A stretch of 64,000 bases of DNA from Thermococcus cleftensis (lineage in GTDB: Archaea > Methanobacteriota_B > Thermococci > Thermococcales > Thermococcaceae), in contig NC_018015.1 in assembly GCF_000265525.1 (NCBI RefSeq), positions 1,772,322-1,836,321 on the forward strand. The letters are read 5' to 3'. How positions within the stretch are numbered: position 1 is the stretch's first letter; every line of letters starts with the position of its first letter. Positions 1-64,000 of this stretch are shown one piece after another. Made by a program: the position numbers and the translations under genes. Below the pieces are notes generated by a model. That model searched no databases. It was not told the DNA's origin and saw only the letters and a program-made list of their open reading frames with translations.

Positions 1-1003
1 CTTTTACTTTTGATCCTGTATTAACTGTAGGGAAGTGTGAACTCAGAAGGTAGTCGGTAAGGATCTTATTCCTGTTCAAGTCTCGTTCTGTTACCTCATG
101 AAAGCCGCTCATCGTGACCTCAATAGGATACACTCCAGCTATTGGAATACTTGCGTACTGTTTTCTCCATTTGTCATAGACAGGAATGTTATATATCGCA
201 ACTACGTACTTCAGCGGAAGGTTGAGGTATCTATCGAGGTAGCCATTCTCAGTCCGTACATCGGGTTCAGGAGCGTAGCTGACTTTCAATGTTGAACCGG
301 AGTATGATGAGCCGAAATCGAGAACGGGAATTCCATCAACGCTGAGGCTCCACACGGCTCTCGTTGAGGTTGTTAGCTGTATTCCCCACGATGCTCCAAT
401 TCTTTCAATTTTCTTGCCCCCTTCCGTCCGGACTTTAAGTCCCATAAACGGGACCCACTCAACGAAGGTCCTTGAGTCGGCGTAGTAAGAGCCCTTCAGG
501 TACTCCCAGTTTTCGATGATGCAGTACCTGGCGTTCAGTTCCTCGTATCCCCGCGGACATGAGGAAGTTCCAAGCAGCGAGCGAACCTTGTACCGTATCC
601 TGGCAGTCAGTGGAAGGTCAAGATCCGGCCGCCCCGATGGCCCGGCAACGTCCTCAATCGAAAACATTCCCTCCAGAACCAGCTTCCTGCCCGGGACGAT
701 GCTCTTAACGCCAACCTTCCCGTCCTTCGTGAAGTACACGATCAGCGGGGTGGGGACTGAATGCAGGTTGTTGGTATTCAATCTTTCCCAGGCCCTGTTT
801 TCGCTCCTGAACGTGAGGATACCGGCGATGCGGCCCTGCTTTAGAAGCTTAACGTCCCCGTGGGTGGAGGGCTGAAAGATGAAGGCCTTCGCGCTTCCCT
901 GAACTGGAACCTGCTCCACGCTCAGGAACTCTGAAGCGGCCGTCCCAATGGTGGCCATTATCACTATTACAATTAGTGATATGGCCATAATTCTCATTCG
1001 CAT
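1..1003 (-). CDS. Secreted or envelope protein, 3' end outside the window
   Basis: The reading frame runs leftward from an ATG at 1003 and leaves the window without a stop, so about 334 residues are visible. The N-terminus (MRMRIMAISLIVIVIMATIG) is a short basic stretch followed by a hydrophobic core ending in TAAS, which looks like a Sec signal peptide or membrane anchor. The rest is polar and probably beta-rich, with a Cys pair in the SSCPRGYEELNARYC segment. The upstream DNA holds two TATA-like boxes near 1056 and 1072. I do not recognise a family. Composition is somewhat AT-richer toward the window edge than in housekeeping genes further right, suggesting an accessory gene. An ATG three codons in (997) is an alternative start. 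Confidence 0.75.
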   Translation of the reverse strand, partial: MRMRIMAISLIVIVIMATIGTAASEFLSVEQVPVQGSAKAFIFQPSTHGDVKLLKQGRIAGILTFRSENRAWERLNTNNLHSVPTPLIVYFTKDGKVGVKSIVPGRKLVLEGMFSIEDVAGPSGRPDLDLPLTARIRYKVRSLLGTSSCPRGYEELNARYCIIENWEYLKGSYYADSRTFVEWVPFMGLKVRTEGGKKIERIGASWGIQLTTSTRAVWSLSVDGIPVLDFGSSYSGSTLKVSYAPEPDVRTENGYLDRYLNLPLKYVVAIYNIPVYDKWRKQYASIPIAGVYPIEVTMSGFHEVTERDLNRNKILTDYLLSSHFPTVNTGSKVK

Positions 1004-1146
1004 GGCATCACCTTACTGAACATTGTCATCAAGTGTAGGATTGGCATGCCCATAAATGTTACTACTATAAAAGGAGTCAAAGATCGCCGTCTTTAGTCAG
1101 AAACACTCGGTCGTAATGTCTTGAACAATAACGGTTATCCACGTCT

Positions 1147-1764
1147 CTACTCTATTTTCTCCAGTGGTTTTGTCATCCTGTAGAACCTGTACCTCCTCCC
1201 TCCGAGCTCGATGGAGTGCTCTCTCTCAACGGAGTAGCCGAGCCGTTTGTATATCCTTATCGCGTTCTCGTTGTCCTTTTCAACGTCCAGTGCGACTCTC
1301 CTCGCCCCGCTTTGTCCGGCGAGTTCTTCGGCCTTCAGCATGAGGGCCTTTCCGATGCCCTTTCCCCTGAATTCCGGGTAAACGGCGACGTTGCTGATGT
1401 AATAGTCCCCTTTCTCAAGCTTTCCTGAACCGGAAGCGGCGCTTATGAAAGCTGGAAGCTGCCTTAAAAAGTCGAAGCCGAGGGCTTTCAGCATCAGCCA
1501 GCCGGTTCTCTTTTCCTCCCTTTCCTTGGCCTTCCAGTCGTAGCCCAGGAGCATTCCAGCTATTCGGTGCTCATAGACCGCAAAAATCACGTGCTCGTGG
1601 CTGAAGAGGTTTTCTTTTTCGAGGAAAAGTGCCCTGAAGAGCTCCTTGAACTTTCTTCCGAGCAAATCGGGAAAATACTCGGGGGCGGACATTTCCATGA
1701 GCTCTGAGAAGTGTTCCGCCTCTTCGGGTGTCCCCCTGGCTGGCTCAACAACGACGTCACCCAT
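1147..1764 (-). CDS. GNAT family N-acetyltransferase
   Basis: Encodes about 205 residues. The C-terminal half carries the acetyl-CoA binding motif A of the GNAT fold (NVAVYPEFRGKGIGKALM, with the R/Q-x-x-G-x-G/A loop) followed by motif B (DVEKDNENAIRIYKRLGYSV), as in RimI-like acetyltransferases. The family transfers an acetyl group to amines of proteins or small molecules; the substrate cannot be read from sequence. I chose the ATG at 1764 because GGAGTG lies just upstream; the open frame continues to 1797 without a better site. It is monocistronic and convergent with nothing close; its promoter would lie near 1803-1812. Confidence 0.88.
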   Translation of the reverse strand: MGDVVVEPARGTPEEAEHFSELMEMSAPEYFPDLLGRKFKELFRALFLEKENLFSHEHVIFAVYEHRIAGMLLGYDWKAKEREEKRTGWLMLKALGFDFLRQLPAFISAASGSGKLEKGDYYISNVAVYPEFRGKGIGKALMLKAEELAGQSGARRVALDVEKDNENAIRIYKRLGYSVEREHSIELGGRRYRFYRMTKPLEKIE

Positions 1765-1969
1765 TTTTCTCACTCCAATATGGCAGGTTCTTTCCATTGG
1801 GTAAAAACCTTATCGGTCGGAAACGTCCCGTCGAAACTCGATGGTCCGGGTTGTTGGACGATCCTCGCTTGGACTTGTTACATTTCCAAGCATTATCCGG
1901 GAGAGTTTTCCATTTTGGGAATAAGAAGTCTATTAACGTTTCACGCTTGGACTGGCTCAGGTGAATGCC

Positions 1970-2302
1970 GTGACTGAGGAAAAAACCCATAAAAAACACC
2001 CCCATGAAGGGCACTCCCCCCATAACGGGGGACATTCTCATGCAAAGCACCATGAAATGATGATGGAGGACTTCAAGAGGAGGTTCACAGTTTCTGCGAT
2101 ACTCACCGTTCCGATACTTCTCCTCTCGCCGCTGATACAGAACTTCTTCGGCTTTGAGCTGACTTTTCCGGGCGACCACTACGTCCTGTTTGCGCTCTCA
2201 GCGGTGGTGTACTTCTACGGCGGCTGGCCTTTCCTCAAGGGGATGGCTGACGAGCTGAGGAAGAGACGCTCAACCTGGAGTTGTCCATTAGGAGGTAGAT
2301 AA
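1970..2302 (+). pseudogene. copB: Truncated copper-translocating P-type ATPase (N-terminal stub)
   Basis: The product starts with a His-rich metal-binding stretch (HPHEGHSPHNGGHSHAKHHEMMM) and continues into the first membrane helices of a CopB-type P1B ATPase (FKRRFTVSAILTVPILLLSPLIQ, then YFYGGWPFLKGMADELRKR). The family is normally about 650-700 residues with a DKTGT phosphorylation site; here homology stops after ELRKR near base 2265 and seven unrelated residues precede a stop. Everything needed for catalysis is missing, so it cannot transport copper. The GTG at 1970 has AGGTG upstream; an earlier GTG lies at 1961. The downstream sequence is the 5' end of a convergent regulator gene (next entry), so the break is a deletion. 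The family call is from recognition of the sequence pattern. Confidence 0.75.
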
Positions 2303-2330
2303 GCTTCAGGTCGAGGGCATCGAGTTTCAT
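2235..2330 (-). pseudogene. Truncated Lrp/AsnC-type regulator (CopR-like) stub
   Basis: On the minus strand an ATG at 2330, preceded by a GGTG ribosome site and a TATA box at 2361-2370, opens a frame reading MKLDALDLKLIYLLMDNSRL, the characteristic start of archaeal Lrp/AsnC helix-turn-helix regulators. After about 22 codons the sequence becomes the reverse complement of the copB stub and stops at 2235, giving a 31-residue peptide. In Thermococcales a TRASH-domain AsnC-type regulator (CopR) is found beside the copper ATPase, so this is plausibly its remnant. The promoter and start are intact, so a useless peptide may still be made. The frame is too short to be counted as a gene by length alone. 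Confidence 0.65.
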
Positions 2331-2360
2331 GGATTTTCACCACTTTCACTAGGCAGTCAA

Positions 2361-2370
2361 ACTATAAAAG
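2361..2370 (-). promoter_or_regulatory. TATA box of the truncated regulator
   Basis: ACTTTTATAG on the minus strand, about 31 bases upstream of the ATG at 2330, with a GGTG ribosome site between them. It shows that the 5' control region of the lost regulator survived the deletion. Confidence 0.5.
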
Positions 2371-2509
2371 TCCTCTGTTTCTGACGGATGCTTGTAACAA
2401 CTTGCTGGCATGATTGCGGCTATTGAAACCATTCGCAACTAGATGTTGGTGGTTGTCCGGATCTTTGTTCCTCCGATAAATCAATAAGGGGAATAGTCGT
2501 TCTAGTGTC

Positions 2510-3154
2510 ATGAAGCGCCTGAAGATCGCGATACCCTACGACGGGGATCTCTTTGCCGGTCTTGAGTGGCTCCTCGAAGCGATAGAGTGGGCCTACGGGG
2601 ACACTTACTTCACCATAGACACCGATGTCATCAAGCTGGTGGAAGTCAAGTTCCGGGAATCCCCTGAGAAGGTCATCGAGCGGTTGCGGGCGCTCCACCA
2701 GGTGAGGGACGTCAGGGCCTTTCCCAGGAATGGTATGCACCTGCTCTACATCCGCGCCTCCCTTGAACCCCAGAGGGAGCAGGCGGAAAGGCTCTTCGAG
2801 CTTCAGAAGAAAGGCCTCGTCATTTTTGAGAGCGGAACCTTCGTTGGGGACGAGAGCATTCTTTCGGTTCTCTGCGAGGAAGAGCTCCTTGGGGAAGTGG
2901 TGAGAACATTTCGTGAAGCCTACGGTGCGAGGGTGATCAGCGTTGAGGAGGCGGAACCGGAGAGCAGTCCCCTCTCAAAGCTGACGAAAAGGCAGGCCGA
3001 GGTTCTCCTCCTGGCTTACAAGAGCGGCTACTTCGACGAGCCCCGGAAGGTCACTTTGCGGGAGCTGGCGGAGATGCTGAACCTCAGCCCCTCAACGGTG
3101 AAGGAGCACCTGAGGAAGGGGCTTAAGAGGCTCCTCGACGAGACCCTCAAATAA
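2510..3154 (+). CDS. HTH_10 (bacterio-opsin activator type) transcriptional regulator
   Basis: Encodes 214 residues. The C-terminal part, from about residue 155 (LTKRQAEVLLLAYKSGYFDE) to the end (LRELAEMLNLSPSTVKEHLR), is the HTH_10 helix-turn-helix domain seen in archaeal bacterio-opsin-activator-like proteins, ending in a basic recognition helix. The first 150 residues are an alpha/beta sensor-like domain with no recognisable ligand motif. It sits 61 bases upstream of a co-oriented ABC exporter operon, and the gap contains two inverted repeats, so it probably controls that operon. There is no clear GGTG site; the leader is short, with an AT-rich TATA candidate near 2478-2490. Confidence 0.85.
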   Translation: MKRLKIAIPYDGDLFAGLEWLLEAIEWAYGDTYFTIDTDVIKLVEVKFRESPEKVIERLRALHQVRDVRAFPRNGMHLLYIRASLEPQREQAERLFELQKKGLVIFESGTFVGDESILSVLCEEELLGEVVRTFREAYGARVISVEEAEPESSPLSKLTKRQAEVLLLAYKSGYFDEPRKVTLRELAEMLNLSPSTVKEHLRKGLKRLLDETLK

Positions 3155-3168
3155 CCGCACATGTGCGG
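3155..3168. promoter_or_regulatory. Perfect 14-bp palindrome, operator candidate
   Basis: CCGCACATGTGCGG reads the same on both strands and begins directly after the regulator's stop codon, just upstream of the TATA-like CTATAA (3175-3180) of the ABC operon. It could be an operator or a short hairpin at the end of the regulator transcript. Confidence 0.45.
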
Positions 3169-3202
3169 GGTTACCTATAACTACCTGAACTTCCAGTTAA
3201 CC
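3169..3202. promoter_or_regulatory. Inverted repeat around the ABC operon TATA box
   Basis: GGTTA at 3169-3173 and TAACC at 3198-3202 form arms around the TATA-like element. A regulator bound here would overlap TBP/TFB binding. Short arms, so only a candidate. Confidence 0.3.
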
Positions 3203-3215
3203 AATAGGTGAAACC

Positions 3216-4067
3216 ATGCCCGTCATAGAGGTTGAGAACGTTAGGAAGTACTACGGAGAAGTTAGGGGCGTTGATGGTCTGAGCTTCTCCGTCGAGAGGG
3301 GTGAAATCTACGGGTTCCTTGGTCCTAACGGGGCTGGGAAGACCACGACCGTCAAAATTCTGGTGAAAATCCTGAGGGACTATGAAGGGACCGTCAAAAT
3401 CCTTGGAAGGAACCTCCGCGAATGGGGGAAGGAGTACTACAACAGAATCGGCGTCTCCTTCGAGTTTCCTGCCGTTTACTCACGTCTCACTGCCCTCGAA
3501 AACCTTGAGTTCTTTGCGAGCTTTTACAGAAAGCACCTCGACCCCCTGGAGGTTCTCAAGGTTGTCGGGCTTGAAAACGAGGCAGATAAACTCGTCTCCG
3601 GCTTTTCCAAGGGAATGAAGAAGAAGCTCGATCTGGCGAGGGCTCTGCTCCCGGATCCGGAAATCCTCTTCCTCGATGAACCCTTAGAGGGTCTCGACCC
3701 GGCGAGCGCAAGGAGGATAAAAGACCTGCTCCTTGAGATGCGTGAAAGCGGGAAGACCGTCTTCCTGACCACCCACAACATGTACGTCGCCGATGAGCTC
3801 TGCGACAGGGTTGCGTTCATTGTGGACGGAAAGATAGTCCTCGTTGGAAATCCGGGCGAGCTGAAGGTGAGGATGGGTAAGCGCCTGATCAAGATCGAGT
3901 ATGTGGCCAGCGGTGATGTGAGGACCGCCGAGTTCCCGCTTGAGAACCTTGGAGGAAACGAGGAGTTCCTGAGAATCCTGCGGGAGCATGAGATAAGGCG
4001 CATAAACACTGAAGAACCGACACTCGAGGACATCTTCCTGAAGGTCACGGGGAGGAGGCTCGTATGA
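3216..4067 (+). CDS. ABC transporter ATP-binding protein (exporter type)
   Basis: Encodes 283 residues. Walker A is GPNGAGKTT near residue 37, the signature is FSKGMKKKL (a relaxed LSGGQ, typical of ABC-2 type exporters), Walker B is ILFLDEPLEGLD, and the switch histidine is in TTHNMY. It energises the two permeases that follow. The stop overlaps the next start (ATGA), which implies translational coupling. The roughly 70-residue C-terminal extension (LKVRMGKRLIKIEYV and onward) is the usual regulatory tail of this class. The ribosome site is AGGTGAAACC before the ATG at 3216. The substrate is unknown; homologous three-gene units are often annotated as drug exporters, but the sequence does not show this. 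Confidence 0.93.
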   Translation: MPVIEVENVRKYYGEVRGVDGLSFSVERGEIYGFLGPNGAGKTTTVKILVKILRDYEGTVKILGRNLREWGKEYYNRIGVSFEFPAVYSRLTALENLEFFASFYRKHLDPLEVLKVVGLENEADKLVSGFSKGMKKKLDLARALLPDPEILFLDEPLEGLDPASARRIKDLLLEMRESGKTVFLTTHNMYVADELCDRVAFIVDGKIVLVGNPGELKVRMGKRLIKIEYVASGDVRTAEFPLENLGGNEEFLRILREHEIRRINTEEPTLEDIFLKVTGRRLV

Positions 4068-4765
4068 TAAGTCAGCTGGTGAGGCTCGACCTGAAGGTTG
4101 GAACGAGGGGCTACGTCTATCCGATATACCTGCTCATGGCTTTAGCTTATGGCCTTATGGTGATGGTGTTTCCAGAGGGGTACCGCTCAACCGTCGTTCC
4201 CCTTTTCCTGCTCCTTGAGCCCGGGATGGTCGGCTTCACCTTCGTCGGTACGGCCATCTTCGCGGAGAAGAAAGACGGAACGATAGGCGCTCTGGCGGTT
4301 ACACCGCTCGACTGGAGGAGCTACGTTTTAGCAAAGACACTCCTCATGGCGCTGGTTTCCCTCCTCGCGGGGGCGCTTATATTTGTCCTTGGAACCCGCT
4401 CCCTTGACGGGCTGCCCTACGTCTTGGCCGGCACGTTGCTGGTTTCAGCCGTTTATACCCTCCTAGGAATCGCGGTCTCCGCCAAATACCGCGACCTGGA
4501 CGACTATTTCGTCCCCCTCCTCGGGGTCATGGCCCTTTCCCTTCTCCCCTTCGCCCACTACCACGGCTATTTAACGGGCGAGATATGGAAGGTTCTCTAT
4601 GCCGTCCCCAGTTATCCTGCCATCTACTTCTTCAGCGCCCCCTTCGGAGGGGTTTCGGCGGAAAACCTTCTGTGGTCGGCGCTTGGTCTGATGGTATGGG
4701 GTATCGTGGTGTATTACCTCGCAAGGGTTCGCTTTTACAGGTACGCAGTGGAGGGGTTGAGATGA
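4064..4765 (+). CDS. ABC-2 type transporter permease, first subunit
   Basis: Encodes 233 residues with about six predicted membrane helices and short charged loops. It begins inside the ATPase stop codon (ATGA at 4064-4067) and ends inside the start of the next permease, so the three genes form one coupled operon. The cytoplasmic loop EKKDGTIGALAVTPLDW resembles the coupling segment E-K-x-x-G-T/K-x-x-x-L-x-x-x-P of ABC-2 permeases, which contacts the ATPase. Together with its partner it should form a heterodimeric pore for export of an unidentified substrate. Confidence 0.88.
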   Translation: MISQLVRLDLKVGTRGYVYPIYLLMALAYGLMVMVFPEGYRSTVVPLFLLLEPGMVGFTFVGTAIFAEKKDGTIGALAVTPLDWRSYVLAKTLLMALVSLLAGALIFVLGTRSLDGLPYVLAGTLLVSAVYTLLGIAVSAKYRDLDDYFVPLLGVMALSLLPFAHYHGYLTGEIWKVLYAVPSYPAIYFFSAPFGGVSAENLLWSALGLMVWGIVVYYLARVRFYRYAVEGLR

Positions 4766-5466
4766 GCTTTGTGCGAAAATTCGCTGCCATATACAGGACC
4801 GACCTCAAACTGCTCCGCAGGGACCCCATGCTACTATACAGCGTGGGGATGACTTTGGTGCTCCTCTTCATCGTCCGCTATTTCAAGGATCGCATGGGCG
4901 AGCTTTACTACGGGATAGCTCTCTTCGTGCTGATATTCATACCCATGATATTCGGCATGATTCCCGGCTTCATGATGGCCGACGAGAAGGAGGAGAAGAC
5001 GGTACAGGCACTGCGGGTGATTCCCATATCGAGCGAGGCGTTCCTTGTTTACAGGCTCACGTGGGCTTCGCTGGTGACCGTAGCCTTTACGGTGATAGCG
5101 CCTCATGTTCTCGACATGGAGATTCCCTGGAAGGGAGTTCTGGCTCTAGCCGTTCTCTTCCTGCTGGAGGTCTGGATCTATGGACTGCTGATAACCATCT
5201 TCGCCGAATCCAGAATGCAGGCTATCACAGTCTCCAAGATTCTCGGCTGGCTCCTGATCCTTCCGGTGGCGGTAAAGCTCGTTGTCCTCTGGAGGGATCT
5301 CTCAACGGACTGGAGCAAGCTCACGGCGTTTTTGCCGACGTACTGGACGTACAGGGTCTTCGAGGGCATAGCCCTAAACGACTGCAGCGATTTCCCGATG
5401 GCGGTGCTCGTGCATCTGGCCTGGCTGGTCCCGCTGGTGGTACTCTTCCGGAGGAGGGTGCTTTGA
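4762..5466 (+). CDS. ABC-2 type transporter permease, second subunit
   Basis: Encodes 234 residues. I start it at the ATG at 4762, which overlaps the previous stop by four bases; the open frame extends further upstream but that part is a shadow of the first permease. It has about six membrane helices and the coupling loop ADEKEEKTVQALRVIPISS, paralogous to the loop in the preceding permease. An acidic-polar segment near the C-terminus (DLSTDWSKLTAFLPTYW) probably faces the outside. It is the second half of the heterodimeric channel of this exporter. Confidence 0.88.
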   Translation: MSFVRKFAAIYRTDLKLLRRDPMLLYSVGMTLVLLFIVRYFKDRMGELYYGIALFVLIFIPMIFGMIPGFMMADEKEEKTVQALRVIPISSEAFLVYRLTWASLVTVAFTVIAPHVLDMEIPWKGVLALAVLFLLEVWIYGLLITIFAESRMQAITVSKILGWLLILPVAVKLVVLWRDLSTDWSKLTAFLPTYWTYRVFEGIALNDCSDFPMAVLVHLAWLVPLVVLFRRRVL

Positions 5467-5560
5467 GACCCAGGGAGCGTTCATCTTCACGTGTTTACTT
5501 CGGTTTTGATTTAAACAGCCAGCAAAACTGCTGCTGGAATAACAGAATACTACGGGAAAG

Positions 5561-5570
5561 TCATATAAAG
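5561..5570 (+). promoter_or_regulatory. TATA box for the 141-aa membrane protein
   Basis: TCATATAAAG lies about 75 bases upstream of the ATG at 5643, which implies a 5' leader of roughly 45-50 bases, longer than usual here. Confidence 0.4.
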
Positions 5571-5642
5571 AGAACACTACCAAAGGTTAGACTGGGGAAC
5601 TCCCAGAGCATTGTTGTTATCGATCAGCGCTGGGGGAGGGGT

Positions 5643-6068
5643 ATGCAGACATTTAAGAGAAAAATTATCGAACTTCTGATTCTCACTATCTTTTTTTCAG
5701 GCCTGATCACACTTGTCTATTCCCAGGAACCAAAGCAATGTCCCTCTAATGGCACGTGGATAGATCCGCACGGTTTTACAACAACGTGCAACGTTCCCGA
5801 CTGTTATGAAGCAATGGGAAGAATCAGCAAATGGATTTCATTAACTTTGATGGTGTTGATCGCTTATCTCGCGGGGCTTGGGGCAAGGAGCGGACTCAAT
5901 GCGAACAAAGCACTGTTTCGGATCGGGATATACCTGACTTTCATAAGTGTCGTATTTGCATCGGAACTTTCAAAGGTGCCTGAAGGGAGCTGTCTGACAT
6001 TGAAGCCGGTGGCCTACGCAATGGCGATGACGGGTTCCTTCCTTGTGGTTTGGTTCCGTGGAGCGTAA
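5643..6068 (+). CDS. Small membrane protein with Cys-containing outer segment, unknown
   Basis: Encodes 141 residues, start chosen at 5643 after a GGGGGAGGGGT ribosome site; the open frame upstream is not coding. There is an N-terminal hydrophobic segment (LLILTIFFSGLITLVYS), then a hydrophilic stretch with Cys at CPSNGTW, TTCNVPDC, then three further hydrophobic helices and a Cys in EGSCLTL. The Cys residues would lie outside the membrane and could form disulfides. Codon use is AT-rich (a 60-base stretch at its start counts about 30 percent GC) compared with neighbours, suggesting acquisition. I do not recognise a family. Confidence 0.7.
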   Translation: MQTFKRKIIELLILTIFFSGLITLVYSQEPKQCPSNGTWIDPHGFTTTCNVPDCYEAMGRISKWISLTLMVLIAYLAGLGARSGLNANKALFRIGIYLTFISVVFASELSKVPEGSCLTLKPVAYAMAMTGSFLVVWFRGA

Positions 6069-6090
6069 GAAGAGAAACGAATTGGGAGGA

Positions 6091-6110
6091 AGAAGCTCAC
6101 TCGAGCTTCT
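6091..6110. repeat. Hairpin with 8-bp arms
   Basis: AGAAGCTC and GAGCTTCT are separated by four bases. It lies between convergent genes, so it could act in transcript ending. Its right half overlaps the 19-base direct repeat shared with the peroxiredoxin gene. Confidence 0.45.
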
Positions 6111-6124
6111 TGTGGCAGAACCAC
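6106..6124. repeat. 19-bp direct repeat, left copy (peroxiredoxin 3' end fragment)
   Basis: These 19 bases are identical to 7946-7964, which encode the C-terminal WFCHKK of peroxiredoxin. Here, read on the minus strand, the same frame gives WFCHKKLE followed by a stop at 6092, like a peroxiredoxin tail. The two copies are in the same orientation and bracket the secreted-protein gene at 6178-7758. Confidence 0.7.
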
Positions 6125-6177
6125 TTTTGTAAGAAGCATTTTGAACATTATGGGGGAAAAGGAGAAATAAATGGGAA

Positions 6178-7758
6178 TCATTGTCTTCCCAAATTGTTGG
6201 AAGTTGGACATATTCCTGTTCTTGGATCGCATGGGGGCAAGCTTCCGTTGCTGTGGATATAGATGTCTCCGTACATACCCGCCAGACTGTAGTCGTTACC
6301 GTTGTATTGGAACTTAACTTTACTTGAATAGAACGTTCCGTCCACGTACTGGTTCTTATACTCCTCTTTTAGCTGCAAGTCAAGGTGGATCAGCGAGAAC
6401 TGTGTACTGTCCGTATTGAACCCCACTCCTATTGCCATCACAAAGGGTGCAATTTCAAGATTGTTGTAGCTGAGAGTTCCAAGTGCCACCGCTGATGCCG
6501 AGAAGAGGGGAACTGTATCGGTTGAGGACACAAAATTTATGTCGGATCTGACTAATCCTCCCTGACCCTTTTCGTAAGTTGATGGTTCCCAGTACTCATG
6601 GACAAACCACATTGTTTTTCTTATTACACCACCATACTGACTCGACCAGCCGCTCTCTACGAATCCTTGGAGAGTCATATCTCCTTCGTCTGGCTTTCCA
6701 AGAATTACATATGCAACGTCATCAAGCTTTTGGTAAACAAGACCGTCCCACCAGTAGAGTCTGTATTTTGCCAGTATGACAGTGCCTCTAATTCCCGCTC
6801 CTATCACAGAGGGGCTGTCAATTCTTGATCCCCAGATCCGGACGTATGATTCGGGAATATTCAGGTATCTTGTGTTAGTCGTGTGTGAGAACCCTATTAT
6901 CTCCGCTTCCATGGAAGAAGCACTACCTCCCCTTTCTACAGCGGCAGCGGCAGAAAAGACAAGTTCTAGACTTTGAGTAGTTTTTTGTTTGTACGTTGCT
7001 GTAATAGTGACCGCGTTTATCGCATTGGTATCTCCAGTAACTTGGAACGCGGCGAGTGGTATGACCGTGTTAGACTTTGAGACTAGGACCTGCTCTAATT
7101 TCCATACAAGGCAGACCTGGTAGCAGGATCCCGTCCATGGATCGCACTTCCAGTAGCACTGGTCATGGTCAAAGTTTGGTGGCCAGTTTTCGGTGGTTGC
7201 TGGAATGTCCTTGCTCTTAATCTTTTGAGGTTTTATGGATTTGAGCTTATCCTCTATCCGGGCTCTGTTGTAAAGGGTTTTGGAGCTTCCTCTGGGTAGT
7301 TTTACCTGAATGCTCCTCTTGTCGAGCACTTTTTTCACATTGATTGGTACCGCTTTTATAAAGTATCTCACGTTATCGTTTTCATCTCTGAGGGTACCCA
7401 CAAGTAGCAGAGAAGGAGATACCGCGCCGGGCTCAAGCTTGGCGTCCTTCAGGTGGGAGGCCCAGAGTTTCATTGCTTTGGTGAGCTGGCCGTAGTTTAT
7501 TCTTATCTTATCCTGCCCTGAGAAGATCCCGAGCTCCATCAGAGAGCCGTTGGGGAGCAAAAGGGACGCTGTAACTATTCCATATCCTTTCTCTGGAAGC
7601 CCAATCTCAAGGCTGGGGCCGAATATGAAGCTCCGCTTGTATTCAACTTTTGCTCCAAGATACTCCCTGGAGTCTATGGGGATGTTGTACACTGCTGCCC
7701 CGGAGACAGCACCTCCCAATAGTAGAACTATGGACAGCAATACGAAAAGTTTTTTCAT
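6178..7758 (-). CDS. Large secreted or surface protein, unknown
   Basis: Encodes about 526 residues beginning with a clear signal peptide (MKKLFVLLSIVLLLGGAVSG, then AAVYNI). The mature part is rich in Thr, Ser and Tyr and probably all-beta. Two Cys clusters stand out: CYWKCDPWTGSCYQVC near residue 215 and CDPRTGIC near the C-terminus, which could form disulfides or bind metal. I see no enzyme motif. I chose ATG 7758; a TTG at 7770 is also in frame. The gene is alone, AT-rich, and lies between 19-bp direct repeats. A TATA box lies at 7791-7800. It resembles orphan surface proteins of Thermococcales, but I cannot name a family. Confidence 0.8.
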   Translation of the reverse strand: MKKLFVLLSIVLLLGGAVSGAAVYNIPIDSREYLGAKVEYKRSFIFGPSLEIGLPEKGYGIVTASLLLPNGSLMELGIFSGQDKIRINYGQLTKAMKLWASHLKDAKLEPGAVSPSLLLVGTLRDENDNVRYFIKAVPINVKKVLDKRSIQVKLPRGSSKTLYNRARIEDKLKSIKPQKIKSKDIPATTENWPPNFDHDQCYWKCDPWTGSCYQVCLVWKLEQVLVSKSNTVIPLAAFQVTGDTNAINAVTITATYKQKTTQSLELVFSAAAAVERGGSASSMEAEIIGFSHTTNTRYLNIPESYVRIWGSRIDSPSVIGAGIRGTVILAKYRLYWWDGLVYQKLDDVAYVILGKPDEGDMTLQGFVESGWSSQYGGVIRKTMWFVHEYWEPSTYEKGQGGLVRSDINFVSSTDTVPLFSASAVALGTLSYNNLEIAPFVMAIGVGFNTDSTQFSLIHLDLQLKEEYKNQYVDGTFYSSKVKFQYNGNDYSLAGMYGDIYIHSNGSLPPCDPRTGICPTSNNLGRQ

Positions 7759-7790
7759 GACACCGCTCAAATATCTCTATTGACAGAAGT

Positions 7791-7800
7791 TTTTATAAAT
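7791..7800 (-). promoter_or_regulatory. TATA box of the secreted-protein gene
   Basis: ATTTATAAAA on the minus strand, about 33 bases from the ATG at 7758, in an AT-rich spacer. Confidence 0.5.
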
Positions 7801-7923
7801 TTTTCATGTTGTGCCGAACTAAAATTGTTTCAGTTTAAATGGCATAACCTTTATTAATTGTAAACAGCTACAAAGACACATTTAAACGTGACGGAATAGA
7901 ATCCAAAACAGAGAACAGAAAAC

Positions 7924-7941
7924 GAAGGGCAAAAGCCCTTC
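7924..7941 (-). terminator. Hairpin at the peroxiredoxin stop codon
   Basis: GAAGGGC and GCCCTTC flank AAAA, with T-rich sequence following on the minus strand. The stem begins within the stop codon region of the peroxiredoxin gene, so it probably helps end that transcript. Confidence 0.5.
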
Positions 7942-8587
7942 AAATCTTCTTGTGGCAGAACCACCAGTCGTAGCACTCGATCTCGCCCTTGGCCTTGGCC
8001 TCTTCCCTGGCCTTGATCTCCTCAACGCTGGCCGCGGGCGGGACGATGGCGCGGTCGCCGATGAGCTCGTTGTTGGGCCACTTGTGCGGCAGGGCGACGC
8101 CCTTCTCGTCGCTGGTCTTGAGGGCCTTGACGAGCCTGAGTATCTCGTCCCAGTCCCTCCCGACCTCGGCCGGGTAGTAGACGATGGCCCTTATGACGCC
8201 CTTGTCGTCGACGACGAAGACGGCCCTCGCTGTAATGGTGGCGCCGCTCGGGATCATGCCGAGGGCCTCGGCGAGGTCACCGCGGTCGTCCGCTATGACC
8301 GGGAAGGTTATCTCCTCTCCGAGGTTCTCCTTGATCCACTCCATCCACTTGAGGTGGCTGAAGACCTGATCAACGCTCAGCCCGATGGGCTCGACGCCGA
8401 GCTTCCTGAACTCCTCAACGCGCTTCTGCATCGCGTAGAACTCGGTCGTGCAGACCGGGGTGAAGTCAGCCGGGTGGCTGAAGAGTATGAACCACTTGCC
8501 CTTCTCGGCGAAGTAGTCCGGGAGCTTTATCACTCCGTGGGTGGTCTTGACCTCGACCTCTGGGAACTTTTCTCCTATGACGACCAT
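7940..8587 (-). CDS. Thioredoxin-dependent peroxiredoxin (Prx6-type archaeal)
   Basis: Encodes 215 residues, the full family length. It reduces hydrogen peroxide and alkyl hydroperoxides in the cytoplasm. The peroxidatic cysteine is Cys46 in [13 protein letters not shown], and the C-terminal Cys205 and Cys211 ([12 protein letters not shown]) match the extra cysteines known in archaeal enzymes of this class, which assemble as decamers. The ATG at 8587 follows GAGGTGATGTAAG. Two tandem promoter modules lie upstream and a hairpin sits at the stop. The last 19 coding bases recur at 6106-6124, where the frame ends KKLE instead of KKI. Confidence 0.96.
7946..7964. repeat. 19-bp direct repeat, right copy
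   Basis: Identical to 6106-6124 and in the same orientation; it lies inside the C-terminal codons of peroxiredoxin. The spacing between copies is 1840 bases. Confidence 0.7.
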
Positions 8588-8624
8588 CTTACATCACCTC
8601 TTCCTTTTTGTGTGTCGTCTTCAC

Positions 8625-8666
8625 TATAAACCTCATCGGTTCGAATATATAAACCTTTCGGTTCGT
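8625..8666 (-). promoter_or_regulatory. Tandem duplicated promoter modules of peroxiredoxin
   Basis: On the minus strand CGAACCGA followed by GGTTTATA occurs twice, at 8649-8666 and 8625-8644, offset by about 24 bases. Each copy is a plausible BRE/TATA unit; the nearer one is about 38 bases from the start codon, the farther about 62. Duplicated CGAACCGA boxes could also be regulator sites. Confidence 0.5.
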
Positions 8667-8811
8667 CTAACGGGCAATTTTTTGTCGAATATCCATACAG
8701 CTTAAGAGGCCCGCGTTAGGACTGCAAAGAATGCCCTTCATTGGTTGTCACTCTGAAAAACAGACCTAACAGCATTTGTCAAAAATCTCGAAGAAAAAAT
8801 CTATTTTTGCC

Positions 8812-10728
8812 TCAAACCTTCCTGACATCGACCCAGGTTGAATGATACGCCGAGCCGTTTCCGTACTTTTCTACGGTGTCATCGGCCGTCAGGAAATTGG
8901 CGTTCCAGCCGAGAAGCTTTACCCAGAATGCTTTGTAGAGCAGGACCACCTTTGGTGGAACGTCCCCGCTGAGCCTTGCCGTCGTTTTTATCCTGCCGTG
9001 GTCGTTGAAGACCTCGACAGTGTCACCGTCGCCTATTCCCCTCTCCTTTGCGTCGGCCGGGTTGATGTAGAGGTTCGGGTCAATCATGTTGTAGGTGTTG
9101 TGGTACTGGCTCGTTATCGTCATTCGGTAGGTTGGCGTGAGAAGCCTGAGCGGATACTTTCCTTCGAACTTCCTGTACTCGGGGAAGGGGTTTAAGCCCC
9201 TCTCCATCGCTCTCCGGGAGTAGAACTCGATCTTCCCGCTCGGCGTTTCCCACTTCCTCGGCCTCTCTGGAACTTTGACGAAACCCTTAGCCGTAAGCTC
9301 CTCCCAGCTCAGGCCGTTAATTTCGAGGACTTTTCTAACGACCTCCTCGTCGCTCTCGTAGAGGCATGGATTTTCAATCCCCAGGGCTCTCGCGAGGAGT
9401 CTCGTCACCTCGCTGTTACTCTTCCCGTGAAGCCTCGCAACCGGTTCATTTAGGGCCACGTGGCGGTGGTAGTAGCTGTCCACTATGTCAAGGCGCTCGA
9501 AGAATGTGTTTGCCGGCAGCACCACGTCCGAGTAGAGGGCGGTATCTGTGAGAAAGATGTCGTGCGTGACCACGAAGATGTCATTCTCCCTCAAGGCCCT
9601 TCTCAGCCTGTTCTGGTTCGGCAGGCTTGCGAGGGGGTTGGAGTTGTAGACGTAGAGGAACTTAATCTCTCCCCGCTCGATGTACTCGGCCAGCTTCATC
9701 TGGGGGATTCTCCTGGCGGGCTTCGTTCTGAGGAATTTTCCTTCAGCGTAGCTTTTGTCTATCGTCTTCATGTCGTAGATGAAGCCAAAGCGGTGCCCTA
9801 CCAGCGCGGGGAGAATCGAAATCGCCCTCACGGCCTCTCCTCCAGCCAGGGAGCGCTGGAAGCCGTAGCCGATGTGAATTACGCCCCTCTTCTCGGCAAA
9901 TTCCCTCGCGAAGGTCTCGATCGTTTCAACGTCCAGTCCCGTTTCTCTGCTTACATAATCAAGCGATAGTGTTTTTACATAATCATTGAATTCTTTAAAG
10001 CCGTAAACGTTCTCGCGGACGAAGGCTTTGTCGTAAAGCCCCTCCTCGATGATGACCTTCGCAACCGCGAGGGCAAAGAGAACATCGGTGTCTGGCTTTA
10101 TTTGATAAAACCTGTGTGAGCGCCTGGCGGTTTCGGTTCTCACAACATCGACCGTCCAGATTTCAAGTCCGTGCCGCTTCGCCAGCATGAAGCCGTGCAG
10201 GTTCGTCCAGAAGGCGTTTATCCCCCAGTAAACGATTAGCCTCTGGTTTTTGAGTTCCTCCGGGTCGAGCCCAACGGCGGTTCCATAGACGTCCTTAAGT
10301 GCTTCTTGCCCAGCTCTATCGCAGATTCCATAGTCGAGTGTCGAGGCGTTCAGGTAGTGGAAGAGCCTGAGCGGGAAGGCGTAGTTAACAACGCCCCTAT
10401 CGCCAGCGTACTGGTAAACGAGAACGCTCTCGCTTCCGTGTTCACTTATGGTCTCCCTTAACTTTTCCGCCACCAGTTTTATGGCTTCCTCCCAGCCAAC
10501 CTCTCTAAACTCTCCGCTCCCGCGCTCCCCGGTTCTGATGAGCGGAACTTTGAGCCTGTCCCCAGCGTGGAACCATTTGGGGAGAAGCGCGCCCTTGGGG
10601 CAGAGGAAGCCGGCCGTTACGGGGTGCTCCGGATTGCCCCTAACCTTGAGCCTTCCGTCCTTAAGCTCGCTCACCATCGAACAGGTGTCGTAGCAGTCCC
10701 GCATGCAGGCGGAGAAGGGCATCTTCAT
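8812..10728 (-). CDS. Molybdopterin (Mo or W) oxidoreductase, [4Fe-4S] containing
   Basis: Encodes 638 residues. Cys8, Cys12, Cys16 and Cys43 (CMRDCYDTC, then FLCPKG) form the N-terminal [4Fe-4S] motif of the DMSO-reductase superfamily; Cys136 in YGICDRAG is placed to ligate the metal. The C-terminal domain (from about residue 520, LRLLTPTYRMTITSQYHNT, then VEVFNDHGRIK) is the molydopterin dinucleotide-binding domain. No electron-transfer or membrane subunit gene lies beside it, and no twin-arginine signal is seen, so it is probably cytoplasmic. The start overlaps the stop of the GINS gene by one base (TGATG), so it is co-translated with replication genes, which is odd. The reaction is unknown; Thermococcales usually load tungsten. 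Confidence 0.9.
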   Translation of the reverse strand: MKMPFSACMRDCYDTCSMVSELKDGRLKVRGNPEHPVTAGFLCPKGALLPKWFHAGDRLKVPLIRTGERGSGEFREVGWEEAIKLVAEKLRETISEHGSESVLVYQYAGDRGVVNYAFPLRLFHYLNASTLDYGICDRAGQEALKDVYGTAVGLDPEELKNQRLIVYWGINAFWTNLHGFMLAKRHGLEIWTVDVVRTETARRSHRFYQIKPDTDVLFALAVAKVIIEEGLYDKAFVRENVYGFKEFNDYVKTLSLDYVSRETGLDVETIETFAREFAEKRGVIHIGYGFQRSLAGGEAVRAISILPALVGHRFGFIYDMKTIDKSYAEGKFLRTKPARRIPQMKLAEYIERGEIKFLYVYNSNPLASLPNQNRLRRALRENDIFVVTHDIFLTDTALYSDVVLPANTFFERLDIVDSYYHRHVALNEPVARLHGKSNSEVTRLLARALGIENPCLYESDEEVVRKVLEINGLSWEELTAKGFVKVPERPRKWETPSGKIEFYSRRAMERGLNPFPEYRKFEGKYPLRLLTPTYRMTITSQYHNTYNMIDPNLYINPADAKERGIGDGDTVEVFNDHGRIKTTARLSGDVPPKVVLLYKAFWVKLLGWNANFLTADDTVEKYGNGSAYHSTWVDVRKV

Positions 10729-11297
10729 CACGGGGCGATTTTTATCCTCTCTGCCGCGTCCCTCTCGACGAGAACCCTGCCGATGCTCCTGGGGAGCACC
10801 ACCAGGTCGCCGGCCTTGAAGGGACCGTGCTCCCGCATCTCGGGGTCGAGTATTCTGGGCAGGTCGAGCTTGATGATGTAGGCCTCACCTGGAACCCTCT
10901 TCTGCGGAAGCTCACGCTCCGCCGTCTCAACTGGGACCTCTGCCTGCTCCTCTGGAACCTCCCCCGGCACCTCCTCGCGCTCGACGAAGGCCCTGAGAAC
11001 CGCGAACACCTTCCGCTCTTCGGACGTCAGTTCACCCGGAACGCCCTCGACGGCCAGATCAACGATTTTATGGAGCCTGATTTTGATGATCTCGCGCATC
11101 AGCTCCTCGGCGATTTTGAGCTGGGCCAAGTAAAGCTTCTCCTCTATGTCTTCACCTCTCTCCCTGGAGCTCTCGGCGCTTAGCTTGAGGGCCTTTATCA
11201 GGCTGTCGAACTCGCGGTAGAACTCCTCGTCCAGCTCCGTGAGGTCCGGAGATGAAAGCTCGGCCTCCAGCAGTTCCCTGAGCTTGACGATGTCCAT
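10728..11297 (-). CDS. gins51: DNA replication factor GINS, Gins51 subunit
   Basis: Encodes 189 residues. The first 100 residues are helical (LYLAQLKIAEELMREIIKIRLHKIVDLA is the conserved core of the A domain), followed by an acidic, proline-rich linker (EVPGEVPEEQAEVPVE) and a small beta domain at the C-terminus (GPFKAGDLVVLPRSIGRVLVER). The A-then-B order marks the Gins51 (Sld5/Psf1-like) subunit, which joins Gins23 to link MCM helicase with GAN nuclease and primase at the fork. It lies 29 bases downstream of PCNA in one operon, an arrangement known from other Thermococcales. Confidence 0.92.
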   Translation of the reverse strand: MDIVKLRELLEAELSSPDLTELDEEFYREFDSLIKALKLSAESSRERGEDIEEKLYLAQLKIAEELMREIIKIRLHKIVDLAVEGVPGELTSEERKVFAVLRAFVEREEVPGEVPEEQAEVPVETAERELPQKRVPGEAYIIKLDLPRILDPEMREHGPFKAGDLVVLPRSIGRVLVERDAAERIKIAP

Positions 11298-11326
11298 GCC
11301 ACCACCTCAGAGAAAAGGAAAAGAAA

Positions 11327-12076
11327 TCACTCCTCGACGCGCGGAGCGAGGAGGAATATCAGCCTGCCCTCGTCCCTTATTGGGTACTCCATCTGGAGGG
11401 GCATCTCGTTGCCGAAGCGGATTATCACCTCGTCTGCCTTGCCGATGCCCTTAATCATGTCGGCCAGGTAGCTGATTCCGTAGGCGCTCCTGGTTTCCTC
11501 CTCAACCTCAAGGTCGAGCAGGCCTTCGTCCTCAAGGGTGAGCTTAATCTCGACCTCGTTGGTTTCGCCTTCGGCCTTCATAACGAACTCGTTCTCGGTG
11601 GCTATGAACTTCATGGCATCGCTGACGAGGGAAGCGTCCTTGACGGCCTCCTTGAGAACCTCTCCGAGGACGACGACCTTGGCGGTGAAGGGAAGCTCCG
11701 GAAGGTCGAGCTCGAGCTCCTCAACCTCGATAAGCGGGAGCTTGAAGGTTCTCTTTGCCGTTCCCTCGAAGGTAATCTCAAGGAAGTTCTCGTCGCCCTT
11801 TCTGAGAATGAGCGTGTCCTTGTTCTTGCCACGCTTGAGTATCTTCTTGAAGTGGTCCATGTTGATTCCTATAGTTTCCTCTTCCTCCACCTCGTACTTG
11901 GAGAAGATGCTCTCCGGGAGATTTAGGTCGATGAGAACGACCCTGCTCGGGTCCATCGCGCGCATGCTTATACCTTCCTCGGTTATCTTGAAAGCCGCCT
12001 CGTCGATGAGGTTGCTCGCGGTGGCTATGAGATCGGCAAAGTCCTTGGCACCGTCAAAAACTATCTCGAACGGCAT
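11327..12076 (-). CDS. pcn: DNA polymerase sliding clamp PCNA
   Basis: Encodes 249 residues, the standard length. It begins MPFEIVFDGAKDFADLI, carries the DLNLPESIF and SRVVLIDL segments of the first domain, the acidic interdomain connecting loop (IEVEELELDLPELPF) that receives PIP boxes, and ends in the LIFLLAPR strand and EE tail. The homotrimer encircles DNA and tethers polymerase, ligase, FEN1 and RNase HII. A strong GGAGGGG ribosome site precedes the ATG. It is the third gene of the leftward TFS-PCNA-GINS operon. Confidence 0.98.
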   Translation of the reverse strand: MPFEIVFDGAKDFADLIATASNLIDEAAFKITEEGISMRAMDPSRVVLIDLNLPESIFSKYEVEEEETIGINMDHFKKILKRGKNKDTLILRKGDENFLEITFEGTAKRTFKLPLIEVEELELDLPELPFTAKVVVLGEVLKEAVKDASLVSDAMKFIATENEFVMKAEGETNEVEIKLTLEDEGLLDLEVEEETRSAYGISYLADMIKGIGKADEVIIRFGNEMPLQMEYPIRDEGRLIFLLAPRVEE

Positions 12077-12078
12077 CT

Positions 12079-12249
12079 TTACCCCTCCTTTAATATGTTG
12101 AGCATCAGCCTAACCCTCTCTTTTCCGCGGAATAAATAAGCTTTTCCGTTGTCGGTGTCGGGTATCCTTCTGTAGGCCTCCTCAAGTTCCTTCAGGGCCT
12201 TTTCCGCGAGCTTCCTGAGGGTCTCACGCTCAAGCTCCTTCCCGCTCAC
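12079..12249 (-). CDS. 56-residue conserved-context small protein, unknown
   Basis: The gene starts at a GTG (12249) that overlaps the TFS stop codon by four bases (GTGA) and ends two bases before the PCNA start, so it is tightly coupled to both. The product (VSGKELERETLRKLAEKALK at its start) is predicted to be two or three charged helices with a basic end (FRGKERVRLMLNIL). A longer in-frame start at 12336 would overlap TFS and encode non-conserved-looking sequence. I know no function; its position suggests a role in transcription or replication. Confidence 0.7.
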   Translation of the reverse strand: MSGKELERETLRKLAEKALKELEEAYRRIPDTDNGKAYLFRGKERVRLMLNILKEG

Positions 12250-12578
12250 TCGTAGGCCCTCCAGACGTGGCCGCACTTGGTGCACTTGTAGAATATCGTG
12301 CTCGGCTCGTCCCCGGCCCTCGTCTGCATCTCCCACCAGTAGGCCGTGTCATTGCCGCACTTCGGGCAGGTGACCTTGGTCGTCGGCAGGGTCTTGACGT
12401 CCTGCTCGACCACTATGATTCCCTCGTCGGGTTTGTGCTCGACCTTCTGGGTTATTCTGGTCTTCTCCCGGTCCTTCTGCTCGTCAAAGGGTTCCTCGTG
12501 GCCACACGAGCGGCAGACCCAGACCTTCCTCTTCCTGTCAGGGAGCATTAAGTTGCCGCACTTCGGACAGAACTTCAT
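12246..12578 (-). CDS. tfs: Transcription elongation factor TFS
   Basis: Encodes 110 residues with two zinc ribbons: CPKCG...CRSCG at the N-terminus and CPKCG...CTKCG at the C-terminus. The C-terminal ribbon contains the acidic hairpin tip (RAGDEPST) that reaches the RNA polymerase active site and stimulates cleavage of backtracked RNA, as TFIIS does. It is the first gene of the leftward operon containing PCNA and GINS51; a TATA box lies near 12621. Confidence 0.96.
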   Translation of the reverse strand: MKFCPKCGNLMLPDRKRKVWVCRSCGHEEPFDEQKDREKTRITQKVEHKPDEGIIVVEQDVKTLPTTKVTCPKCGNDTAYWWEMQTRAGDEPSTIFYKCTKCGHVWRAYE

Positions 12579-12620
12579 CTTTCTCCCCCCTTTAGCCGGG
12601 GGTTGGGTATGTGGGAGGAG

Positions 12621-12629
12621 AATAAAAAG
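12621..12629 (-). promoter_or_regulatory. TATA box of the TFS-PCNA-GINS operon
   Basis: CTTTTTATT on the minus strand, about 43 bases upstream of the TFS start. No other good promoter is seen before PCNA, so the five genes may share this one. Confidence 0.4.
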
Positions 12630-12638
12630 TTTTGCCAG

Positions 12639-13076
12639 TCAGCCGGAGACGACGTCGAACTCAGCCCCGGCCTTGACGGTCACGTTTTCCAATATGACCG
12701 TCTTGACTACCCTGTAATGACCCGGTTCGAGGCCCAGGTCCGAGAGCTTGACCCGCTGCTCCCACTTCTCTCCGGGCTTTATCACGACCGCCACTTCGAT
12801 GAACATCAAATCGACCGGGACTTCCTTCCACTCGCCGTTCTCCAGGCGGTAGAGGCTGATGGGGTAGCTCGTGGTGGCGTTAGTGTTGGCGTTGTTGATG
12901 ACCGTGAGGGTCATCACGTCGCTGGGGGTGTAGCTGCTCTTGTCGAGCTTCAGAACGATTCCTTCACCGTTCGGGAGATTTCGCGCTCCATCACTCCCGC
13001 TTTCACCGCTCGAGGCTATGTAGTACCCGAGGGGAATCAGTAGGACTACCAGCAGGACCGGGAGAACCTTCCTCAC
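12639..13076 (-). CDS. Membrane-anchored Ig-like domain protein
   Basis: Encodes 145 residues. An N-terminal hydrophobic helix (VLPVLLVVLLIPLGYYIASS) anchors it, followed by a Ser/Gly linker and one all-beta domain of about 105 residues (KLDKSSYTPSDVMTLTVINN through EPGHYRVVKTVILENVTVKAG). The pattern K-x-x-Y-x-x-x-D-x-x-x-L-T-V-x-N is typical of Ig-like or CARDB-like folds found on prokaryotic envelopes. It is a lone gene with a TATA box near 13110. The ligand is unknown. Confidence 0.8.
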   Translation of the reverse strand: MRKVLPVLLVVLLIPLGYYIASSGESGSDGARNLPNGEGIVLKLDKSSYTPSDVMTLTVINNANTNATTSYPISLYRLENGEWKEVPVDLMFIEVAVVIKPGEKWEQRVKLSDLGLEPGHYRVVKTVILENVTVKAGAEFDVVSG

Positions 13077-13160
13077 ACGGCATCACCTGGAAAAGGTACG
13101 CTGAGGAGCTTTTAACGGTTGCCAACGCTTCAAGCGGAGTTGAAGTGAGAAAAGAAAAGA

Positions 13161-14450
13161 TCACTCCCTGAGCGGGAGCCCGTAGTCGAAGGAGTAGTAG
13201 ACCTTCTGGAAGTTCTGCCTGAAGTAGAAGACGTCGCGCTCGACCTTCTTCGGATCTTCCCTGTCGATGAGGACGCGGCGAATGAACCTGGCAATCTCTT
13301 TCATGTCGTCCTCCATCATTCCAACGCGGGTCATCTCCTGGACGCCTATGCGCAGGCCGCTCGGCTTCTCGACCTTCTCAAGCGGGTCCCAGGGCAGGAG
13401 GTTCTTGTTGAGGATTATGCCGGCCTCCTCAAGGAGTGGCGCCGCCCAGCCCCCAGCGGCCTCGTGGAGGTCGCTGACGTCAACGATGACCTGGTGGCTC
13501 TCGGTGTAGCCCTTGTCCTCACCGATGACCTTGAAGCCCTCCTCTGCCAGAGCCTCGGCCAGGGCCTTGGCGTTCTTGACGACCTGGGCCGCGTACTTCT
13601 CACCGTACTCTAGCATCTCGGCCGCGGTGAGGGTCTTTCCGGCCATGTGGTGGAGGTGGTGGTTGCTAAGCACTCCCGGGAAGATGGCCCACTGGAGCTT
13701 GGCTATCTCCTCGGTCTCTCCAAAGCGCTTGTAGATTATGACACCGCCCTGTGGTCCCGGGAAGGTCTTGTGGGTGGAGGCGGTGATTATGTCAGCGCCC
13801 TCGCGGAGCGGGTCCTGGAACTGCTTGCCGGCTATAAGTCCAAGAACGTGGGCACCGTCGTACATGACGTAGGCGCCGACCTCCTTCGCAACCGGCGCGA
13901 GCTCCTTGACCGGGTGCGGGAACGGGAAGAGCGAGCCGCCGAAGACGACTATCTTGGGCTCGAGCTCGCGTATGAGCTTCTCGGCCTTGTCAACGTCGAT
14001 GTTGAACTCCTCGTTGTCGAAGGGCCAGGTGTGGACCTCAAGGCCGCGCATTCCGGCGGCACCGAAGGGCATGTGGCTTATATGGCCTCCATGGCTGGTG
14101 TGAAGAACTATTGCCTTGTCTCCCGGCTGGGTGAGGCCGAAGAAGACCGCCTGGTTGGCGTTGGTTCCGGAAATCGGCCTGAGGTCGGCGAAGTCACTCT
14201 GGAAGAGCTTGGTGAAGAGCTCAACACCAATCAGCTCGACCTCGTCAATGTACTTGCACCCCTGGTAGTAGCGGGCCTTCGGCCAGCCCTCGGCGTACTT
14301 GTGCATGAAGCCGCTCGCGACTGCCCTGGTGACGGTCGGGGAAGTTACGTTCTCGCTCGCGATGAGGTTTATCGTGTGGCTCCTCCAGTTCTCGTGCTCC
14401 TCAATAAAGTTCAAAACCCTGTCGCGGTATGCCCTGTATCCTTCAGCCAT
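13161..14450 (-). CDS. glyA: Serine hydroxymethyltransferase
   Basis: Encodes 429 residues. This PLP enzyme interconverts serine and glycine using a C1 carrier (a pterin in Thermococcales). The lysine of STHKTFPGPQGG is the PLP Schiff-base residue; SENVTSP, the Y-x-GCKY-x-D-x-x-E loop and TSHGGHISH are family landmarks. I start at 14450 with GAGGTG upstream; the frame is open to 14531 but that covers the promoter. A TATA box lies at 14484-14493. Confidence 0.97.
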   Translation of the reverse strand: MAEGYRAYRDRVLNFIEEHENWRSHTINLIASENVTSPTVTRAVASGFMHKYAEGWPKARYYQGCKYIDEVELIGVELFTKLFQSDFADLRPISGTNANQAVFFGLTQPGDKAIVLHTSHGGHISHMPFGAAGMRGLEVHTWPFDNEEFNIDVDKAEKLIRELEPKIVVFGGSLFPFPHPVKELAPVAKEVGAYVMYDGAHVLGLIAGKQFQDPLREGADIITASTHKTFPGPQGGVIIYKRFGETEEIAKLQWAIFPGVLSNHHLHHMAGKTLTAAEMLEYGEKYAAQVVKNAKALAEALAEEGFKVIGEDKGYTESHQVIVDVSDLHEAAGGWAAPLLEEAGIILNKNLLPWDPLEKVEKPSGLRIGVQEMTRVGMMEDDMKEIARFIRRVLIDREDPKKVERDVFYFRQNFQKVYYSFDYGLPLRE

Positions 14451-14483
14451 GGGAAACACCTCGATGGGGATTTGAGCGCTGGA

Positions 14484-14493
14484 AATATAAATC
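14484..14493 (-). promoter_or_regulatory. TATA box of glyA
   Basis: GATTTATATT on the minus strand, 34 bases upstream of the chosen glyA start; it also shows that the longer reading frame is not the real N-terminus. Confidence 0.55.
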
Positions 14494-14579
14494 TTACCGC
14501 ATTTGTTCACGTGTACAGAAATGGGCAGCACAGTGACGGAGCGGGAACGGTGGTGGACCCTTTTGAAAAAGGGGAGGGC

Positions 14580-15776
14580 TCAGCGGCGGAGCTTCGCCGC
14601 GAGCCACATCAGTATCGGCAGCACTATGAACGCCAGCATGTCGCCGGTGTCCCCTGCAAAAGCTAAAACGTCGGCGAAGTTCCTGACGCCGGCGAAGTAA
14701 ACCAGGGCCGGGGGAACGACGGTCAGGGCCCACGCCACGGGCTTCCTCAGCTTCACGAACTCCTCGGTGTTGCTCTGCTGTGCGAGGGCTATGCCGATGT
14801 AGCTCGTGGTTATCGCGAGGAGCGGTATGAGGTTTCCGATCACCCTCCCGAGGTGACCGTAGAGCAGCTCAAGCCCCTGGGTCGCTATCTCCGGGGTTTC
14901 CCTCCCGAAGACCAGCAGGAACGCCGCCATGAAGACCGCGTATATCGCGGTTGAAATCAGGAAGGCCAGCACGAGCACCTTCTTCGTTTCCTCGTAGCTC
15001 CCCAGCCCCTTGTAGACGTCCGGAATTATCGTGTGGCAGCCGAGGGCGAAGATGGCGACGCCCGTTATGCTGAGCAGTCCCCCGAGGTCTGTGTAGAGGC
15101 CGTTCTCAAGCTCGGCGTGGGGAACGAGCATCAGGGTGACCCCTATGAAGAGGGCGAGCATGATGTAGCTCATTATCAGCTCCGTCCTTCCGCTCGCCTC
15201 GAGGCCGCGGTAGACAACGAAGGAAGCGAGGACCCAGAACACCGCCGCGCCGATGGTGTCGCTGACTCCAAAGAGGCTCGCGAAGACACTCCCCATTCCC
15301 GCTATGTAAGCTAAAATCGCCCCGAAGCTCATTATGAAGATGCTCAAGTACATCAGCCAACCGCCGGCCTTTCCAAGGGTTCTCTGGGCTATCGTGCTCA
15401 TCTGGGCCCCGTTCATCTCGGCACTGAACCTTAACACTATGAAGGCCGTCGCTAGCATGAGGAGCATGACGCCGGTCAGCACGCCGAGGGCCGGGACGAG
15501 GCCGACCTTGCTGGCGGCGTAGGGGAGGCCAAGAACGCCGGCACCTATCTGCGTCCCGACCAGTATTGCCAGGGCTTCGTTCTTTGAGATTCTGGCCTTC
15601 TCGACCCTTATCGTTGTCGTTCTCAGCGCGACCGCGCACTTCCTCTTCCTCATGAGCTGTATGAGCGCGGCCTTTCTGCGGAGCTTTTTCCTCCTCGCCA
15701 GGGCCTGCCTCTCGGCGTAGTAGCGGCCGTGTGATGTGGTGACCTTTTTACGCGGAACCCCATCGCTCACGGGCAT
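14580..15776 (-). CDS. Aromatic amino acid permease-like transporter (HAAAP/APC)
   Basis: Encodes about 398 residues with eleven predicted membrane helices. The first helix, GTQIGAGVLGLPYAASKVG, is the unwound ligand-binding helix typical of tryptophan/tyrosine permeases in the APC superfamily. The start at 15776 has GGTGAGG upstream. Unusually, about 65 strongly basic residues (RKKLRRKAALIQLMRKRK and neighbours) precede the first helix; an internal ATG at the MRKRKCAV segment could instead be the start. It probably imports an aromatic amino acid by cation symport. Confidence 0.85.
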   Translation of the reverse strand: MPVSDGVPRKKVTTSHGRYYAERQALARRKKLRRKAALIQLMRKRKCAVALRTTTIRVEKARISKNEALAILVGTQIGAGVLGLPYAASKVGLVPALGVLTGVMLLMLATAFIVLRFSAEMNGAQMSTIAQRTLGKAGGWLMYLSIFIMSFGAILAYIAGMGSVFASLFGVSDTIGAAVFWVLASFVVYRGLEASGRTELIMSYIMLALFIGVTLMLVPHAELENGLYTDLGGLLSITGVAIFALGCHTIIPDVYKGLGSYEETKKVLVLAFLISTAIYAVFMAAFLLVFGRETPEIATQGLELLYGHLGRVIGNLIPLLAITTSYIGIALAQQSNTEEFVKLRKPVAWALTVVPPALVYFAGVRNFADVLAFAGDTGDMLAFIVLPILMWLAAKLRR

Positions 15777-15890
15777 TTTTTCCTCACCGCTCAATGTTCC
15801 GATGAATACAATTTAAACCCTCGCACGAAAATGTGAAGGTAATTTCAAAGATTATTCGGCCGGCAACGCAAGGCACCAAAGCCCTGGGCA

Positions 15891-15901
15891 GGATTTTTAA
15901 G
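15891..15901 (+). promoter_or_regulatory. TATA box of the sirtuin gene
   Basis: GGATTTTTAAG lies about 23-32 bases before the ATG at 15923 and there is no GGTG ribosome site between them, so the mRNA is probably leaderless. Confidence 0.45.
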
Positions 15902-15922
15902 GAGCGCCGAGTAGATTCAACC

Positions 15923-16678
15923 ATGATAGAGGAGGCGGCAAAACTTCTCGCCCGTTCGAGGTTCGCCATAGCCTTCACCGGGGCCGGAATAAGCGCGGAA
16001 AGCGGGGTGCCGACCTTCAGAGGCTTCAACGGGCTATGGAAAAAGCATCGCCCGGAGGAGCTGGCAACGCCAGAGGCCTTTGAGAAGGACCCTCACCTCG
16101 TCTGGGAGCTCTACAGGTGGAGAATGAACCTGATAAGGAAAGCCAGACCGAACAGCGCCCACCACGCCTTAGCGGAGCTTGAGGAGATGGGGATTCTGAA
16201 GGCCGTCATCACCCAGAACGTCGATGACCTCCACCGGGAGGCCGGAACCAAAAACCTCATCGAGCTCCACGGCAACATATTCCGCGTTAGGTGCACCTCC
16301 TGCTCCTACCGCGAGAACCTGAAGGAGAGTGGAAGACTGGAGGAGTTCCTGGCCGAGAAGGAACTCCCGAGATGCCCGCGCTGCGGCTCTCTCCTGAGGC
16401 CCGACGTCGTGTGGTTCAATGAACCGCTCCCAAGAAAGGCGCTTGACGAAGCTTTCAAGCTCGCGGAGAGGGCTGATCTTGTTCTCGTCATAGGGACGAG
16501 CGGGGTGGTTTACCCTGCCGCCTACGTTCCTCAGATAGTCAAGGAGACAGGGGGGAAGGTCATCGAAATTAACCCAGAGGAGAGCGGCATAACGCCGATT
16601 GCAGACGTCTTCCTGCGCTGTCCTGCCGGACAGGCTATGGAAAAGCTCATGCCAAGGATAAAGGAGCTGGTAAGATGA
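15923..16678 (+). CDS. cobB: NAD-dependent protein deacylase (Sir2 family)
   Basis: Encodes 251 residues. [15 protein letters not shown] binds [14 protein letters not shown] closes the pocket, His116 in ELHGNIF is the catalytic base, and Cys124, Cys127, Cys151 and Cys154 bind the structural zinc. Ala-x-x-x-Tyr-type residues (WELYRWRMN) suggest a class III-like desuccinylase tendency, but this is inference. Targets in archaea include Alba and metabolic enzymes. I start at 15923 rather than at the earlier in-frame codon at 15833, because the TATA box lies between them. The stop overlaps the next start (ATGA). Confidence 0.94.
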
Positions 16679-17085
16679 AGGGGAAGGTACTTTTGGTGGG
16701 CTTCGGCCCTGATGAAGCCGGCCTGCTGAGAGATTCCCTTCCTGTTCCGGTCTTTGAGGTTCCCGAGTACTGCCGGGACTGGGTGGTGGGTGAGATAGTT
16801 GAAAAGGCCGAGAAGCTGAGCGGCTCCTGCTACTGGCACCTCATGAGGTTCCTCATAATGCACGGCCTCGACAACGAAACGCTGAAGGAGGTAATCCGAT
16901 CCGTTAAGTCCCTCAACCTAGGGAGGGTCATCTTCGCCACCACGACGGAAACCTCGCTCACCTGGAAGCTGGAGGACCTGCTCAACGAGCTTTTGGCTGA
17001 GGACGAGTACTTCAGGGCCATGAGGTGGGCCAGGAGGGAGGCCAGGGGGAGGAAAGGGCCTTTCCTCGACTTGGAGAAGGGTTAA
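16675..17085 (+). CDS. DUF3783 domain protein
   Basis: Encodes 136 residues and is translationally coupled to the sirtuin gene by a four-base overlap. The C-terminal half ([35 protein letters not shown]) matches the short DUF3783 domain, whose function is unknown. The N-terminal half is alpha/beta ([18 protein letters not shown]). Its coupling suggests a role related to acyl-lysine or NAD metabolism, but nothing in the sequence proves this. Confidence 0.8.
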
Positions 17086-17088
17086 ATA
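17078..17088 (+). promoter_or_regulatory. TATA box for the HAD phosphatase gene
   Basis: GGGTTAAATAG overlaps the stop codon of the DUF3783 gene and lies about 35 bases from the ATG at 17120, which has a GGTGAGG ribosome site. Confidence 0.45.
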
Positions 17089-17119
17089 GTGCCCCCTCCA
17101 ATCACAGGGGGGTGAGGGA

Positions 17120-17848
17120 ATGATAAGGGTCGTGTTCTTCGACCTGGACGACACGCTCGTGGACACGAGCAGACTGGCGGAGATGGCGAGGCGGAACGCG
17201 ATAGAGAACATGATACGCCACGGTCTTCCCGTTGATTTCGACACGGCTTACGGCGAGCTCCTCGAGCTGATAAGCGAGTACGGGAGCAACTTTAACAGGC
17301 ACTTCGACTACCTCCTCAGGCGCCTCGACCTTCCCAGCAACCCCAAGTGGGTAGCCGCTGGAGTAATAGCCTACCACAACACCAAGTTCGCCTACCTGCG
17401 GACTGTGAAGGGCGTCAGGAGGGTTCTGCTGGAGCTTCAGAAGTCTGGCTACAGGCTGGGCATAATAACCGACGGCGACCCCATAAAGCAGTGGGAAAAG
17501 ATCCTCCGCCTCGAGCTCGATGCCTACTTCGACGAGGTGTTCATATCCGACTACCTCGGCGTCAAGAAGCCCCACAGAAAGATATTCGAGAAGGCCCTGA
17601 AGAAGATGGGAGTCGAACCCGATGAGGCCGTGATGGTCGGCGACAGGCTCTACTCCGACATCTACGGGGCGAAGCAGGTGGGAATGAACACAGTCTGGTT
17701 CCGCTACGGGAAGCGCGCTGATAAGGAGCTTGAGTACATCGACTACGCGGACTTTACCATCGACAGCCTCGAGGAAGTGCCCAGAATAGTGAGGGGACTG
17801 AGCGATGAGGGGGAAGAGCGTTCAGATTCGGAAGTTCATGCTGATTGA
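17120..17848 (+). CDS. HAD-superfamily phosphatase
   Basis: Encodes 242 residues. The four HAD motifs are present: [10 protein letters not shown] (nucleophile Asp8 and general acid Asp10 region), IITDGD (motif II Thr), the Lys of [14 protein letters not shown] (motif III) and [17 protein letters not shown] (motif IV). A helical cap lies between motifs I and II. It removes phosphate from a small metabolite; homologues in Thermococcus have been studied structurally but the physiological substrate is not clear from sequence. It overlaps the next gene by 44 bases. Confidence 0.92.
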
Positions 17849-18386
17849 CAGCTCATACAAGTCGAGGATCCTCCGCGGCGACAAGGTGACCACGATACGC
17901 TACGGCGACTACGAGGCGAAGCCGGGGAGCGAGATCTACCTCGTGATAACGCCGAGCGACACCGCCATAGCCAAGGTGAGGATAACGAAGGTCGAGAAAA
18001 AGAAAGTTAAGGAACTCACCAATGAAGATGCCAAGCTCGACGGCTTCTCCGATGTCAGGGAACTCGTCAGGGAGCTGAACAAAATCTACGGCGAGCTCCA
18101 CGGCGACGACGAGGTCACTGTGATAGGCTTCGAGGTGGTCAAGCGCTTTGATGACGGGATTCCTCTGAAGTGGCTCAAGGGTCTCAACTACCGCGAGCCG
18201 GCTGAGATAGCGCGCCTTTACCTCGAAAACAGGGAAAAGCTCAACCTCAACCGCGAGACCGACTTCATAATGCGTCGCATCTACAACGAGGGCCTTGGAA
18301 GGGCCGTCAGGACCTTCGGGCCTAAGAGGGTTCAGGGAGCGCTCCTCAAGACCTACCACGCGCTCTACGCGGCGGGGGTAATCTGA
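17805..18386 (+). CDS. ASCH-domain (PUA-like) protein
   Basis: Encodes 193 residues. The first 110 residues form an ASCH domain ([21 protein letters not shown] is the hallmark G-x-K-x-x-T-x-R segment, with EIYLVIT and VIGFEVV strands), a fold proposed to bind RNA. The C-terminal 80 residues are helical ([31 protein letters not shown]). The long 44-base overlap with the HAD gene suggests either coupling or a downstream start at the ATG at 17838 (MLIDSSYK). Confidence 0.85.
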
Positions 18387-18400
18387 GTCAGTGAGAGAAA

Positions 18401-18411
18401 AGCTTTTTTAC
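18401..18411 (+). promoter_or_regulatory. TATA box of the PAP2 phosphatase gene
   Basis: AGCTTTTTTAC lies 25-34 bases before the ATG at 18435 with no ribosome site between, so this mRNA also appears leaderless. Confidence 0.4.
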
Positions 18412-18434
18412 GGCTTCATCTTTCTTTAAACGCT

Positions 18435-19010
18435 ATGAAGGGGGTTAAGTTCGACGCCAGATTCACCGCGCTCACGGTAGGGGTCCTTGTCGTTCTGGTT
18501 CTCCAGGCGGCCGGTTTACTCTACGGAATCAACGAACGGGTCAACTCAAGTCTTCCCCTCATCGACACCCCCCTGATGAACTTTCTAACCGCCTTCGGAG
18601 GGGACCTCTTTCTCTTCTCCTTCGCCGCCCTCGTGCTCTATCTCGACTGGAGGGAGAAAGGGAGGCCCTCCCTGAAAACGGCCTCGTTTCTCTTGTCCAT
18701 CGTTGTTGGCCTCGCCGCCGTTGGCGCTCTCAAGCTCGTCTTCGCCGAGCCGAGGCCCATCGCCTACGGCTCTGGCGTGGGAAGCTACGCCTTTCCCTCC
18801 GGCCACACCTTTAGAGCCGCGATCATAGCGGCCTACGGCTCGGATCGCTGGAGGAAGTACGCCCCCCTGTTCTGGGCCTATGCTGTCGGGATAGCCCTCA
18901 CCAGGCTCCTCCTCCACGTCCACTGGTTGGGCGATGTTCTCTTCAGCCTGCTTTTCGCCCCCTGGCTCTACCTCCTGCTCAAATCACTCCTCGGAGGGAG
19001 GTTTGAATGA
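18435..19010 (+). CDS. PAP2-family membrane phosphatase
   Basis: Encodes 191 residues with about five to six membrane helices. The three catalytic motifs are present in order: KLVFAEPRP (C1), PSGHT (C2) and RLLLHVHWLGDV (C3, nucleophilic His of SR-x5-H-x3-D type). The family dephosphorylates isoprenyl pyrophosphates or lipid phosphates at the membrane. In this archaeon a recycling role for dolichyl pyrophosphate in glycosylation is possible. Its stop overlaps the next start by four bases. Confidence 0.92.
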   Translation: MKGVKFDARFTALTVGVLVVLVLQAAGLLYGINERVNSSLPLIDTPLMNFLTAFGGDLFLFSFAALVLYLDWREKGRPSLKTASFLLSIVVGLAAVGALKLVFAEPRPIAYGSGVGSYAFPSGHTFRAAIIAAYGSDRWRKYAPLFWAYAVGIALTRLLLHVHWLGDVLFSLLFAPWLYLLLKSLLGGRFE

Positions 19011-19468
19011 ACGGTTTCCTTGAGGTCTTCCTGCTCTCGCTGATTCCAACCTTTGAGGGGCGCTATGCCATAGTCTATGGCATCGGCATGGGCTATCCCC
19101 CCTGGGAAACGCTTTTGGCCGCTTCCCTCGGCGTTCTGCTCCTCTCGCTTGTCCTTCCCGCTCTGCTCCCCTACATAGACAGGCTGATGCTCTGGCTTGA
19201 GGGAACCTTTCTCAGGAAAATCGCTCACCTCTACCTGTACTACGTCGAGCGGGTCAGGAAGAAGGCCCACCCCTACGTGGAGAAGTGGGGCTTCATCGGG
19301 CTGACGATTTTTGTTGCAATCCCGCTCCCCGGAACCGGCGTCTGGACCGGGGCTTTAGCTGCGTACCTGCTCGGGATAGAGAAGAGACAGACGGTTCCGG
19401 CGTTGATCCTCGGCGGGCTTTTGAGCATGGCGATAACGCTCCTCCCAGCGCTGGGGCTGTTTGGGTAA
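19007..19468 (+). CDS. Small membrane protein, Sm_multidrug_ex family
   Basis: Encodes 153 residues with about four membrane helices, coupled to the PAP2 gene by a four-base overlap. The N-terminal SLIPTFEGRYAIVYGIGMG and the central FVAIPLPGTGVWTGALAAYLLG are landmarks of the COG2426 / putative small multidrug export family. The export name is historical; the P-x-P-G-T-G re-entrant-like motif resembles DedA proteins, which would fit a lipid-carrier transport role beside a PAP2 phosphatase. That link is inference. Confidence 0.85.
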   Translation: MNGFLEVFLLSLIPTFEGRYAIVYGIGMGYPPWETLLAASLGVLLLSLVLPALLPYIDRLMLWLEGTFLRKIAHLYLYYVERVRKKAHPYVEKWGFIGLTIFVAIPLPGTGVWTGALAAYLLGIEKRQTVPALILGGLLSMAITLLPALGLFG

Positions 19469-19476
19469 AAGGAAAG

Positions 19477-20757
19477 TCATGAAAGCTCCTTCCCCATGGT
19501 TTCCTCTCCCAGTGCCAGAACGTCGAGCGCCCCTGCTATTGCCATGGCCGCGATGATGAGAACCGCTATCGCCGCCCCGCTGGCTTCCATCACCTTCCCT
19601 GCCAGTATCGGGGCTATTCCGCCGCCCATCCTCGCCATCGCCCCGGCCCAGCCTGTTCCGGTGCCCCTGACGGCTGTTGGGTAAAGCTCCGGCGTGTAGG
19701 CGTATATCGCACCCCAAGCGCCGAGGTTGAAGAAGCTGAAGAGTATGGCGCTCGCTATTATCGCTGCCTCGTTGCCGGAGTTGGCCGCGAAGTAGAAGCC
19801 GACGCCGGCTATTCCTGAAAGCAGCAGGTAGTAGGATAGGGTTTTCTTCCTCCCAATCCGTTCGAGAAGGTAAGCGGCACTCCAGTAGCCGGGCAGCTGA
19901 GCTATCGCCGTGATGATGAAGTACTGGAAGCTCTTGAAGACTGTGATTCCAAGCGTAGCGGAGAGGAACTTCGGAAGCCATATGAAGAAGCCGTAGTAGG
20001 CGAATGCTATGCTGAACCAGGCTATCGTGAGCATGAGCGTAACTCTTCCGTACTTTCTCCAGAGGTCCCCGACCGAGATTCTCTTTCCTTCCTCTGGCCT
20101 CTCAAGTTTAACCTTCACCCCGAATATCTCCCTGATGGTCTCCTCGGCCTCTTTAACCCTTCCCTTGATGAGCAGGTAGCGGGGCGACTCCGGGAGGGTG
20201 AAGAGCAGGGGCAAGAGCAGTATTATCGCGCCGCCGAAGAGCAGTATGCTCCTCCAGTCGGCCCCGACGAGAATGGCCACGACGCCGATTATTATCGTGC
20301 CTATCGCCCAGAAGCTCTCCAAGATGGAGATCATGGCACCCCTTACCGACTTCGGCATGAACTCGGCGAAGTACGAGCTTGCAACCGGCAGGGAGCCGCC
20401 GAGACCGAGGCCAACGATGAAGCGCAGGGCTATAAGCTGATCCAGGTTTCCTGAGAAGGAGCTGACTATCGAGCCGATAGAGAAAGTGGCAACTGCAAGG
20501 GTAAGCGTCTTCTTCCGTCCAATCCTGTCCGCGAGGTAGCCGAAGAGCCACGCGCCGAAGAGCATGCCGAAGAGGGCCGCCGAGCCGAGGGAGCCGAGCT
20601 TCGCGAGGCTTCCCTGAAAGGCCGGGTCGTTCTTAAGCAGGGCGATGACGAAGCCCGCCGAGATGGTGTTCACCGCTATGAACGCCCAAACCGTCCCGAG
20701 GATAGCCAAAAGCGTGTAGTGGAACTTATTCAACCTGGAGTTCTCGATGACCTCCAC
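19477..20757 (-). CDS. MFS transporter, sugar-porter/SV2-like
   Basis: Encodes about 426 residues with twelve predicted helices. GYLADRIGRKKTL and its second-half counterpart LLERIGRKKTL are the MFS loop 2-3 signatures, and ALRFIVGLGLGGSLPVASSYFAE and PESPRYL are typical of sugar or organic-acid porters. The start is taken at GTG 20757, which has GGTGG at good spacing; TTG 20763 is possible. The gene is convergent with the preceding membrane gene and divergent from a second, unrelated MFS gene. The substrate is unknown. Confidence 0.88.
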   Translation of the reverse strand: MEVIENSRLNKFHYTLLAILGTVWAFIAVNTISAGFVIALLKNDPAFQGSLAKLGSLGSAALFGMLFGAWLFGYLADRIGRKKTLTLAVATFSIGSIVSSFSGNLDQLIALRFIVGLGLGGSLPVASSYFAEFMPKSVRGAMISILESFWAIGTIIIGVVAILVGADWRSILLFGGAIILLLPLLFTLPESPRYLLIKGRVKEAEETIREIFGVKVKLERPEEGKRISVGDLWRKYGRVTLMLTIAWFSIAFAYYGFFIWLPKFLSATLGITVFKSFQYFIITAIAQLPGYWSAAYLLERIGRKKTLSYYLLLSGIAGVGFYFAANSGNEAAIIASAILFSFFNLGAWGAIYAYTPELYPTAVRGTGTGWAGAMARMGGGIAPILAGKVMEASGAAIAVLIIAAMAIAGALDVLALGEETMGKELS

Positions 20758-20963
20758 TCCCAACCACCCGACTTCATTTGTATGAAGAAGTTTTTAAGCG
20801 TTTTCTCGGTTGTTCCGTCTTGTTACTCAGATTTGGGCAATCTCCCGGAGATTCTGGAAAGTAACGTGACTCTGTGTTCTCCGACGCCGGGTGTTATGCC
20901 CGTTGCGTCATTCAAAAACCTTAAATCTTCCCGACGGCCAACTTTCCATCCCCGGGTGGTGAA

Positions 20964-22154
20964 ATGGAATGGCTTGGACGCTTTAAGCTCCTCTTCGCCC
21001 TGACCTACGCCGGATTTCTGGGCAACATAGCCGTTATATACTACCTTTCACGGGGCCTGAGCTACGGCGAGATAGGTCTCGCGACGGCCGTTGCCGGGCT
21101 AGGTTTCTTTCTGTTTGAGGTTCCAACGGGGGTTATCGGGGACAAGGTGAGCAGAAAAACAAGCGTGCTGATTGGTTTCATTATAATGCCGTTTTCAACG
21201 TCCCTCCTCCTCTTTCTGAGAAGCTTCTGGGTTCTCCTGCTCCATGAACTCCTAGGAACCCTCGGGGCGTCCTTTGTCAGCGGGAGCATTCAGGCGTGGC
21301 TCTTTGACAACCTCAGGGCGGAGGGCATGGAAGGTCAGTTCAGGGAGATATGGCGCTCAATCCAAAAGCTTGCCCTGATAGTCAGCTCTGCCACAACCGT
21401 TGCCGGGGGGTTCATAGCCCAGTTCTTTGGCTTCGAGGTGGCCATAGCCCTTACGGCCGTCCTTCAGGTGTTCCTGATTCCCCTCGCCTTTAGCATACCC
21501 GAGATGGGCTTTTCCAAACCCGAACTTTCCTACACCCTCCACCTTCTGAGCTCGTGGCGTGAACTCAGGAAGCCGGAAATCTCGTGGCTCATCGCCTACC
21601 TCCTCTCGGTCACGCTCGCCCTTGGGCAGTTCAGGAAGTTCTTCGAGCCCTACCTGGGAGACATCTTGGCAGCTTACCTTGGGACGACGATAATGGGGAC
21701 CCTTGGAATACTCGGACTCGTCGAGGTGCTCGTTAGAACAGTCCCCCGGTACATGGGGATCGCCCTCCGCGGGAGGGCCGGCCGCATCCTTCACGGGCTT
21801 GCCCCCGTTGGCATACCCCTGGCAACCGTTCTCTCGGTCCTTTACCACAATCCCCTGATTATAGTCCTCCTTGGAGTTGCCGCATCGCTCCTTGCCTCTG
21901 CGTTTACCTTTAACTTCTCGGTCGAATTCCAGAAGAGGGTTTCGAGCGAGAAGAGGGCGACGGTGGTATCGCTGAGGAACATGGTTCTCGCCTTTGCAAC
22001 TTCTGCGTTCTATGTGGTTTATGGCTTTGCAACGGACTCCCTCGGCCTTTCAAGGGCGAGACTTCTCTTCGCGCTGGGTTTTCTCGTTGTTGGAGGTTTG
22101 TTCAAGTTTCTGAGCGCCGGCCCCCTCAGGGGTTACCTGGGGTTTGAGGCATGA
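20964..22154 (+). CDS. MFS transporter
   Basis: Encodes 396 residues with twelve predicted helices. The loop 2-3 signature is GVIGDKVSRKTSVL, and FEVPTGVIGD and SGSIQAWLFDNLR match the group of MFS proteins often annotated as drug or unknown-solute exporters. It follows a GGTGGTGAA ribosome site. The 206-base divergent region before it holds AT-rich TATA candidates for both directions (TTTTTAAG near 20790, CCTTAAATC near 20921) and nothing else I can identify. Confidence 0.86.
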   Translation: MEWLGRFKLLFALTYAGFLGNIAVIYYLSRGLSYGEIGLATAVAGLGFFLFEVPTGVIGDKVSRKTSVLIGFIIMPFSTSLLLFLRSFWVLLLHELLGTLGASFVSGSIQAWLFDNLRAEGMEGQFREIWRSIQKLALIVSSATTVAGGFIAQFFGFEVAIALTAVLQVFLIPLAFSIPEMGFSKPELSYTLHLLSSWRELRKPEISWLIAYLLSVTLALGQFRKFFEPYLGDILAAYLGTTIMGTLGILGLVEVLVRTVPRYMGIALRGRAGRILHGLAPVGIPLATVLSVLYHNPLIIVLLGVAASLLASAFTFNFSVEFQKRVSSEKRATVVSLRNMVLAFATSAFYVVYGFATDSLGLSRARLLFALGFLVVGGLFKFLSAGPLRGYLGFEA

Positions 22155-22196
22155 CTCCAGCTTAACAGGTAAAAAAAGAGGCATAAAAAGAAAGAC

Positions 22197-23519
22197 TCAC
22201 TTCGTTGCCCTCGTTATGCCGACGTCTTCAACGAGAACGTAGGGCGTCGAAACCGGCGTGCTGACCTCCCACCAGTGGATGTGGTGGCTCTCCTTTCCGA
22301 GGGCCTTGATTCCTTCAAGGATCCTCTGGAGGTTGTCGCTCACGCGGATGTTCCTTATCGGCCTCAGCTCGCCGTTCTCAATGAGGAAGATGCCATCGCG
22401 CGGTATCGTGGAAAAGTCCCCGGTTACGTAGTTCTGGAAGCGGGTGTACCAGACGTTGGTGATGTATATGCCCCTTTTAACCTCGCTGAAGAGTTCGGCC
22501 TTCGAGTAGTCCCCAGGCTCAAGGACGATGTTCCAGGCGTGGGGCATTATTAAGCCTGCGTTGGCAGTAGTTTCCGTTCCGTACTTCCTTGCCAGGCTCG
22601 TGTTGAGCAGGAAAGTCTTGAAGGTTCCCTTCTCGATTATCGTCGTTTCCCTCGTAGGCACTCCTTCGTCGTCGAACTTCCTGCTTCCATAGCCGTTGGG
22701 CATGTTTCCGACGTCTTTAATGGTGACTATTTCGCTCGCGACCTTCTGACCGAGCTTGTTCACCAGGAAGGAGAAGCCCGCCTCCGCGGCGTAGGCTGAG
22801 GTCATGAAGCTCATGTAGCTCAGCAGGTTTGCAAAGGCCAGCGGGTCAAAGATGACGTCGAACCTTCCCTCAGGCCCCTGGACGGGGTCTCTGGCCATGT
22901 GAGCTATCTCCCCCGCCTTTCTGCCCGCGCTCTCGGGGTCAAATCTCTTGAGGACGCGAGCCGAGTTCGTCCCGTGGCCGCTCTCAAGGTCGCCCACGAA
23001 AGCCCTAACGCTTATCTCTATCCCCGTGCCCTCGTCGAAAGCTTCCACTCCGTTGCTCGTGGTCAGGTAAACCCTGTCATGGTCGGTGTAGAGAACACCG
23101 GCGACGCGTTTGGCCCCTTCGCTCAGGGCGGTGTTTATGGCGGTTTCAACGTAGTCGTTCGGCTCGTCCAGCTCGACTATGGCCCTATCGAAGGTCTCAG
23201 GGATGTTCCTGTACTCAAAGGGCCCCTCGGCGATGCCGTAGTAGTCCTCCTTCGGGGCCATTCCCTTCATGTTCGCTAGCAGGGTTTTCAAAGTCCGCTC
23301 TATGTTCTCTTCGCTCAGCTCGGTTATGGTGGTGCTCGCTATTCTCTTCTCAAGCTCAACGAAGAGCTCCACCTTCCTCTCGTGCCAGTTCTTGGCGACG
23401 GTTATCTCGTTGTTGGCGAAGCGCACCTGCCTGCGGTCGGTCTCATAACCCAGAACCACGACGTCACCGAAGCCCAGCTCCTCCGCCTTCTTCAGTATGA
23501 ACTCGTTAAGCTCAAACAT
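22197..23519 (-). CDS. pmbA: TldE/PmbA-type metalloprotease subunit
   Basis: Encodes 440 residues. It belongs to the TldD/PmbA family but, like other TldE subunits, lacks the HExxxH metal site present in TldD. The family pair forms a heterodimer that degrades small unfolded peptides. RDGIFLIENGELRPIRNIRVSDN near the C-terminus is the conserved PmbA block. The start at 23519 follows GGGGGAG and lies ten bases after the TldD stop; the longer open frame covers TldD codons and is not real. Confidence 0.92.
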   Translation of the reverse strand: MFELNEFILKKAEELGFGDVVVLGYETDRRQVRFANNEITVAKNWHERKVELFVELEKRIASTTITELSEENIERTLKTLLANMKGMAPKEDYYGIAEGPFEYRNIPETFDRAIVELDEPNDYVETAINTALSEGAKRVAGVLYTDHDRVYLTTSNGVEAFDEGTGIEISVRAFVGDLESGHGTNSARVLKRFDPESAGRKAGEIAHMARDPVQGPEGRFDVIFDPLAFANLLSYMSFMTSAYAAEAGFSFLVNKLGQKVASEIVTIKDVGNMPNGYGSRKFDDEGVPTRETTIIEKGTFKTFLLNTSLARKYGTETTANAGLIMPHAWNIVLEPGDYSKAELFSEVKRGIYITNVWYTRFQNYVTGDFSTIPRDGIFLIENGELRPIRNIRVSDNLQRILEGIKALGKESHHIHWWEVSTPVSTPYVLVEDVGITRATK

Positions 23520-23529
23520 CTCCCCCACC

Positions 23530-24948
23530 TCACGGCCTCCTGAGAGGTACCTCGCGAAGCCTCGCGTGCGCTCCACCCATCCAGACCGGGACGCCTTGGC
23601 CGGGTTCACCCTTTCCACAGGTTCCGGGGTAGAACTCGACCTCCTTGCCAACGGCATCGACGCTGCTCCACAAAGCTCTGGTGGTTATCTCGAGGATCGG
23701 CCTCCTGACCGGGTGCTTCAGCTCGCCGTTCTCGATTAGGTAGGCCTCCCTTCCGATGTACCTCTGCTGGTAACGCCTGTCGTCGATGTTCCACTCGTTG
23801 AAGGACACCATGTAAACGCCGAGCTTGACGTCCTCGATCAGCTCCTCGAAGGAGTAATCACCGGGCGCGAGGTAGGTGTTGGCCATTCTCACAATCGGCT
23901 CGCGGTTGTAGTTTATCGCCCTCGCGGAGGCGTTGGAGCGCTGGCCGAGCTTGTAGGCATATTCCCTGTTGGTGAGGAACTCGGTGATGATTCCGTCCCT
24001 GATGAGATATCTTGGCCTCGCCTTCACCCCTTCGTCGTCGTAGAGGTAGAAGCCCCAGCTGTTCGGTATCGTCGGGTCGTCTATGACCGTGACGACCTCG
24101 CTTCCAATCCTCTCGCCGAGCATGTTCGGCTTGACGAAGCTCTCTCCCGCCTGAGCGGCTTCCCTTCCGAATATCCTGTCGGCCTCGTAGGGATGGCCAA
24201 CGCTCTCGTGGACGGCTATGCCCGCCACTTCGGGGCTTATGACCAGGTCGATCTTCCCCTCCGGGGGCCTCTTCCCCTCGTAGATGAGCCTCTTTAGTGC
24301 CTGAGCGTCCTTGACGGCCCACTTCCACGGCTCGTCCCTCTCGATGAGCTCCAATCCCCCGGAGAATGCCCTCTGGACGAAGGGGGCCTGCTCCATCTGG
24401 CCGTTCTCAAAGACGACGAGGTTGTAGGTCACCGAAACGCGCGGGATTTTGCTCTTCACGTAGGCCCCTTCGCTGGTCAGTATCTCCTTTTTCCAGAGCT
24501 GGTCAGAGTACATGAGGTAGCGCATGGGCACGTTCACGCCGGTGGCTTTGACTTCCTCCTCGATTTTCTTCAAAAGCTCGAGCTTCTCCTCCGGCGAAAC
24601 GTCGCGGAAGTCCTTCTTCATCTTGACCTTGTAGGAAACGCGGTGGAAGTCCTCATCGGAAAAACGAATCGGCTTGTTCCTTACCTTCGATGCCGCCCGG
24701 GCCAGCTTGACGGCCTTCCTGACTGCTTCGCTCACGCTCTCCCTCGTGAGGACGTTTGTACTGGCGAAGCCCATTCCCCCATCGACGAGAACCCTTACAC
24801 CGATTCCCCTGTCCGCGAGTACTTGAAGGCCTTCGGGGTTGCCGTTCTTTATCGCCAGAGAGGTGCCGTTCTTCTCCTCGAACCTCGCCTCCGCGTAGGA
24901 AGCGCCGAGTTCGAGGGCCTTCTCAACCGCGAACTCCAAAACGTCCAT
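23530..24948 (-). CDS. tldD: TldD-type zinc metalloprotease subunit
   Basis: Encodes about 472 residues. The metal site is HESVGHPYEADRI (HExxxH), followed by GSEVVTVIDDPTIPNSWGFYLYDDEG and YLIENGELKHPV, all characteristic of TldD. It forms the catalytic half of the TldD/TldE protease. The ATG at 24948 has GAGGTG six bases upstream; ATG 24954 is nearby but badly spaced. It is the first gene of a two-gene leftward operon. Confidence 0.94.
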   Translation of the reverse strand: MDVLEFAVEKALELGASYAEARFEEKNGTSLAIKNGNPEGLQVLADRGIGVRVLVDGGMGFASTNVLTRESVSEAVRKAVKLARAASKVRNKPIRFSDEDFHRVSYKVKMKKDFRDVSPEEKLELLKKIEEEVKATGVNVPMRYLMYSDQLWKKEILTSEGAYVKSKIPRVSVTYNLVVFENGQMEQAPFVQRAFSGGLELIERDEPWKWAVKDAQALKRLIYEGKRPPEGKIDLVISPEVAGIAVHESVGHPYEADRIFGREAAQAGESFVKPNMLGERIGSEVVTVIDDPTIPNSWGFYLYDDEGVKARPRYLIRDGIITEFLTNREYAYKLGQRSNASARAINYNREPIVRMANTYLAPGDYSFEELIEDVKLGVYMVSFNEWNIDDRRYQQRYIGREAYLIENGELKHPVRRPILEITTRALWSSVDAVGKEVEFYPGTCGKGEPGQGVPVWMGGAHARLREVPLRRP

Positions 24949-25074
24949 GCACATCACCTCGGTTTACTGCATAGAATAGTGCGTTCGAAAGTATAAAAGT
25001 CTTTTCGTTAAGATGGCGGTCGAAAAGCACGTAAGGTTTAAGTTTGTGGGAGCTTAGATAAGTCCGGTGGGATT

Positions 25075-25293
25075 ATGGGTGAGAGTGTGAACATTTCCCT
25101 GATACTTCGGGACATTCAGCTCATGCGCAGAAAACTGGACGAGATAGAGAAGGAGCTCCTCAAGCTGAAAATGGAAGAGCTGGACGAGGAGGAGCTCGGC
25201 GATGAAGAGCTTGAGGAGCTTGAAAATCTCTCCAGGGAGACCCTGGAAAATGGAATACCCTGGGAAGAGGCAAAGAAAGAGCTCGGCCTCTGA
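25075..25293 (+). CDS. RelB-like antitoxin
   Basis: Encodes 72 residues, almost entirely helical and highly acidic in the middle (EELDEEELGDEELEELE). The tail IPWEEAKKELGL resembles the C-terminal region by which archaeal RelB wraps around RelE. It lies ten bases upstream of the toxin gene. It has no obvious separate DNA-binding domain, as in Pyrococcus aRelB. The ATG follows CCGGTGGGATT. Confidence 0.82.
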   Translation: MGESVNISLILRDIQLMRRKLDEIEKELLKLKMEELDEEELGDEELEELENLSRETLENGIPWEEAKKELGL

Positions 25294-25303
25294 GGTGCGT
25301 TGA

Positions 25304-25570
25304 ATGACATACCAAGTTCTTCTTCACAGAAATGTCGTGAAAAATTTAAAAGATGCCCCCGAGGGCGTAAAGAAAAAGTTTGGTGAGCTGATTGAAGAGC
25401 TTAGGTTCAACCCAATACCCTCCGAGAAGTTTGACATCAAGAAGATTAAGGGGAGAAAGAACACATTTAGAGTCCGTTTGGGTGAATACAGAGTAATTTA
25501 TGAACTTCGACGAAAGGAGCTTCTTATTCTTATCGTTAAATTTGGAAAGCGGGAAAACGTATACAGGTAG
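25304..25570 (+). CDS. RelE/ParE-superfamily toxin (mRNA interferase)
   Basis: Encodes 88 residues. The fold is recognisable from the N-terminal VLLHRNVVKNLKDAP helix pair and the strand-rich core KGRKNTFRVRLGEYRVIYELR, with Arg at the expected catalytic positions and a final KFGKRENVYR. RelE cleaves mRNA in the ribosomal A site. With the acidic gene upstream it forms a typical type II toxin-antitoxin module. It ends one base before the convergent MazG-like gene. Confidence 0.9.
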   Translation: MTYQVLLHRNVVKNLKDAPEGVKKKFGELIEELRFNPIPSEKFDIKKIKGRKNTFRVRLGEYRVIYELRRKELLILIVKFGKRENVYR

Positions 25571-25571
25571 T

Positions 25572-25862
25572 TCACTTCTCCTCGCACTCGCACGGCTTCT
25601 TTCCGCAGTAGGGGCAGACTCCCGGATACTTCTTCTTGGCCGCCTCTTCCAAATCTACTCCAAGCAGATTGGCTAAACTCGCGAGCCAGGCCAGAACATC
25701 GGCGAATTCCTCCTCCATCGCCTCCCTGTCCTTCTTCCTTATCGCCTCGCTCAGCTCGCCGACCTCCTCAACGAACCAGAGGAATGTTCTCTCCACTCCC
25801 CTCTTTGAATCCTTGTGGAAGTAAATCTCCCTGATCATCTCCTGGAATTCCCGTATCTCCAC
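25572..25862 (-). CDS. MazG-like nucleotide pyrophosphohydrolase
   Basis: Encodes about 96 residues. EEVGELSEAIRKKDREAMEEEFADVLAWLASLA contains the E-x-x-E and E-x-x-D metal ligands of the all-alpha NTP-PPase family, which hydrolyses unusual or excess nucleoside triphosphates. The C-terminus adds a CPYCGKKPCEC element that could bind zinc. I start at GTG 25862, which has GGTG six bases upstream; GTG 25871 is an alternative. It is convergent with the toxin-antitoxin pair; a functional link between them is not shown. Confidence 0.85.
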   Translation of the reverse strand: MEIREFQEMIREIYFHKDSKRGVERTFLWFVEEVGELSEAIRKKDREAMEEEFADVLAWLASLANLLGVDLEEAAKKKYPGVCPYCGKKPCECEEK

Positions 25863-25902
25863 TTTCCCCACCGGGAGGAAGGGGAAGAAAAGGGCTTAAA
25901 AA

Positions 25903-26583
25903 TCACTCGCTCGCCACTTCGATGAGCTTCCTCATGTGGATCTCGACGGTGTCGAAGACCTCGGCCTTTACATCGCCCCGCTTCACTATCAGCGGGAGCT
26001 CGGTGCAGCCGAGGATGACGCCTTCAATGCCTTCCTTTTCTATGTAGTTGTTTATCAGCCCAATCACCCAGTCCCTGCTGGTGAAGTCCTCGAACATCAG
26101 CTCCTCGGTGATTATCCTGTTCAGCTCGTCCATCTCCTCTTCACTCGGCGTCACGACCTCAAAACCGGCCTCGCGGAGTGCGTTCTTGTAGAAGTCGGCC
26201 GTCATTGTCGTCTTCGTTCCGAGGAGGAGAACCCTTCTAACGCCCCTCCGCTTCATCTCCTCGATGAGGGCATCTATTATGCTCACCATCGGGACGTTAA
26301 TCGTTCTCTGAACGTCGGGAAAGACTATGTGGGGAGTGTTGGCCGAGAGCGATATTATCTCCGCCCCCGCCCTCTCAAGGGCCTTCGCTGCGTTGATGAG
26401 TATCTCCTTTCTCCCCTCCCAGCCGTTCGGGTTGTGAATGAACTCCTTGAAGTTTATCGAGTAGATTATCAGCTCGGGAAAGACGTAGGGCTCGAACTTT
26501 TCGCGGCTTATCTCCAGGTATTTCTTGTAGTAATAACACGTGGCCTCGGGGCTTGTTCCGCCTATTATTCCTATTTTCTTCAT
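25903..26583 (-). CDS. Asp/Glu racemase-fold protein lacking the first catalytic Cys
   Basis: Encodes 226 residues of the aspartate/glutamate racemase family. The N-terminal GIIGGTSPEAT loop and the C-terminal ILGCTELPLIV block are typical. Racemases of this fold use two cysteines; the second is here (Cys193), but the first position, normally in a CNTAH-type motif, reads SANTPH with Ala81. One-cysteine members may act as lyases, isomerases or other enzymes rather than cofactor-free racemases. The start at 26583 has GGTGATTCTC upstream. It is a single gene. Confidence 0.85.
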   Translation of the reverse strand: MKKIGIIGGTSPEATCYYYKKYLEISREKFEPYVFPELIIYSINFKEFIHNPNGWEGRKEILINAAKALERAGAEIISLSANTPHIVFPDVQRTINVPMVSIIDALIEEMKRRGVRRVLLLGTKTTMTADFYKNALREAGFEVVTPSEEEMDELNRIITEELMFEDFTSRDWVIGLINNYIEKEGIEGVILGCTELPLIVKRGDVKAEVFDTVEIHMRKLIEVASE

Positions 26584-26697
26584 GAGAATCACCGGAGAAC
26601 ATAGCGCCGGGAAGAATATGAACCTTTTGGTTTAAAACTAAAGGTTAAAGGGGGCGAGGTTTTACAAAGGGTAGAAAATTCGTCCGGAGTTCGAAAA

Positions 26698-27504
26698 TCA
26701 TTCGTTCCTCAGGTGGACGTCGAGCTGCGGGAACGGTATCTCTATGCCCTCCCTGGTGTAGAGTTCGTAGATACCCTTGGTGAGGTCTCCCTTGACGTCC
26801 CAGTAGTCGTCCGTCTTCGCCCAGGCCCTCAGCTGGAGGTTTATCGATGAGTCCGCGAGGGCGGTTATCACGACGCTCGGCTCGGGGTCATCGAGGACCT
26901 TGGGGTGGCCCTTCATCAGATCCATGGCCAGCTTTATTGCCCTGTCGAGGTCCGTGCCGTAGGCAACGCCTATGTCCACATCGACCCTCCTCGTCGGCAT
27001 CCTCGTGTAGTTCACTATTATGCTGCCCCAGACCAGCTTGTTGGGTATGGTTATGACCCTGTTGTCCGGGGTCATCAGCTCGGTGCTCATCAGGCCGATT
27101 CCGCTGACCTTCCCAACCTGGCCCGAGACCTCGACGACCTCACCGAGGTCTATCGGCCTGAGGGCCGCTATCCACACGCCCGCTGCGAGGTTGGTGAGGG
27201 TATCCTGCAGGCCGAAGCCCAGTATCAGGCCTATCACAGCCGACAGGCCGAGTATCAGCGGGGAAACCGAGATGCCAACGGCCCCAAGGGCCACTATTAT
27301 AACGACCACGTAGAGCAGTATGGCCAGGAACCTACCGAGGAACTCGACGACGAGCGGCGGGAGCTTGGTCTTTCTCAGGCTCCTCTTGAGGAGCGATACA
27401 AGGATCTTCGCCACCAGATAGCCGACGAGGAGTATTATCAGCGCTGACACCAGCTGGAACGGTGTCACCCCTATGTACGGCAGGGGCTCATCGAAGGCAA
27501 CCAT
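26698..27504 (-). CDS. mscS: Small-conductance mechanosensitive channel (MscS family)
   Basis: Encodes 268 residues. Three membrane helices are followed by the pore-lining TM3 (SAVIGLILGFGLQDTLTNLAAGVWI, the glycine/alanine packed helix of MscS) and the beta domain beginning RPIDLGEVVEVSGQVGKVSGIGLMSTEL. The homoheptamer opens under membrane tension and releases solutes during osmotic downshock. The ATG follows GAGGTGATGGT. It is a single gene. Confidence 0.95.
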   Translation of the reverse strand: MVAFDEPLPYIGVTPFQLVSALIILLVGYLVAKILVSLLKRSLRKTKLPPLVVEFLGRFLAILLYVVVIIVALGAVGISVSPLILGLSAVIGLILGFGLQDTLTNLAAGVWIAALRPIDLGEVVEVSGQVGKVSGIGLMSTELMTPDNRVITIPNKLVWGSIIVNYTRMPTRRVDVDIGVAYGTDLDRAIKLAMDLMKGHPKVLDDPEPSVVITALADSSINLQLRAWAKTDDYWDVKGDLTKGIYELYTREGIEIPFPQLDVHLRNE

Positions 27505-27562
27505 ACCATCACCTCGAATGGTTTTAGGAAAATTGGTTAAGGAGGTAAAAAAGGTTTTTCAT

Positions 27563-28780
27563 TCATCGGCTAAGAATTGAAGTTATTTCGTCCCAGAGCC
27601 TTTCTGCCAGCTCCCTCTTGCCCATCCGGGGGAGTTTCCTCACGGAATCGCGGGTGACCAGCAGAACCTCGTTCTCGTCGCTCCCGAAGGCTTTGAGGGT
27701 GTTGGCCACGACCAGATCGCTCCCGGCCCTCTCAATCTGCTTCCTCGCGGCCTCTACAAGCTCCTCCTCGCTGAGACCCGTCTCGGCCTTGAACCCGACG
27801 AGGAAAACGCCCGGCTGAAGCTCCTTGACGCGGTCGATTATCTTCGGCGTCGGCTCGAGTTCAAGGGTTAGCTCTTTGCCACTCTTTATCTTGCTCTTCG
27901 CCTTATCTTTGACCCTAAAGTCGCTGACAGCCGCCGCCAGGACGACGATGTCATATTTCTTTGCTTTCAGCTCACTCTCTATCGCTTGAAGCATCTCTTC
28001 AACGGTCTCAACCTCGATCTGGTTTTCCACGAAGCTGGGGACGCTCCCCTTTGTCCTTATCAGCGTTACCTCCGCCCCCCTGAAGTCGGCCTCTTCTGCT
28101 ATAGCAACACCCATCTTCCCGGAACTCGCGTTGGTTATGTAGCGGATCGGGTCTATGTACTCCCTCGTCGCTCCCGCTGTAACGAGAACGCGCTTCCCCT
28201 CGAGACTCTTGGGGTGGAGCTTTCTGATGACGCGGTAAACTATCTCGTCTATCGAAGCTACCTTTGCCTTGCCCTCCTCGAAGCGGGGCCCTATGAACTC
28301 GACGCCAAGCCTCTTGAGCTTCTCGATGTTCTCCACGACTATCGGGTGCTCGTACATTGTGGAGTGCATCGCTGGGGCTATCATTATCGGCGTGTGGGCA
28401 AAAGCGGTGGTTACAACGGTTGTAACGGGTGTATCGTCTATGCCGCAGGCGATTTTGCCAATGGTGTTAGCGGTTGCCGGACAGACGAGAATCAGGTCCG
28501 CCTTGTTCTCATGCTCTCCAGCGAGTTCAACGTGCTCTATGAAGCCTGTAATTTCGGTAACGACTGGATTGCCGGTGGCGAACTCCATCGCATAGGGGTG
28601 AACTATTTTGGTCGCGTTCTCGCTCATAACGGCGTGAACCTCTGCCCCATGTCGAATAAGCTCCCTGGCGAGTTTTACACATTCAACCGCTGCTATGCTG
28701 CCTGGGATTGCAAGAACGATTTTTTTGCCAACGAGCTTTCTGCTTTTCGTGGCATAGATAAGCTTAACGTGATGGAGCAT
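27563..28780 (-). CDS. coaBC: Bifunctional phosphopantothenoylcysteine decarboxylase / phosphopantothenate-cysteine ligase
   Basis: Encodes 405 residues. The first 190 residues are the flavoprotein CoaC (GSIAAVECVKLARELIRHGAEVHAVMS, catalytic His in EFATGNPV...HVELAGE, and the PAMHSTMYEHP motif); the remainder is CoaB (VLVTAGATREYIDPIRYITNASSGKMG). Together they make 4'-phosphopantetheine in coenzyme A synthesis. The start at 28780 has GGGGGTG upstream; the longer frame to 28816 would begin in the promoter (TATA near 28814-28826). Confidence 0.96.
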   Translation of the reverse strand: MLHHVKLIYATKSRKLVGKKIVLAIPGSIAAVECVKLARELIRHGAEVHAVMSENATKIVHPYAMEFATGNPVVTEITGFIEHVELAGEHENKADLILVCPATANTIGKIACGIDDTPVTTVVTTAFAHTPIMIAPAMHSTMYEHPIVVENIEKLKRLGVEFIGPRFEEGKAKVASIDEIVYRVIRKLHPKSLEGKRVLVTAGATREYIDPIRYITNASSGKMGVAIAEEADFRGAEVTLIRTKGSVPSFVENQIEVETVEEMLQAIESELKAKKYDIVVLAAAVSDFRVKDKAKSKIKSGKELTLELEPTPKIIDRVKELQPGVFLVGFKAETGLSEEELVEAARKQIERAGSDLVVANTLKAFGSDENEVLLVTRDSVRKLPRMGKRELAERLWDEITSILSR

Positions 28781-28813
28781 TTCAACACCCCCAGAAGAGG
28801 ATCTGGCTATGGT

Positions 28814-28826
28814 CATATATATTTAT
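28814..28826 (-). promoter_or_regulatory. TATA box of coaBC
   Basis: AAATATATATGAC-like AT-rich element on the minus strand, 34-46 bases from the coaBC start codon at 28780. Confidence 0.45.
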
Positions 28827-28844
28827 TGGGAAGCGCGGAGGAAC

Positions 28845-29225
<381 letters not shown>

Positions 29226-29229
29226 TCAA

Positions 29230-29601
29230 TCACCTCCGGGCCAGCAGGAAGCCCGCGAAGACTAGGGTGATAGTGATTATAACGTTTGCCGCCACGTTCA
29301 GGCCGGCCAGGAGGTACTCCTTCTCGCGGAGGAGAGAGAAGGTCTCGTAGGAGAAGGTTGAAAACGTGCTCAGGGCACCACAGAAGCCCGTCCCGAGGAA
29401 GAGCCTCCACTCCGGGGTGACGTCAATGCCCCAGAAGAGCAGTCCGTAGAGGTAGCCAAGGATCAAGCTGGCTATGCTGTTCACCATGAGGGTTCCGACC
29501 GGGAAGTCCCTGTAAACTGGCAACAGACCGGAGATGTAGAACCTTGCCAGCGCACCGAGGGCGCCGCCCAGCATTATTGCAGTGATCATTCGAGGGTTCA
29601 C
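29230..29601 (-). CDS. fluC: Fluoride ion exporter FluC/CrcB
   Basis: Encodes 123 residues with four membrane helices. GGALGALARFYIS, GTLMVNSIASLILG (with the pore Asn) and GFCGALSTFSTFSYE (the central Na+ break and phenylalanine box) are the FluC landmarks. It forms an antiparallel dimeric fluoride channel. I use GTG 29601, which has a GAGGG site; ATG 29589 is an alternative. I saw no fluoride riboswitch in the short upstream region. Confidence 0.93.
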   Translation of the reverse strand: MNPRMITAIMLGGALGALARFYISGLLPVYRDFPVGTLMVNSIASLILGYLYGLLFWGIDVTPEWRLFLGTGFCGALSTFSTFSYETFSLLREKEYLLAGLNVAANVIITITLVFAGFLLARR

Positions 29602-29658
29602 TGTGTATCCCTCTTCTCCCTAGCGGGAGCGCTACTTAAGGTTTTGGGTTTTCAATAC

Positions 29659-29668
29659 CCTTAAATAG
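29659..29668 (+). promoter_or_regulatory. TATA box of the antiporter gene
   Basis: CCTTAAATAG lies about 25-30 bases from the GTG at 29689, with no ribosome site between, so the transcript is probably leaderless or nearly so. Confidence 0.45.
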
Positions 29669-29688
29669 ATGGAAGCCCCTTTATTCGT

Positions 29689-30978
29689 GTGTTGGATATG
29701 CCGGTGGTTCCGGGCTTCGGGCTGGGGATAGAGGCGATAGCGCTGGCGTCACTCGTGGTTCTTCTCTCGGGCATACTGGCGATGCTCATCAGCAGGAAGA
29801 CGAAGTTTCCCTACACTCCCCTTCTCGTCCTCCTCGGCGTTCTCGTGGGGCCCGTCCTCAGTCTCATTCTCCCTCACACCGCCAGGGTGCTCTTCTACTA
29901 CGTCCGCGCCTTCGGTCTCTTTCTGGTTCTCTTCGCGGCGGGGTTTGACCTCAAGCTCCACGTTCTCAGGCGGCACAAGCTCGTCATAACACTCCTCGAT
30001 ACGGCCGGCCTTCTTGGGACTGCACTCCTCGCCGGATGGTTCTTCTCGTGGGTCTTCCACGTTCCCCTCTCGGTCGGCTTTCTCTTCGGGGCCATCGTCT
30101 CTGGAACGGACCCCGCGACCCTTATACCCCTCTTCAGGGAGCACGAGGTTCCCGAGGACGTCGAGACGATAATAATCTCCGAGTCGATATTCAACGGCCC
30201 CCTTGCGATAATCCTCACGATGGTGGCGCTCTTCCTGGTTGTTCCAGAGGTTCCGGGCTACGCTCCCATCGGGCCCGTTCTGGAGGGTGCGGGGCTGTAC
30301 TGGGCGGCCGTGGCCTACTTCCTCTACCAGATATTCGTCTCGGCGGCCATTGGAGCGGCCATAGCCTACATGGCGTACCAGGCCATAGTGAAGCTTGGCC
30401 TCTACAGAAGCCCCTACACCCAGATACTCGGTCTGGCGATGGCCTTCGGGGGCTACGTTGTCGGGGAGTTCCTGGGGGCATCGGGCTTCCTCGTCGTTAC
30501 CGTCATAGGCCTCATTCTTGGAAACCACCGCGAGTTCTTCAGGAAGGAAAGCAGCAAGGTGGACGATGCGGTGGAGAGGAACATGGAGTTCAACGACGTC
30601 CTCTCGACATTCTCGGTCATATTCATCTTCGTGCTCCTCGGTGCAAGCCTCGACCTCACCGGCCTGGAGTGGAAAACGATAGTGGTATCGCTCCTCGTGG
30701 CCCTCTTCGTCATCTTCGTCGCCAGGCCGCTGGCTTCCCTCGTCATCCTGCCCTTCACCGGCCTCAGGAGGTACCTCTTTATATCCCTGGAGGGCCCGAA
30801 GGGTGCCGTTGCCGCGAGCATGGCCATACTGCCCGTCGTCCTCGGGAGGGTCTACGGCAGCCCTGAGCTCGTTGAATGGGGGGAGCTGATACTGAGCGCC
30901 GGGCTGATGACGGTTCTGCTCTCAATGTTGCTGGAATCCGCGTGGGTTTCTCCCCTCAGGGAGAAACTGCTGGGTTAG
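29689..30978 (+). CDS. Cation:proton antiporter (CPA/NhaP-like)
   Basis: Encodes about 429 residues with 12-13 membrane helices. VSGTDPATLIPLFREH and IISESIFNGPLAIIL correspond to the two half-helix ion-binding motifs of CPA antiporters (T-D-P and E-S-x-F-N), and GLFLVLFAAGFDL and EGPKGAVAASMAIL complete the set. It exchanges Na+ or K+ for protons. Starts possible at GTG 29689, TTG 29692 or ATG 29698; the TATA box at 29659 favours a leaderless start. Its 3' end overlaps the convergent RHH gene by 23 bases. Confidence 0.92.
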   Translation: MLDMPVVPGFGLGIEAIALASLVVLLSGILAMLISRKTKFPYTPLLVLLGVLVGPVLSLILPHTARVLFYYVRAFGLFLVLFAAGFDLKLHVLRRHKLVITLLDTAGLLGTALLAGWFFSWVFHVPLSVGFLFGAIVSGTDPATLIPLFREHEVPEDVETIIISESIFNGPLAIILTMVALFLVVPEVPGYAPIGPVLEGAGLYWAAVAYFLYQIFVSAAIGAAIAYMAYQAIVKLGLYRSPYTQILGLAMAFGGYVVGEFLGASGFLVVTVIGLILGNHREFFRKESSKVDDAVERNMEFNDVLSTFSVIFIFVLLGASLDLTGLEWKTIVVSLLVALFVIFVARPLASLVILPFTGLRRYLFISLEGPKGAVAASMAILPVVLGRVYGSPELVEWGELILSAGLMTVLLSMLLESAWVSPLREKLLG

Positions 30979-31399
30979 TCTTTTCCCCAAAGTTGAGGTA
31001 GTAGTGTATCTTCTTTTCGACCTCACCGTAGTCCCTCTCCGGAAGTCCCAGCCGCTCACGGAGTCTCCTGTTCTCGGCAATCATGGCTGAGAGCTGTATC
31101 GCCAGGTTCTGGTTGTTCAGTGCGATGTAGTATGAGCGGAACTTCAGGGGGGACCATTTGTCCTCCAGTTCGTAGAGCTCTTTTTCGAGCCGGGATATTT
31201 CCTCTTTGAGCCTTTCAAACGTTTCCTCGTTGGCGTTGGGGTCGTCCTCCAGGTAGCCGTGAAGAAGCACTATCCTGATCGCCTCTTCAACCCGGAATCC
31301 ATAGCGTTCACAGAGCTCCTTGATTCGCTCCATAATTTCGTCCGGAATCCTGAACGTTACCCTTCGCCAGCCCTTCTTTGGCCGTACCGTGAGTTTCAT
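30956..31399 (-). CDS. Ribbon-helix-helix protein with coiled-coil tail
   Basis: Encodes 147 residues. Residues 12-50 (WRRVTFRIPDEIMERIKELC and on) look like a ribbon-helix-helix DNA-binding fold: a basic strand followed by two helices. A long coiled coil follows (residues 58-82, ETFERLKEEISRLEKELYEL) and a helical C-terminus. It overlaps the preceding coiled-coil gene by four bases. It is the last gene of the leftward operon and is the most likely regulator of the inverted repeat at 33360-33398, although this is inference. Confidence 0.75.
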   Translation of the reverse strand: MKLTVRPKKGWRRVTFRIPDEIMERIKELCERYGFRVEEAIRIVLLHGYLEDDPNANEETFERLKEEISRLEKELYELEDKWSPLKFRSYYIALNNQNLAIQLSAMIAENRRLRERLGLPERDYGEVEKKIHYYLNFGEKTNPAVSP

Positions 31400-31698
31400 C
31401 TTTTTCTGCCCTCCAGCCCTGCCCTGAGCCGTTTATTTTCCTCACTGAGCTCCTTCCGAAACGCCATCAGGAACCTCTTGTCCAGCTTGGCCATTTCTTC
31501 AAACTCGATCAGCTCTTCGTAGTTTGCCTTCATCTCGATGAGCCTCTTCTTGACCCTTTCCCTCTGCTCGATGAGAAAACGTAGCTTTAGAACCCTCAGG
31601 GTTCTCTCAAGGCCCTCCAGGTTCCGAAACCTGGCCTCTATCTCCCTCCGGTTCTTCCTTATCTCCTTTAGCCCGTCGTCCGTGACCTCTATCTCCAC
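31396..31698 (-). CDS. Small coiled-coil protein, unknown
   Basis: Encodes 100 residues that are almost entirely charged helix, with heptad-like spacing of Leu, Ile and Phe through residues 8-90 (IEARFRNLEGLERTLRVLKL, then RVKKRLIEMKANYEELIEFE). It overlaps the preceding gene by ten bases and the next by four, so it is translated as part of the same unit. No family is recognised. It may be an adaptor that pairs with the coiled coil of the RHH protein. Confidence 0.7.
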   Translation of the reverse strand: MEIEVTDDGLKEIRKNRREIEARFRNLEGLERTLRVLKLRFLIEQRERVKKRLIEMKANYEELIEFEEMAKLDKRFLMAFRKELSEENKRLRAGLEGRKR

Positions 31699-32378
31699 GG
31701 GAAGCCCCTCCGACCTTTTCCTTTCCCCCTCTTTCTAACCGTTACTCCAGTTTCGAGACCCTTCAGAGCTTCTATCGCAAGGGGCAGTGATGATATCTCC
31801 TCTTTCGTGGGTTTCTCCCTGGCACGGTAGTCGAATTTATCTATGAATGACCCGAGGCGCTTCTCCAGAACCCGTAGCTTTTCCAGCTGGAGGCTTTCAA
31901 GCATCCTGGCCGCCTGGGGGTTCGTCCGCTGGAGGATTGACACCAGCATCTCATAGTGTCTCCTGCACAGTATGGATTCGGAGTTCCGGTACTCCGGGAG
32001 AAGCTCCTCAATCCTCTCCGCAAAAGCTTCCACAGTGCTGGTCTCTTTCTCCTCCACCAGCCGGCAGAGGAAGCATTCCCCCTCCTCGGGGGTACGGCCC
32101 CTTTCCAGTGATGCCACGTACTCGGAGAGAACGTCCCGGTAGATGATGGCCACGCCCAGGGGTCCGAGGAGGGGGTCGGAGTAGGCCTCCCTGAGGGTCT
32201 TCCATGCGTGATGGGTGCAGAGGCCGAGGCTCTCCTTGAACTTCTCCCTCACCCCCGGGTCGTTCACGTGTTCGTAGAGGATCGTCTCTATCCCAGACTC
32301 CTCGTATTTGCGAAGTATTCTACAGACGGGACAGCCGTCTCCCATCGCATCTCGGAGATACATGCCAATGAGGTCCAT
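31689..32378 (-). CDS. Double zinc-motif protein, DUF6062-like
   Basis: Encodes 229 residues. There are two copies of a Cys-x-x-Cys ... Cys-x-x-His pattern: Cys16, Cys19, Cys54, His57 (GCPVCRIL, then GLCTHHAWKTL) and Cys102, Cys105, Cys138, His141 (ECFLCRLV, then ILCRRHYEML). The spacing and LYEHVNDPGVREKFKESLGLC match what I recall of DUF6062 proteins, function unknown. The C-terminus is helical and ends in a basic tail. It lies nine bases downstream of the toroid-protein gene. Confidence 0.75.
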   Translation of the reverse strand: MDLIGMYLRDAMGDGCPVCRILRKYEESGIETILYEHVNDPGVREKFKESLGLCTHHAWKTLREAYSDPLLGPLGVAIIYRDVLSEYVASLERGRTPEEGECFLCRLVEEKETSTVEAFAERIEELLPEYRNSESILCRRHYEMLVSILQRTNPQAARMLESLQLEKLRVLEKRLGSFIDKFDYRAREKPTKEEISSLPLAIEALKGLETGVTVRKRGKGKGRRGFPWR

Positions 32379-32387
32379 TCACACCAC

Positions 32388-33254
32388 TCAGAGGTAGCGC
32401 TTCATGAAATCCAGCACGGCCAGGGCCCTGTACGTGTTCTGGAAGTTCGAAATGCCCAGTTCCAGAGAGCGTCTGAAGCCGCCGTTGGGATTCTGCAGCT
32501 GGCGTATGAACCAGATGTGCCTCCTCGGACAGCCTGGGGTTTCACCCTGAAGTTCCAGCCCCCTGGCCGCGTAGAACGTCGGCTCAAGGTACGGGGGCAG
32601 GCTGTAGGGGACCTCGGTGAAACCGCCCCAATCACCGCAGAGCTCGCAGTTCCTGAAGTGAGGACTCTTGGGTGGCCTGTAGCCGAGGGCCCGGAGTGTG
32701 TGGATTGCCTGGTAGGTCATCGTCGTCGTTGGCCCCTTAACGCCGTACCCGTTGCCGTTTCTGAACCTCATGACGAAGGTTCTTATGGCGTCCCTCTCAT
32801 CGGCGCTGAACCCGTAGCCTATGGCCTTAAACGCCTTGACCACCCAGTAGGTTGCCTCCAGCGGTGTTGCCGTTCCGAACTCCTCACTTCCGCCGAGACC
32901 GACGGCAAATTTGCCTTCCAGCGGGTTGTACTTGGTAAAAACGATGTCAATGTGCTCCATCGCAACGTCCGCCGCCCCCAACATGGCCAGCCCTTCAAAG
33001 GCCATTGCTATCGCCACCACAGCGGTCTGGGGCTGTATTGCCCTTTCCAGGAACTCCACCGTCCTTTCTTTCTCGGGAATCTCAAGGCCGAGGAGGTCGT
33101 AAATTTTGATGGCATAGTACGTGTCATTGACGTTGGTATCGTCCAGAACGCTGACGAAGCAGTAGCCACCGTCCTCATGGCGTCTTTCCTCTATGTACCT
33201 GATGAGCGAATCAGCGTTAATGAATCGTCCAATTTCATAAAGCTTCGAGCCCAT
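32388..33254 (-). CDS. Alpha/alpha-toroid protein, prenyltransferase/squalene-oxidase repeat like
   Basis: Encodes 288 residues. Repeated helices with Y-x-A-x-x-x-L-x-x-L-G spacing occur at residues 39-56 (DTNVNDTYYAIKIYDLLG), 176-191 (TTTMTYQAIHTLRALG), 223-237 and 271-284 (FQNTYRALAVLDFM), each preceded by a G-G-Y/F turn (EDGGYCF, NGNGYG, DWGGF, PNGGF). This is the repeat of prenyltransferase beta subunits and related toroids. A Cys203-x-x-Cys206 pair precedes DWGGF. No catalytic set of a true prenyltransferase is clear, so a binding role is possible. It is the first gene of a four-gene operon with a GC-rich structured leader. Confidence 0.75.
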   Translation of the reverse strand: MGSKLYEIGRFINADSLIRYIEERRHEDGGYCFVSVLDDTNVNDTYYAIKIYDLLGLEIPEKERTVEFLERAIQPQTAVVAIAMAFEGLAMLGAADVAMEHIDIVFTKYNPLEGKFAVGLGGSEEFGTATPLEATYWVVKAFKAIGYGFSADERDAIRTFVMRFRNGNGYGVKGPTTTMTYQAIHTLRALGYRPPKSPHFRNCELCGDWGGFTEVPYSLPPYLEPTFYAARGLELQGETPGCPRRHIWFIRQLQNPNGGFRRSLELGISNFQNTYRALAVLDFMKRYL

Positions 33255-33296
33255 TCCACCGCCTCCTGAAGTTTTGACGGAGAACAGGCGTCATCA

Positions 33297-33362
33297 GCCC
33301 TCTCGGGCGGTTCGGCTCGAAGCCCGGGCGGACGCCATCGCCCGTAAGACCCTCCAGAGGGT
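33297..33362 (-). other. GC-rich potential hairpins in the toroid operon leader
   Basis: Between the putative TATA box (33363-33373) and the ATG at 33254 lie a hairpin GGGC-TTCG / CGAA-GCCC at about 33305-33325, another with GGGCG / CGCCC arms near 33326-33343, and the perfect palindrome ACCCTCCAGAGGGT at 33349-33362. A roughly 90-base structured leader is unusual here; it could be regulatory RNA or a small ncRNA gene. Confidence 0.35.
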
Positions 33363-33398
33363 GATTAAAAACTTTTGTGGTGCAATCGGCTAATCACC
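33360..33398. promoter_or_regulatory. Inverted repeat between divergent promoters
   Basis: GGTGATTA at 33360-33367 and TAATCACC at 33391-33398 form perfect 8-base arms 23 bases apart. They lie between the leftward toroid operon and the rightward archaemetzincin gene, next to both TATA candidates (33363-33373 minus, 33405-33413 plus), so one bound factor could control both. Confidence 0.45.
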
Positions 33399-33446
33399 TA
33401 AAAACTTAATAAGCTGGAGCGGGATTTTTTAACCCGTGATGAAATC

Positions 33447-34151
33447 ATGGAGTTCATAGCCTTCACCTACGTGGGGAACTTCATAAGCGAGGGGCTGATA
33501 AAGGAAGTCGTCTTTGACGTGTTTGATGAGGCTAACCGGTTTTTTGACGAGAACGACGTCCCTCTGAGGTTCCTCTACGTGGGAAAGCTCAGGCTCGAGC
33601 CGGGTTATCTAATTGACATATACACCCAGGAGGGGAAGATCCGCGCCTATCCCTTGGAGGCCCTCGTTGATGTGCTCCACGCCAAGCTCCTCCATGAAAT
33701 AGAAGAGAGGCCGGACATCAAGATGGACAAGATATTTGCCCTTACCACGTTTCCCCTGGTTTCCCGCAATCCGTATTTCGACTTCTACGAGCGGTTCCTT
33801 GGTATCCACGAGACGAGGCTGGGCCTTCGAATAATGGTGCTTTCGATGAAGCCATTCGAACCCCCCGAGCTTTCGGTGTTGCTGAGGGAGCTGGCTGGAG
33901 AAAACCCTGCCAATGGCTCTAAGGAACGCCTGAGGGCTTCGCTGGAGCTGTTTAAGGCGAGGCTTCTCAAGGGGGTCCTCCACGAGATCGGCCACGGTTT
34001 CGGTCTGGAGCACTGCAACAACGACTGCGTTATGAACTCTCCCTCCAGCATCGAGGAGTGGGACTCCCGCCTCCCAGGGTACTGTGATTCCTGCTTCATC
34101 AGGCTCAAACGAGCCGTGGAGTGGTCCGGCTTTGATCCCCAGCAGGAATGA
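33447..34151 (+). CDS. amzA: Archaemetzincin metalloprotease
   Basis: Encodes 234 residues. The extended metzincin signature is complete: His179, Glu180, His183 and His189 (HEIGHGFGLEH) bind the catalytic zinc, and Cys190, Cys194, Cys213 and Cys216 (HCNNDC, GYCDSC) bind a second zinc, with Met196 as the Met-turn residue. It is a cytoplasmic protease of unknown substrate. It is longer than I recall for archaeal members (about 180-200 residues), with extra sequence around residues 150-165. The gene is divergent from the toroid operon and shares a putative operator. Confidence 0.95.
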   Translation: MEFIAFTYVGNFISEGLIKEVVFDVFDEANRFFDENDVPLRFLYVGKLRLEPGYLIDIYTQEGKIRAYPLEALVDVLHAKLLHEIEERPDIKMDKIFALTTFPLVSRNPYFDFYERFLGIHETRLGLRIMVLSMKPFEPPELSVLLRELAGENPANGSKERLRASLELFKARLLKGVLHEIGHGFGLEHCNNDCVMNSPSSIEEWDSRLPGYCDSCFIRLKRAVEWSGFDPQQE

Positions 34152-34243
34152 AGCTCTTCTGAACTGACGGAAGGCTGTTCGGCCATTCTGGTCATTACTT
34201 CACTCCAGGGAATGCCGCGGCTCCGGCAATGTCACGACCGCAA

Positions 34244-34253
34244 AGTTTATAAA
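34244..34253 (+). promoter_or_regulatory. TATA box of the small secreted protein gene
   Basis: AGTTTATAAA about 50 bases from the ATG at 34303; a clean promoter with a GGGGTGATGTGAC ribosome site further down. Confidence 0.55.
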
Positions 34254-34265
34254 GAATCGCACATA

Positions 34266-34277
34266 TGTAATATTACA
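34266..34277. promoter_or_regulatory. 12-bp palindrome at the probable transcription start
   Basis: TGTAATATTACA is a perfect palindrome placed 13-24 bases downstream of the TATA box, where a repressor would block initiation. Confidence 0.4.
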
Positions 34278-34302
34278 ATTACACATGCAGGGGTGATGTG
34301 AC

Positions 34303-34764
34303 ATGAAGAAGTTGCTGGCCGGATTGATGGCTTTGGCCGTGTTCGGCCTCGCGTTCGGGGCCGTTGCGGCTTATCAGGGCGTTCCGGGGCCGAACCCGGA
34401 GGTTGAGAGGACTACCACCCCCATGGCGTATGCCAAGGGCTACGGGCAGGGACAGGGTGGCATGATGGCGGGAGAAGGGACTCCATACATGGGGCTTGGA
34501 GTTAGAGCATCAAACCTCACCGAGACGAGCATCGACCCGGCAGAGGTTCAGGACTACCTGGCCCAGCTCAGCGTTGAGGAGTTCACCAACCCCCGCGGAG
34601 TAACCGTCCAGAAGCTCGTTTACGGGGACGACTACGTTGGCAAGATCGTCGGCGACTACGACCTGAGCGAGCTGGACGTTTACGCCGCCTATGAAACCCT
34701 CAACGGTGTCAAGGTCTTCTTGGCCTACGAGGGAAGCATAGTGGGCTTCGTCCTTATCAAGTGA
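34303..34764 (+). CDS. Small secreted protein, unknown
   Basis: Encodes 153 residues with a strong signal peptide (MKKLLAGLMALAVFGLAFGA, cleavage near AVAA-YQG). The following 40 residues are low-complexity and rich in Gly, Gln and Met (GYGQGQGGMMAGEG), which could bind copper or be flexible. The last 85 residues form a compact domain (DPAEVQDYLAQLSVEEFTNP through VFLAYEGSIVGFVLI). No family is recognised. It is a single gene with its own promoter and a palindromic operator candidate. Confidence 0.8.
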   Translation: MKKLLAGLMALAVFGLAFGAVAAYQGVPGPNPEVERTTTPMAYAKGYGQGQGGMMAGEGTPYMGLGVRASNLTETSIDPAEVQDYLAQLSVEEFTNPRGVTVQKLVYGDDYVGKIVGDYDLSELDVYAAYETLNGVKVFLAYEGSIVGFVLIK

Positions 34765-34810
34765 GCCAGTGCCCTCTCCTTTTTGATTTTTTGGCCCCTT
34801 CAGGTCATTT

Positions 34811-35272
34811 CTAAGGGCTTCCCACGAGCTTTTTGGCCTCCTCAAGAACCTTTGCCGCGTGGCCCTTCGCCCTGACGTTGATTTTCTTCCAGACTATTTC
34901 TCCATTCGGGTCGAATATGAACGTGCTCCTTATCACGCCCTCGTACTCCTTTCCATACCGCTTCTTCCTGCCCCAGGCCCCCAGGGCCTTTATCAGCCCT
35001 GCATCTGGGTCGCTCAGGAGCTTGACCTTTAGTCCGTGCTTCTCCTTGAACTTTCGGTGGCTCTCGACGGAATCCTTCGAGACGCCTATCACCTGAAAGC
35101 CCAGCTCCTCGAACTCCGGGAGGAGTTCTGTGAACTCCTTGGCCTCGGTCGTGCAGCCCGGAGTGTTGTCGCGCGGGTAGACGTAGAGGACAGTCCATTT
35201 TCCGGCCAGGACGTCTTTGAGGACTACCTCGCTCCCGTCCTCGTCAAGAACCTTGCTCTCGAGAGGGTTCAT
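34811..35272 (-). CDS. bcp: PrxQ/BCP-type peroxiredoxin, one-Cys
   Basis: Encodes 153 residues. The peroxidatic Cys40 sits in YPRDNTPGCTTEAKEF. PrxQ enzymes often have a resolving cysteine five residues later, but position 45 here is Lys and no other cysteine exists, so it must be recycled by an external thiol. It detoxifies peroxides in the cytoplasm. The start follows GGTGATGGT. The promoter contains a 14-base palindrome shared with the divergent pyruvate kinase gene. Confidence 0.93.
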   Translation of the reverse strand: MNPLESKVLDEDGSEVVLKDVLAGKWTVLYVYPRDNTPGCTTEAKEFTELLPEFEELGFQVIGVSKDSVESHRKFKEKHGLKVKLLSDPDAGLIKALGAWGRKKRYGKEYEGVIRSTFIFDPNGEIVWKKINVRAKGHAAKVLEEAKKLVGSP

Positions 35273-35288
35273 ACCATCACCAGAGTAA

Positions 35289-35302
35289 TTAGGGCGCCCT
35301 AA
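35289..35302. promoter_or_regulatory. Perfect 14-bp palindrome in the bcp-pyk divergent region
   Basis: TTAGGGCGCCCTAA lies directly downstream of the bcp TATA box (GTTTAAGAG, about 35302-35312 on the minus strand), in the position of a repressor site, and about 25 bases upstream of the pyk promoter candidate near 35328. Confidence 0.5.
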
Positions 35303-35365
35303 CTCTTAAACCTTTTGGCAAAGGTTATTAGGGAGGCCGGAAATTTCGAATTTAGGTGAAAGGAC

Positions 35366-36802
35366 ATGAGGCTACCCTCCCACAAGACGAAGATCATAGC
35401 AACGATAGGGCCTGCTTCGCTGAAGAGGAGCACGCTTGAGGCCATGATAAAGTCCGGAATGAGCGTGGCGCGCATAAACTTCGCCCACGGTGACCTTGAG
35501 CAGCACGCGAAGACCGTTGAGCTTATCAGGGAGGTCTCCGAGAAGCTCAACCGGCCCGTTGCCATTCTTGGCGACCTGCCAGGTGTTAAAATACGCGTCG
35601 GGGAAATCGCTGGGGGTTCGGTTACCCTTCGCCGCTGGCAGACGGTGACGCTGACGACGAGGGACGTGGTTGGAAACGAGGGCGTGATACCGGTCCAGTT
35701 CAAGGATTTTCCGAAGATGGTGTCCAAGGGCGACGTTATCTACCTGAGCGACGGTTTCATAGCACTGAGGGTTGAGGAAGTCAGGGGACAGGACGTCGTC
35801 TGCAAGGTTCTGGTTGGCGGGCCGCTTTTCTCCCACAAAGGGATAAACGTTCCCAGGGCTAGAATGGCGATTGACGCCGTGACCGAGAAGGATCTCGAGT
35901 TCATCAAGTTCGCGCTGGAGCACGGCATAGACGCCATCGGGATAAGCTTCGTCGGATCGGCTTACGATGTCCTCAAGGTGAGGCGCTTCGTTGAGGAGAA
36001 CAACGGCAGGCTCTTCATAATCGCCAAGATAGAGCGACCCGACGCGGTGAGGAACTTCGATGATATCCTGTGCGCGGCGGACGGGATAATGATAGCCAGG
36101 GGAGATTTGGGGGTGGAAATGCCGATAGAAAAGCTGCCGGTCCTTCAGAAGAAGCTCATTCACAAGGCCAACGTCGCCGGAAAGCCGGTCATAACAGCCA
36201 CCCAGATGCTGGAGAGCATGACGGAAGAGAAGCTGCCGACGAGGGCAGAGGTCACCGACGTGGCCAACGCGATCCTTGATGGTACCGATGCGGTGATGCT
36301 GTCCGAGGAGACCGCCGTCGGTAAGTACCCGGTAGACGCTGTCAGAATGATGGCCAGAATAGCCAAGACGACCGAGGCCTACCGCGACTCCCAGTGGGCC
36401 TCGAGGATAGTGGACTGGAAGATGAACGAGTGGAAGGGAAGGGTGCCGAAGAAGGGAACCATCAAGGATACAATAGCGAGGAGCATAATAGAGGCCCTTA
36501 ACTCCCTCGACATAAAGTACATTCTCACACCCACCAGGACAGGGGAGACCGCCAGGCTCATCTCGCGCTTCAAGCCGAAGCAGTGGGTCCTGGCCTTTGC
36601 CACCGACGAGCACGTTGCAAGGAATCTGATGTTCTCCTACGGCGTCTATCCCTTCGTCGTCGAGGAGACCAGCGAGGAGGAAATACTCCGCCTGATAAGC
36701 GGCCTTGGCTTGGTCAAGGAGAACGACATAGTCCTGCTCACCAAGGGGACGCCGATAGGAAAGACGGCCGGAACCAACACCATAAGGATTTTTAGTGTTT
36801 GA
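35366..36802 (+). CDS. pyk: Pyruvate kinase
   Basis: Encodes 478 residues. It converts phosphoenolpyruvate and ADP to pyruvate and ATP. The N-terminal TKIIATIGPAS, the MARGDLGVEMP-type loop (here IARGDLGVEMP), KPVITATQMLESM and the DGTDAVMLSEETAVGKYP segment are all diagnostic; the last 120 residues are the C-terminal domain. The ATG follows GGTGAAAGGAC. It is followed closely by a small membrane protein and an APC permease on the same strand. Confidence 0.98.
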   Translation: MRLPSHKTKIIATIGPASLKRSTLEAMIKSGMSVARINFAHGDLEQHAKTVELIREVSEKLNRPVAILGDLPGVKIRVGEIAGGSVTLRRWQTVTLTTRDVVGNEGVIPVQFKDFPKMVSKGDVIYLSDGFIALRVEEVRGQDVVCKVLVGGPLFSHKGINVPRARMAIDAVTEKDLEFIKFALEHGIDAIGISFVGSAYDVLKVRRFVEENNGRLFIIAKIERPDAVRNFDDILCAADGIMIARGDLGVEMPIEKLPVLQKKLIHKANVAGKPVITATQMLESMTEEKLPTRAEVTDVANAILDGTDAVMLSEETAVGKYPVDAVRMMARIAKTTEAYRDSQWASRIVDWKMNEWKGRVPKKGTIKDTIARSIIEALNSLDIKYILTPTRTGETARLISRFKPKQWVLAFATDEHVARNLMFSYGVYPFVVEETSEEEILRLISGLGLVKENDIVLLTKGTPIGKTAGTNTIRIFSV

Positions 36803-36833
36803 CTTTCCCTCTCTTGTTCAGGGGTGCATAAAG

Positions 36834-37028
36834 ATGGATCCCAACCAGGTAGCGGGTATGGCTGTGATCTTTGGCGCTTACAGCCTGATGCTCTACCTCC
36901 TCTACAGGTCGAACAAAATCATAGCCGAGATAAAAAGAAGGAGGCTCGTGGAGAAGCGTAGGTATGCAAAGAAGAAGATAGCCCATGTTCTTGAGGTCCA
37001 CAGGGCAACAAGGCACAGGAGGCAGTAA
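36834..37028 (+). CDS. 64-residue single-span membrane protein
   Basis: Encodes one hydrophobic helix (VAGMAVIFGAYSLMLYLLYR) followed by a strongly basic cytoplasmic tail (KIIAEIKRRRLVEKRRYAKK). The ATG at 36834 has GGGGTG at good spacing; the in-frame codon at 36795 is too early. It ends two bases before the APC permease start, so it is probably co-translated with it and may be a small accessory subunit. No family is recognised. Confidence 0.75.
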   Translation: MDPNQVAGMAVIFGAYSLMLYLLYRSNKIIAEIKRRRLVEKRRYAKKKIAHVLEVHRATRHRRQ

Positions 37029-37030
37029 AA

Positions 37031-39262
37031 ATGGAAAATGGAGAACGTGTTGAGCTGTCGAGGGGTCTGTCATTAACCCACCTCATGATGATGGGAATGG
37101 GCATGATGATCGGGGCCGGTGTCTTCGTTGCCACTGGAATAGCGATAGGCTTCGCCGGTCCCGGCGGAATACTCGTTGCATTCGCTCTCAACGGTCTCAT
37201 CGCTTTCTTCTCGGCCATGTCATTCGCGGAACTTGCCTCCGCACTTCCCACAGCTGGAGGGGCTTACACCTACATAGACGAGGCTTTCAAAGGTCTAATC
37301 GGCTTCATCTCCGGCTGGATGAACTGGTTCGCCCTGACCGTGGCCGGCAGTTTGTATGCGATAACCTTCGCCACCTACACTGTCTTCCTTCTTGAGGGGA
37401 CGAGCTGGTTCACCAACCTCAACCTGGAGCACGAGCTGGTGATAAAGCTCCTCGCACTGGCCATAGCACTGGTTTTCGTGGCAATAAACTACATAGGCGT
37501 CTCCGAGACGGGGAGCATAGAGAACCTCATAACCCTTGGCCAGATGGGAACGCTGGCCTTCATAGGGCTGTTCTCGATATACTACATCTTCGTCCACCCG
37601 GAGAAGCTGGCCCACTTCAACGACTTCGTCCCCAACGGCTGGGACAAGGTGCTTATGGCGATGGGCTTCACCTACGTCGGCTTTGAGGGCTACGAGGTGA
37701 TAGCCCATGCTGGAGAGGAGGCAGTTAACCCAAAGGAGACCGTCCCGAAGGCCATACTCTACTCCGTCGTTGCGGTAACTGCCACGTACATACTCTTCGC
37801 CTTCGCGGCCATAGTCGGCGCCGAACCCGGAAACGTGCCCCTAACCGAGTGGTTTGCCGAGCTTGGCCCCGTCGGAATGGGTGAGGCCATAAAGGACCTT
37901 ATGCCCTACGGCGGCCTGCTCATAACCCTCGCGGCGATATTCTCCTCAACCTCGGCACTTAACGCCACCATATACTCCTCCACGAGGGTCCTCTTCGCGA
38001 TAAGCAGGGACGGAAGACTGCCGTCTTTCTTCTCCCGCATACACCCCGTCAGGAGGGTTCCTCACTACGCCCTCTTTGCCTCGTCACTCATAATTCTCAG
38101 CGTGGCTCTCATCTTCCCGATAGAGGACGTCGCCGCGAGCGCCGACATAGTGTTCCTCCTCATCTTCCTGCTCGTGAACGCGGCGGTGATAAGGATAAGG
38201 AACGAGCGCGGGGACGAGCTTGACTACGGTTTCCAGATGCCCTACTTCCCCTACATACCCCTGCTGGCGATACTCTTCCAGGCGGTGCTCTCGCTCTGGG
38301 TCTTCAACGTCAGCCCGACCGCTTGGGCAATAACCCTCACCTGGGTGGCCATAGGTCTGATCGTTTACAAGTCTTACAGGGGCGCGAGGGTGGAGCGTTT
38401 CAAGTCCGAGCGCGAAAAGGTTTTCGAGGAGGAGGTCGAGGCGGGAGCGAGGTATAGAATCGTTGTAGCCGTCTCAAACGAGAGGACCGCCCCGGTGCTG
38501 GTGCGCTACGCAGAGAGGATAGCCAAACAGGTGAACGGAGAGCTTTTCGTGATCAGCGTCGTGACCGTTCCAGAGCAGACGCCGCTGGAGGAAGCCAGGC
38601 AGTTCGCGGACGGGGCTAGAAAAGTCCTCAGGGTGGCCAGAGAGAGCGTTTCCGGCGACGTGAGGGTCGAGGGAATAATCTACTACTCCCACAGCGTGTA
38701 CAGAGGTATAATGAGCGCCGTCCGGGACAAGAGGGCGGACCTGCTAATACTCGGCTGGGAGGGCAGGTCGAGGTGGAGCAAGTACGTCCTTGGAAGCAAC
38801 CTGGACAGAATCGTCCGCGACGCCCCGTGCAACGTCATCGTGATAAAGCCGGGGGAAACGGAGCGGAAGGAGAAAGTTGAGAGGATTCTCTTCCCAACAC
38901 GTGGAGGCAGGAACGCCTCAAAGGCGGCCGAACTCGTTGGCCTGCTGGCTGAATCGTACGGTGCTAATGTTACGGTGCTGACGGTGAGTGAGGCAAAGAT
39001 GAATCTCGACGCGGTACTTCAGAGGATTCCCAACGCCCGGCTTGAGGTGCGCGGCGGGAACGTCATTGAGGGGATCCTCAGGGAATGCCAAAAACACGAC
39101 CTCCTAATAATGGGAGCCACACGGGAACCGCTGTTCCGGAGGCTCATCTTCGGGGAGGTTCCCGAAAAGGTCGCGTCGAAGTGCCGGAAGACGGTTCTCC
39201 TCGTGAAGATAAACAGGGGCATAAGGGCGAGGATAAACAGGCTCGTTGGAAGAAGGGAGTAG
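37031..39262 (+). CDS. APC-family amino acid permease fused to two UspA domains
   Basis: Encodes 743 residues. Residues 1-450 contain twelve membrane helices of an APC transporter; GMMIGAGVFVATGIAIGFAG is the unwound substrate-binding helix. Residues about 475-610 form a UspA domain (RIVVAVSNERTAPVLVRYAE through VLGSNLDRIVRDAPCNVIVIK), and about 618-730 a second, more divergent one (ILFPTRGGRNASKAAELVGL through GEVPEKVASKCRKTVLLVK). USP domains bind ATP or AMP in related proteins, so transport may respond to energy state. Such fusions are known in archaea. Confidence 0.93.
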   Translation: MENGERVELSRGLSLTHLMMMGMGMMIGAGVFVATGIAIGFAGPGGILVAFALNGLIAFFSAMSFAELASALPTAGGAYTYIDEAFKGLIGFISGWMNWFALTVAGSLYAITFATYTVFLLEGTSWFTNLNLEHELVIKLLALAIALVFVAINYIGVSETGSIENLITLGQMGTLAFIGLFSIYYIFVHPEKLAHFNDFVPNGWDKVLMAMGFTYVGFEGYEVIAHAGEEAVNPKETVPKAILYSVVAVTATYILFAFAAIVGAEPGNVPLTEWFAELGPVGMGEAIKDLMPYGGLLITLAAIFSSTSALNATIYSSTRVLFAISRDGRLPSFFSRIHPVRRVPHYALFASSLIILSVALIFPIEDVAASADIVFLLIFLLVNAAVIRIRNERGDELDYGFQMPYFPYIPLLAILFQAVLSLWVFNVSPTAWAITLTWVAIGLIVYKSYRGARVERFKSEREKVFEEEVEAGARYRIVVAVSNERTAPVLVRYAERIAKQVNGELFVISVVTVPEQTPLEEARQFADGARKVLRVARESVSGDVRVEGIIYYSHSVYRGIMSAVRDKRADLLILGWEGRSRWSKYVLGSNLDRIVRDAPCNVIVIKPGETERKEKVERILFPTRGGRNASKAAELVGLLAESYGANVTVLTVSEAKMNLDAVLQRIPNARLEVRGGNVIEGILRECQKHDLLIMGATREPLFRRLIFGEVPEKVASKCRKTVLLVKINRGIRARINRLVGRRE

Positions 39263-39341
39263 CCCCTCTCCTTTTCTACCCTATAGCCGTTTGAACCACA
39301 ACCCTTTATAGCCGCCTGCCGTAGTTCCTCCGGGGGTTGCC

Positions 39342-40013
39342 ATGAACGTCCTGATCTTCGGTCCGCCCGGAAGCGGCAAGTCCACCCACTCGAGGACGAT
39401 AACGGAGCGCTACGGTCTTACCTACGTCTCCTCCGGGGACTTGATAAGGGCAGAGATAGAGAGGGGAAGCGAGCTGGGGAGGGAGCTTGAGGAGTACCTG
39501 GCAAGGGGAGAACTCATACCCGACACGGTCATCAATACCCTGATAATCTCAAGGCTCAGGAGGCACAGGAGGAACTTCCTCATAGACGGCTACCCCAGGA
39601 CGCCCGCCCAGGTGCTCGCCCTCGAGGAGTACCTTTACGACCACGGAATGACCTTGGACGTTGCGATGGAGATATTCATAACGAAGGAGGAGAGCGTGGA
39701 GCGCATAGCAGGGAGGAGGGTATGCCCGCGGTGCGGTGCGGTTTACCACGTGAAGTACAACCCTCCAAGGGTGCCGGGAAAGTGCGACCTCTGCGGTGCG
39801 GAACTGGTTCGGCGCGAAGACGACCGGCCCGAGGTAGTGGAGAGAAGGTACGACCTTTACTTGAAGAACATGGAACCGATAATCAAGTTCTACAAAAGGC
39901 AGGGGATATACGTCAGAATCGACGGCCACGACGGCATTCCCCAGGTGTGGGAGCGCATAAGGCCCCTCCTCGACTACATCAGCTCCCGCGAGTCTTTCCG
40001 AGGGCGCTCATAA
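39342..40013 (+). CDS. adk: Adenylate kinase, zinc-LID type
   Basis: Encodes 223 residues. GPPGSGKST is the P-loop, DGYPRTPAQ the AMP-binding segment, and CPRCG ... CDLCG (about residues 127-150) a four-Cys zinc site in the LID domain. It equilibrates ATP, ADP and AMP. A TTTATA box near 39303 and a GGGGG ribosome site precede the ATG. The last 35 bases overlap the convergent next gene. Confidence 0.96.
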   Translation: MNVLIFGPPGSGKSTHSRTITERYGLTYVSSGDLIRAEIERGSELGRELEEYLARGELIPDTVINTLIISRLRRHRRNFLIDGYPRTPAQVLALEEYLYDHGMTLDVAMEIFITKEESVERIAGRRVCPRCGAVYHVKYNPPRVPGKCDLCGAELVRREDDRPEVVERRYDLYLKNMEPIIKFYKRQGIYVRIDGHDGIPQVWERIRPLLDYISSRESFRGRS

Positions 40014-40725
40014 GTTCCCTTACTTCCTCCATCTCGGCCAGTTCTTCGGCCTCCCTCTCAATCTTGTCTATTCGCCCCATCACGGTTCCGACGGCCCTGT
40101 CCTCGGGATCGAGAACTCTAGCTTCTACCCTTATGTAGTCGGCGTTCAGGGTTCTCAGGTAGGAGGAGGCCTTGTACTCCAGCTCCCGGGCGAGGGCTTC
40201 CTTGTCCGCCTGGGAGGTCTGCTCAGGGAGCAGGAGGGTAACTGTGAGCTTCGGCCTCCCGTCGGAGGGCATGCTGAGCACCAGCGTCTGGAACTTCACC
40301 CTCTTGTCCTTCAGGTATATCGTAAGCCCCTTTCCGAGGCGCTCTATGGTTCTCCTGATGTCATCGGGGCAGTTGATGATGAGCCTCCCTCCTTCCTTCT
40401 TCGTCTCCGCGGCAGCCTCGACAACTCTGAACCCGACCACCTGAAACCTCGCCTCGTAGAGCCTTCCAAAGGTTTTCGTGGCGTCCTCAGCCAGCTTTTC
40501 AAGGAGGCCGGAGAGGATTGAGTCCAGCTCCGCCGGCAGAAAAGTTTCGGGCTTCCGGACCTCGAAGATGAAGGCTACCCGTATCGTCCTGTCCACGGGC
40601 TTCACGCCGGCCTTCATATCAACCAGCTCCACGCCCAGCGCTTCCAGGGCGTCCTTTATGGGGCCGGCGAAGAGCTTGTCGATCACGGGGTAGTACTCGG
40701 GAGGTTCAACCGTCAGGGTGACCAT
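39979..40725 (-). CDS. Conserved hypothetical protein, unknown
   Basis: Encodes 248 residues. It has an alpha/beta N-terminal domain (TVEPPEYYPVIDKLFAGPIK), a central part with RLIINCPDDIRRTIERLGKG, and a helical, acidic-basic C-terminus (GRIDKIEREAEELAEMEEVR). No membrane helix or catalytic motif is visible. Its end overlaps the adk end by 35 bases, tail to tail. I do not recognise the family; it looks like an order-specific conserved protein. Confidence 0.75.
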   Translation of the reverse strand: MVTLTVEPPEYYPVIDKLFAGPIKDALEALGVELVDMKAGVKPVDRTIRVAFIFEVRKPETFLPAELDSILSGLLEKLAEDATKTFGRLYEARFQVVGFRVVEAAAETKKEGGRLIINCPDDIRRTIERLGKGLTIYLKDKRVKFQTLVLSMPSDGRPKLTVTLLLPEQTSQADKEALARELEYKASSYLRTLNADYIRVEARVLDPEDRAVGTVMGRIDKIEREAEELAEMEEVRELMSALGKTRGS

Positions 40726-40796
40726 GGGATCATCTCTACCACCACTACGGCGAAATCACTTTAAGGGTTTCCATCAAGATCCCTTCGGTGAACCTA

Positions 40797-41078
40797 ATGA
40801 AAGTGAAGTTTTACGCGACCTTCCGGGAGATGGTCGGGAGGAAGGAGGTTGAGGTTCACGGCGTCAAAACGGTCGGGGAGCTAATAGACTACCTCGCCGA
40901 GCACTACAGCCCCGACATCAAGAGGGAACTCCTGGAAACTCCCCGCGTCGGCCCAAACAAGCCCATCGATGGAATGATACTCGTGAACGGCCACAACGTG
41001 CTCCACCTGAAGGGGCTCGACACCGAGCTTAAGGAGGAAGACGAGGTCCACATATTCCCGCCCGCCGGTGGTGGCTGA
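40797..41078 (+). CDS. MoaD/ubiquitin-like sulfur carrier or protein modifier
   Basis: Encodes 93 residues of the beta-grasp fold: KVKFYATFREMVGRKEVEVH at the start, VHIFPPAGGG at the end. The C-terminal Gly-Gly is adenylated by E1-like enzymes in molybdopterin synthesis, tRNA thiolation or SAMP-type protein conjugation. The ATG at 40797 has GGTGA upstream; the earlier GTG at 40788 does not. It overlaps the next start by one base. It is in line with tungstopterin use, since a pterin-dependent oxidoreductase occurs in this window. Confidence 0.92.
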   Translation: MKVKFYATFREMVGRKEVEVHGVKTVGELIDYLAEHYSPDIKRELLETPRVGPNKPIDGMILVNGHNVLHLKGLDTELKEEDEVHIFPPAGGG

Positions 41079-41359
41079 TGGCGGTCGCGGAGCTCTGCCT
41101 CTTTCCCCTGGGGACGGAAAGCCCGAGCGTTGGGGAGTATCTCAAGCCGGTCCTCAAAGTAATTGAAGACAGCGGCCTCAAGTACCAGCTTTGCCCGATG
41201 GGAACGGTCGTCGAGGGGCCGGTGGAGGAGATACTCGAGCTGGTCAAGCTCTGCCACGAGGCCATACTTAAAGCGGGCGCGAAACGCGTCGTCATAAGCC
41301 TTAGAATAGACGACAGGACGGACAAGGAGCTCACCATCGAGGGCAAGGTGAGGATCTGA
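41078..41359 (+). CDS. MTH1187 family thiamine-binding protein
   Basis: Encodes 93 residues with ferredoxin-like fold landmarks of the MTH1187/YkoF (DUF77) family: FPLGTESPSVGEYLKPVLKVIEDSGLKYQLCPMGTVVEG and GAKRVVISLRIDDR. Members bind thiamine or its precursor HMP. It is linked by one-base TGATG overlaps with both its neighbours, so the three genes form one operon. Confidence 0.9.
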   Translation: MAVAELCLFPLGTESPSVGEYLKPVLKVIEDSGLKYQLCPMGTVVEGPVEEILELVKLCHEAILKAGAKRVVISLRIDDRTDKELTIEGKVRI

Positions 41360-42051
41360 TGGAGTACTTCGATAAAATAGCGGGCAGGTACGACGAATGG
41401 TACAGAACGAAAACCGGCAGATACGTGGACAGAACTGAGAAGTGGCTGATTTTCTCCATGATGGAAACCAGAGGAGGCAAAGCCCTCGACCTCGGCTGTG
41501 GGACGGGCAACTACACGCTTGAGTTGAAGAAGAGGGGCTTCGACGTCATAGGCCTCGATGCAAGCGAGGGAATGCTCAGAATAGCCCGCTCCAAGGGGCT
41601 AAACTGTATCATGGGAGATGCCTACTCCCTCCCCTTCCCCGACGAGAGCTTCGACCTCGTGCTGAGCGTTACGATGTTCGAGTTCATTCACGAGCCCGAG
41701 AGGGTTCTGGCTGAGATCCACCGCGTCCTCAGGCCGGGGGGAGAGGTCATCATCGGGACGATGAACGGGAGGAGCCTGTGGTTCCTCCTCAAGCGCCTCA
41801 AGAGCATCTTTACCGAGACCGCCTATCGCTACGCCCGCTTCTACACGCCGGGCGAGCTTGAAGGCCTTCTCAGAAAAGCCGGCTTTATCGGTGTTGAGAG
41901 CGCTGGGATTATCTTCTTCCCCTCCTTCTGGCCCTTCATCGGCCTTGCGGAGAAGGTTGATAAGAAATGTTACAAAAAGTGCAAGAGTTTGGGAGCGTTC
42001 GTGGCTGTAAAGGGGAGAAAGGGGGCTGAAGCAATCAGCCCTCCCAGATGA
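41359..42051 (+). CDS. SAM-dependent methyltransferase, class I
   Basis: Encodes 230 residues. ALDLGCGTGNYTLELKKRGFDVIGLDASEGML is the SAM-binding motif I and acidic loop, FDLVLSVTMFEFIHEPERVLAEIHRVLRPGG covers motifs II and III. It looks like a UbiE/small-molecule type. The C-terminus is basic and Cys/Lys rich (KVDKKCYKKCKSLG). The target is unknown. It overlaps aglB tail to tail by 17 bases. Confidence 0.9.
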   Translation: MEYFDKIAGRYDEWYRTKTGRYVDRTEKWLIFSMMETRGGKALDLGCGTGNYTLELKKRGFDVIGLDASEGMLRIARSKGLNCIMGDAYSLPFPDESFDLVLSVTMFEFIHEPERVLAEIHRVLRPGGEVIIGTMNGRSLWFLLKRLKSIFTETAYRYARFYTPGELEGLLRKAGFIGVESAGIIFFPSFWPFIGLAEKVDKKCYKKCKSLGAFVAVKGRKGAEAISPPR

Positions 42052-44917
42052 CGTACTCCTTCTTTGCAATGAATATTGGCTCCACGCGCTTCTTGACTAT
42101 GACGACCTTGTCCTTCCCGTACTCCTGGTAGAGCTTCTCGATGTACGCGTCGAAAACATCGGACGGCATCGATGCCCGTGCGGTTATCACGTTGTCCCCT
42201 TCCCTGACGCTTAGCTCCTTGACCGGAACGTAGGTGATGATGTCCTGGTGGGGCACGAGGTAGAAGTTGTCGCTCTCGATGTCCTTGCCGTTGGGGGCGA
42301 CGTAGTAGACGATGCTCGCCCTCAAGGTAAGCGTTACGTCGTCGTAGTCCTTTCTGAATGCCGCCTTAAGCTCGAGCTGGCCGCTCTGGCCTTCCTCGAG
42401 TATGTAGCTCGGGTTCGCGGTTCTGCCGTCCACCCTCGGCTCGCCGTTGAGCACTCCAACGGGGCCGTCCTGAATGAGGACGAAGCGGTAGCTGGTGGCG
42501 TTCGGCACGAAGAGGCTGACCTCCACGGGGGTCTCGTTGAGGTGGTTCACGTTGAGGTTCTCGGCCAGCACCTCCCTCTTGATGAGCTCGGTGCCGTTGT
42601 AGGCCTCGAACACCAGGGTCGCGTCCTTGACGTCCCTGCCGAAGGCTGAAATCCAGAGTCTGAGCCTCTGCTCTCCGAGCGGGAGCTTTCCTCCTCCCAT
42701 CGTGCTGTAGAAGGCCTTCCAGGTGCCGTTCTCAAACCTGTCAATCCTGTAGACCGCGAACGGTCTGAACTCGTAGGTCGAGACGCCCCCGTCGTTGTGG
42801 ACCGGCTTGAAGTTGGCGAAGAGCTTTTGCGCGTCCCACGGCTCGAAGGAGTAGGGAATGTGGAACGCCAGCCTGACGAAGTTGCTGAAGGCTATCTTGT
42901 GGTACGCCAGAAGGCCGTAGTTGCCGAAGAGGTAGAGGACGTACGGAATGTCCCCCCTGCCCTGGATAACCTGTCCTCTGGCAAGGTCCACGGTCATTAC
43001 CGGCTGCCTGTCGCCCTCGGCCGTCTTGAGGTAGACGACCGTCTTCCCGCTCTCGTTGGCGTACTTGACGTACTGCATCGGCACGAGCTGGAACATCGGG
43101 ACGTGGCCGTACTCGTAGTAGTCTATCGCACCGCCGAGGTAGCTTATGGCGTTGAACTTGTAGATGTCCTGCTGCCAGACGATGAGGTAGTTAAGTTCCC
43201 ATGCCTCGAAGTCCTGCTCGCTCTCGTTGCCGTAGTGGGAGAAGAAATCTGCCAGCAGGTAGCGCCTGTCGTAGGCGTGACCACCGTCGGTCGAGGAGCG
43301 GCGGTTGCTGAGGAGACTCGACTCAATCCAGTAGCCGTAGTCCCACCAGCTGGTGGCGCTGTCGAGGGGGTGGCTGTTCTCCTTAAGCCAGGTGAGGGTG
43401 TTCACCCAGTCAGCCGGGACGGAACCCTGGGCCTTGGCGGTGTTAGTGGCCAGGGTCTTGCTGTACTGGGCGCCCATCACCGGGAGTGGGAGGAAGAGTA
43501 GTATCAGCAGGACGGCGTATAGTGCTTTGGTGGTCAGGCTCTCCTTCATGTTCTCCACGAAGAGGAAGACCTCGCCTATCGCTATGCCCGCCAGCAGGAG
43601 TATGGCTCCCGAAGCCTGGAAGACGAAACGGACTGCTAGTGCCAGTAGGACTACTGAACTAATGTAATAAGACACGAGGAAGGCATTTTTATAGCTGGAG
43701 ACGTTTCCTTTCCGGAGGTTGTTGATGAATTTGACTAGTACTACTAGGAACCCAACGATCGATAAGATGAACAGTAACATATCCTTGCTCTTTATGCTGT
43801 AATATGCCTTGATAGTGTTTATATCTGTCCTTGCCAGCTCTGCGACGGTTTGATAGAGGGGAGTGGATTGATACGCACCCCTTATTAATGCTGAAATATT
43901 GAGTAGACCCAGCAATCCTGCAAATATAACAAGTACCCCTCCGGATATTAGGAGTGCTCCGAGACGGTGCTCTAGTCTTGAGTAATCAAAATGCAAAAAG
44001 CGCTTTAGCCCTATGAGTAGCCCTGCATAAATTAAAACTGCAAATAGCCCCATTAGTCCAAATGGCCTTTTGAGAAGAAATGTTCCGATGCCGATAAAGC
44101 CGGTTCTGGCAATAATGATGCCTAAGACTATAGCAAGTCCCTGTATTGGTACGAATTCCTTGATGAACTTTATTGTAAACTTCTCGAGCCCAGCGATAAA
44201 TGCTACTGTTACAGTAAGGAACGCAAATGCAAGCAGTATCTCAATACCGAATACACTACCCGTCCATACTCCCATGTATAGGACGCTCGTGACCAGGAAC
44301 ATCACCGCGCTGAGCACCTTCTTCCAGTTCCACTCCTTCTCGTCGAGGTACACCAGCAGGAAGAGCACCGCGTAGAGGAAGAACATCATGAAGGGCCCTT
44401 CACCACGGTTGTTGCCGGACATAGTCTTGGTGAAGCTGGCGTAGGAGAACATCATGAAGGCCGATGCCCAGATTCCGGCCCAGTCAGAGTGGAGCTTCCT
44501 GCCGAGGAGATACACCGCTAGTACTGTCATCGCTCCCACGAAAGGCGGCCAGACCTTGAAGGCCTGGAGCTCGGTGTAGCCAAATAGCGCGTGGGTTACC
44601 TTGTAGAACACCGCCTGGACTGTGTAGAGGCCCAGGTAGCCGGTGGCTTTTATTCCTGCGGGCGGATCAGCGTAGGCGAAATACTGGGGAATCCACTCGG
44701 TTATGGCCTGCTTGTACATCTCATAGTGGAAAAACGTGTCCGGGTCGAGGAAGGTCTTGTAGTTGGAGGTTATGTTCCTCAGCTTGAAGCCGAGGTAGGC
44801 AAGCAGGAGCGCCAGGAGCGGGAGGCCGTAGGCCTTAAAAAGGGAGTAGTACCTGGAGAGGGAAGTTTCCTCTCCCTTCTTTTTCTTGCGCTTCTCCTTA
44901 ACGTCGGTCTTCACCAT
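42035..44917 (-). CDS. aglB: Oligosaccharyltransferase AglB (STT3)
   Basis: Encodes about 960 residues. It transfers a lipid-linked glycan to Asn in N-x-S/T sites on the outer face of the membrane. There are 12-13 helices in the first 480 residues, a DPD metal motif (LDPDTFFHYE, near residue 58), and the catalytic-domain signature WWDYGYW near residue 523, followed by a large external beta-rich domain. I start at 44917 after GAGGTGATTCC, ten bases after the GlmS stop. Bases about 43630-44285, coding for the central helices (residues about 211-429), are visibly AT-richer than the rest, which suggests a recombined segment. Confidence 0.96.
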   Translation of the reverse strand: MVKTDVKEKRKKKKGEETSLSRYYSLFKAYGLPLLALLLAYLGFKLRNITSNYKTFLDPDTFFHYEMYKQAITEWIPQYFAYADPPAGIKATGYLGLYTVQAVFYKVTHALFGYTELQAFKVWPPFVGAMTVLAVYLLGRKLHSDWAGIWASAFMMFSYASFTKTMSGNNRGEGPFMMFFLYAVLFLLVYLDEKEWNWKKVLSAVMFLVTSVLYMGVWTGSVFGIEILLAFAFLTVTVAFIAGLEKFTIKFIKEFVPIQGLAIVLGIIIARTGFIGIGTFLLKRPFGLMGLFAVLIYAGLLIGLKRFLHFDYSRLEHRLGALLISGGVLVIFAGLLGLLNISALIRGAYQSTPLYQTVAELARTDINTIKAYYSIKSKDMLLFILSIVGFLVVLVKFINNLRKGNVSSYKNAFLVSYYISSVVLLALAVRFVFQASGAILLLAGIAIGEVFLFVENMKESLTTKALYAVLLILLFLPLPVMGAQYSKTLATNTAKAQGSVPADWVNTLTWLKENSHPLDSATSWWDYGYWIESSLLSNRRSSTDGGHAYDRRYLLADFFSHYGNESEQDFEAWELNYLIVWQQDIYKFNAISYLGGAIDYYEYGHVPMFQLVPMQYVKYANESGKTVVYLKTAEGDRQPVMTVDLARGQVIQGRGDIPYVLYLFGNYGLLAYHKIAFSNFVRLAFHIPYSFEPWDAQKLFANFKPVHNDGGVSTYEFRPFAVYRIDRFENGTWKAFYSTMGGGKLPLGEQRLRLWISAFGRDVKDATLVFEAYNGTELIKREVLAENLNVNHLNETPVEVSLFVPNATSYRFVLIQDGPVGVLNGEPRVDGRTANPSYILEEGQSGQLELKAAFRKDYDDVTLTLRASIVYYVAPNGKDIESDNFYLVPHQDIITYVPVKELSVREGDNVITARASMPSDVFDAYIEKLYQEYGKDKVVIVKKRVEPIFIAKKEYVIWEG

Positions 44918-44927
44918 TGGAATCACC

Positions 44928-46736
44928 TCATTCAACGGTAACGGATTTCGCCAGGTTCCTCGGCTTGTCGGGGTCGTTGCCCCTCAACACCGCCAGGTGA
45001 TAAGCTAAAAGCTGGAGTGGAACAGCGTAAACTATCGGGGTCAGCAGCTCGTCCATCGGGGGCATCTGGACGAGAACGTCTGAGACCCTGCCCAGTTCTT
45101 CCCTGTCCCCGAGGCCTATTATGAAGGCTCCCCTGGCCCTTGACTCCTCTATGTTGCCGAGCATCTTCTCGAAGGTTTTCCCGCTCGGGGCTATCGCGAC
45201 GACCGGAACGCCCTCCTCGAGGAGCGCGAGGGGGCCGTGCTTCAGCTCGCCGGCGCTCAGCCCTTCCGCGTGAATGTAGCTTATCTCCTTGAGCTTTAGC
45301 GCCCCCTCGAGGGCGGTCGGCACGCTCACTCCTCTGCCTATGTAGAAGAAGTCGCTCTTTCCGGCCAGACCCTCGGCCAGCTCCCTTAGGGAGGCGTCGT
45401 GCTTCAGAACTTCCTCCATAAGCTCCGGGACCCTGCTCAGGCCATCTACAAGGGAGCTGAGGTATCCATCGTCCGCGGTTCCAAGAACCCTCGCGAGCTC
45501 TATCGCGAGCATCGTCAGAACAGCCAGCTGGGTGGTGTAGGTCTTGGTCGCGGCGACGCCTATTTCAGGCCCCGCGTGGGTGTAGAGCGTTAAGTCAGCT
45601 ATCCTCGTCGCCATGCTTCCGACGACGTTAACTATCGCGAGCACCTTGGCGCCCTTTCTCTTGGCCAGCTTCATCGCCGCGAGCGTATCAGCGGTTTCCC
45701 CGCTCTGGGTTATTGCTATCACCAAGGTGTCCTCGTCTATGACGTTCTCGAACTCATAGCGGAACTCGCTGGCGTCCTCGACTATCGGAACCCTGTTTGC
45801 CAGCCTCTGGAAGAGGTACTTGCCAACCAAGCCAGCGTGGTAGGAGGTGCCCATGGCGACGATGAAGACCTTCTCGTACCTCGCTATCTCCTCGGCGGCC
45901 TTTCTTACAGCATCGACGTTGCCGTGCATCGCGTCCCTAACTGCCCTCGGCTGCTCGTATATCTCCTTGAGCATGAAGTGCGGATAGCCGGCCTTCTCAG
46001 CCATTTCAAGGGTCCATTCCACCTCCCGGACTTCCTTCTCAACGGGTTCGCCCGTTTCGAGCTTCTTAACCACCCAGGAGTCCCGGGTTATGACCGCGTA
46101 CTCCATGTCGTCGAGGAAAACGACTTTGTTTGTGTACTCGAGGAAGGCCGGAACGTCGCTGGCCGCGAAGGTCTCCCCCTTCCCTATCCCCAGCACGAGC
46201 GGACTCTCGTTCCTGACGAAGTACAGCCTGTCCGGCTCATCGGCGTATATTATTCCCAGGGCGAAGGAACCCTTGAGCCTGAGGAGAGCCTTCCGCATGG
46301 CCTCTTCAAATGTCTCGCTGGATTTGAGCTCCTCCTCTATGAGGTGGGCTATTGTTTCGGTGTCGGTGTCGCTCCTGAAAGAGTGGCCCCTCTCGAGGAG
46401 GTAGTCCCTTATCTCGGAGAAGTTCTCAATGATACCGTTGTGAACGAGCGCTATCTTCCCGGTGCAGTCCGTATGGGGGTGAGCGTTAATGTCATTGGGA
46501 ACGCCGTGCGTCGCCCAGCGGGTGTGGCCGATACCCCTCCTGCCGGGCATTTCGAGGAATCCCAACTTCCCGGTAAGCTCGTCGATCTTCCCGGCGCCCT
46601 TCCTTATGAACAGCTTTCCTCCGTCCTCGGTCACGATTCCAGCCGAGTCGTAGCCCCTGTACTCCAGCCTCTTCAGCCCCTTGACTATTACCTCGCACGC
46701 TGGCCTGTCACCAACGTAGCCTATTATTCCACACAC
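44928..46736 (-). CDS. glmS: Glutamine:fructose-6-phosphate aminotransferase (isomerising)
   Basis: Encodes about 602 residues. The glutaminase domain begins [12 protein letters not shown], and its Cys must be the N-terminal nucleophile after Met removal, so I start at GTG 46736 directly before the TGT codon; GGTGG lies at good spacing. The two SIS isomerase domains follow ([17 protein letters not shown], ending NLAKSVTVE). It makes glucosamine-6-phosphate, the source of UDP-GlcNAc for the glycans that the next gene, aglB, transfers. A TATA box lies near 46784-46793. Confidence 0.97.
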
Positions 46737-46852
46737 GGCAACCACCCGCTGCTTTACTCTCTTCCCTGATAAACCGCCGGGAGTTAAAAGCCTTTCTCAG
46801 ACGCGGTTCCGGCGTTAATATAACCTTTGGTTCAACCGTCGATTGGGAAAAG

Positions 46853-46861
46853 CCTTTATAT
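46853..46861 (+). promoter_or_regulatory. TATA box of the 63-aa basic protein gene
   Basis: CCTTTATAT lies about 33 bases from the ATG at 46891, followed by a GGGGTGGACCG ribosome site. Confidence 0.55.
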
Positions 46862-46890
46862 CCCACTGACTATCCCGGTGGGGTGGACCG

Positions 46891-47082
46891 ATGGACAGAA
46901 AGCTCGACGAGTTCCTGGCTGGAGCGCCGAGAGCTACCAAAACGGCCGGGGTGAAGAGGAAGAAGAAACGCCTCAAATCGACGAGCCTCGACTCTTTTCT
47001 GCCGGAGGAACACGTGGACTACTTCAAACAGCTAAGGATAGGTTCCAAAAAGATACGGAACGCCAGGATAGAGGAGCTCTGA
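46891..47082 (+). CDS. Small basic protein with PIP-like motifs, PCNA inhibitor (TIP) candidate
   Basis: Encodes 63 residues. There is a basic centre ([10 protein letters not shown]) flanked by two short motifs resembling PCNA-interacting peptides: RKLDEFL at residues 3-9 and STSLDSFL at residues 30-37, close to the C-terminal SLDEFL of RNase HII in this window. A small Thermococcales inhibitor of PCNA (TIP) of about this size has been described in T. kodakarensis, and I recall its gene near glmS/STT3, but I could not compare sequences. It has a good promoter and ribosome site. Confidence 0.75.
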
Positions 47083-47113
47083 CCTCCTCCCCGCCCTAAA
47101 GGGCGGGGCTTTC
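47083..47113. terminator. Strong GC hairpin with T-rich tail
   Basis: CCCCGCCC (47089-47096) and GGGCGGGG (47101-47108) flank the loop TAAA. It directly follows the stop of the 63-aa gene and could end its transcript. The sequence and its flanks also look like the hairpins found near IS200/IS605 ends, although no transposase gene is here. Confidence 0.5.
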
Positions 47114-47131
47114 AAAAGAAAAATGTAAGAG

Positions 47132-48280
47132 CTACAGCGACTCCGCTATAACCGCTCTGTCTCCAACTTTGAAGACGAAGGCCCTCCGCTCGCCCCTGAG
47201 GTTCGCCTCTATTCTCTTCCTGAGCCTCCAGTAGTCTTCCTGCGGGACGCTCATCTTGAGGGTCGCCCTTCCAAAGTTTTCCCTCCTGAGGAGGTCGTTA
47301 ATCCTGACCGGGTGAAACGGCAGAACCGCGACGACGGAGTAGGTCCTCTTGAGGTAGGGACTCTTCACCGGCTCGTCTCCAGTCGCTAAAACGCGCCTCT
47401 TCTCGCGGAGTAGCATCTTGGCGTCGGCCTTCAGCTCGTGGAAAAGCTCGTTGAGCAAATCAGCGTAATCAACGGCCTGCGGTATCTCGTAGAGGTACTG
47501 GCCGGGCTCCTCAGCCCACTCGACAATGTTCTCAAGGTTGGGGTCGCTCTCGAGCCTGACCCCTGCCGGAAGGATCACAGCGCTCCTTTCGGCCTTTGCG
47601 AGCGGTTCCGTGTAGAAGGTCAGCCTGTTGAGGTGGCCGTGGAGGTCGATGTACTCGAACTCGCCCCTCCAGGGCACCCTTTCGCGCCTCATCTGCGGCG
47701 GCAGGTCGAAGATGAAGGAGTCAGTCTTCGATTTATAGGCCCCGTAGACCTTGAGCGGGCTTGGGAGCAGATCCTCGAGCCTCCTCTCGGGCATCTCCGG
47801 CGGCCGGGCGGGGTCTGAAAAGATCACCTCCGCATCGACCCTCTCGACGGTCTCTGGAGCGAGGGAGTCGGCGTTTATGAACTCTATCTCAACGCCGTAT
47901 TTCTCGGCGTTCCTCCTCGCGAACTCTATCTTTAGGGGGTCTATGTCTATCCCGTAGGCCCTCTCGACCTTCATCGCGTAGAAGATGAGCTGTATCCCTA
48001 TCCCGCAGGAGACGTCGGCGATGCTCCTTATTCCAAACTCCTCAAGCCTTTCGGCGCGGTATCTGGCAACGATTTCGTGGGTCGCGTAGCGCAGACCCTC
48101 CAGGTCCATGAAAAGGTCGTCGCGCGAGAACTTGTCCTTTGCCCTTATCCTCGCCCTCGCTATCTCTGCTATAAGCTCCCAGTTCTCGCCGAGCCTCGCG
48201 CGGAGCTTCTTCTCGTCAAAACCTCGCCTTATGAGCTCCATTGCCTCCCCGATTTTCTCCTCGGTGATTCCCTCCAGCAT
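47132..48280 (-). CDS. SAM-dependent methyltransferase with THUMP-like tail
   Basis: Encodes 382 residues. The SAM site is IADVSCGIGIQLIFYAMKVERAYGIDIDPLKIEFARRNAEKYG, with FSDPARPPE as the motif IV active-site loop (D-P-A/P-R). The helical N-terminal 90 residues and the C-terminal YLKRTYSVVAVLPFHPVRINDLL domain match the COG4123/PG_1098-like group with a ferredoxin-like THUMP-related tail, so an RNA substrate is likely. It is a single gene; the divergent neighbour is a glycosyltransferase gene 59 bases away. Confidence 0.87.
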   Translation of the reverse strand: MLEGITEEKIGEAMELIRRGFDEKKLRARLGENWELIAEIARARIRAKDKFSRDDLFMDLEGLRYATHEIVARYRAERLEEFGIRSIADVSCGIGIQLIFYAMKVERAYGIDIDPLKIEFARRNAEKYGVEIEFINADSLAPETVERVDAEVIFSDPARPPEMPERRLEDLLPSPLKVYGAYKSKTDSFIFDLPPQMRRERVPWRGEFEYIDLHGHLNRLTFYTEPLAKAERSAVILPAGVRLESDPNLENIVEWAEEPGQYLYEIPQAVDYADLLNELFHELKADAKMLLREKRRVLATGDEPVKSPYLKRTYSVVAVLPFHPVRINDLLRRENFGRATLKMSVPQEDYWRLRKRIEANLRGERRAFVFKVGDRAVIAESL

Positions 48281-48339
48281 GTTTCCGCCTAAGGGGAGAG
48301 GCTTAAAAACGTTGCCCGCTTAGTTTGAGCGGTGGTAAG

Positions 48340-49728
48340 ATGGAATGGAGGAAAGCGGTGTTCCTTCTAATCGTCGTCATCACGCTCGCCGGTTCTTTTT
48401 GGTACCTCTACCGCTTCGCCTCCCAGCCGGTGTTCCACGACTACGTGAGCGATGAGGTGTGGTACGTCCCGGCCAGCAGGAACGTGCTCCACAGGCTCGG
48501 CATCGAGCTGACCTACATCAACGGGACGACCGGCTCGAGGGGAGTGAACGTAATCTTCGCCAACCAGAGCGTGAGGATAGAGTACCAGTACGAGGTGGAG
48601 AAGCTCGCGCTGAAGCACGGGGCGACTTACGAGAGGGAGTACCGCAAGTTTCCGGGCGTTTACTTCGAGATTCCGCCGGAGGAATACGGTCCTTTCATTG
48701 AAGATATCCGGGCAATGCTTCCCGACGGTGCATACAGCATCGTTCCCGGCTTCTGGTACCCCGACAAGGACAACATACAGAACTACCTGAACCTGGAACA
48801 CCCCTTCCTTGGAAAAGACATGATAATGCTCGGAATGCTTCTCCTCGGCGACAGCCCGATAAACTGGCGCCTTCCCGGAGTCCTTGCCTTCGTCCTGATA
48901 GAGCTCCTGGTGGTCATAGCCACCTATAAAATCAGCCGCAGCTACCTCGCGGCGCTTATAGCTCTGGCCTTCACCGCCGGCGACCCAACGCTCCAGGCGA
49001 TGTCTGTGGTGGCTATGCTCGATATTCACGTGGCCCTCTTCGTTGCGCTCTTCATAGCCCTCCTCGCCCTCAACAGGGACCGTCTGGCCGCGGTCGCTGT
49101 CGGCCTGGCGGGGGCGGCCAAGCTGAGCGGTGCCTTCGGCTGGCCGGTTCTTCTGGCCAGGGCGTTTCGGAGGGAGAGAAGTGTCCTGGGCTTTTTGGGC
49201 ACGATAGCCCTCCTCCCCGCCCTGGGCTTCCTGGTACCGAACCTTCCGGCAATGGTCGCTGTTGGTCCGGAGGAGTGGTTAAAGCAGTTCCTGGGGAGCT
49301 TCCGCTGGCACCTCTCCAGCAAGGGCGGCCACCCTGCCGCTTCACCGGTCTGGCAGTGGTTCGTCAATGCCAGGGCATTCCCGCTCCACTACGACCCCAA
49401 CGTCTTCGCCCAGACGGACCCGTTCCTCCTCCTCGCGATGGTTCTCTTCCTTCTGGCCCTTCCCTGGCTTTACAGGAGAAGGAGGGGAATCCTTACCGTC
49501 ATGGGCGTCTTCTGGAGCACCACGGGCTTTTTCCTCCTCCAGTACCTACTCGGTGGGACAACGCAGTTCAGCTTCTACGCCACCGTCTTGGTTCCCCCTG
49601 CGGCTGTGGCGATGGGCGTGGCGCTGAGGGAGCTCCTCCGCTGGGAGGCCTTTACCGAATCCCTCCGGCTCTACCTGGAGTGGCTCCTCGAGGCGAAGGA
49701 TAGGGTAAGGCTGAGGCTGGGGAGGTGA
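48340..49728 (+). CDS. GT-C glycosyltransferase (dolichyl-phosphate-mannose type, PMT-like)
   Basis: Encodes about 462 residues with about ten membrane helices. The first external loop holds the acidic motif HDYVSDEVWYVPASRNV (paired Asp/Glu as in GT39 enzymes), which suggests use of a lipid-phosphate sugar donor outside the membrane. An unusually long loop of about 100 residues precedes the second helix. I start at ATG 48340 with GGTGGTAAG upstream; TTG 48325 is in frame. Its proximity to glmS-aglB fits glycan assembly, but the acceptor is unknown. Confidence 0.87.
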   Translation: MEWRKAVFLLIVVITLAGSFWYLYRFASQPVFHDYVSDEVWYVPASRNVLHRLGIELTYINGTTGSRGVNVIFANQSVRIEYQYEVEKLALKHGATYEREYRKFPGVYFEIPPEEYGPFIEDIRAMLPDGAYSIVPGFWYPDKDNIQNYLNLEHPFLGKDMIMLGMLLLGDSPINWRLPGVLAFVLIELLVVIATYKISRSYLAALIALAFTAGDPTLQAMSVVAMLDIHVALFVALFIALLALNRDRLAAVAVGLAGAAKLSGAFGWPVLLARAFRRERSVLGFLGTIALLPALGFLVPNLPAMVAVGPEEWLKQFLGSFRWHLSSKGGHPAASPVWQWFVNARAFPLHYDPNVFAQTDPFLLLAMVLFLLALPWLYRRRRGILTVMGVFWSTTGFFLLQYLLGGTTQFSFYATVLVPPAAVAMGVALRELLRWEAFTESLRLYLEWLLEAKDRVRLRLGR

Positions 49729-49764
49729 GGACTCGAAAGGCTTAAATACTAAGGCTGTTTAGTA

Positions 49765-49778
49765 CTAATCATGATTAG
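49765..49778. promoter_or_regulatory. 14-bp palindrome over the start codon, with upstream repeat
   Basis: CTAATCATGATTAG is a perfect palindrome that includes the ATG at 49771. Just upstream TACTAA and TTAGTA flank a short spacer (49747-49764), next to a TATA-like GGCTTAAATAC. This suggests a leaderless, self-regulated gene. Confidence 0.4.
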
Positions 49779-51150
49779 TTTATTCATTGACCGGGAGAGG
49801 GAGCTGGAAATACTCGGGAGGGAATGGGAGAGGGTCCCCTCGTTCGTTGTGGTCTACGGCAGGAGAAGGGTTGGAAAGACGAGACTACTGGTGGAGTTTT
49901 CCCGTGGAAGAAAGGTTTTCTTCCACACCTTTACCGAGGGCACGAAGGAAAACCAGATAAAGGGTATTCGGGAAGAGCTCGCCGAGTTTTATGGGGACGA
50001 TATCTTCTTGAGCTTCAATGACTGGTATCCTCTCTTCAAATACCTCTCCTCCAGGGTAGAGGAAAAAACCCTCGTGGTGCTCGACGAGTTCACGTACGCC
50101 GTTAAAAGTGACAGGGGTATTTTGAGTGCCCTCCAGAGGGCCTGGGACCACGAACTCAGCAAGAAACCCATCATGCTCGTTCTCTCAGGTTCTCTGATGG
50201 GCATGATGGTTGATGACGTGCTCAGCTACTCTTCGCCCCTCTACGGCAGACGGACCGCTGGATTCATGCTCAGGCCGTTAAACCTGTTCAACTCTGTAAG
50301 GTTCTTTGATGACTTCCGGAACGGCCTTGAGAGCTACATGCTCGTTGGTGGAGTCCCGGCGTATCTTTCGATAGCGGCCCGTTATTCCGATGTCCACCGG
50401 CTCGTTGAGAACGAGTTTTTATCCCCCGACGGCTTTTTCTACGATGAACCCTACATCATTCTCTCCCAGGAACTCAGGGAACTGAAGTTCTACTTCTCAA
50501 TACTCGCTGCCATAGCCGAGGGCCGGGAGAGGCCGGGCGAGATAGCCACATACGTGGGTGTCGAGGGAAGGAGGATATATCCCTACCTGGAGACGTTGAT
50601 ACGCCTTGGCTTCGTTGAGCGCCAGCTCCCAGTTGCGAGAAAAGAAAAGAGAGGACGTTACAGGATTAAAGACCCAATGCTCCTCACCTGGTTCTCGCTG
50701 GTCCACTCCAACAGGACGGAGATAGAACTTGGGATTCTCAGCCGGGAGGACGTCGAGGAGAGGCTCCAGAAGGTCTTTTCAAGGCGGTTTGAAGAAGTCT
50801 CAAAGGAGTTTCTTATAGAACTAAATCATGTCGGGGGACTTCCCTTCCGCTTCACCAAGATTGGAAGGTGGTGGCACAAAGGGGAGGAGATTGACTTGGT
50901 GGCTTTGAATGAAAGGGAGAAGAATGCTCTGTTCGTCGAGGTCAAGTGGAAAGACCTGAGTGAGAGGGAAGCGCGGGAGATTTTGAAGGACGTGAAGAGG
51001 AAGGCAGAGCTGGTTGGTCTGGGGCATTGGGATAAAAGTTACGGCATAGTTGCGAAGAACATAGAAGGAAAAGAGACGTTAAGGGCTGAAGGCTGGCTGG
51101 TCTGGGATCTGGAGGACTTCGAACTCATTTCAAGAACTCGTCCAGACTGA
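49771..51150 (+). CDS. Archaeal ATPase with DUF234 domain
   Basis: Encodes 459 residues. The N-terminal ATPase_2 (STAND/MNS-like) domain has Walker A GRRRVGKTRLL and Walker B TLVVLDEFTYAV, and LVLSGSLMGMM as sensor; then a winged-helix-like part (ERPGEIATYVGVEGRRIYPYLETLIRLGFVERQ) and a C-terminal DUF234 domain with a PD-(D/E)xK-like core (HKGEEIDLVALNEREKNALFVEVKWKD: D, then E-V-K). The families are abundant in Thermococcales and of unknown role, possibly in defence or mobile DNA. It overlaps RNase HII tail to tail by 26 bases. Confidence 0.92.
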   Translation: MISLFIDRERELEILGREWERVPSFVVVYGRRRVGKTRLLVEFSRGRKVFFHTFTEGTKENQIKGIREELAEFYGDDIFLSFNDWYPLFKYLSSRVEEKTLVVLDEFTYAVKSDRGILSALQRAWDHELSKKPIMLVLSGSLMGMMVDDVLSYSSPLYGRRTAGFMLRPLNLFNSVRFFDDFRNGLESYMLVGGVPAYLSIAARYSDVHRLVENEFLSPDGFFYDEPYIILSQELRELKFYFSILAAIAEGRERPGEIATYVGVEGRRIYPYLETLIRLGFVERQLPVARKEKRGRYRIKDPMLLTWFSLVHSNRTEIELGILSREDVEERLQKVFSRRFEEVSKEFLIELNHVGGLPFRFTKIGRWWHKGEEIDLVALNEREKNALFVEVKWKDLSEREAREILKDVKRKAELVGLGHWDKSYGIVAKNIEGKETLRAEGWLVWDLEDFELISRTRPD

Positions 51151-51823
51151 CCTGTCCTTTTTTCTTCGATTTCTTGGCCTTCATCTCGACCCTCAGCTTC
51201 TCCTCGATCTTCTTTAACGTTTTCCAGCTCCGCCTGACTATCGGAGGGAACGTGCCGTGTTCGCGGTAGTAGTTCTCGAGGAACGCCCTCGTCCTCGGGT
51301 CGCTGGGATAGCCCGAGCCTATCTCTCCGTACTCCTCCTTCAGCTTCTCTATCGCCCTATCGCGGGTGACCTTCGCGAGGATTGATGCAGCAGAAACCGG
51401 CACGAACTTGTCGTCCGCCTTGTGCTCCGCGATTATCTCCGCCTCGAAGTCCAGCCCCTTCCTGATCTCTTCACCAAAGCGGGCCTCCTTCACGTCTGCG
51501 GCGTCGATGTAAACCACATCGGGCTTGACCTTGAGTGAATTGAGGGCCTTAACGAAGTTCTCGACCTCGAACTCGTTGAGCGTGCCCCCGCGGGAGTCAA
51601 TCTCCCCAGGCCATAATTCAAGAATTACATAATCATCTAAAAGCTGCACTATCTCATCGAACAGCCTTTCTCTCCTCTTCGGAGTGAGCTTCTTCGAGTC
51701 CTTAACCCCGAGCTCCTCGAGCCTCGGGACGTTCACCTCATCGAGGACGACCGCCGCTATGACCATCGGCCCTATCACCGGCCCCCTGCCGGCCTCGTCT
51801 ATTCCAGCCAGCTTCCTGCCCAA
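51125..51823 (-). CDS. rnhB: Ribonuclease HII with C-terminal PIP-like box
   Basis: Encodes 232 residues. GIDEAGRGPVIGPMV holds catalytic Asp and Glu, VKDSKKL and the DPRTRAFLENYY segment complete the active site, which removes RNA from RNA-DNA hybrids, including single ribonucleotides. The last nine residues QVSLDEFLK fit a PCNA-interacting peptide (Q-x-x-L-x-x-F-L). The start is TTG 51823, with GGAGGTGAAATC upstream; the frame further upstream lies inside the permease gene. It is four bases downstream of the metal permease. Confidence 0.96.
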   Translation of the reverse strand: MGRKLAGIDEAGRGPVIGPMVIAAVVLDEVNVPRLEELGVKDSKKLTPKRRERLFDEIVQLLDDYVILELWPGEIDSRGGTLNEFEVENFVKALNSLKVKPDVVYIDAADVKEARFGEEIRKGLDFEAEIIAEHKADDKFVPVSAASILAKVTRDRAIEKLKEEYGEIGSGYPSDPRTRAFLENYYREHGTFPPIVRRSWKTLKKIEEKLRVEMKAKKSKKKGQVSLDEFLK

Positions 51824-51827
51824 GATT

Positions 51828-52649
51828 TCACCTCCTGAAGAGCAGAGCGCCATAGATGACGCCCAGCATTATCGTGGCTATACCGCTCGGGGGAATGTCA
51901 GTGAAGTATGCCAGCAGGACCGAGGAGAGCTGGACGCCAAGAGTTAGGAAGAGGCTGACCGCGATGACTTTCCTCATGTCGCTGCTCACCATCAGCGCTA
52001 TCGCCCCCGGCAGAATCGCCACCACCTGGAGGGTTATCAGCCCGACGGTCTGGACGATTAAAGCTCCAATCGCGCCGACGAGAACGTAGAGTATCATCAG
52101 GTACGCCCTCACGTTGCCGCCATAGCTTTCCATTCCCTCCGGGTCGAAGCTTAGGTAGAGAAAGTCGCGGTAAAGGAAGAGAATCACGAAGAACAGGAAC
52201 GCACCGCCGAGGACGAGGGCGGTTAAGTCGTTGAGGGTTATGAGAAATATGTCGCCGGTCAGGTAGGACACTATGCTCTCGCCGAGCGGGAAGTAAGGCC
52301 TGCTCGCCATCACCTTGTAGAGGACGCCGAAGCCGAGAACCGTAAGGCCTGCCACGAAGCTCGCCACTATCCCAACCGCGGAATCGGGGGAAAAGCCGAG
52401 CTTCTCCAGGTGGGCGATTAGCAGGACTAGGGCCACGGTCACGATGAGGGCGACCAGGGTAACCAGGGACAGGTTTTCGAAGACGAGGCCGAGTATCATT
52501 CCCAGGACGGCACCGAAGAGGAGGGAGTGGAAGAGCGCGTGGGTGAGGAATGCCAGCCCCTTCGCGTTGATGAGCGGGCTGAGGAGGCCCAGGAGAACGC
52601 TGACCATCACGCTCGCCAGGAGGGCCCTTACGAGGTACTCCGGTATCAC
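51828..52649 (-). CDS. znuB: Metal ABC transporter permease (ZnuB/MntB type)
   Basis: Encodes 273 residues with about eight to nine helices of the ABC-3 family. SPLINAKGLAFLTHALFHSLLFGAVLG, GESIVSYLTGDIFLI and the coupling region PEGMESYGGNVRAYL are typical. It forms the membrane channel of a zinc or manganese importer. The GTG start overlaps the ATPase stop by four bases (GTGA), so translation is coupled. Confidence 0.93.
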   Translation of the reverse strand: MIPEYLVRALLASVMVSVLLGLLSPLINAKGLAFLTHALFHSLLFGAVLGMILGLVFENLSLVTLVALIVTVALVLLIAHLEKLGFSPDSAVGIVASFVAGLTVLGFGVLYKVMASRPYFPLGESIVSYLTGDIFLITLNDLTALVLGGAFLFFVILFLYRDFLYLSFDPEGMESYGGNVRAYLMILYVLVGAIGALIVQTVGLITLQVVAILPGAIALMVSSDMRKVIAVSLFLTLGVQLSSVLLAYFTDIPPSGIATIMLGVIYGALLFRR

Positions 52650-53440
52650 CGTCCCCCACCCCCGTGGCGGTGAATGTGGGTGTCCCCGGTTATACAGAAG
52701 AGCTTGCCCTCGACAGGTATCACCCTTGCCAGCGGGCCGTAGACGGACTTTATTACCCTGTCCTGAAGAACCTCCTCCGGCCGCCCGAAGGCTATGAGTT
52801 TCCTGTTCAGGAGCATCACCTTGTCCCCGACCTCGAGGAGGGGATTGATGTCGTGGGTGGTGATGACCATCGTTATGCCCCTCTCGCGCTTTATCTTGTC
52901 CAGGACGTTGGCCACCTCGACCCTGGCGCTTGGATCAAGGGCAGAGAGCGGCTCGTCGAGGAGGAGAAGCCTGGGATCGCTCATCAGTGCCCTCGCGAGG
53001 AGAACCCTCTGCTTCTGGCCGCCGGAAAGCTCGCGGAACAGCCTGTCGGCAACTTGCTCCAGCCCGACGAAGCTCAGGACCTCCCGGGCCTTGTCGAGGA
53101 TCTCGGGCGGGAGCTTGAAGTGGACGAAGCCCCTTCTGTACACGCCACCCATCGCAACTACCTCGAGGGCCGTCAGCGGGACCCTCTCGTTGAGATTGCT
53201 GCTCTGGGGGACGTAGCCTATCAACTCCCTTGCCCCGCAGGGCTCCCTGCCGAAGACCTCCAGCCTCCCCCGGTACTCCCTGTGAAAGCAGGCTATGGTT
53301 CTGAGGAGGGTCGTCTTCCCTGCCCCGTTGGGGCCGAGGAGGAGCAGCGTCTCGCCCTCATCTATTGTGAAGTCTACCCCCTCCACGGCGGGCTTTCCAT
53401 CGTAGAGTATCGTTAGATTCTCCGCCCTCAGAGCCGTCAT
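52646..53440 (-). CDS. znuC: Metal ABC transporter ATP-binding protein (ZnuC type)
   Basis: Encodes about 264 residues. Walker A is GPNGAGKTT, the signature LSGGQKQRV, Walker B LLLLDEPLSALDP, and TTHDIN carries the switch His. A His-rich C-terminus (GDTHIHRHGGGG) could sense metal. Starts possible at 53440 or 53446. The TATA box at 53471-53481 excludes the longer open frame to 53566. No substrate-binding lipoprotein gene is next to it; it may be encoded elsewhere. Confidence 0.93.
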   Translation of the reverse strand: MTALRAENLTILYDGKPAVEGVDFTIDEGETLLLLGPNGAGKTTLLRTIACFHREYRGRLEVFGREPCGARELIGYVPQSSNLNERVPLTALEVVAMGGVYRRGFVHFKLPPEILDKAREVLSFVGLEQVADRLFRELSGGQKQRVLLARALMSDPRLLLLDEPLSALDPSARVEVANVLDKIKRERGITMVITTHDINPLLEVGDKVMLLNRKLIAFGRPEEVLQDRVIKSVYGPLARVIPVEGKLFCITGDTHIHRHGGGGR

Positions 53441-53470
53441 CTTCATCTCCGGACTCCAGTTGGGCGGTGC

Positions 53471-53481
53471 GTTTTTAAACT
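53471..53481 (-). promoter_or_regulatory. TATA box of znuCB
   Basis: AGTTTAAAAAC on the minus strand, about 31-35 bases upstream of the likely starts. Confidence 0.5.
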
Positions 53482-53547
53482 TTGATGTATCCCTACTGGG
53501 CATGGGTGTGTAATGGGAAGTCTGGTTTGCCCCCATCATTGGGTGGT

Positions 53548-53596
53548 GCAAAAATTTTAAAAGCACAGACCTGTACTACCATTGGAAAATTTTTGC
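53548..53596. repeat. 11-bp perfect inverted repeat in the divergent region
   Basis: GCAAAAATTTT at 53548-53558 and AAAATTTTTGC at 53586-53596 lie between the znuC and aIF1A promoters. The arms end about ten bases before the aIF1A TATA box (53605-53615). It could be an operator for either gene or the ends of a short element; the 27-base spacer shows no gene. Confidence 0.5.
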
Positions 53597-53604
53597 AAGG
53601 CTCA

Positions 53605-53615
53605 GGTTTATAAGG
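53605..53615 (+). promoter_or_regulatory. TATA box of the aIF1A-Top6 cluster
   Basis: GGTTTATAAGG lies about 31-40 bases from the ATG at 53646, with a strong GGAGGTGAT ribosome site between. Confidence 0.6.
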
Positions 53616-53645
53616 GTTCAATCCTATCCGCTGGAGGTGATGATC

Positions 53646-54008
53646 ATGGCGTACCACAGAGGTGGGAAAGGTAAAAAGAAGAACAGGCAGGTCCAGGGCG
53701 ACGAGGTCATTCGCGTCCCCCTGCCGAAGGAAGGGCAGCTCTTCGGAATAATCGAGCAGGCCCTCGGTTCGGGCTGGATGGACGTCCGCTGCGAGGACGG
53801 CAAGATAAGGAGATGCAGGATCCCGGGCAAGCTCAAGAGGAGAATGTGGATGCGCGTCGGAGACGTGGTCATAGTCCAGCCCTGGCCGGTCCAGAGCGAC
53901 GAGCGCGGGGACATAGTCTACCGCTACACGAGAACCCAGGTGGACTGGCTCCTCAGGAAAGGCAAGATAAGCCAGGACTTCATAAGCGGCGGCGAGCTCC
54001 TGTTCTGA
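53646..54008 (+). CDS. eif1a: Translation initiation factor aIF1A
   Basis: Encodes 120 residues. A basic N-terminus (GGKGKKKNR) precedes an OB fold ([54 protein letters not shown]) and a short tail. It binds the ribosomal A site and helps place the initiator tRNA. I start at 53646 with an ideal ribosome site; the frame is open nine bases earlier. It leads a seven-gene rightward cluster. Confidence 0.97.
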
Positions 54009-54045
54009 GCCCGCTTTTCTAAATTCCGGTTCCAGAGGGGTAGAG

Positions 54046-54819
54046 ATGCGCGAGGAGGTCATTGAACGGGAAGTCGAGGAGATGCTGGGTCTCAGGGAGA
54101 GGCGCGAGAAGGACAGCGAGCTCTACAAGATAGCCAACGAGGTCTTCGATAGAACCACCAAGGAAACCCTAGCCTACCTCCACAGGCGCGGGAAAATCGA
54201 GGAGCTCTACGGCATCATAAGCACTGGAAAAGAGGCCAACGTCTTCGCTGGAGTGGACTCCGACGGCAACAGGATAGCGGTCAAGATTTACAGAACCTAC
54301 ACAACCGAGTTCAGGCGCATATGGGAGTACCTGGCTGCCGACCCGAGGGTTGGCTATCTCCCCAAGGACATGCGCAAGCTCGTCTTCGTCTGGACGAGGA
54401 GAGAATTTAAGAACCTCCAGAGGGCGATCAAGTACGCGGTCCGCGTCCCGGAGCCGGTGATCTTCCGCAACAACGTTCTGGTCATGGAGTTCATAGGCGA
54501 CGAAAGCCCCGCCCCGAGGCTGAAGGACGTCGAGAGGGAGCTGGAAAGGGCCGATTTCGAGGAGCTTTACGATTACCTGATCGGCGTCATCGAGAGGCTC
54601 TGGAAGAGGGGAGACATGGTCCACGGGGATTTGAGTGAGTACAACGTTCTCCTCTGGGACGGGCCGGTGGTGATAGACTGGTCGCAGGCCACCGTTAGGA
54701 GGAACAGAATGAGCGTCGAGCTGTTAAAGAGGGATCTGAGGAACGTAATAAACTACTTCGGTAGGAAGGGCGTTGATGTTGATGATTTCAACGATAAGCT
54801 CCGCGAGCTTTTGGATTAG
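54046..54819 (+). CDS. rio1: RIO1-type serine/threonine protein kinase
   Basis: Encodes 257 residues. STGKEANVFAG is the RIO P-loop equivalent, VKIYRTYTTEFRRI carries the conserved Lys and flexible loop, MVHGDLSEYNVLL is the catalytic loop and VVIDWSQA the metal-binding loop (D-W replacing D-F-G). RIO1 acts in late maturation of the small ribosomal subunit. The next gene, a Dim2-like KH protein, is in the same pathway, which supports the assignment. Confidence 0.96.
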   Translation: MREEVIEREVEEMLGLRERREKDSELYKIANEVFDRTTKETLAYLHRRGKIEELYGIISTGKEANVFAGVDSDGNRIAVKIYRTYTTEFRRIWEYLAADPRVGYLPKDMRKLVFVWTRREFKNLQRAIKYAVRVPEPVIFRNNVLVMEFIGDESPAPRLKDVERELERADFEELYDYLIGVIERLWKRGDMVHGDLSEYNVLLWDGPVVIDWSQATVRRNRMSVELLKRDLRNVINYFGRKGVDVDDFNDKLRELLD

Positions 54820-54830
54820 AGGGTGAGAGC

Positions 54831-55547
54831 ATGGACGAGTTTGAGAGACTGCTGAGGAAGTATGAGCGCGTTGATAAGGACGGAAGGCCCCTGAAGGAGG
54901 AAGGTGGGGAGGAAGTTACCTACGCCTCCGTCGGGGAGCAGGAGGAGTTCGTGAGGATTCCGAAGGACAGGGTGGCGGTCGTCATAGGGAAAAAGGGACA
55001 GACAAAGAGGGAAATCGAGAGGAGAACGAAGACCAGGATAGAGGTGGACAGCGAGACGGGCGAGGTCTTCATCACCGCCACGAAGGACACCGACGACCCC
55101 CTCGCCGTGTGGAAGGCGAGAGATGTCGTCATGGCCATAGGAAGGGGCTTCTCCCCGGAGAGGGCCTTCAGGCTCTTCAACGAGGGCGAAATGTTGGAGG
55201 TCATAAACCTCACAGACATAATCGTCGGCAACGACAAGAACGCCCTGCCGAGGGTTAGGGGAAGGATAATCGGAAGGAAGGGCAGGACGAGGGAGATAAT
55301 AGAGGAGATGAGCGGGGCAGACGTCAGCGTTTACGGCAAGACGGTTGCGATAATTGGAAACCCGATTCAGGTTGAAGTCGCCAAAACGGCGATAGAGAAG
55401 CTCGCCAGAGGCTCCCCTCACGGAGTTGTCTACAAGTACCTCGAGCGCAGGAAGAAGGACCTTGAGCTCGAGAGCACGGCATACTACGAGGCCCTGGAGG
55501 GGGAGCCTGGGATTACTGACCTGGAGGAGGACTTTTGGGAGGACTGA
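54831..55547 (+). CDS. KH-domain RNA-binding protein, Dim2/Pno1-like
   Basis: Encodes 238 residues with two KH domains. The first has VAVVIGKKGQTKREIERRTKTRIEVD (GxxG loop GKKG), the second VRGRIIGRKGRTREIIEEMSGADVSVYGKTVAIIG. It binds the 3' end of 16S rRNA precursors in related archaea and is a ribosome assembly factor. It is preceded by RIO1 and overlaps no gene; the Top6B start lies two bases beyond its stop. Confidence 0.94.
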   Translation: MDEFERLLRKYERVDKDGRPLKEEGGEEVTYASVGEQEEFVRIPKDRVAVVIGKKGQTKREIERRTKTRIEVDSETGEVFITATKDTDDPLAVWKARDVVMAIGRGFSPERAFRLFNEGEMLEVINLTDIIVGNDKNALPRVRGRIIGRKGRTREIIEEMSGADVSVYGKTVAIIGNPIQVEVAKTAIEKLARGSPHGVVYKYLERRKKDLELESTAYYEALEGEPGITDLEEDFWED

Positions 55548-55549
55548 AG

Positions 55550-57238
55550 ATGGCCGAGGCAAGTCAGCTGTTTAAGGAGTTCAAGATTCAGAGCGTCAGC
55601 GAGTTCTTCAGGCGGAACGCGGCAATGCTCGGCTACACGGGCAAGATACGCTCCCTCACCACCGTCGTCCACGAGGCGGTCACCAACTCGCTGGACGCCT
55701 GTGAAGAGGCCGGGATACTGCCCTACGTCCGCGTCGAGATAGAGGAGCTTGGGAAGGAGCACTACAAGGTCATAATCGAGGACAACGGCCCGGGAATACC
55801 GGAGAAGTACATCACCCACGTCTTCGGAAAGATGCTCGCCGGAACCAAGGCCCACAGGAACATACAGAGCAGGGGACAGCAGGGTATCGGTATAAGCGGT
55901 GCGGTGATGTTCGCCCAGATAACTAGTGGAAAGGCGACGCGCGTCATAACCTCCACGGGAAACGACGAGATAATCGAGGCCTGGGTCAAGATAGACGTGG
56001 ACAAGAACGAGGGCAAGATAGTGAAGAAGGAGAAGCACCCCAACCCCAAGGGCTGGCGCGGGACGAGGATAGAGCTGGAGGTGAAGAACGTCCGCTACGT
56101 CCGCTCCAAGCAGGGCGTCTACTGGTACCTCAAGCTCACCGCCATAGCCAATCCCCACGCCCACATAGAGCTGATCGAGCCCGACGGAAAGCTCATCGTC
56201 TTCCCGCGCTCCAGCGAGGAGGTTCCGAAGCCGCCGACCGAGATGAAGCCCCACCCGCGCGGTGTTCTCACGGACGACGTTTACAGAATGGCCAGGAAGA
56301 CCAGGAGGAGCACTGTCAGGCGCTTCCTCGTCGGCGAGTTCTCGCGCATAAGCGACAAGAAGGTGGACGAGCTGGTGGAATACATAGCCGCCCTCAGGCT
56401 CATAAAGACCGAGAAGGACAAAAAAGTCCAGGAGCAGCTCTACGAGAGGCTCGCCAAGGGGGAGGTTAAAGCGGTCCTCCGCTCCTTCAGGGGTTACACC
56501 AAGGTCGTCAAGCAGGTGGCAAAGCTCATGGAGAAGCCGCCGGAGAAGCTCACCTGGCAGGAGGCGGAGGAGATAGTCGAGGCCTTCAAGTACATGAAGT
56601 TCCTCGCTCCCCCGACCCATGGCCTCAGGCCGATAGGCGAGGAGAACATCGAGAAGGGCCTCAAGGGAATTCTCAAGCCGGAGTTCGTTACCGCCGTGAC
56701 GAGGCCGCCGAAGGTCTATTCCGGAGGCATTCCCTTCCAGGTCGAGGTTGGCCTGGCTTACGGCGGTGAAATCCCGAGTGGCTTCGAGCTCCTCCGCTAC
56801 GCCAACCGCGTTCCCCTCCTCTTCGACGCCGGCTCGTGTGTGACGACTCTTGCGGCCCGCTCGATAGACTGGAAGAGGTACAAGGTGGACGACCTCGACC
56901 GCGCGCCGTTGGTGCTCATGATAAACGTCATCAGCGTCCACGTCCCCTACACCGGCACCGGGAAGCAGAGCATAGCCAACGTCGAGGAGATTCAGAACGA
57001 GATAAGGCTGGCAATAATGGACGCGGCGAGAAAGCTCCAGACCTACCTCAGCGGCAAGCACAGGAGGCTCTACCAGGTAAAGAGGAGGAAGACCTTCGAG
57101 AAGTACGTGCCTGAGATAGCGAAGGCCCTTAGCGTACTCACCGGCGAGCCGGAGGAGAAGATTAGGGAGTATTTCATATCATACATAGAAAGCCACTTCG
57201 CGGCGAAGGAGGCTCAGGAGGTGAGCGAGAATGCCTAA
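55550..57238 (+). CDS. top6B: DNA topoisomerase VI subunit B
   Basis: Encodes 562 residues. The N-terminal GHKL ATPase has [11 protein letters not shown] (N-box), IEDNGPGIP (G1) and [17 protein letters not shown] (G2); the helix-two-turn-helix insert, transducer and C-terminal domains follow, with the switch Lys in GTGKQSIAN. It drives strand passage by the A2B2 enzyme. The start at 55550 follows GGAGGACTGAAG; the TTG at 55535 is inside the KH gene. It overlaps Top6A by eight bases. Confidence 0.97.
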
Positions 57239-58391
57239 ATCCAAGGCCGTCAAGAGGGAGAAGCCCAGGGAGCGCTTCTCCTACGACCCCAACAAGGTGC
57301 TCAGCAAGCTGGAGGAGTACGGCAGGCGCGTTCTCGAGGACATCAAGCAGGGCAGGAACCCCTACTTCGACATTCCGATGCGCGGGCTTGGCAACGTCTA
57401 CTTCGACGAGAGAAGAAGGGTTATCCGAATGGGCGACAAGCTCTCCAGGAGGTACTTCCTCAACGTTGCTCACGCCAGGAAGTTCATGCAGACGCTCCTG
57501 ATAATGGCCTACGTGAAGCGCCTCGTGAGCGAAAACAAGCACGCGAGCCTTCGTGAAGCCTACTACGCCAACAAGCACACCATTCCAGGGACGAAGGAAA
57601 ACACCTTTGAGGACCAGCGCGAGAGCGACCCCATCATCGAGGACCTCGAGAGAATGATGGGCGTCCTGCGTGAGGAGATGCACCTCACGGCGGACAGGCG
57701 CGGCTACATCTACGGTGACATCGTGATAAGGGACGGCGAGGACGAGTTCAACACGAGCAAGCTCGGCATGGGCGGCTGGGCCGTTCCGGGAACGGTCGAG
57801 CACCTCCAGTTCGTCGAGGTGAACGTCGATTACGCACTCGTCGTCGAGACCGCGGCCATGGCCGACCGTCTCATCGAGGAAAAGTTCCCCAGGAAGGAGA
57901 ACGCCCTCATCATAGCGACGCAGGGACAGGCCTCCCGTGGAGTCAGAAGGCTGATCCACAGGCTCCACTACGAGGAGGGACTGCCGATAATAGTCTTCAC
58001 CGACGGTGACCCCTACGGTTGGTACATCTACTCCACCATAAAGCAGGGCTCCATCAACCTTGCCTACCTCAGCGACAAGCTGGCGACGCCGGAAGCGAAG
58101 TTCGTGGGAATGACGATGGACGACATAGAGCGCTACGGGCTCAAGAACGTCACTGAAAAGCTCAAGGGGATTCCGCCGAACAAGAAGGGCGGTCCGACGG
58201 GGGATTACAAGAGAATCCTGGAGGAGATGGAGTACCCGTGGTTCCAGAACAAGGAGTGGCAGAGACAGCTCAAGATGGCCCTCAAGATGGGCGTCAGGAT
58301 CGAGCAGCAGGCCCTGGCCAACAAGTCCCTCGAGTTTGTTGCCAAGAAGTACCTCCCCGAGAAGATAAACAACGGGGAGCTGTTGCCATGA
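57231..58391 (+). CDS. top6A: DNA topoisomerase VI subunit A (Spo11-like)
   Basis: Encodes 386 residues. [11 protein letters not shown] at residues 106-116 contains the DNA-cleaving tyrosine (Tyr111/112), and [17 protein letters not shown] is the Toprim DxD metal site. The subunit makes double-strand breaks with 5' phosphotyrosine links. It is translationally coupled with Top6B by an eight-base overlap and with the DUF530 gene by four bases. Confidence 0.97.
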
Positions 58392-59635
58392 CGACGACGG
58401 AAGAGCTCGTTGCCCAGGTGAACAAGATACTGGACGATATAGGCATAGACATGGACGGGTTATTCGAGACCTTCGACGTCCCGTCCATCTCCCTCCGCCT
58501 CCGGGAAAACCTCTCCCTCCTCCAGGAGCTGGAGGACGACCTTTCGAGACGTGTGGGCGAGGCAACGCCATCGGCCGGCTTCTCTGACAGGAAGAGCAAG
58601 GATCCCCACCTCCAGTGGATTTACAGGAAGAAGCACAACCGCGTCCTGGCCCTGGAAAGGCTCCGCGCGGCAATAACGGCCCACAAGATGGCCCTGGCGT
58701 TGATCTCGGCCAACTATACCTTTTTCCTTGGAAAGAAGCTCCTGGGCGTCAAGGAACTAACCAGGGAGAACGTTGAGAAGGTGAGGGCGGTTCAGAATCC
58801 GATCCAGCTCGGCAGGGTGGAGATCCTCCCCTATCTCGCATACTCGGGCGACGTTCTCAGGCTCCTCGCCAGGGAGAGCATAGCGGTTAGAGAGGCGTTC
58901 AAGCTCATAAAAGGCAAGCTCCGCGAGAAGGGAACCGTCAGAACGCGCGGATTGAGGATAGAGGTGGAGTACTGGGAGAACAACCGTCTGAAGAAAGCAA
59001 GACTCGACCTCCCGGCAGATGCTGACATCGAAATGGAACTGAGAAAGCGCTATGGAAGGCGCTTCCGCTGGCGCGTGCTGAGCTTCGTCAAGACCCGGGG
59101 AGTGCTCATAAACAACCACTACACAGTTGATAACCTCGCCCTCGCCTACGCGATACTCGACCCGGAGGAGGGGGCGAAGAAGCTCGGCCTCGACCTCTTC
59201 CGCTACTACTTCCTCACCTCGGAGAACGAGAGGGAAAGCCTGGGCCTCTACCCGGACATGAGGCTCTGCATAGACTGCCACTACTCGATATTCGACCTTC
59301 CCTTTGCCGACGAGCCCGGGTTCCGGACGGGCCACGGGAGCATGCTCCTCATCAGGAAGTGCGAGATGGAGAAGGCCCTCGTGGGTAGGAGAAAGGACAT
59401 CGCCAACGTTCCCAACCACTTACTCGGCGGCGTTCTGCTCTACGGAATGAGCGAGTACAGCGAGGAGAAGGTTGCCGAGATCCTCGGGATTCCCAAGGAC
59501 GAGCTGGTCGAGGCCATAAAGAAGTTCGTCATCTCGGGCCTTCACAGGACCCTCTTTGCGGAGGCGAAGAAGTTCGAGAAGTTCATGCCCAAGAGTGACA
59601 AGGCAAAGCAGTTCCTGGCCCTGCTCCAGGGGTGA
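58388..59635 (+). CDS. DUF530 protein
   Basis: Encodes 415 residues; the ATG overlaps the Top6A stop (ATGA). It has a helical N-terminal half with basic patches ([20 protein letters not shown]), a strand region with the Cys/His pair [14 protein letters not shown], and a C-terminal ECR-like helical bundle ([22 protein letters not shown]). This matches DUF530, an archaeal family without known function. Its coupling with topoisomerase VI suggests a related role. The frame upstream of 58388 is a Top6A shadow. Confidence 0.85.
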
Positions 59636-59639
59636 GCCC

Positions 59640-60056
59640 ATGAGGGTGGAGATAAAGGCCAGAAACAACGCCGAGCTCATAAGGAAGCTCAACGAGGCCC
59701 TCAACGAGGAGGTTACCGAGGTCTACATTAACCTCCGTCCCACCAAGGAGATACTCGTCAGAATCCTCGAGCGCGCCCCCAACGTCCGCAAGATATCCTG
59801 CCCCCCGAGCCTCTACCCCAAGGTGTCCAAGAAGATCATCTCCGCCCTCTCCCAGATGGGAATAGAACTTGTCCCCGAGGGCTACCCCCGGGGAAGGCCC
59901 AGGAAGTATGACGAGGAAACCATCAGGCGGGTGAGGGAGCTGGTAAAGGTAGGTGTTCCCGCGAAGGAAATCAGCGCCCGCATGGGCATTCCCCTGAGGA
60001 CCGTTTACTACCTCGTGGAGCAGACCGAGAGGAAATCCGGTCCCAAGGGTACCTAA
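59640..60056 (+). CDS. DUF1699 protein with helix-turn-helix
   Basis: Encodes 138 residues. The first 80 residues form an alpha/beta domain (VTEVYINLRPTKEILVRILE, ISCPPSLYPKVSKKIISALSQMGIELVPEG) of DUF1699 type; the end (RKYDEETIRRVRELVKVGVPAKEISARMGIPLRTVYYLVEQ) is a resolvase-like helix-turn-helix, so it probably binds DNA. Its start is four bases after the DUF530 stop, so it ends the seven-gene cluster. Confidence 0.85.
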   Translation: MRVEIKARNNAELIRKLNEALNEEVTEVYINLRPTKEILVRILERAPNVRKISCPPSLYPKVSKKIISALSQMGIELVPEGYPRGRPRKYDEETIRRVRELVKVGVPAKEISARMGIPLRTVYYLVEQTERKSGPKGT

Positions 60057-60088
60057 ACCTCCCCCACTGGCACTTTTTTCTGCCAAAG

Positions 60089-60099
60089 GTTTATATATC
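60089..60099 (+). promoter_or_regulatory. TATA box of the McrBC operon
   Basis: GTTTATATATC lies 30-40 bases from the ATG at 60129, with GGGTGA as the ribosome site. The restriction pair has its own promoter. Confidence 0.55.
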
Positions 60100-60128
60100 A
60101 GGATCCCTAGTTCCTTTGGGTGATTGTA

Positions 60129-62240
60129 ATGGTGAACATAGAACCACTAAGAAATTCCGTTTACTCCATCAACACCTTTCTGAAGGCCGAGTACGAGGAG
60201 TTCGGCTTCGTCATCGAGGAGGCGGTCCTCTTCCCGTCGGGGGAATACCTGGCCGTTATGGTAAGGCTGGAGGACGACTCCAGGTTCCTGCACGTTTTTG
60301 ACATAAATGGCTCCGTTCTTCCCGGCTGGGAGAGGGGGATCTCCGTTCCGTGTGCCGACGAAGCCGTTCTCTTTGCCGGCGGGGACAAGCTGGCGGTCTT
60401 CACGAAGTGCAGTCCCGGTAGGTTCGTTGTGTATCCCGTGACCTCACCAGATCCAGAGGGCGAGGCGCTGTCGGTCACCTTCTCAAAGCTCCCCCTTTAC
60501 GTGAACTTCACCCCTGAGGGAAGGGTGCTGGTCTTTGGTGATTACCACATCGAGTACATGGCTCCTGAAGGCCTTGAGATAGTCAAGATCCCGACCCCTC
60601 CCAACGGATACTCGTACATTCACGCGGTGGCGGACGATGAAAACTCCCTTTACCTGCTGTACACCTGGAAGAACGAGGGCAAGCAGGAGCTTCGGGTTGG
60701 TAGGATAAGCGTTCCCGTCTTTCCCTACTACTCTCCGCTTGAGTTCTGGGACGGCGTTGAGAGGTTATCCAGGACCTCAATGGTACCCGGGGGCAAGACC
60801 GTGGGTGACGTACACCTTGAGGAAGACGGCTCATTCGTGGCGGCCCTCGGAACCAAGGGCGGCAGGGAGATCTACCTCCTTACTCCCGGAGGGAGCAGAG
60901 TTGTGCTTATCCCTGGGGAGCTTATCTACCTCCGCTTCACATCTAGGGGCCTGTTCATGATAACCGGAATCTATGGGAGCAGTATAAGCGCCGGGATCGT
61001 GCCCCTTGAGCGCCTTTTCGAGGCCAGAGAGATAGGAAGGGGCGATTTTGAGGGCGTTTTCTCGCTTGGAAGGTACGTTCCGAGCGTCGTGGACCCCAAG
61101 TACGCCGGCGTGTCCGACGACTGCAGGGTTCTCTACTTCGGAAGAACGGCATACCGGGCCGCGGGACAGAGGTTCTACTACTACCTGCGCAGGGACGTGG
61201 ACTACATCTACAGGATACACTGGGACACCAACAGGGCCCCCGTGGAAGAAAGAGCCCCCGCAGAGCCCGAGGAAACGGAAGCTGAGGTGGAGTCAATAAG
61301 GGTCCTCCTCAGAAAGTTCAGGCAGGTCATACTGTACGGCCCCCCCGGCACCGGAAAGACGTACCTGGCCAGGAAGGTGGCTGTTAAGCCGGAGTTCGTC
61401 TCCTTCCACCAGTCCTTCAGCTACGAGGACTTCGTTGAGGGATTCCGGCCGACGAAGGGAAGCGGCGGGGTGGTTTACGACGTCGTCGATGGCGTCTTCA
61501 AGAGGATCACGATAGAGGCGATCTACGACTCCCTGCCAGAGAAGTTCAGGAAAAAGAACGCCACGTATGGGGAAATGAAAAAGGCTGTTCTCGAGTTCCT
61601 TGAACGGAGAAGGGCCGGGGAAAACCTAAAGCTCACACCACGGAGGGAGTTCTACCTGGTCATAGACGAGATAAACCGCGGAAACATCAGCAGGATCTTT
61701 GGGGAGCTGATAACCCTTCTCGACCCCGACAAGAGACTCGGCGGCCCGAACGAGACGATAGTCAGGCTTCCCTACTCGGGTGAACTTTTCGCCGTTCCGC
61801 CCAACCTTTACATCATCGGCACGATGAACTCGGCGGACAGGAGCATAGCCCTCCTCGACATAGCCCTGAGGCGCAGGTTCGCGTTCTACGAGGTCCTTCC
61901 GAGGCCGGAGCTGCTGGCCGGAATGGAAGTCGGCGGGGTGAACCTCGAACACCTTCTCTCGAGGCTGAACTCCATAATCGAAAGGGAGAAGGGCAAGGAC
62001 TACACCATCGGCCACGGCTACTTCCTTGATATAGCCTCGTCCGAGAACCCCGAGGAGGACCTCTACCTGGTGTTCTACCACAAGATACTGCCCCTCTTCC
62101 AGGAGTACTTCTACGGAAGCTGGGAGCAGCTGGGGTCGTTCTATCCTGGATTCGAGTTCATAGACGACAGGGGCAGGATAGTGATGATGGACAGGGAGTC
62201 CTTCATGGAGGCCCTTCGTCGGCTGGTGAGGGCGGAATGA
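60129..62240 (+). CDS. mcrB: McrB-like AAA+ GTPase with beta-propeller-like N-terminus
   Basis: Encodes 703 residues. The C-terminal AAA+ domain has Walker A GPPGTGKT (404-411), the Walker B/LVIDEINRGN segment, and the McrB signature MNSADRSIALLD with arginine-rich ALRRRF. McrB normally hydrolyses GTP and translocates DNA for McrC cleavage. Residues 1-370 hold no known DNA-reading domain; instead strand-turn-strand motifs recur at 33-43 (VLFPSGEYLAV), 80-91 (VLFAGGDKLAVF), 125-136 (VNFTPEGRVLVF), 228-240 and 268-278, as in a WD40-like beta-propeller. A Glu-rich linker (372-388) joins the parts. The start at 60129 has GGGTGA; GTG 60120 is possible. Confidence 0.88.
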   Translation: MVNIEPLRNSVYSINTFLKAEYEEFGFVIEEAVLFPSGEYLAVMVRLEDDSRFLHVFDINGSVLPGWERGISVPCADEAVLFAGGDKLAVFTKCSPGRFVVYPVTSPDPEGEALSVTFSKLPLYVNFTPEGRVLVFGDYHIEYMAPEGLEIVKIPTPPNGYSYIHAVADDENSLYLLYTWKNEGKQELRVGRISVPVFPYYSPLEFWDGVERLSRTSMVPGGKTVGDVHLEEDGSFVAALGTKGGREIYLLTPGGSRVVLIPGELIYLRFTSRGLFMITGIYGSSISAGIVPLERLFEAREIGRGDFEGVFSLGRYVPSVVDPKYAGVSDDCRVLYFGRTAYRAAGQRFYYYLRRDVDYIYRIHWDTNRAPVEERAPAEPEETEAEVESIRVLLRKFRQVILYGPPGTGKTYLARKVAVKPEFVSFHQSFSYEDFVEGFRPTKGSGGVVYDVVDGVFKRITIEAIYDSLPEKFRKKNATYGEMKKAVLEFLERRRAGENLKLTPRREFYLVIDEINRGNISRIFGELITLLDPDKRLGGPNETIVRLPYSGELFAVPPNLYIIGTMNSADRSIALLDIALRRRFAFYEVLPRPELLAGMEVGGVNLEHLLSRLNSIIEREKGKDYTIGHGYFLDIASSENPEEDLYLVFYHKILPLFQEYFYGSWEQLGSFYPGFEFIDDRGRIVMMDRESFMEALRRLVRAE

Positions 62241-63628
62241 AGAGAATAACCCTCTACGAGTTCCAGAGGAAGTACCTCAGCACGATCCGAACAGAGGGGG
62301 TGGACGTAACTCCGGAGAGCCTTCAGAGGTTTTTCGAGGTCATAAACGGGCTTTACGGCAGGGAGCACGAGGTTTTGAGCCTCAAGTACGACACCCGGAG
62401 GGGGGAGTACTACATCAAGGCCCACGGCAGCGTGGGCTTCGCCTACCACCTGGGGGAGCCGAGGTTTATGATCCAGGTTCTCCCGAGGCCCTACAAACGC
62501 GACCCCGACGAGGCGCGCTCCCTGCGCTTTTTCCTCAGCCTGATGAACCTCAGCGGCGGACTGGGGCTGGGAAGGCGGGAGATAGAAGATGCTGTGTCGA
62601 CGTACACGCGGGGAGATGGGAGCGTTCACGAACTCTTCCTGTATCTCTACGTTTACCTCCTGGGCAGGGAGCTCTTCCACGGTCTCTACCGGGAGTACTC
62701 CGAGGTCGAGGAGGAACTCCAGACGATACGGGGAAGGGTTCTCCTCTCGCGCCTTGCCAGAAGGCCTCCCCTCGGCAGGGACGTTCCGGTTAGACACGCG
62801 GTCCTCGACGTTGATACTGCCCTCAACAGGGTCCTGAAGGCGGCCCTGGAGGTGGTCGTGGGGGTTTCAGCGTGGGAGGGCGTGGCCAGGGCCGCGGAGG
62901 CTCTGATTCGATACTTTGCAGACGTTGGTTCTCTCAGGCAGGGGGACATAGAGAGGGTCGCCTTCAACCCGCTGAATGAGAGGTTCCGGCCGGCTTTCCA
63001 CCTGGCAACCATGATACTCGCTGGCTTTGGAAAGCTTTCCCGTGGAGGCTTCACGACTCCGGGGATATTCATAGAGATGGATCGCCTGTTCGAGGATCTC
63101 GTTTACCACACGATCCTGACGGCCCTCGCCGGAAGGGGAAGGGTCCACAGGCAGCACCCCCTGCCGCAGATCGTCAGGGGTGCCGCGGAGATAGAGGCCA
63201 AAATGGGCGCGGTGTTTACCTTCGGCCCCCCAAGGCCCGACATCTTCGTTCAGATGCCCGGTGGCAGGTGCATTCTGGAGGTGAAGTACAGGAACCTGAG
63301 CGTGAAGATGGGCGACACGTGGTGGCGCAAGCTCGTCAGGAGCAGTGGGGAGCTTTACCAGGTGTACTCCTACTCCCGCATCTCCGGCGGCGGGGCGCTC
63401 ATCGTCTACCCGAGGCTGAGGGGCCAGTACAACGAGTGGCTTCCCGACATGTTCGATGAGGGAGTCGAGACCTTCAGCTTCTTCGACGGCACGCCGCTTG
63501 GAATCGTCGGGTACGAACTGTCGCGCATCGGCAGGGACGTGCTCATAGCGCGCAGGGGAGTGGTTCTCGACGGAAAAATCGCGGGAAACGTTAGGAACCT
63601 CCTAGAGTCCGTGTGCGTTGGAAGCTAA
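62237..63628 (+). CDS. mcrC: McrC-like nuclease subunit
   Basis: Encodes 463 residues and overlaps McrB by four bases (ATGA). The N-terminal part is a beta-rich McrC domain (YEFQRKYLSTI, then FAYHLGEPRFMIQVLPRPYKRD). The C-terminal nuclease has RPDIFV (Asp335) and ILEVKY (Glu348, Lys350), the PD-(D/E)xK set. The central ELFLYLYVYLLGRELFHGLYREYSEVEEELQTIRGRV segment is typical of McrC (McrBC_2 type). It should cut DNA when McrB translocates. No modification methylase is beside it, as expected for type IV systems. Confidence 0.92.
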   Translation: MKRITLYEFQRKYLSTIRTEGVDVTPESLQRFFEVINGLYGREHEVLSLKYDTRRGEYYIKAHGSVGFAYHLGEPRFMIQVLPRPYKRDPDEARSLRFFLSLMNLSGGLGLGRREIEDAVSTYTRGDGSVHELFLYLYVYLLGRELFHGLYREYSEVEEELQTIRGRVLLSRLARRPPLGRDVPVRHAVLDVDTALNRVLKAALEVVVGVSAWEGVARAAEALIRYFADVGSLRQGDIERVAFNPLNERFRPAFHLATMILAGFGKLSRGGFTTPGIFIEMDRLFEDLVYHTILTALAGRGRVHRQHPLPQIVRGAAEIEAKMGAVFTFGPPRPDIFVQMPGGRCILEVKYRNLSVKMGDTWWRKLVRSSGELYQVYSYSRISGGGALIVYPRLRGQYNEWLPDMFDEGVETFSFFDGTPLGIVGYELSRIGRDVLIARRGVVLDGKIAGNVRNLLESVCVGS

Positions 63629-63726
63629 GGTAACATTTAAACGCGATGTCAGATTGGCCAAGGGGAATGGAGAAAACTTCCCGCTATAACCCAAAATTTC
63701 TCGGGGTTTCTCTTAGATTAGGGTAG

Positions 63727-63735
63727 CTTTAAAAG
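63727..63735 (+). promoter_or_regulatory. TATA box of mptA
   Basis: CTTTAAAAG lies 46-54 bases upstream of the ATG at 63781. The rest of the 152-base spacer after mcrC holds no reading frame or clear structure. Confidence 0.4.
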
Positions 63736-63780
63736 GGGCCGCGGTTAGAACCACCTAACTAAAAAGTGAGGGTGATGTCC

Positions 63781-64000
63781 ATGTTCGTTGAGACCCAGGA
63801 GGAGAGGCCCGAGATAAGGGAGCGCCTTCATCGCGTTGGTATCACCAACCTGAGAAGCGTGGCCAAGATAAACTGGAAGGGAAAGGTTTACACGTTCCTC
63901 CCGCTCTTTGAGATAACCATCGACGTCCCCGAGGAGAAGAAGGGGATACACATGAGCAGGCTCGTGGAGAGCATAACCGAGGCCATGAGCGAGGCCGTCG
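63781..64000 (+). CDS. mptA: GTP cyclohydrolase MptA (FolE2 type), 3' end outside the window
   Basis: The first 73 residues are visible: [20 protein letters not shown], then [20 protein letters not shown] and [19 protein letters not shown]. These match the start of archaeal GTP cyclohydrolase IV, which makes 7,8-dihydroneopterin 2',3'-cyclic phosphate for methanopterin-type cofactors. The K-G-I-H-M-S-R motif is a conserved metal/substrate segment. The ATG follows GAGGGTGATGTCC. The pterin C1 carrier would serve the SHMT in this window. Confidence 0.93.

Follow-up and report, generated by a model that had tools for sequence, protein, structure and literature searches.

The open reading frame at 46891-47082 on the plus strand of the window, that is, of the whole 64,000-nucleotide stretch of Thermococcus cleftensis DNA that was analysed, is identified by its sequence as an ortholog of TIP, the Thermococcales inhibitor of PCNA. 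It is a member of an already known protein, to which the window adds only one more sequence. The frame of 192 nt starts with ATG, contains no internal stop and encodes a 63-aa protein (MDRKLDEFL...EEL) with 17 K+R residues against 9 D+E, and the assignment of the gene tip was made from the translation, the PDB and NCBIfam matches and the order-wide presence. In the phmmer search against PDB, residues 1-63 were aligned on residues 1-64 of the chain 5da7_B, "Thermococcales inhibitor of PCNA", with E 1e-22, and the only other PDB matches up to E 10 were eIF2-beta chains (E 0.045 and 9.6) aligned on lysine-rich stretches. The NCBIfam equivalog NF041142 (PCNA_Inhib) was matched over profile positions 1-65 of 65 with 110.4 bits against the 90-bit cut-off, and the Pfam search of the protein gave no match. 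Within the genus, the genome G023 has a locus, L030, whose translation agrees with the 5da7_B chain in every residue and is 68% identical to the window protein; from this identical chain and the two PCNAs of G023, we infer that it is the T. kodakarensis genome. The T. kodakarensis TIP presumably corresponds to TK0808, the label that was used in the initial annotation. The window protein and chain B of 5DA7 have in common the whole length, both LDxF[LI] motifs, the K/R-rich centre and a 24-residue terminal part, whereas the window protein is one residue shorter and differs in the linker.

Two PIP-like motifs, RKLDEFL (residues 3-9) and STSLDSFL (residues 30-37), are separated by a lysine- and arginine-rich stretch. 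The initial annotation, which had proposed a basic 63-aa protein with two PIP-like motifs flanking a lysine-rich centre and akin to TIP, was thus borne out by the intact frame, the charge composition, the order of the motifs, the alignment of all 63 residues with the TIP chain of 5DA7 and the NF041142 membership, and the likeness it had seen to the end of RNase HII is also real, as the RNase HII of the window (51125-51853, minus strand; Pfam E 3.8e-50) does terminate in SLDEFLK. The LDxFL core is common to both proteins; however, RNase HII has one motif, the C-terminal PIP box at the end of an enzyme, and TIP has two and no Pfam domain. The canonical PIP box opens with Gln, which is absent from both TIP motifs. 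When the 62 residues after Met were shuffled 200,000 times, the pattern [LIM][DE]x[FYW][LIFM], which had been picked once the 63-aa protein had been seen, occurred at least once in 1.7% and at least twice in 0.006% of the shuffles. Among the 397 ORFs of at least 40 aa in the window, 11 contain at least one such motif and 2 at least two, the second of these being 39342-40013.

Conservation of the motifs and of the following helix

The alignment comprised 62 loci, each from a different one of the 90 genomes with a match, with six genera and 59 distinct proteins; the loci had been located by tblastn or by the profile, a motif pattern served to select the ORF with its start, and six loci missed by this pattern were recovered with looser ones, so that a protein was obtained from 62/62, with ATG at the chosen start in every locus. 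All 59 distinct proteins carry the first motif (M-x(1,3)-[LI]D[DE][FY][LIMF]), the second motif (L[DE]xFLP) and the helix core, and between the F/Y of the first motif and the L of the second there are 23-29 residues. L33, F36 and L37 with the next residue, P38, are invariant in all 59, and the invariant residues of TIP lie, apart from Met1, within the PIP-like motifs and the helix.

The N-terminal PIP-like motif (DRKLDEFL, codons 2-9, 46894-46917, plus strand, as for all the following segments) showed a pN/pS of 0.19, the variable linker (codons 10-21, 46918-46953) 0.82, the K/R-rich stretch (codons 22-29, 46954-46977), of which the last part, KKRLK, is conserved, 0.27, the second motif (STSLDSFL, codons 30-37, 46978-47001), delimited from the ortholog alignment, 0.31, the helix 0.17 and the tail 0.29, and only the linker contrast is meaningful among these values, because the pairs of related sequences are not independent and pS, at 0.70-0.90, is close to saturation. 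The linker evolves almost freely, and both motifs are under strong constraint.

A conserved block of 19 residues (codons 38-56, 47002-47058) follows the second motif and lies inside the helix predicted over residues 39-62 by a single-sequence fold model, which was used for helix placement only, its mean pLDDT of 71.5 and pTM of 0.25 being modest; the same model places a short helix over the first motif (residues 3-10). The block is probably the PCNA-binding helix, as judged from its conservation, this model and the published helix (PMC6204406). The hydrophobic moment of residues 39-55 was reached by 21% of shuffles, in none of the 59 distinct orthologs did the moment of the 17 residues after FLP exceed 95% of the shuffles made from that protein, and the moment of L030 over these 17 residues was likewise not above its shuffles; the published amphipathic character of the helix was therefore not reproduced here, which tells against a simple picture of its action.

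Proposed action on PCNA and alternative readings

According to PMC4929162, T. kodakarensis TIP was found through co-purification with PCNA, binds both PCNAs of that organism and inhibits in vitro the stimulation of PolB and Fen1. An N-terminal PIP was proposed there from an alignment of 26 sequences, and residues 2-8 and 35-38 were implicated in PCNA binding by HDX-MS. In the crystal structure, TIP was described as covering the surface of PCNA close to the connector loop with a non-canonical PIP and, after it, an amphipathic helix of 17 residues, and as breaking the trimer (PMC6204406). In further published work TIP was reported as partly disordered when alone, whereas in the complex it contacts the PCNA domains I and II and blocks the trimer assembly (PMC10506467). 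The presence of an N-terminal PIP and of two contact regions in TIP is, accordingly, already in print. In the numbering of the 5da7_B sequence, the second motif of the 64-aa ortholog has its DSFL at residues 35-38, and both LDxFL-like motifs of the window protein match the HDX regions 2-8 and 35-38 of PMC4929162. Constraint on the N-terminal motif equals or exceeds that on the second, which gives weight to the N-terminal PIP proposed in that work.

The PCNA of the window (11327-12076, minus strand) shares 91% identity with the one at G023:C1:456845, and its match to the PCNA chain common to 3lx1, 5da7 and 5dai has E 3.6e-142; the window protein would act on this PCNA, by analogy, as the ortholog does on its own. 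In the eight genomes searched for PCNA, the window genome yielded one match, in contrast with the two of G023 (91% and 55% identical to that of the window); G093 yielded two (86% and 39%) and the other five genomes one each. Since one-PCNA and two-PCNA genomes both have TIP, it is present with or without a second PCNA. The second PCNA of G093 (locus L097, G093:C26:4412-5140), which belongs to another genus of the family, is the divergent one with 39% identity and is comparable with the second PCNA of G023.

We consider it almost certain that the window gene encodes a TIP ortholog, whose second motif and helix would, by analogy with T. kodakarensis, open the PCNA ring, with the N-terminal motif as a second contact. 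The second motif (residues 30-37) would correspond to the non-canonical PIP seen in the crystal, because it precedes the long predicted helix. In the proposed mechanism this small basic protein would switch PCNA off. If it behaves like its T. kodakarensis homologue, STSLDSFLP and the following helix would bind PCNA close to the interdomain connector loop and thereby displace the two PCNA domains, which would open the trimeric ring and abolish the stimulation of PolB, Fen1 and other partners, while RKLDEFL, carried on the flexible linker, would provide the second conserved contact with PCNA. The initial annotation had suggested that the protein could bridge or block the clamp, and of these two the blocking agrees with the published work on TIP as far as it is represented by PMC4929162, PMC6204406 and PMC10506467. 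Against a switching-off of PCNA in the cell stands the report that T. kodakarensis TIP is non-essential and that its loss brings no added sensitivity to UV, MMS or MMC, and the in vivo function of TIP is called unclear in the 2016 review (PMC4929162).

A two-step action is a conceivable, if rather tentative, elaboration, in which the N-terminal PIP would dock on the intact ring and the second motif with the helix would then break it. The freely tethered N-terminal PIP would take a pocket of the intact ring, possibly displacing a partner, and the second motif and the helix would next invade the same or a neighbouring interface. If this were true, TIP would be a partly disordered, 63-residue, ATP-independent clamp opener acting beside RFC-driven unloading or replacing it. 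TIP, a small protein of natural origin, is reported to break the PCNA ring, and the conservation singles out L5/F8 against L33/F36 as the residues for separating the docking from the ring breaking.

A rather improbable alternative is a bivalent linker, with the two motifs held in the PIP pockets of two subunits of one ring or of two rings, and not both on one monomer. The two conserved motifs and the 23-29 mostly variable residues between them, a distance that should in principle be long enough for neighbouring pockets, are in its favour, and both regions of the ortholog were implicated in PCNA binding by HDX (PMC4929162); however, the HDX effects on both regions are also compatible with contacts on one monomer, and in the published complex TIP touches the domains I and II and prevents the trimer assembly (PMC10506467). 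That the protein is mainly a basic DNA- or RNA-binding one, with PCNA binding as a secondary property, is highly improbable despite the excess of K+R over D+E and the conserved last part of the K/R-rich centre, as the placement of the invariant residues in the PIP-like motifs and the helix, Met1 apart, and the discovery of the ortholog by PCNA co-purification (PMC4929162) speak against it.

Distribution of the gene

The window genome contains one TIP match at the E threshold of 0.001. In the order Thermococcales, single-copy TIP was found in 90/94 genomes, with six of six genera covered; the best match per genome had E of 2.8e-13 or less, and the second matches, where listed, had E of at least 0.07. 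The four genomes of the order with no match (G051, G053, G066, G085) are 53-88% complete, and TIP is present in 74/74 of the high-quality ones (completeness of 90% or more, contamination of 5% or less). In the phylum-wide profile search, 88 of the 115 genomes exceeded the NF041142 cut-off, all within the order Thermococcales, inside which G056 (85.6 bits) and G045 (66.2 bits, profile positions 22-65 only) fell below it.

Outside Thermococcales the phylum was represented by 21 genomes, none of which reached the cut-off; seven of them gave weak matches, the best two of which were inspected, in G096 and G111 (the other five were in G099, G101, G106, G110 and G113). The match of G096 (21.7 bits) lies inside an unrelated-looking 334-aa protein holding NIDEFLENKHWEY and is not TIP; nor is that of G111 (20.1 bits), which runs across a stop codon. 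Beyond the phylum the scope was 14 control genomes and the genome_contigs collection, searched by pattern. Weak matches, all under the cut-off, occurred in three of the control genomes, and the genome_contigs scan yielded 82 candidate stretches with 25 confirmed loci, whose titles name Thermococcus, Thermococcaceae, Thermococcales or, for some, only Thermococci. The tblastn search of plasmids and phages gave no TIP relative, and of the 53 stretches of viral contigs that fit the pattern none was confirmed as TIP. TIP was published as restricted to Thermococcales (PMC4929162), and this restriction holds among the genomes searched here.

Promoter and gene neighbourhood

The TATA-like element CCTTTATATCCC (46853-46864, plus strand), with TTTATA at -36 to -31 from the ATG, stands upstream of tip, and 57 of the 62 orthologs have a TATA-like hexamer 26-45 nt ahead of the ATG, against 2.4% of shuffled upstream sequences, which upholds the earlier suggestion that the gene has its own promoter. 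A TATA-like box is present at L030 too, the gene for the chain identical to 5da7_B. The stretch GGTGGGGTGG (46877-46886, plus strand) is likely a Shine-Dalgarno sequence; GGGTGG is the majority upstream sequence of the orthologs. The sigma-70 scan, whose model is not applicable to an archaeon, gave no promoter at tip, as expected, and one terminator-like site was found on the minus strand at 47153-47130, about as many as in shuffles (mean 0.8).

By Pfam, the divergent gene upstream of tip is glmS (SIS and glutamine amidotransferase domains; 44928-46745), and the convergent one downstream encodes a methyltransferase-domain protein of 382 aa (47132-48280, minus strand); this arrangement makes it probable that tip has a transcript of its own. 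In the 47132-48280 protein the Pfam matches cover only residues 84-156 with E 0.001, which leaves the greater part of it without an assignment. Within about 1.5 kb of tip, glmS occurs at 51 of the 62 loci, the methyltransferase at 53, both at 47 and neither at 5 (L076 and L083-L086), and among the loci missing one or both neighbours a contig end truncates only L025. The divergent intergenic region from the longest glmS frame to tip has 145 bp (46746-46890). As glmS adjoins tip in 51/62 loci, the divergent promoters of the two genes may share control. Near glmS lie an oligosaccharyltransferase with OST/STT3 Pfam domains (42035-44935) and a GT87-like glycosyltransferase (48325-49728), which possibly make up an N-glycosylation neighbourhood.
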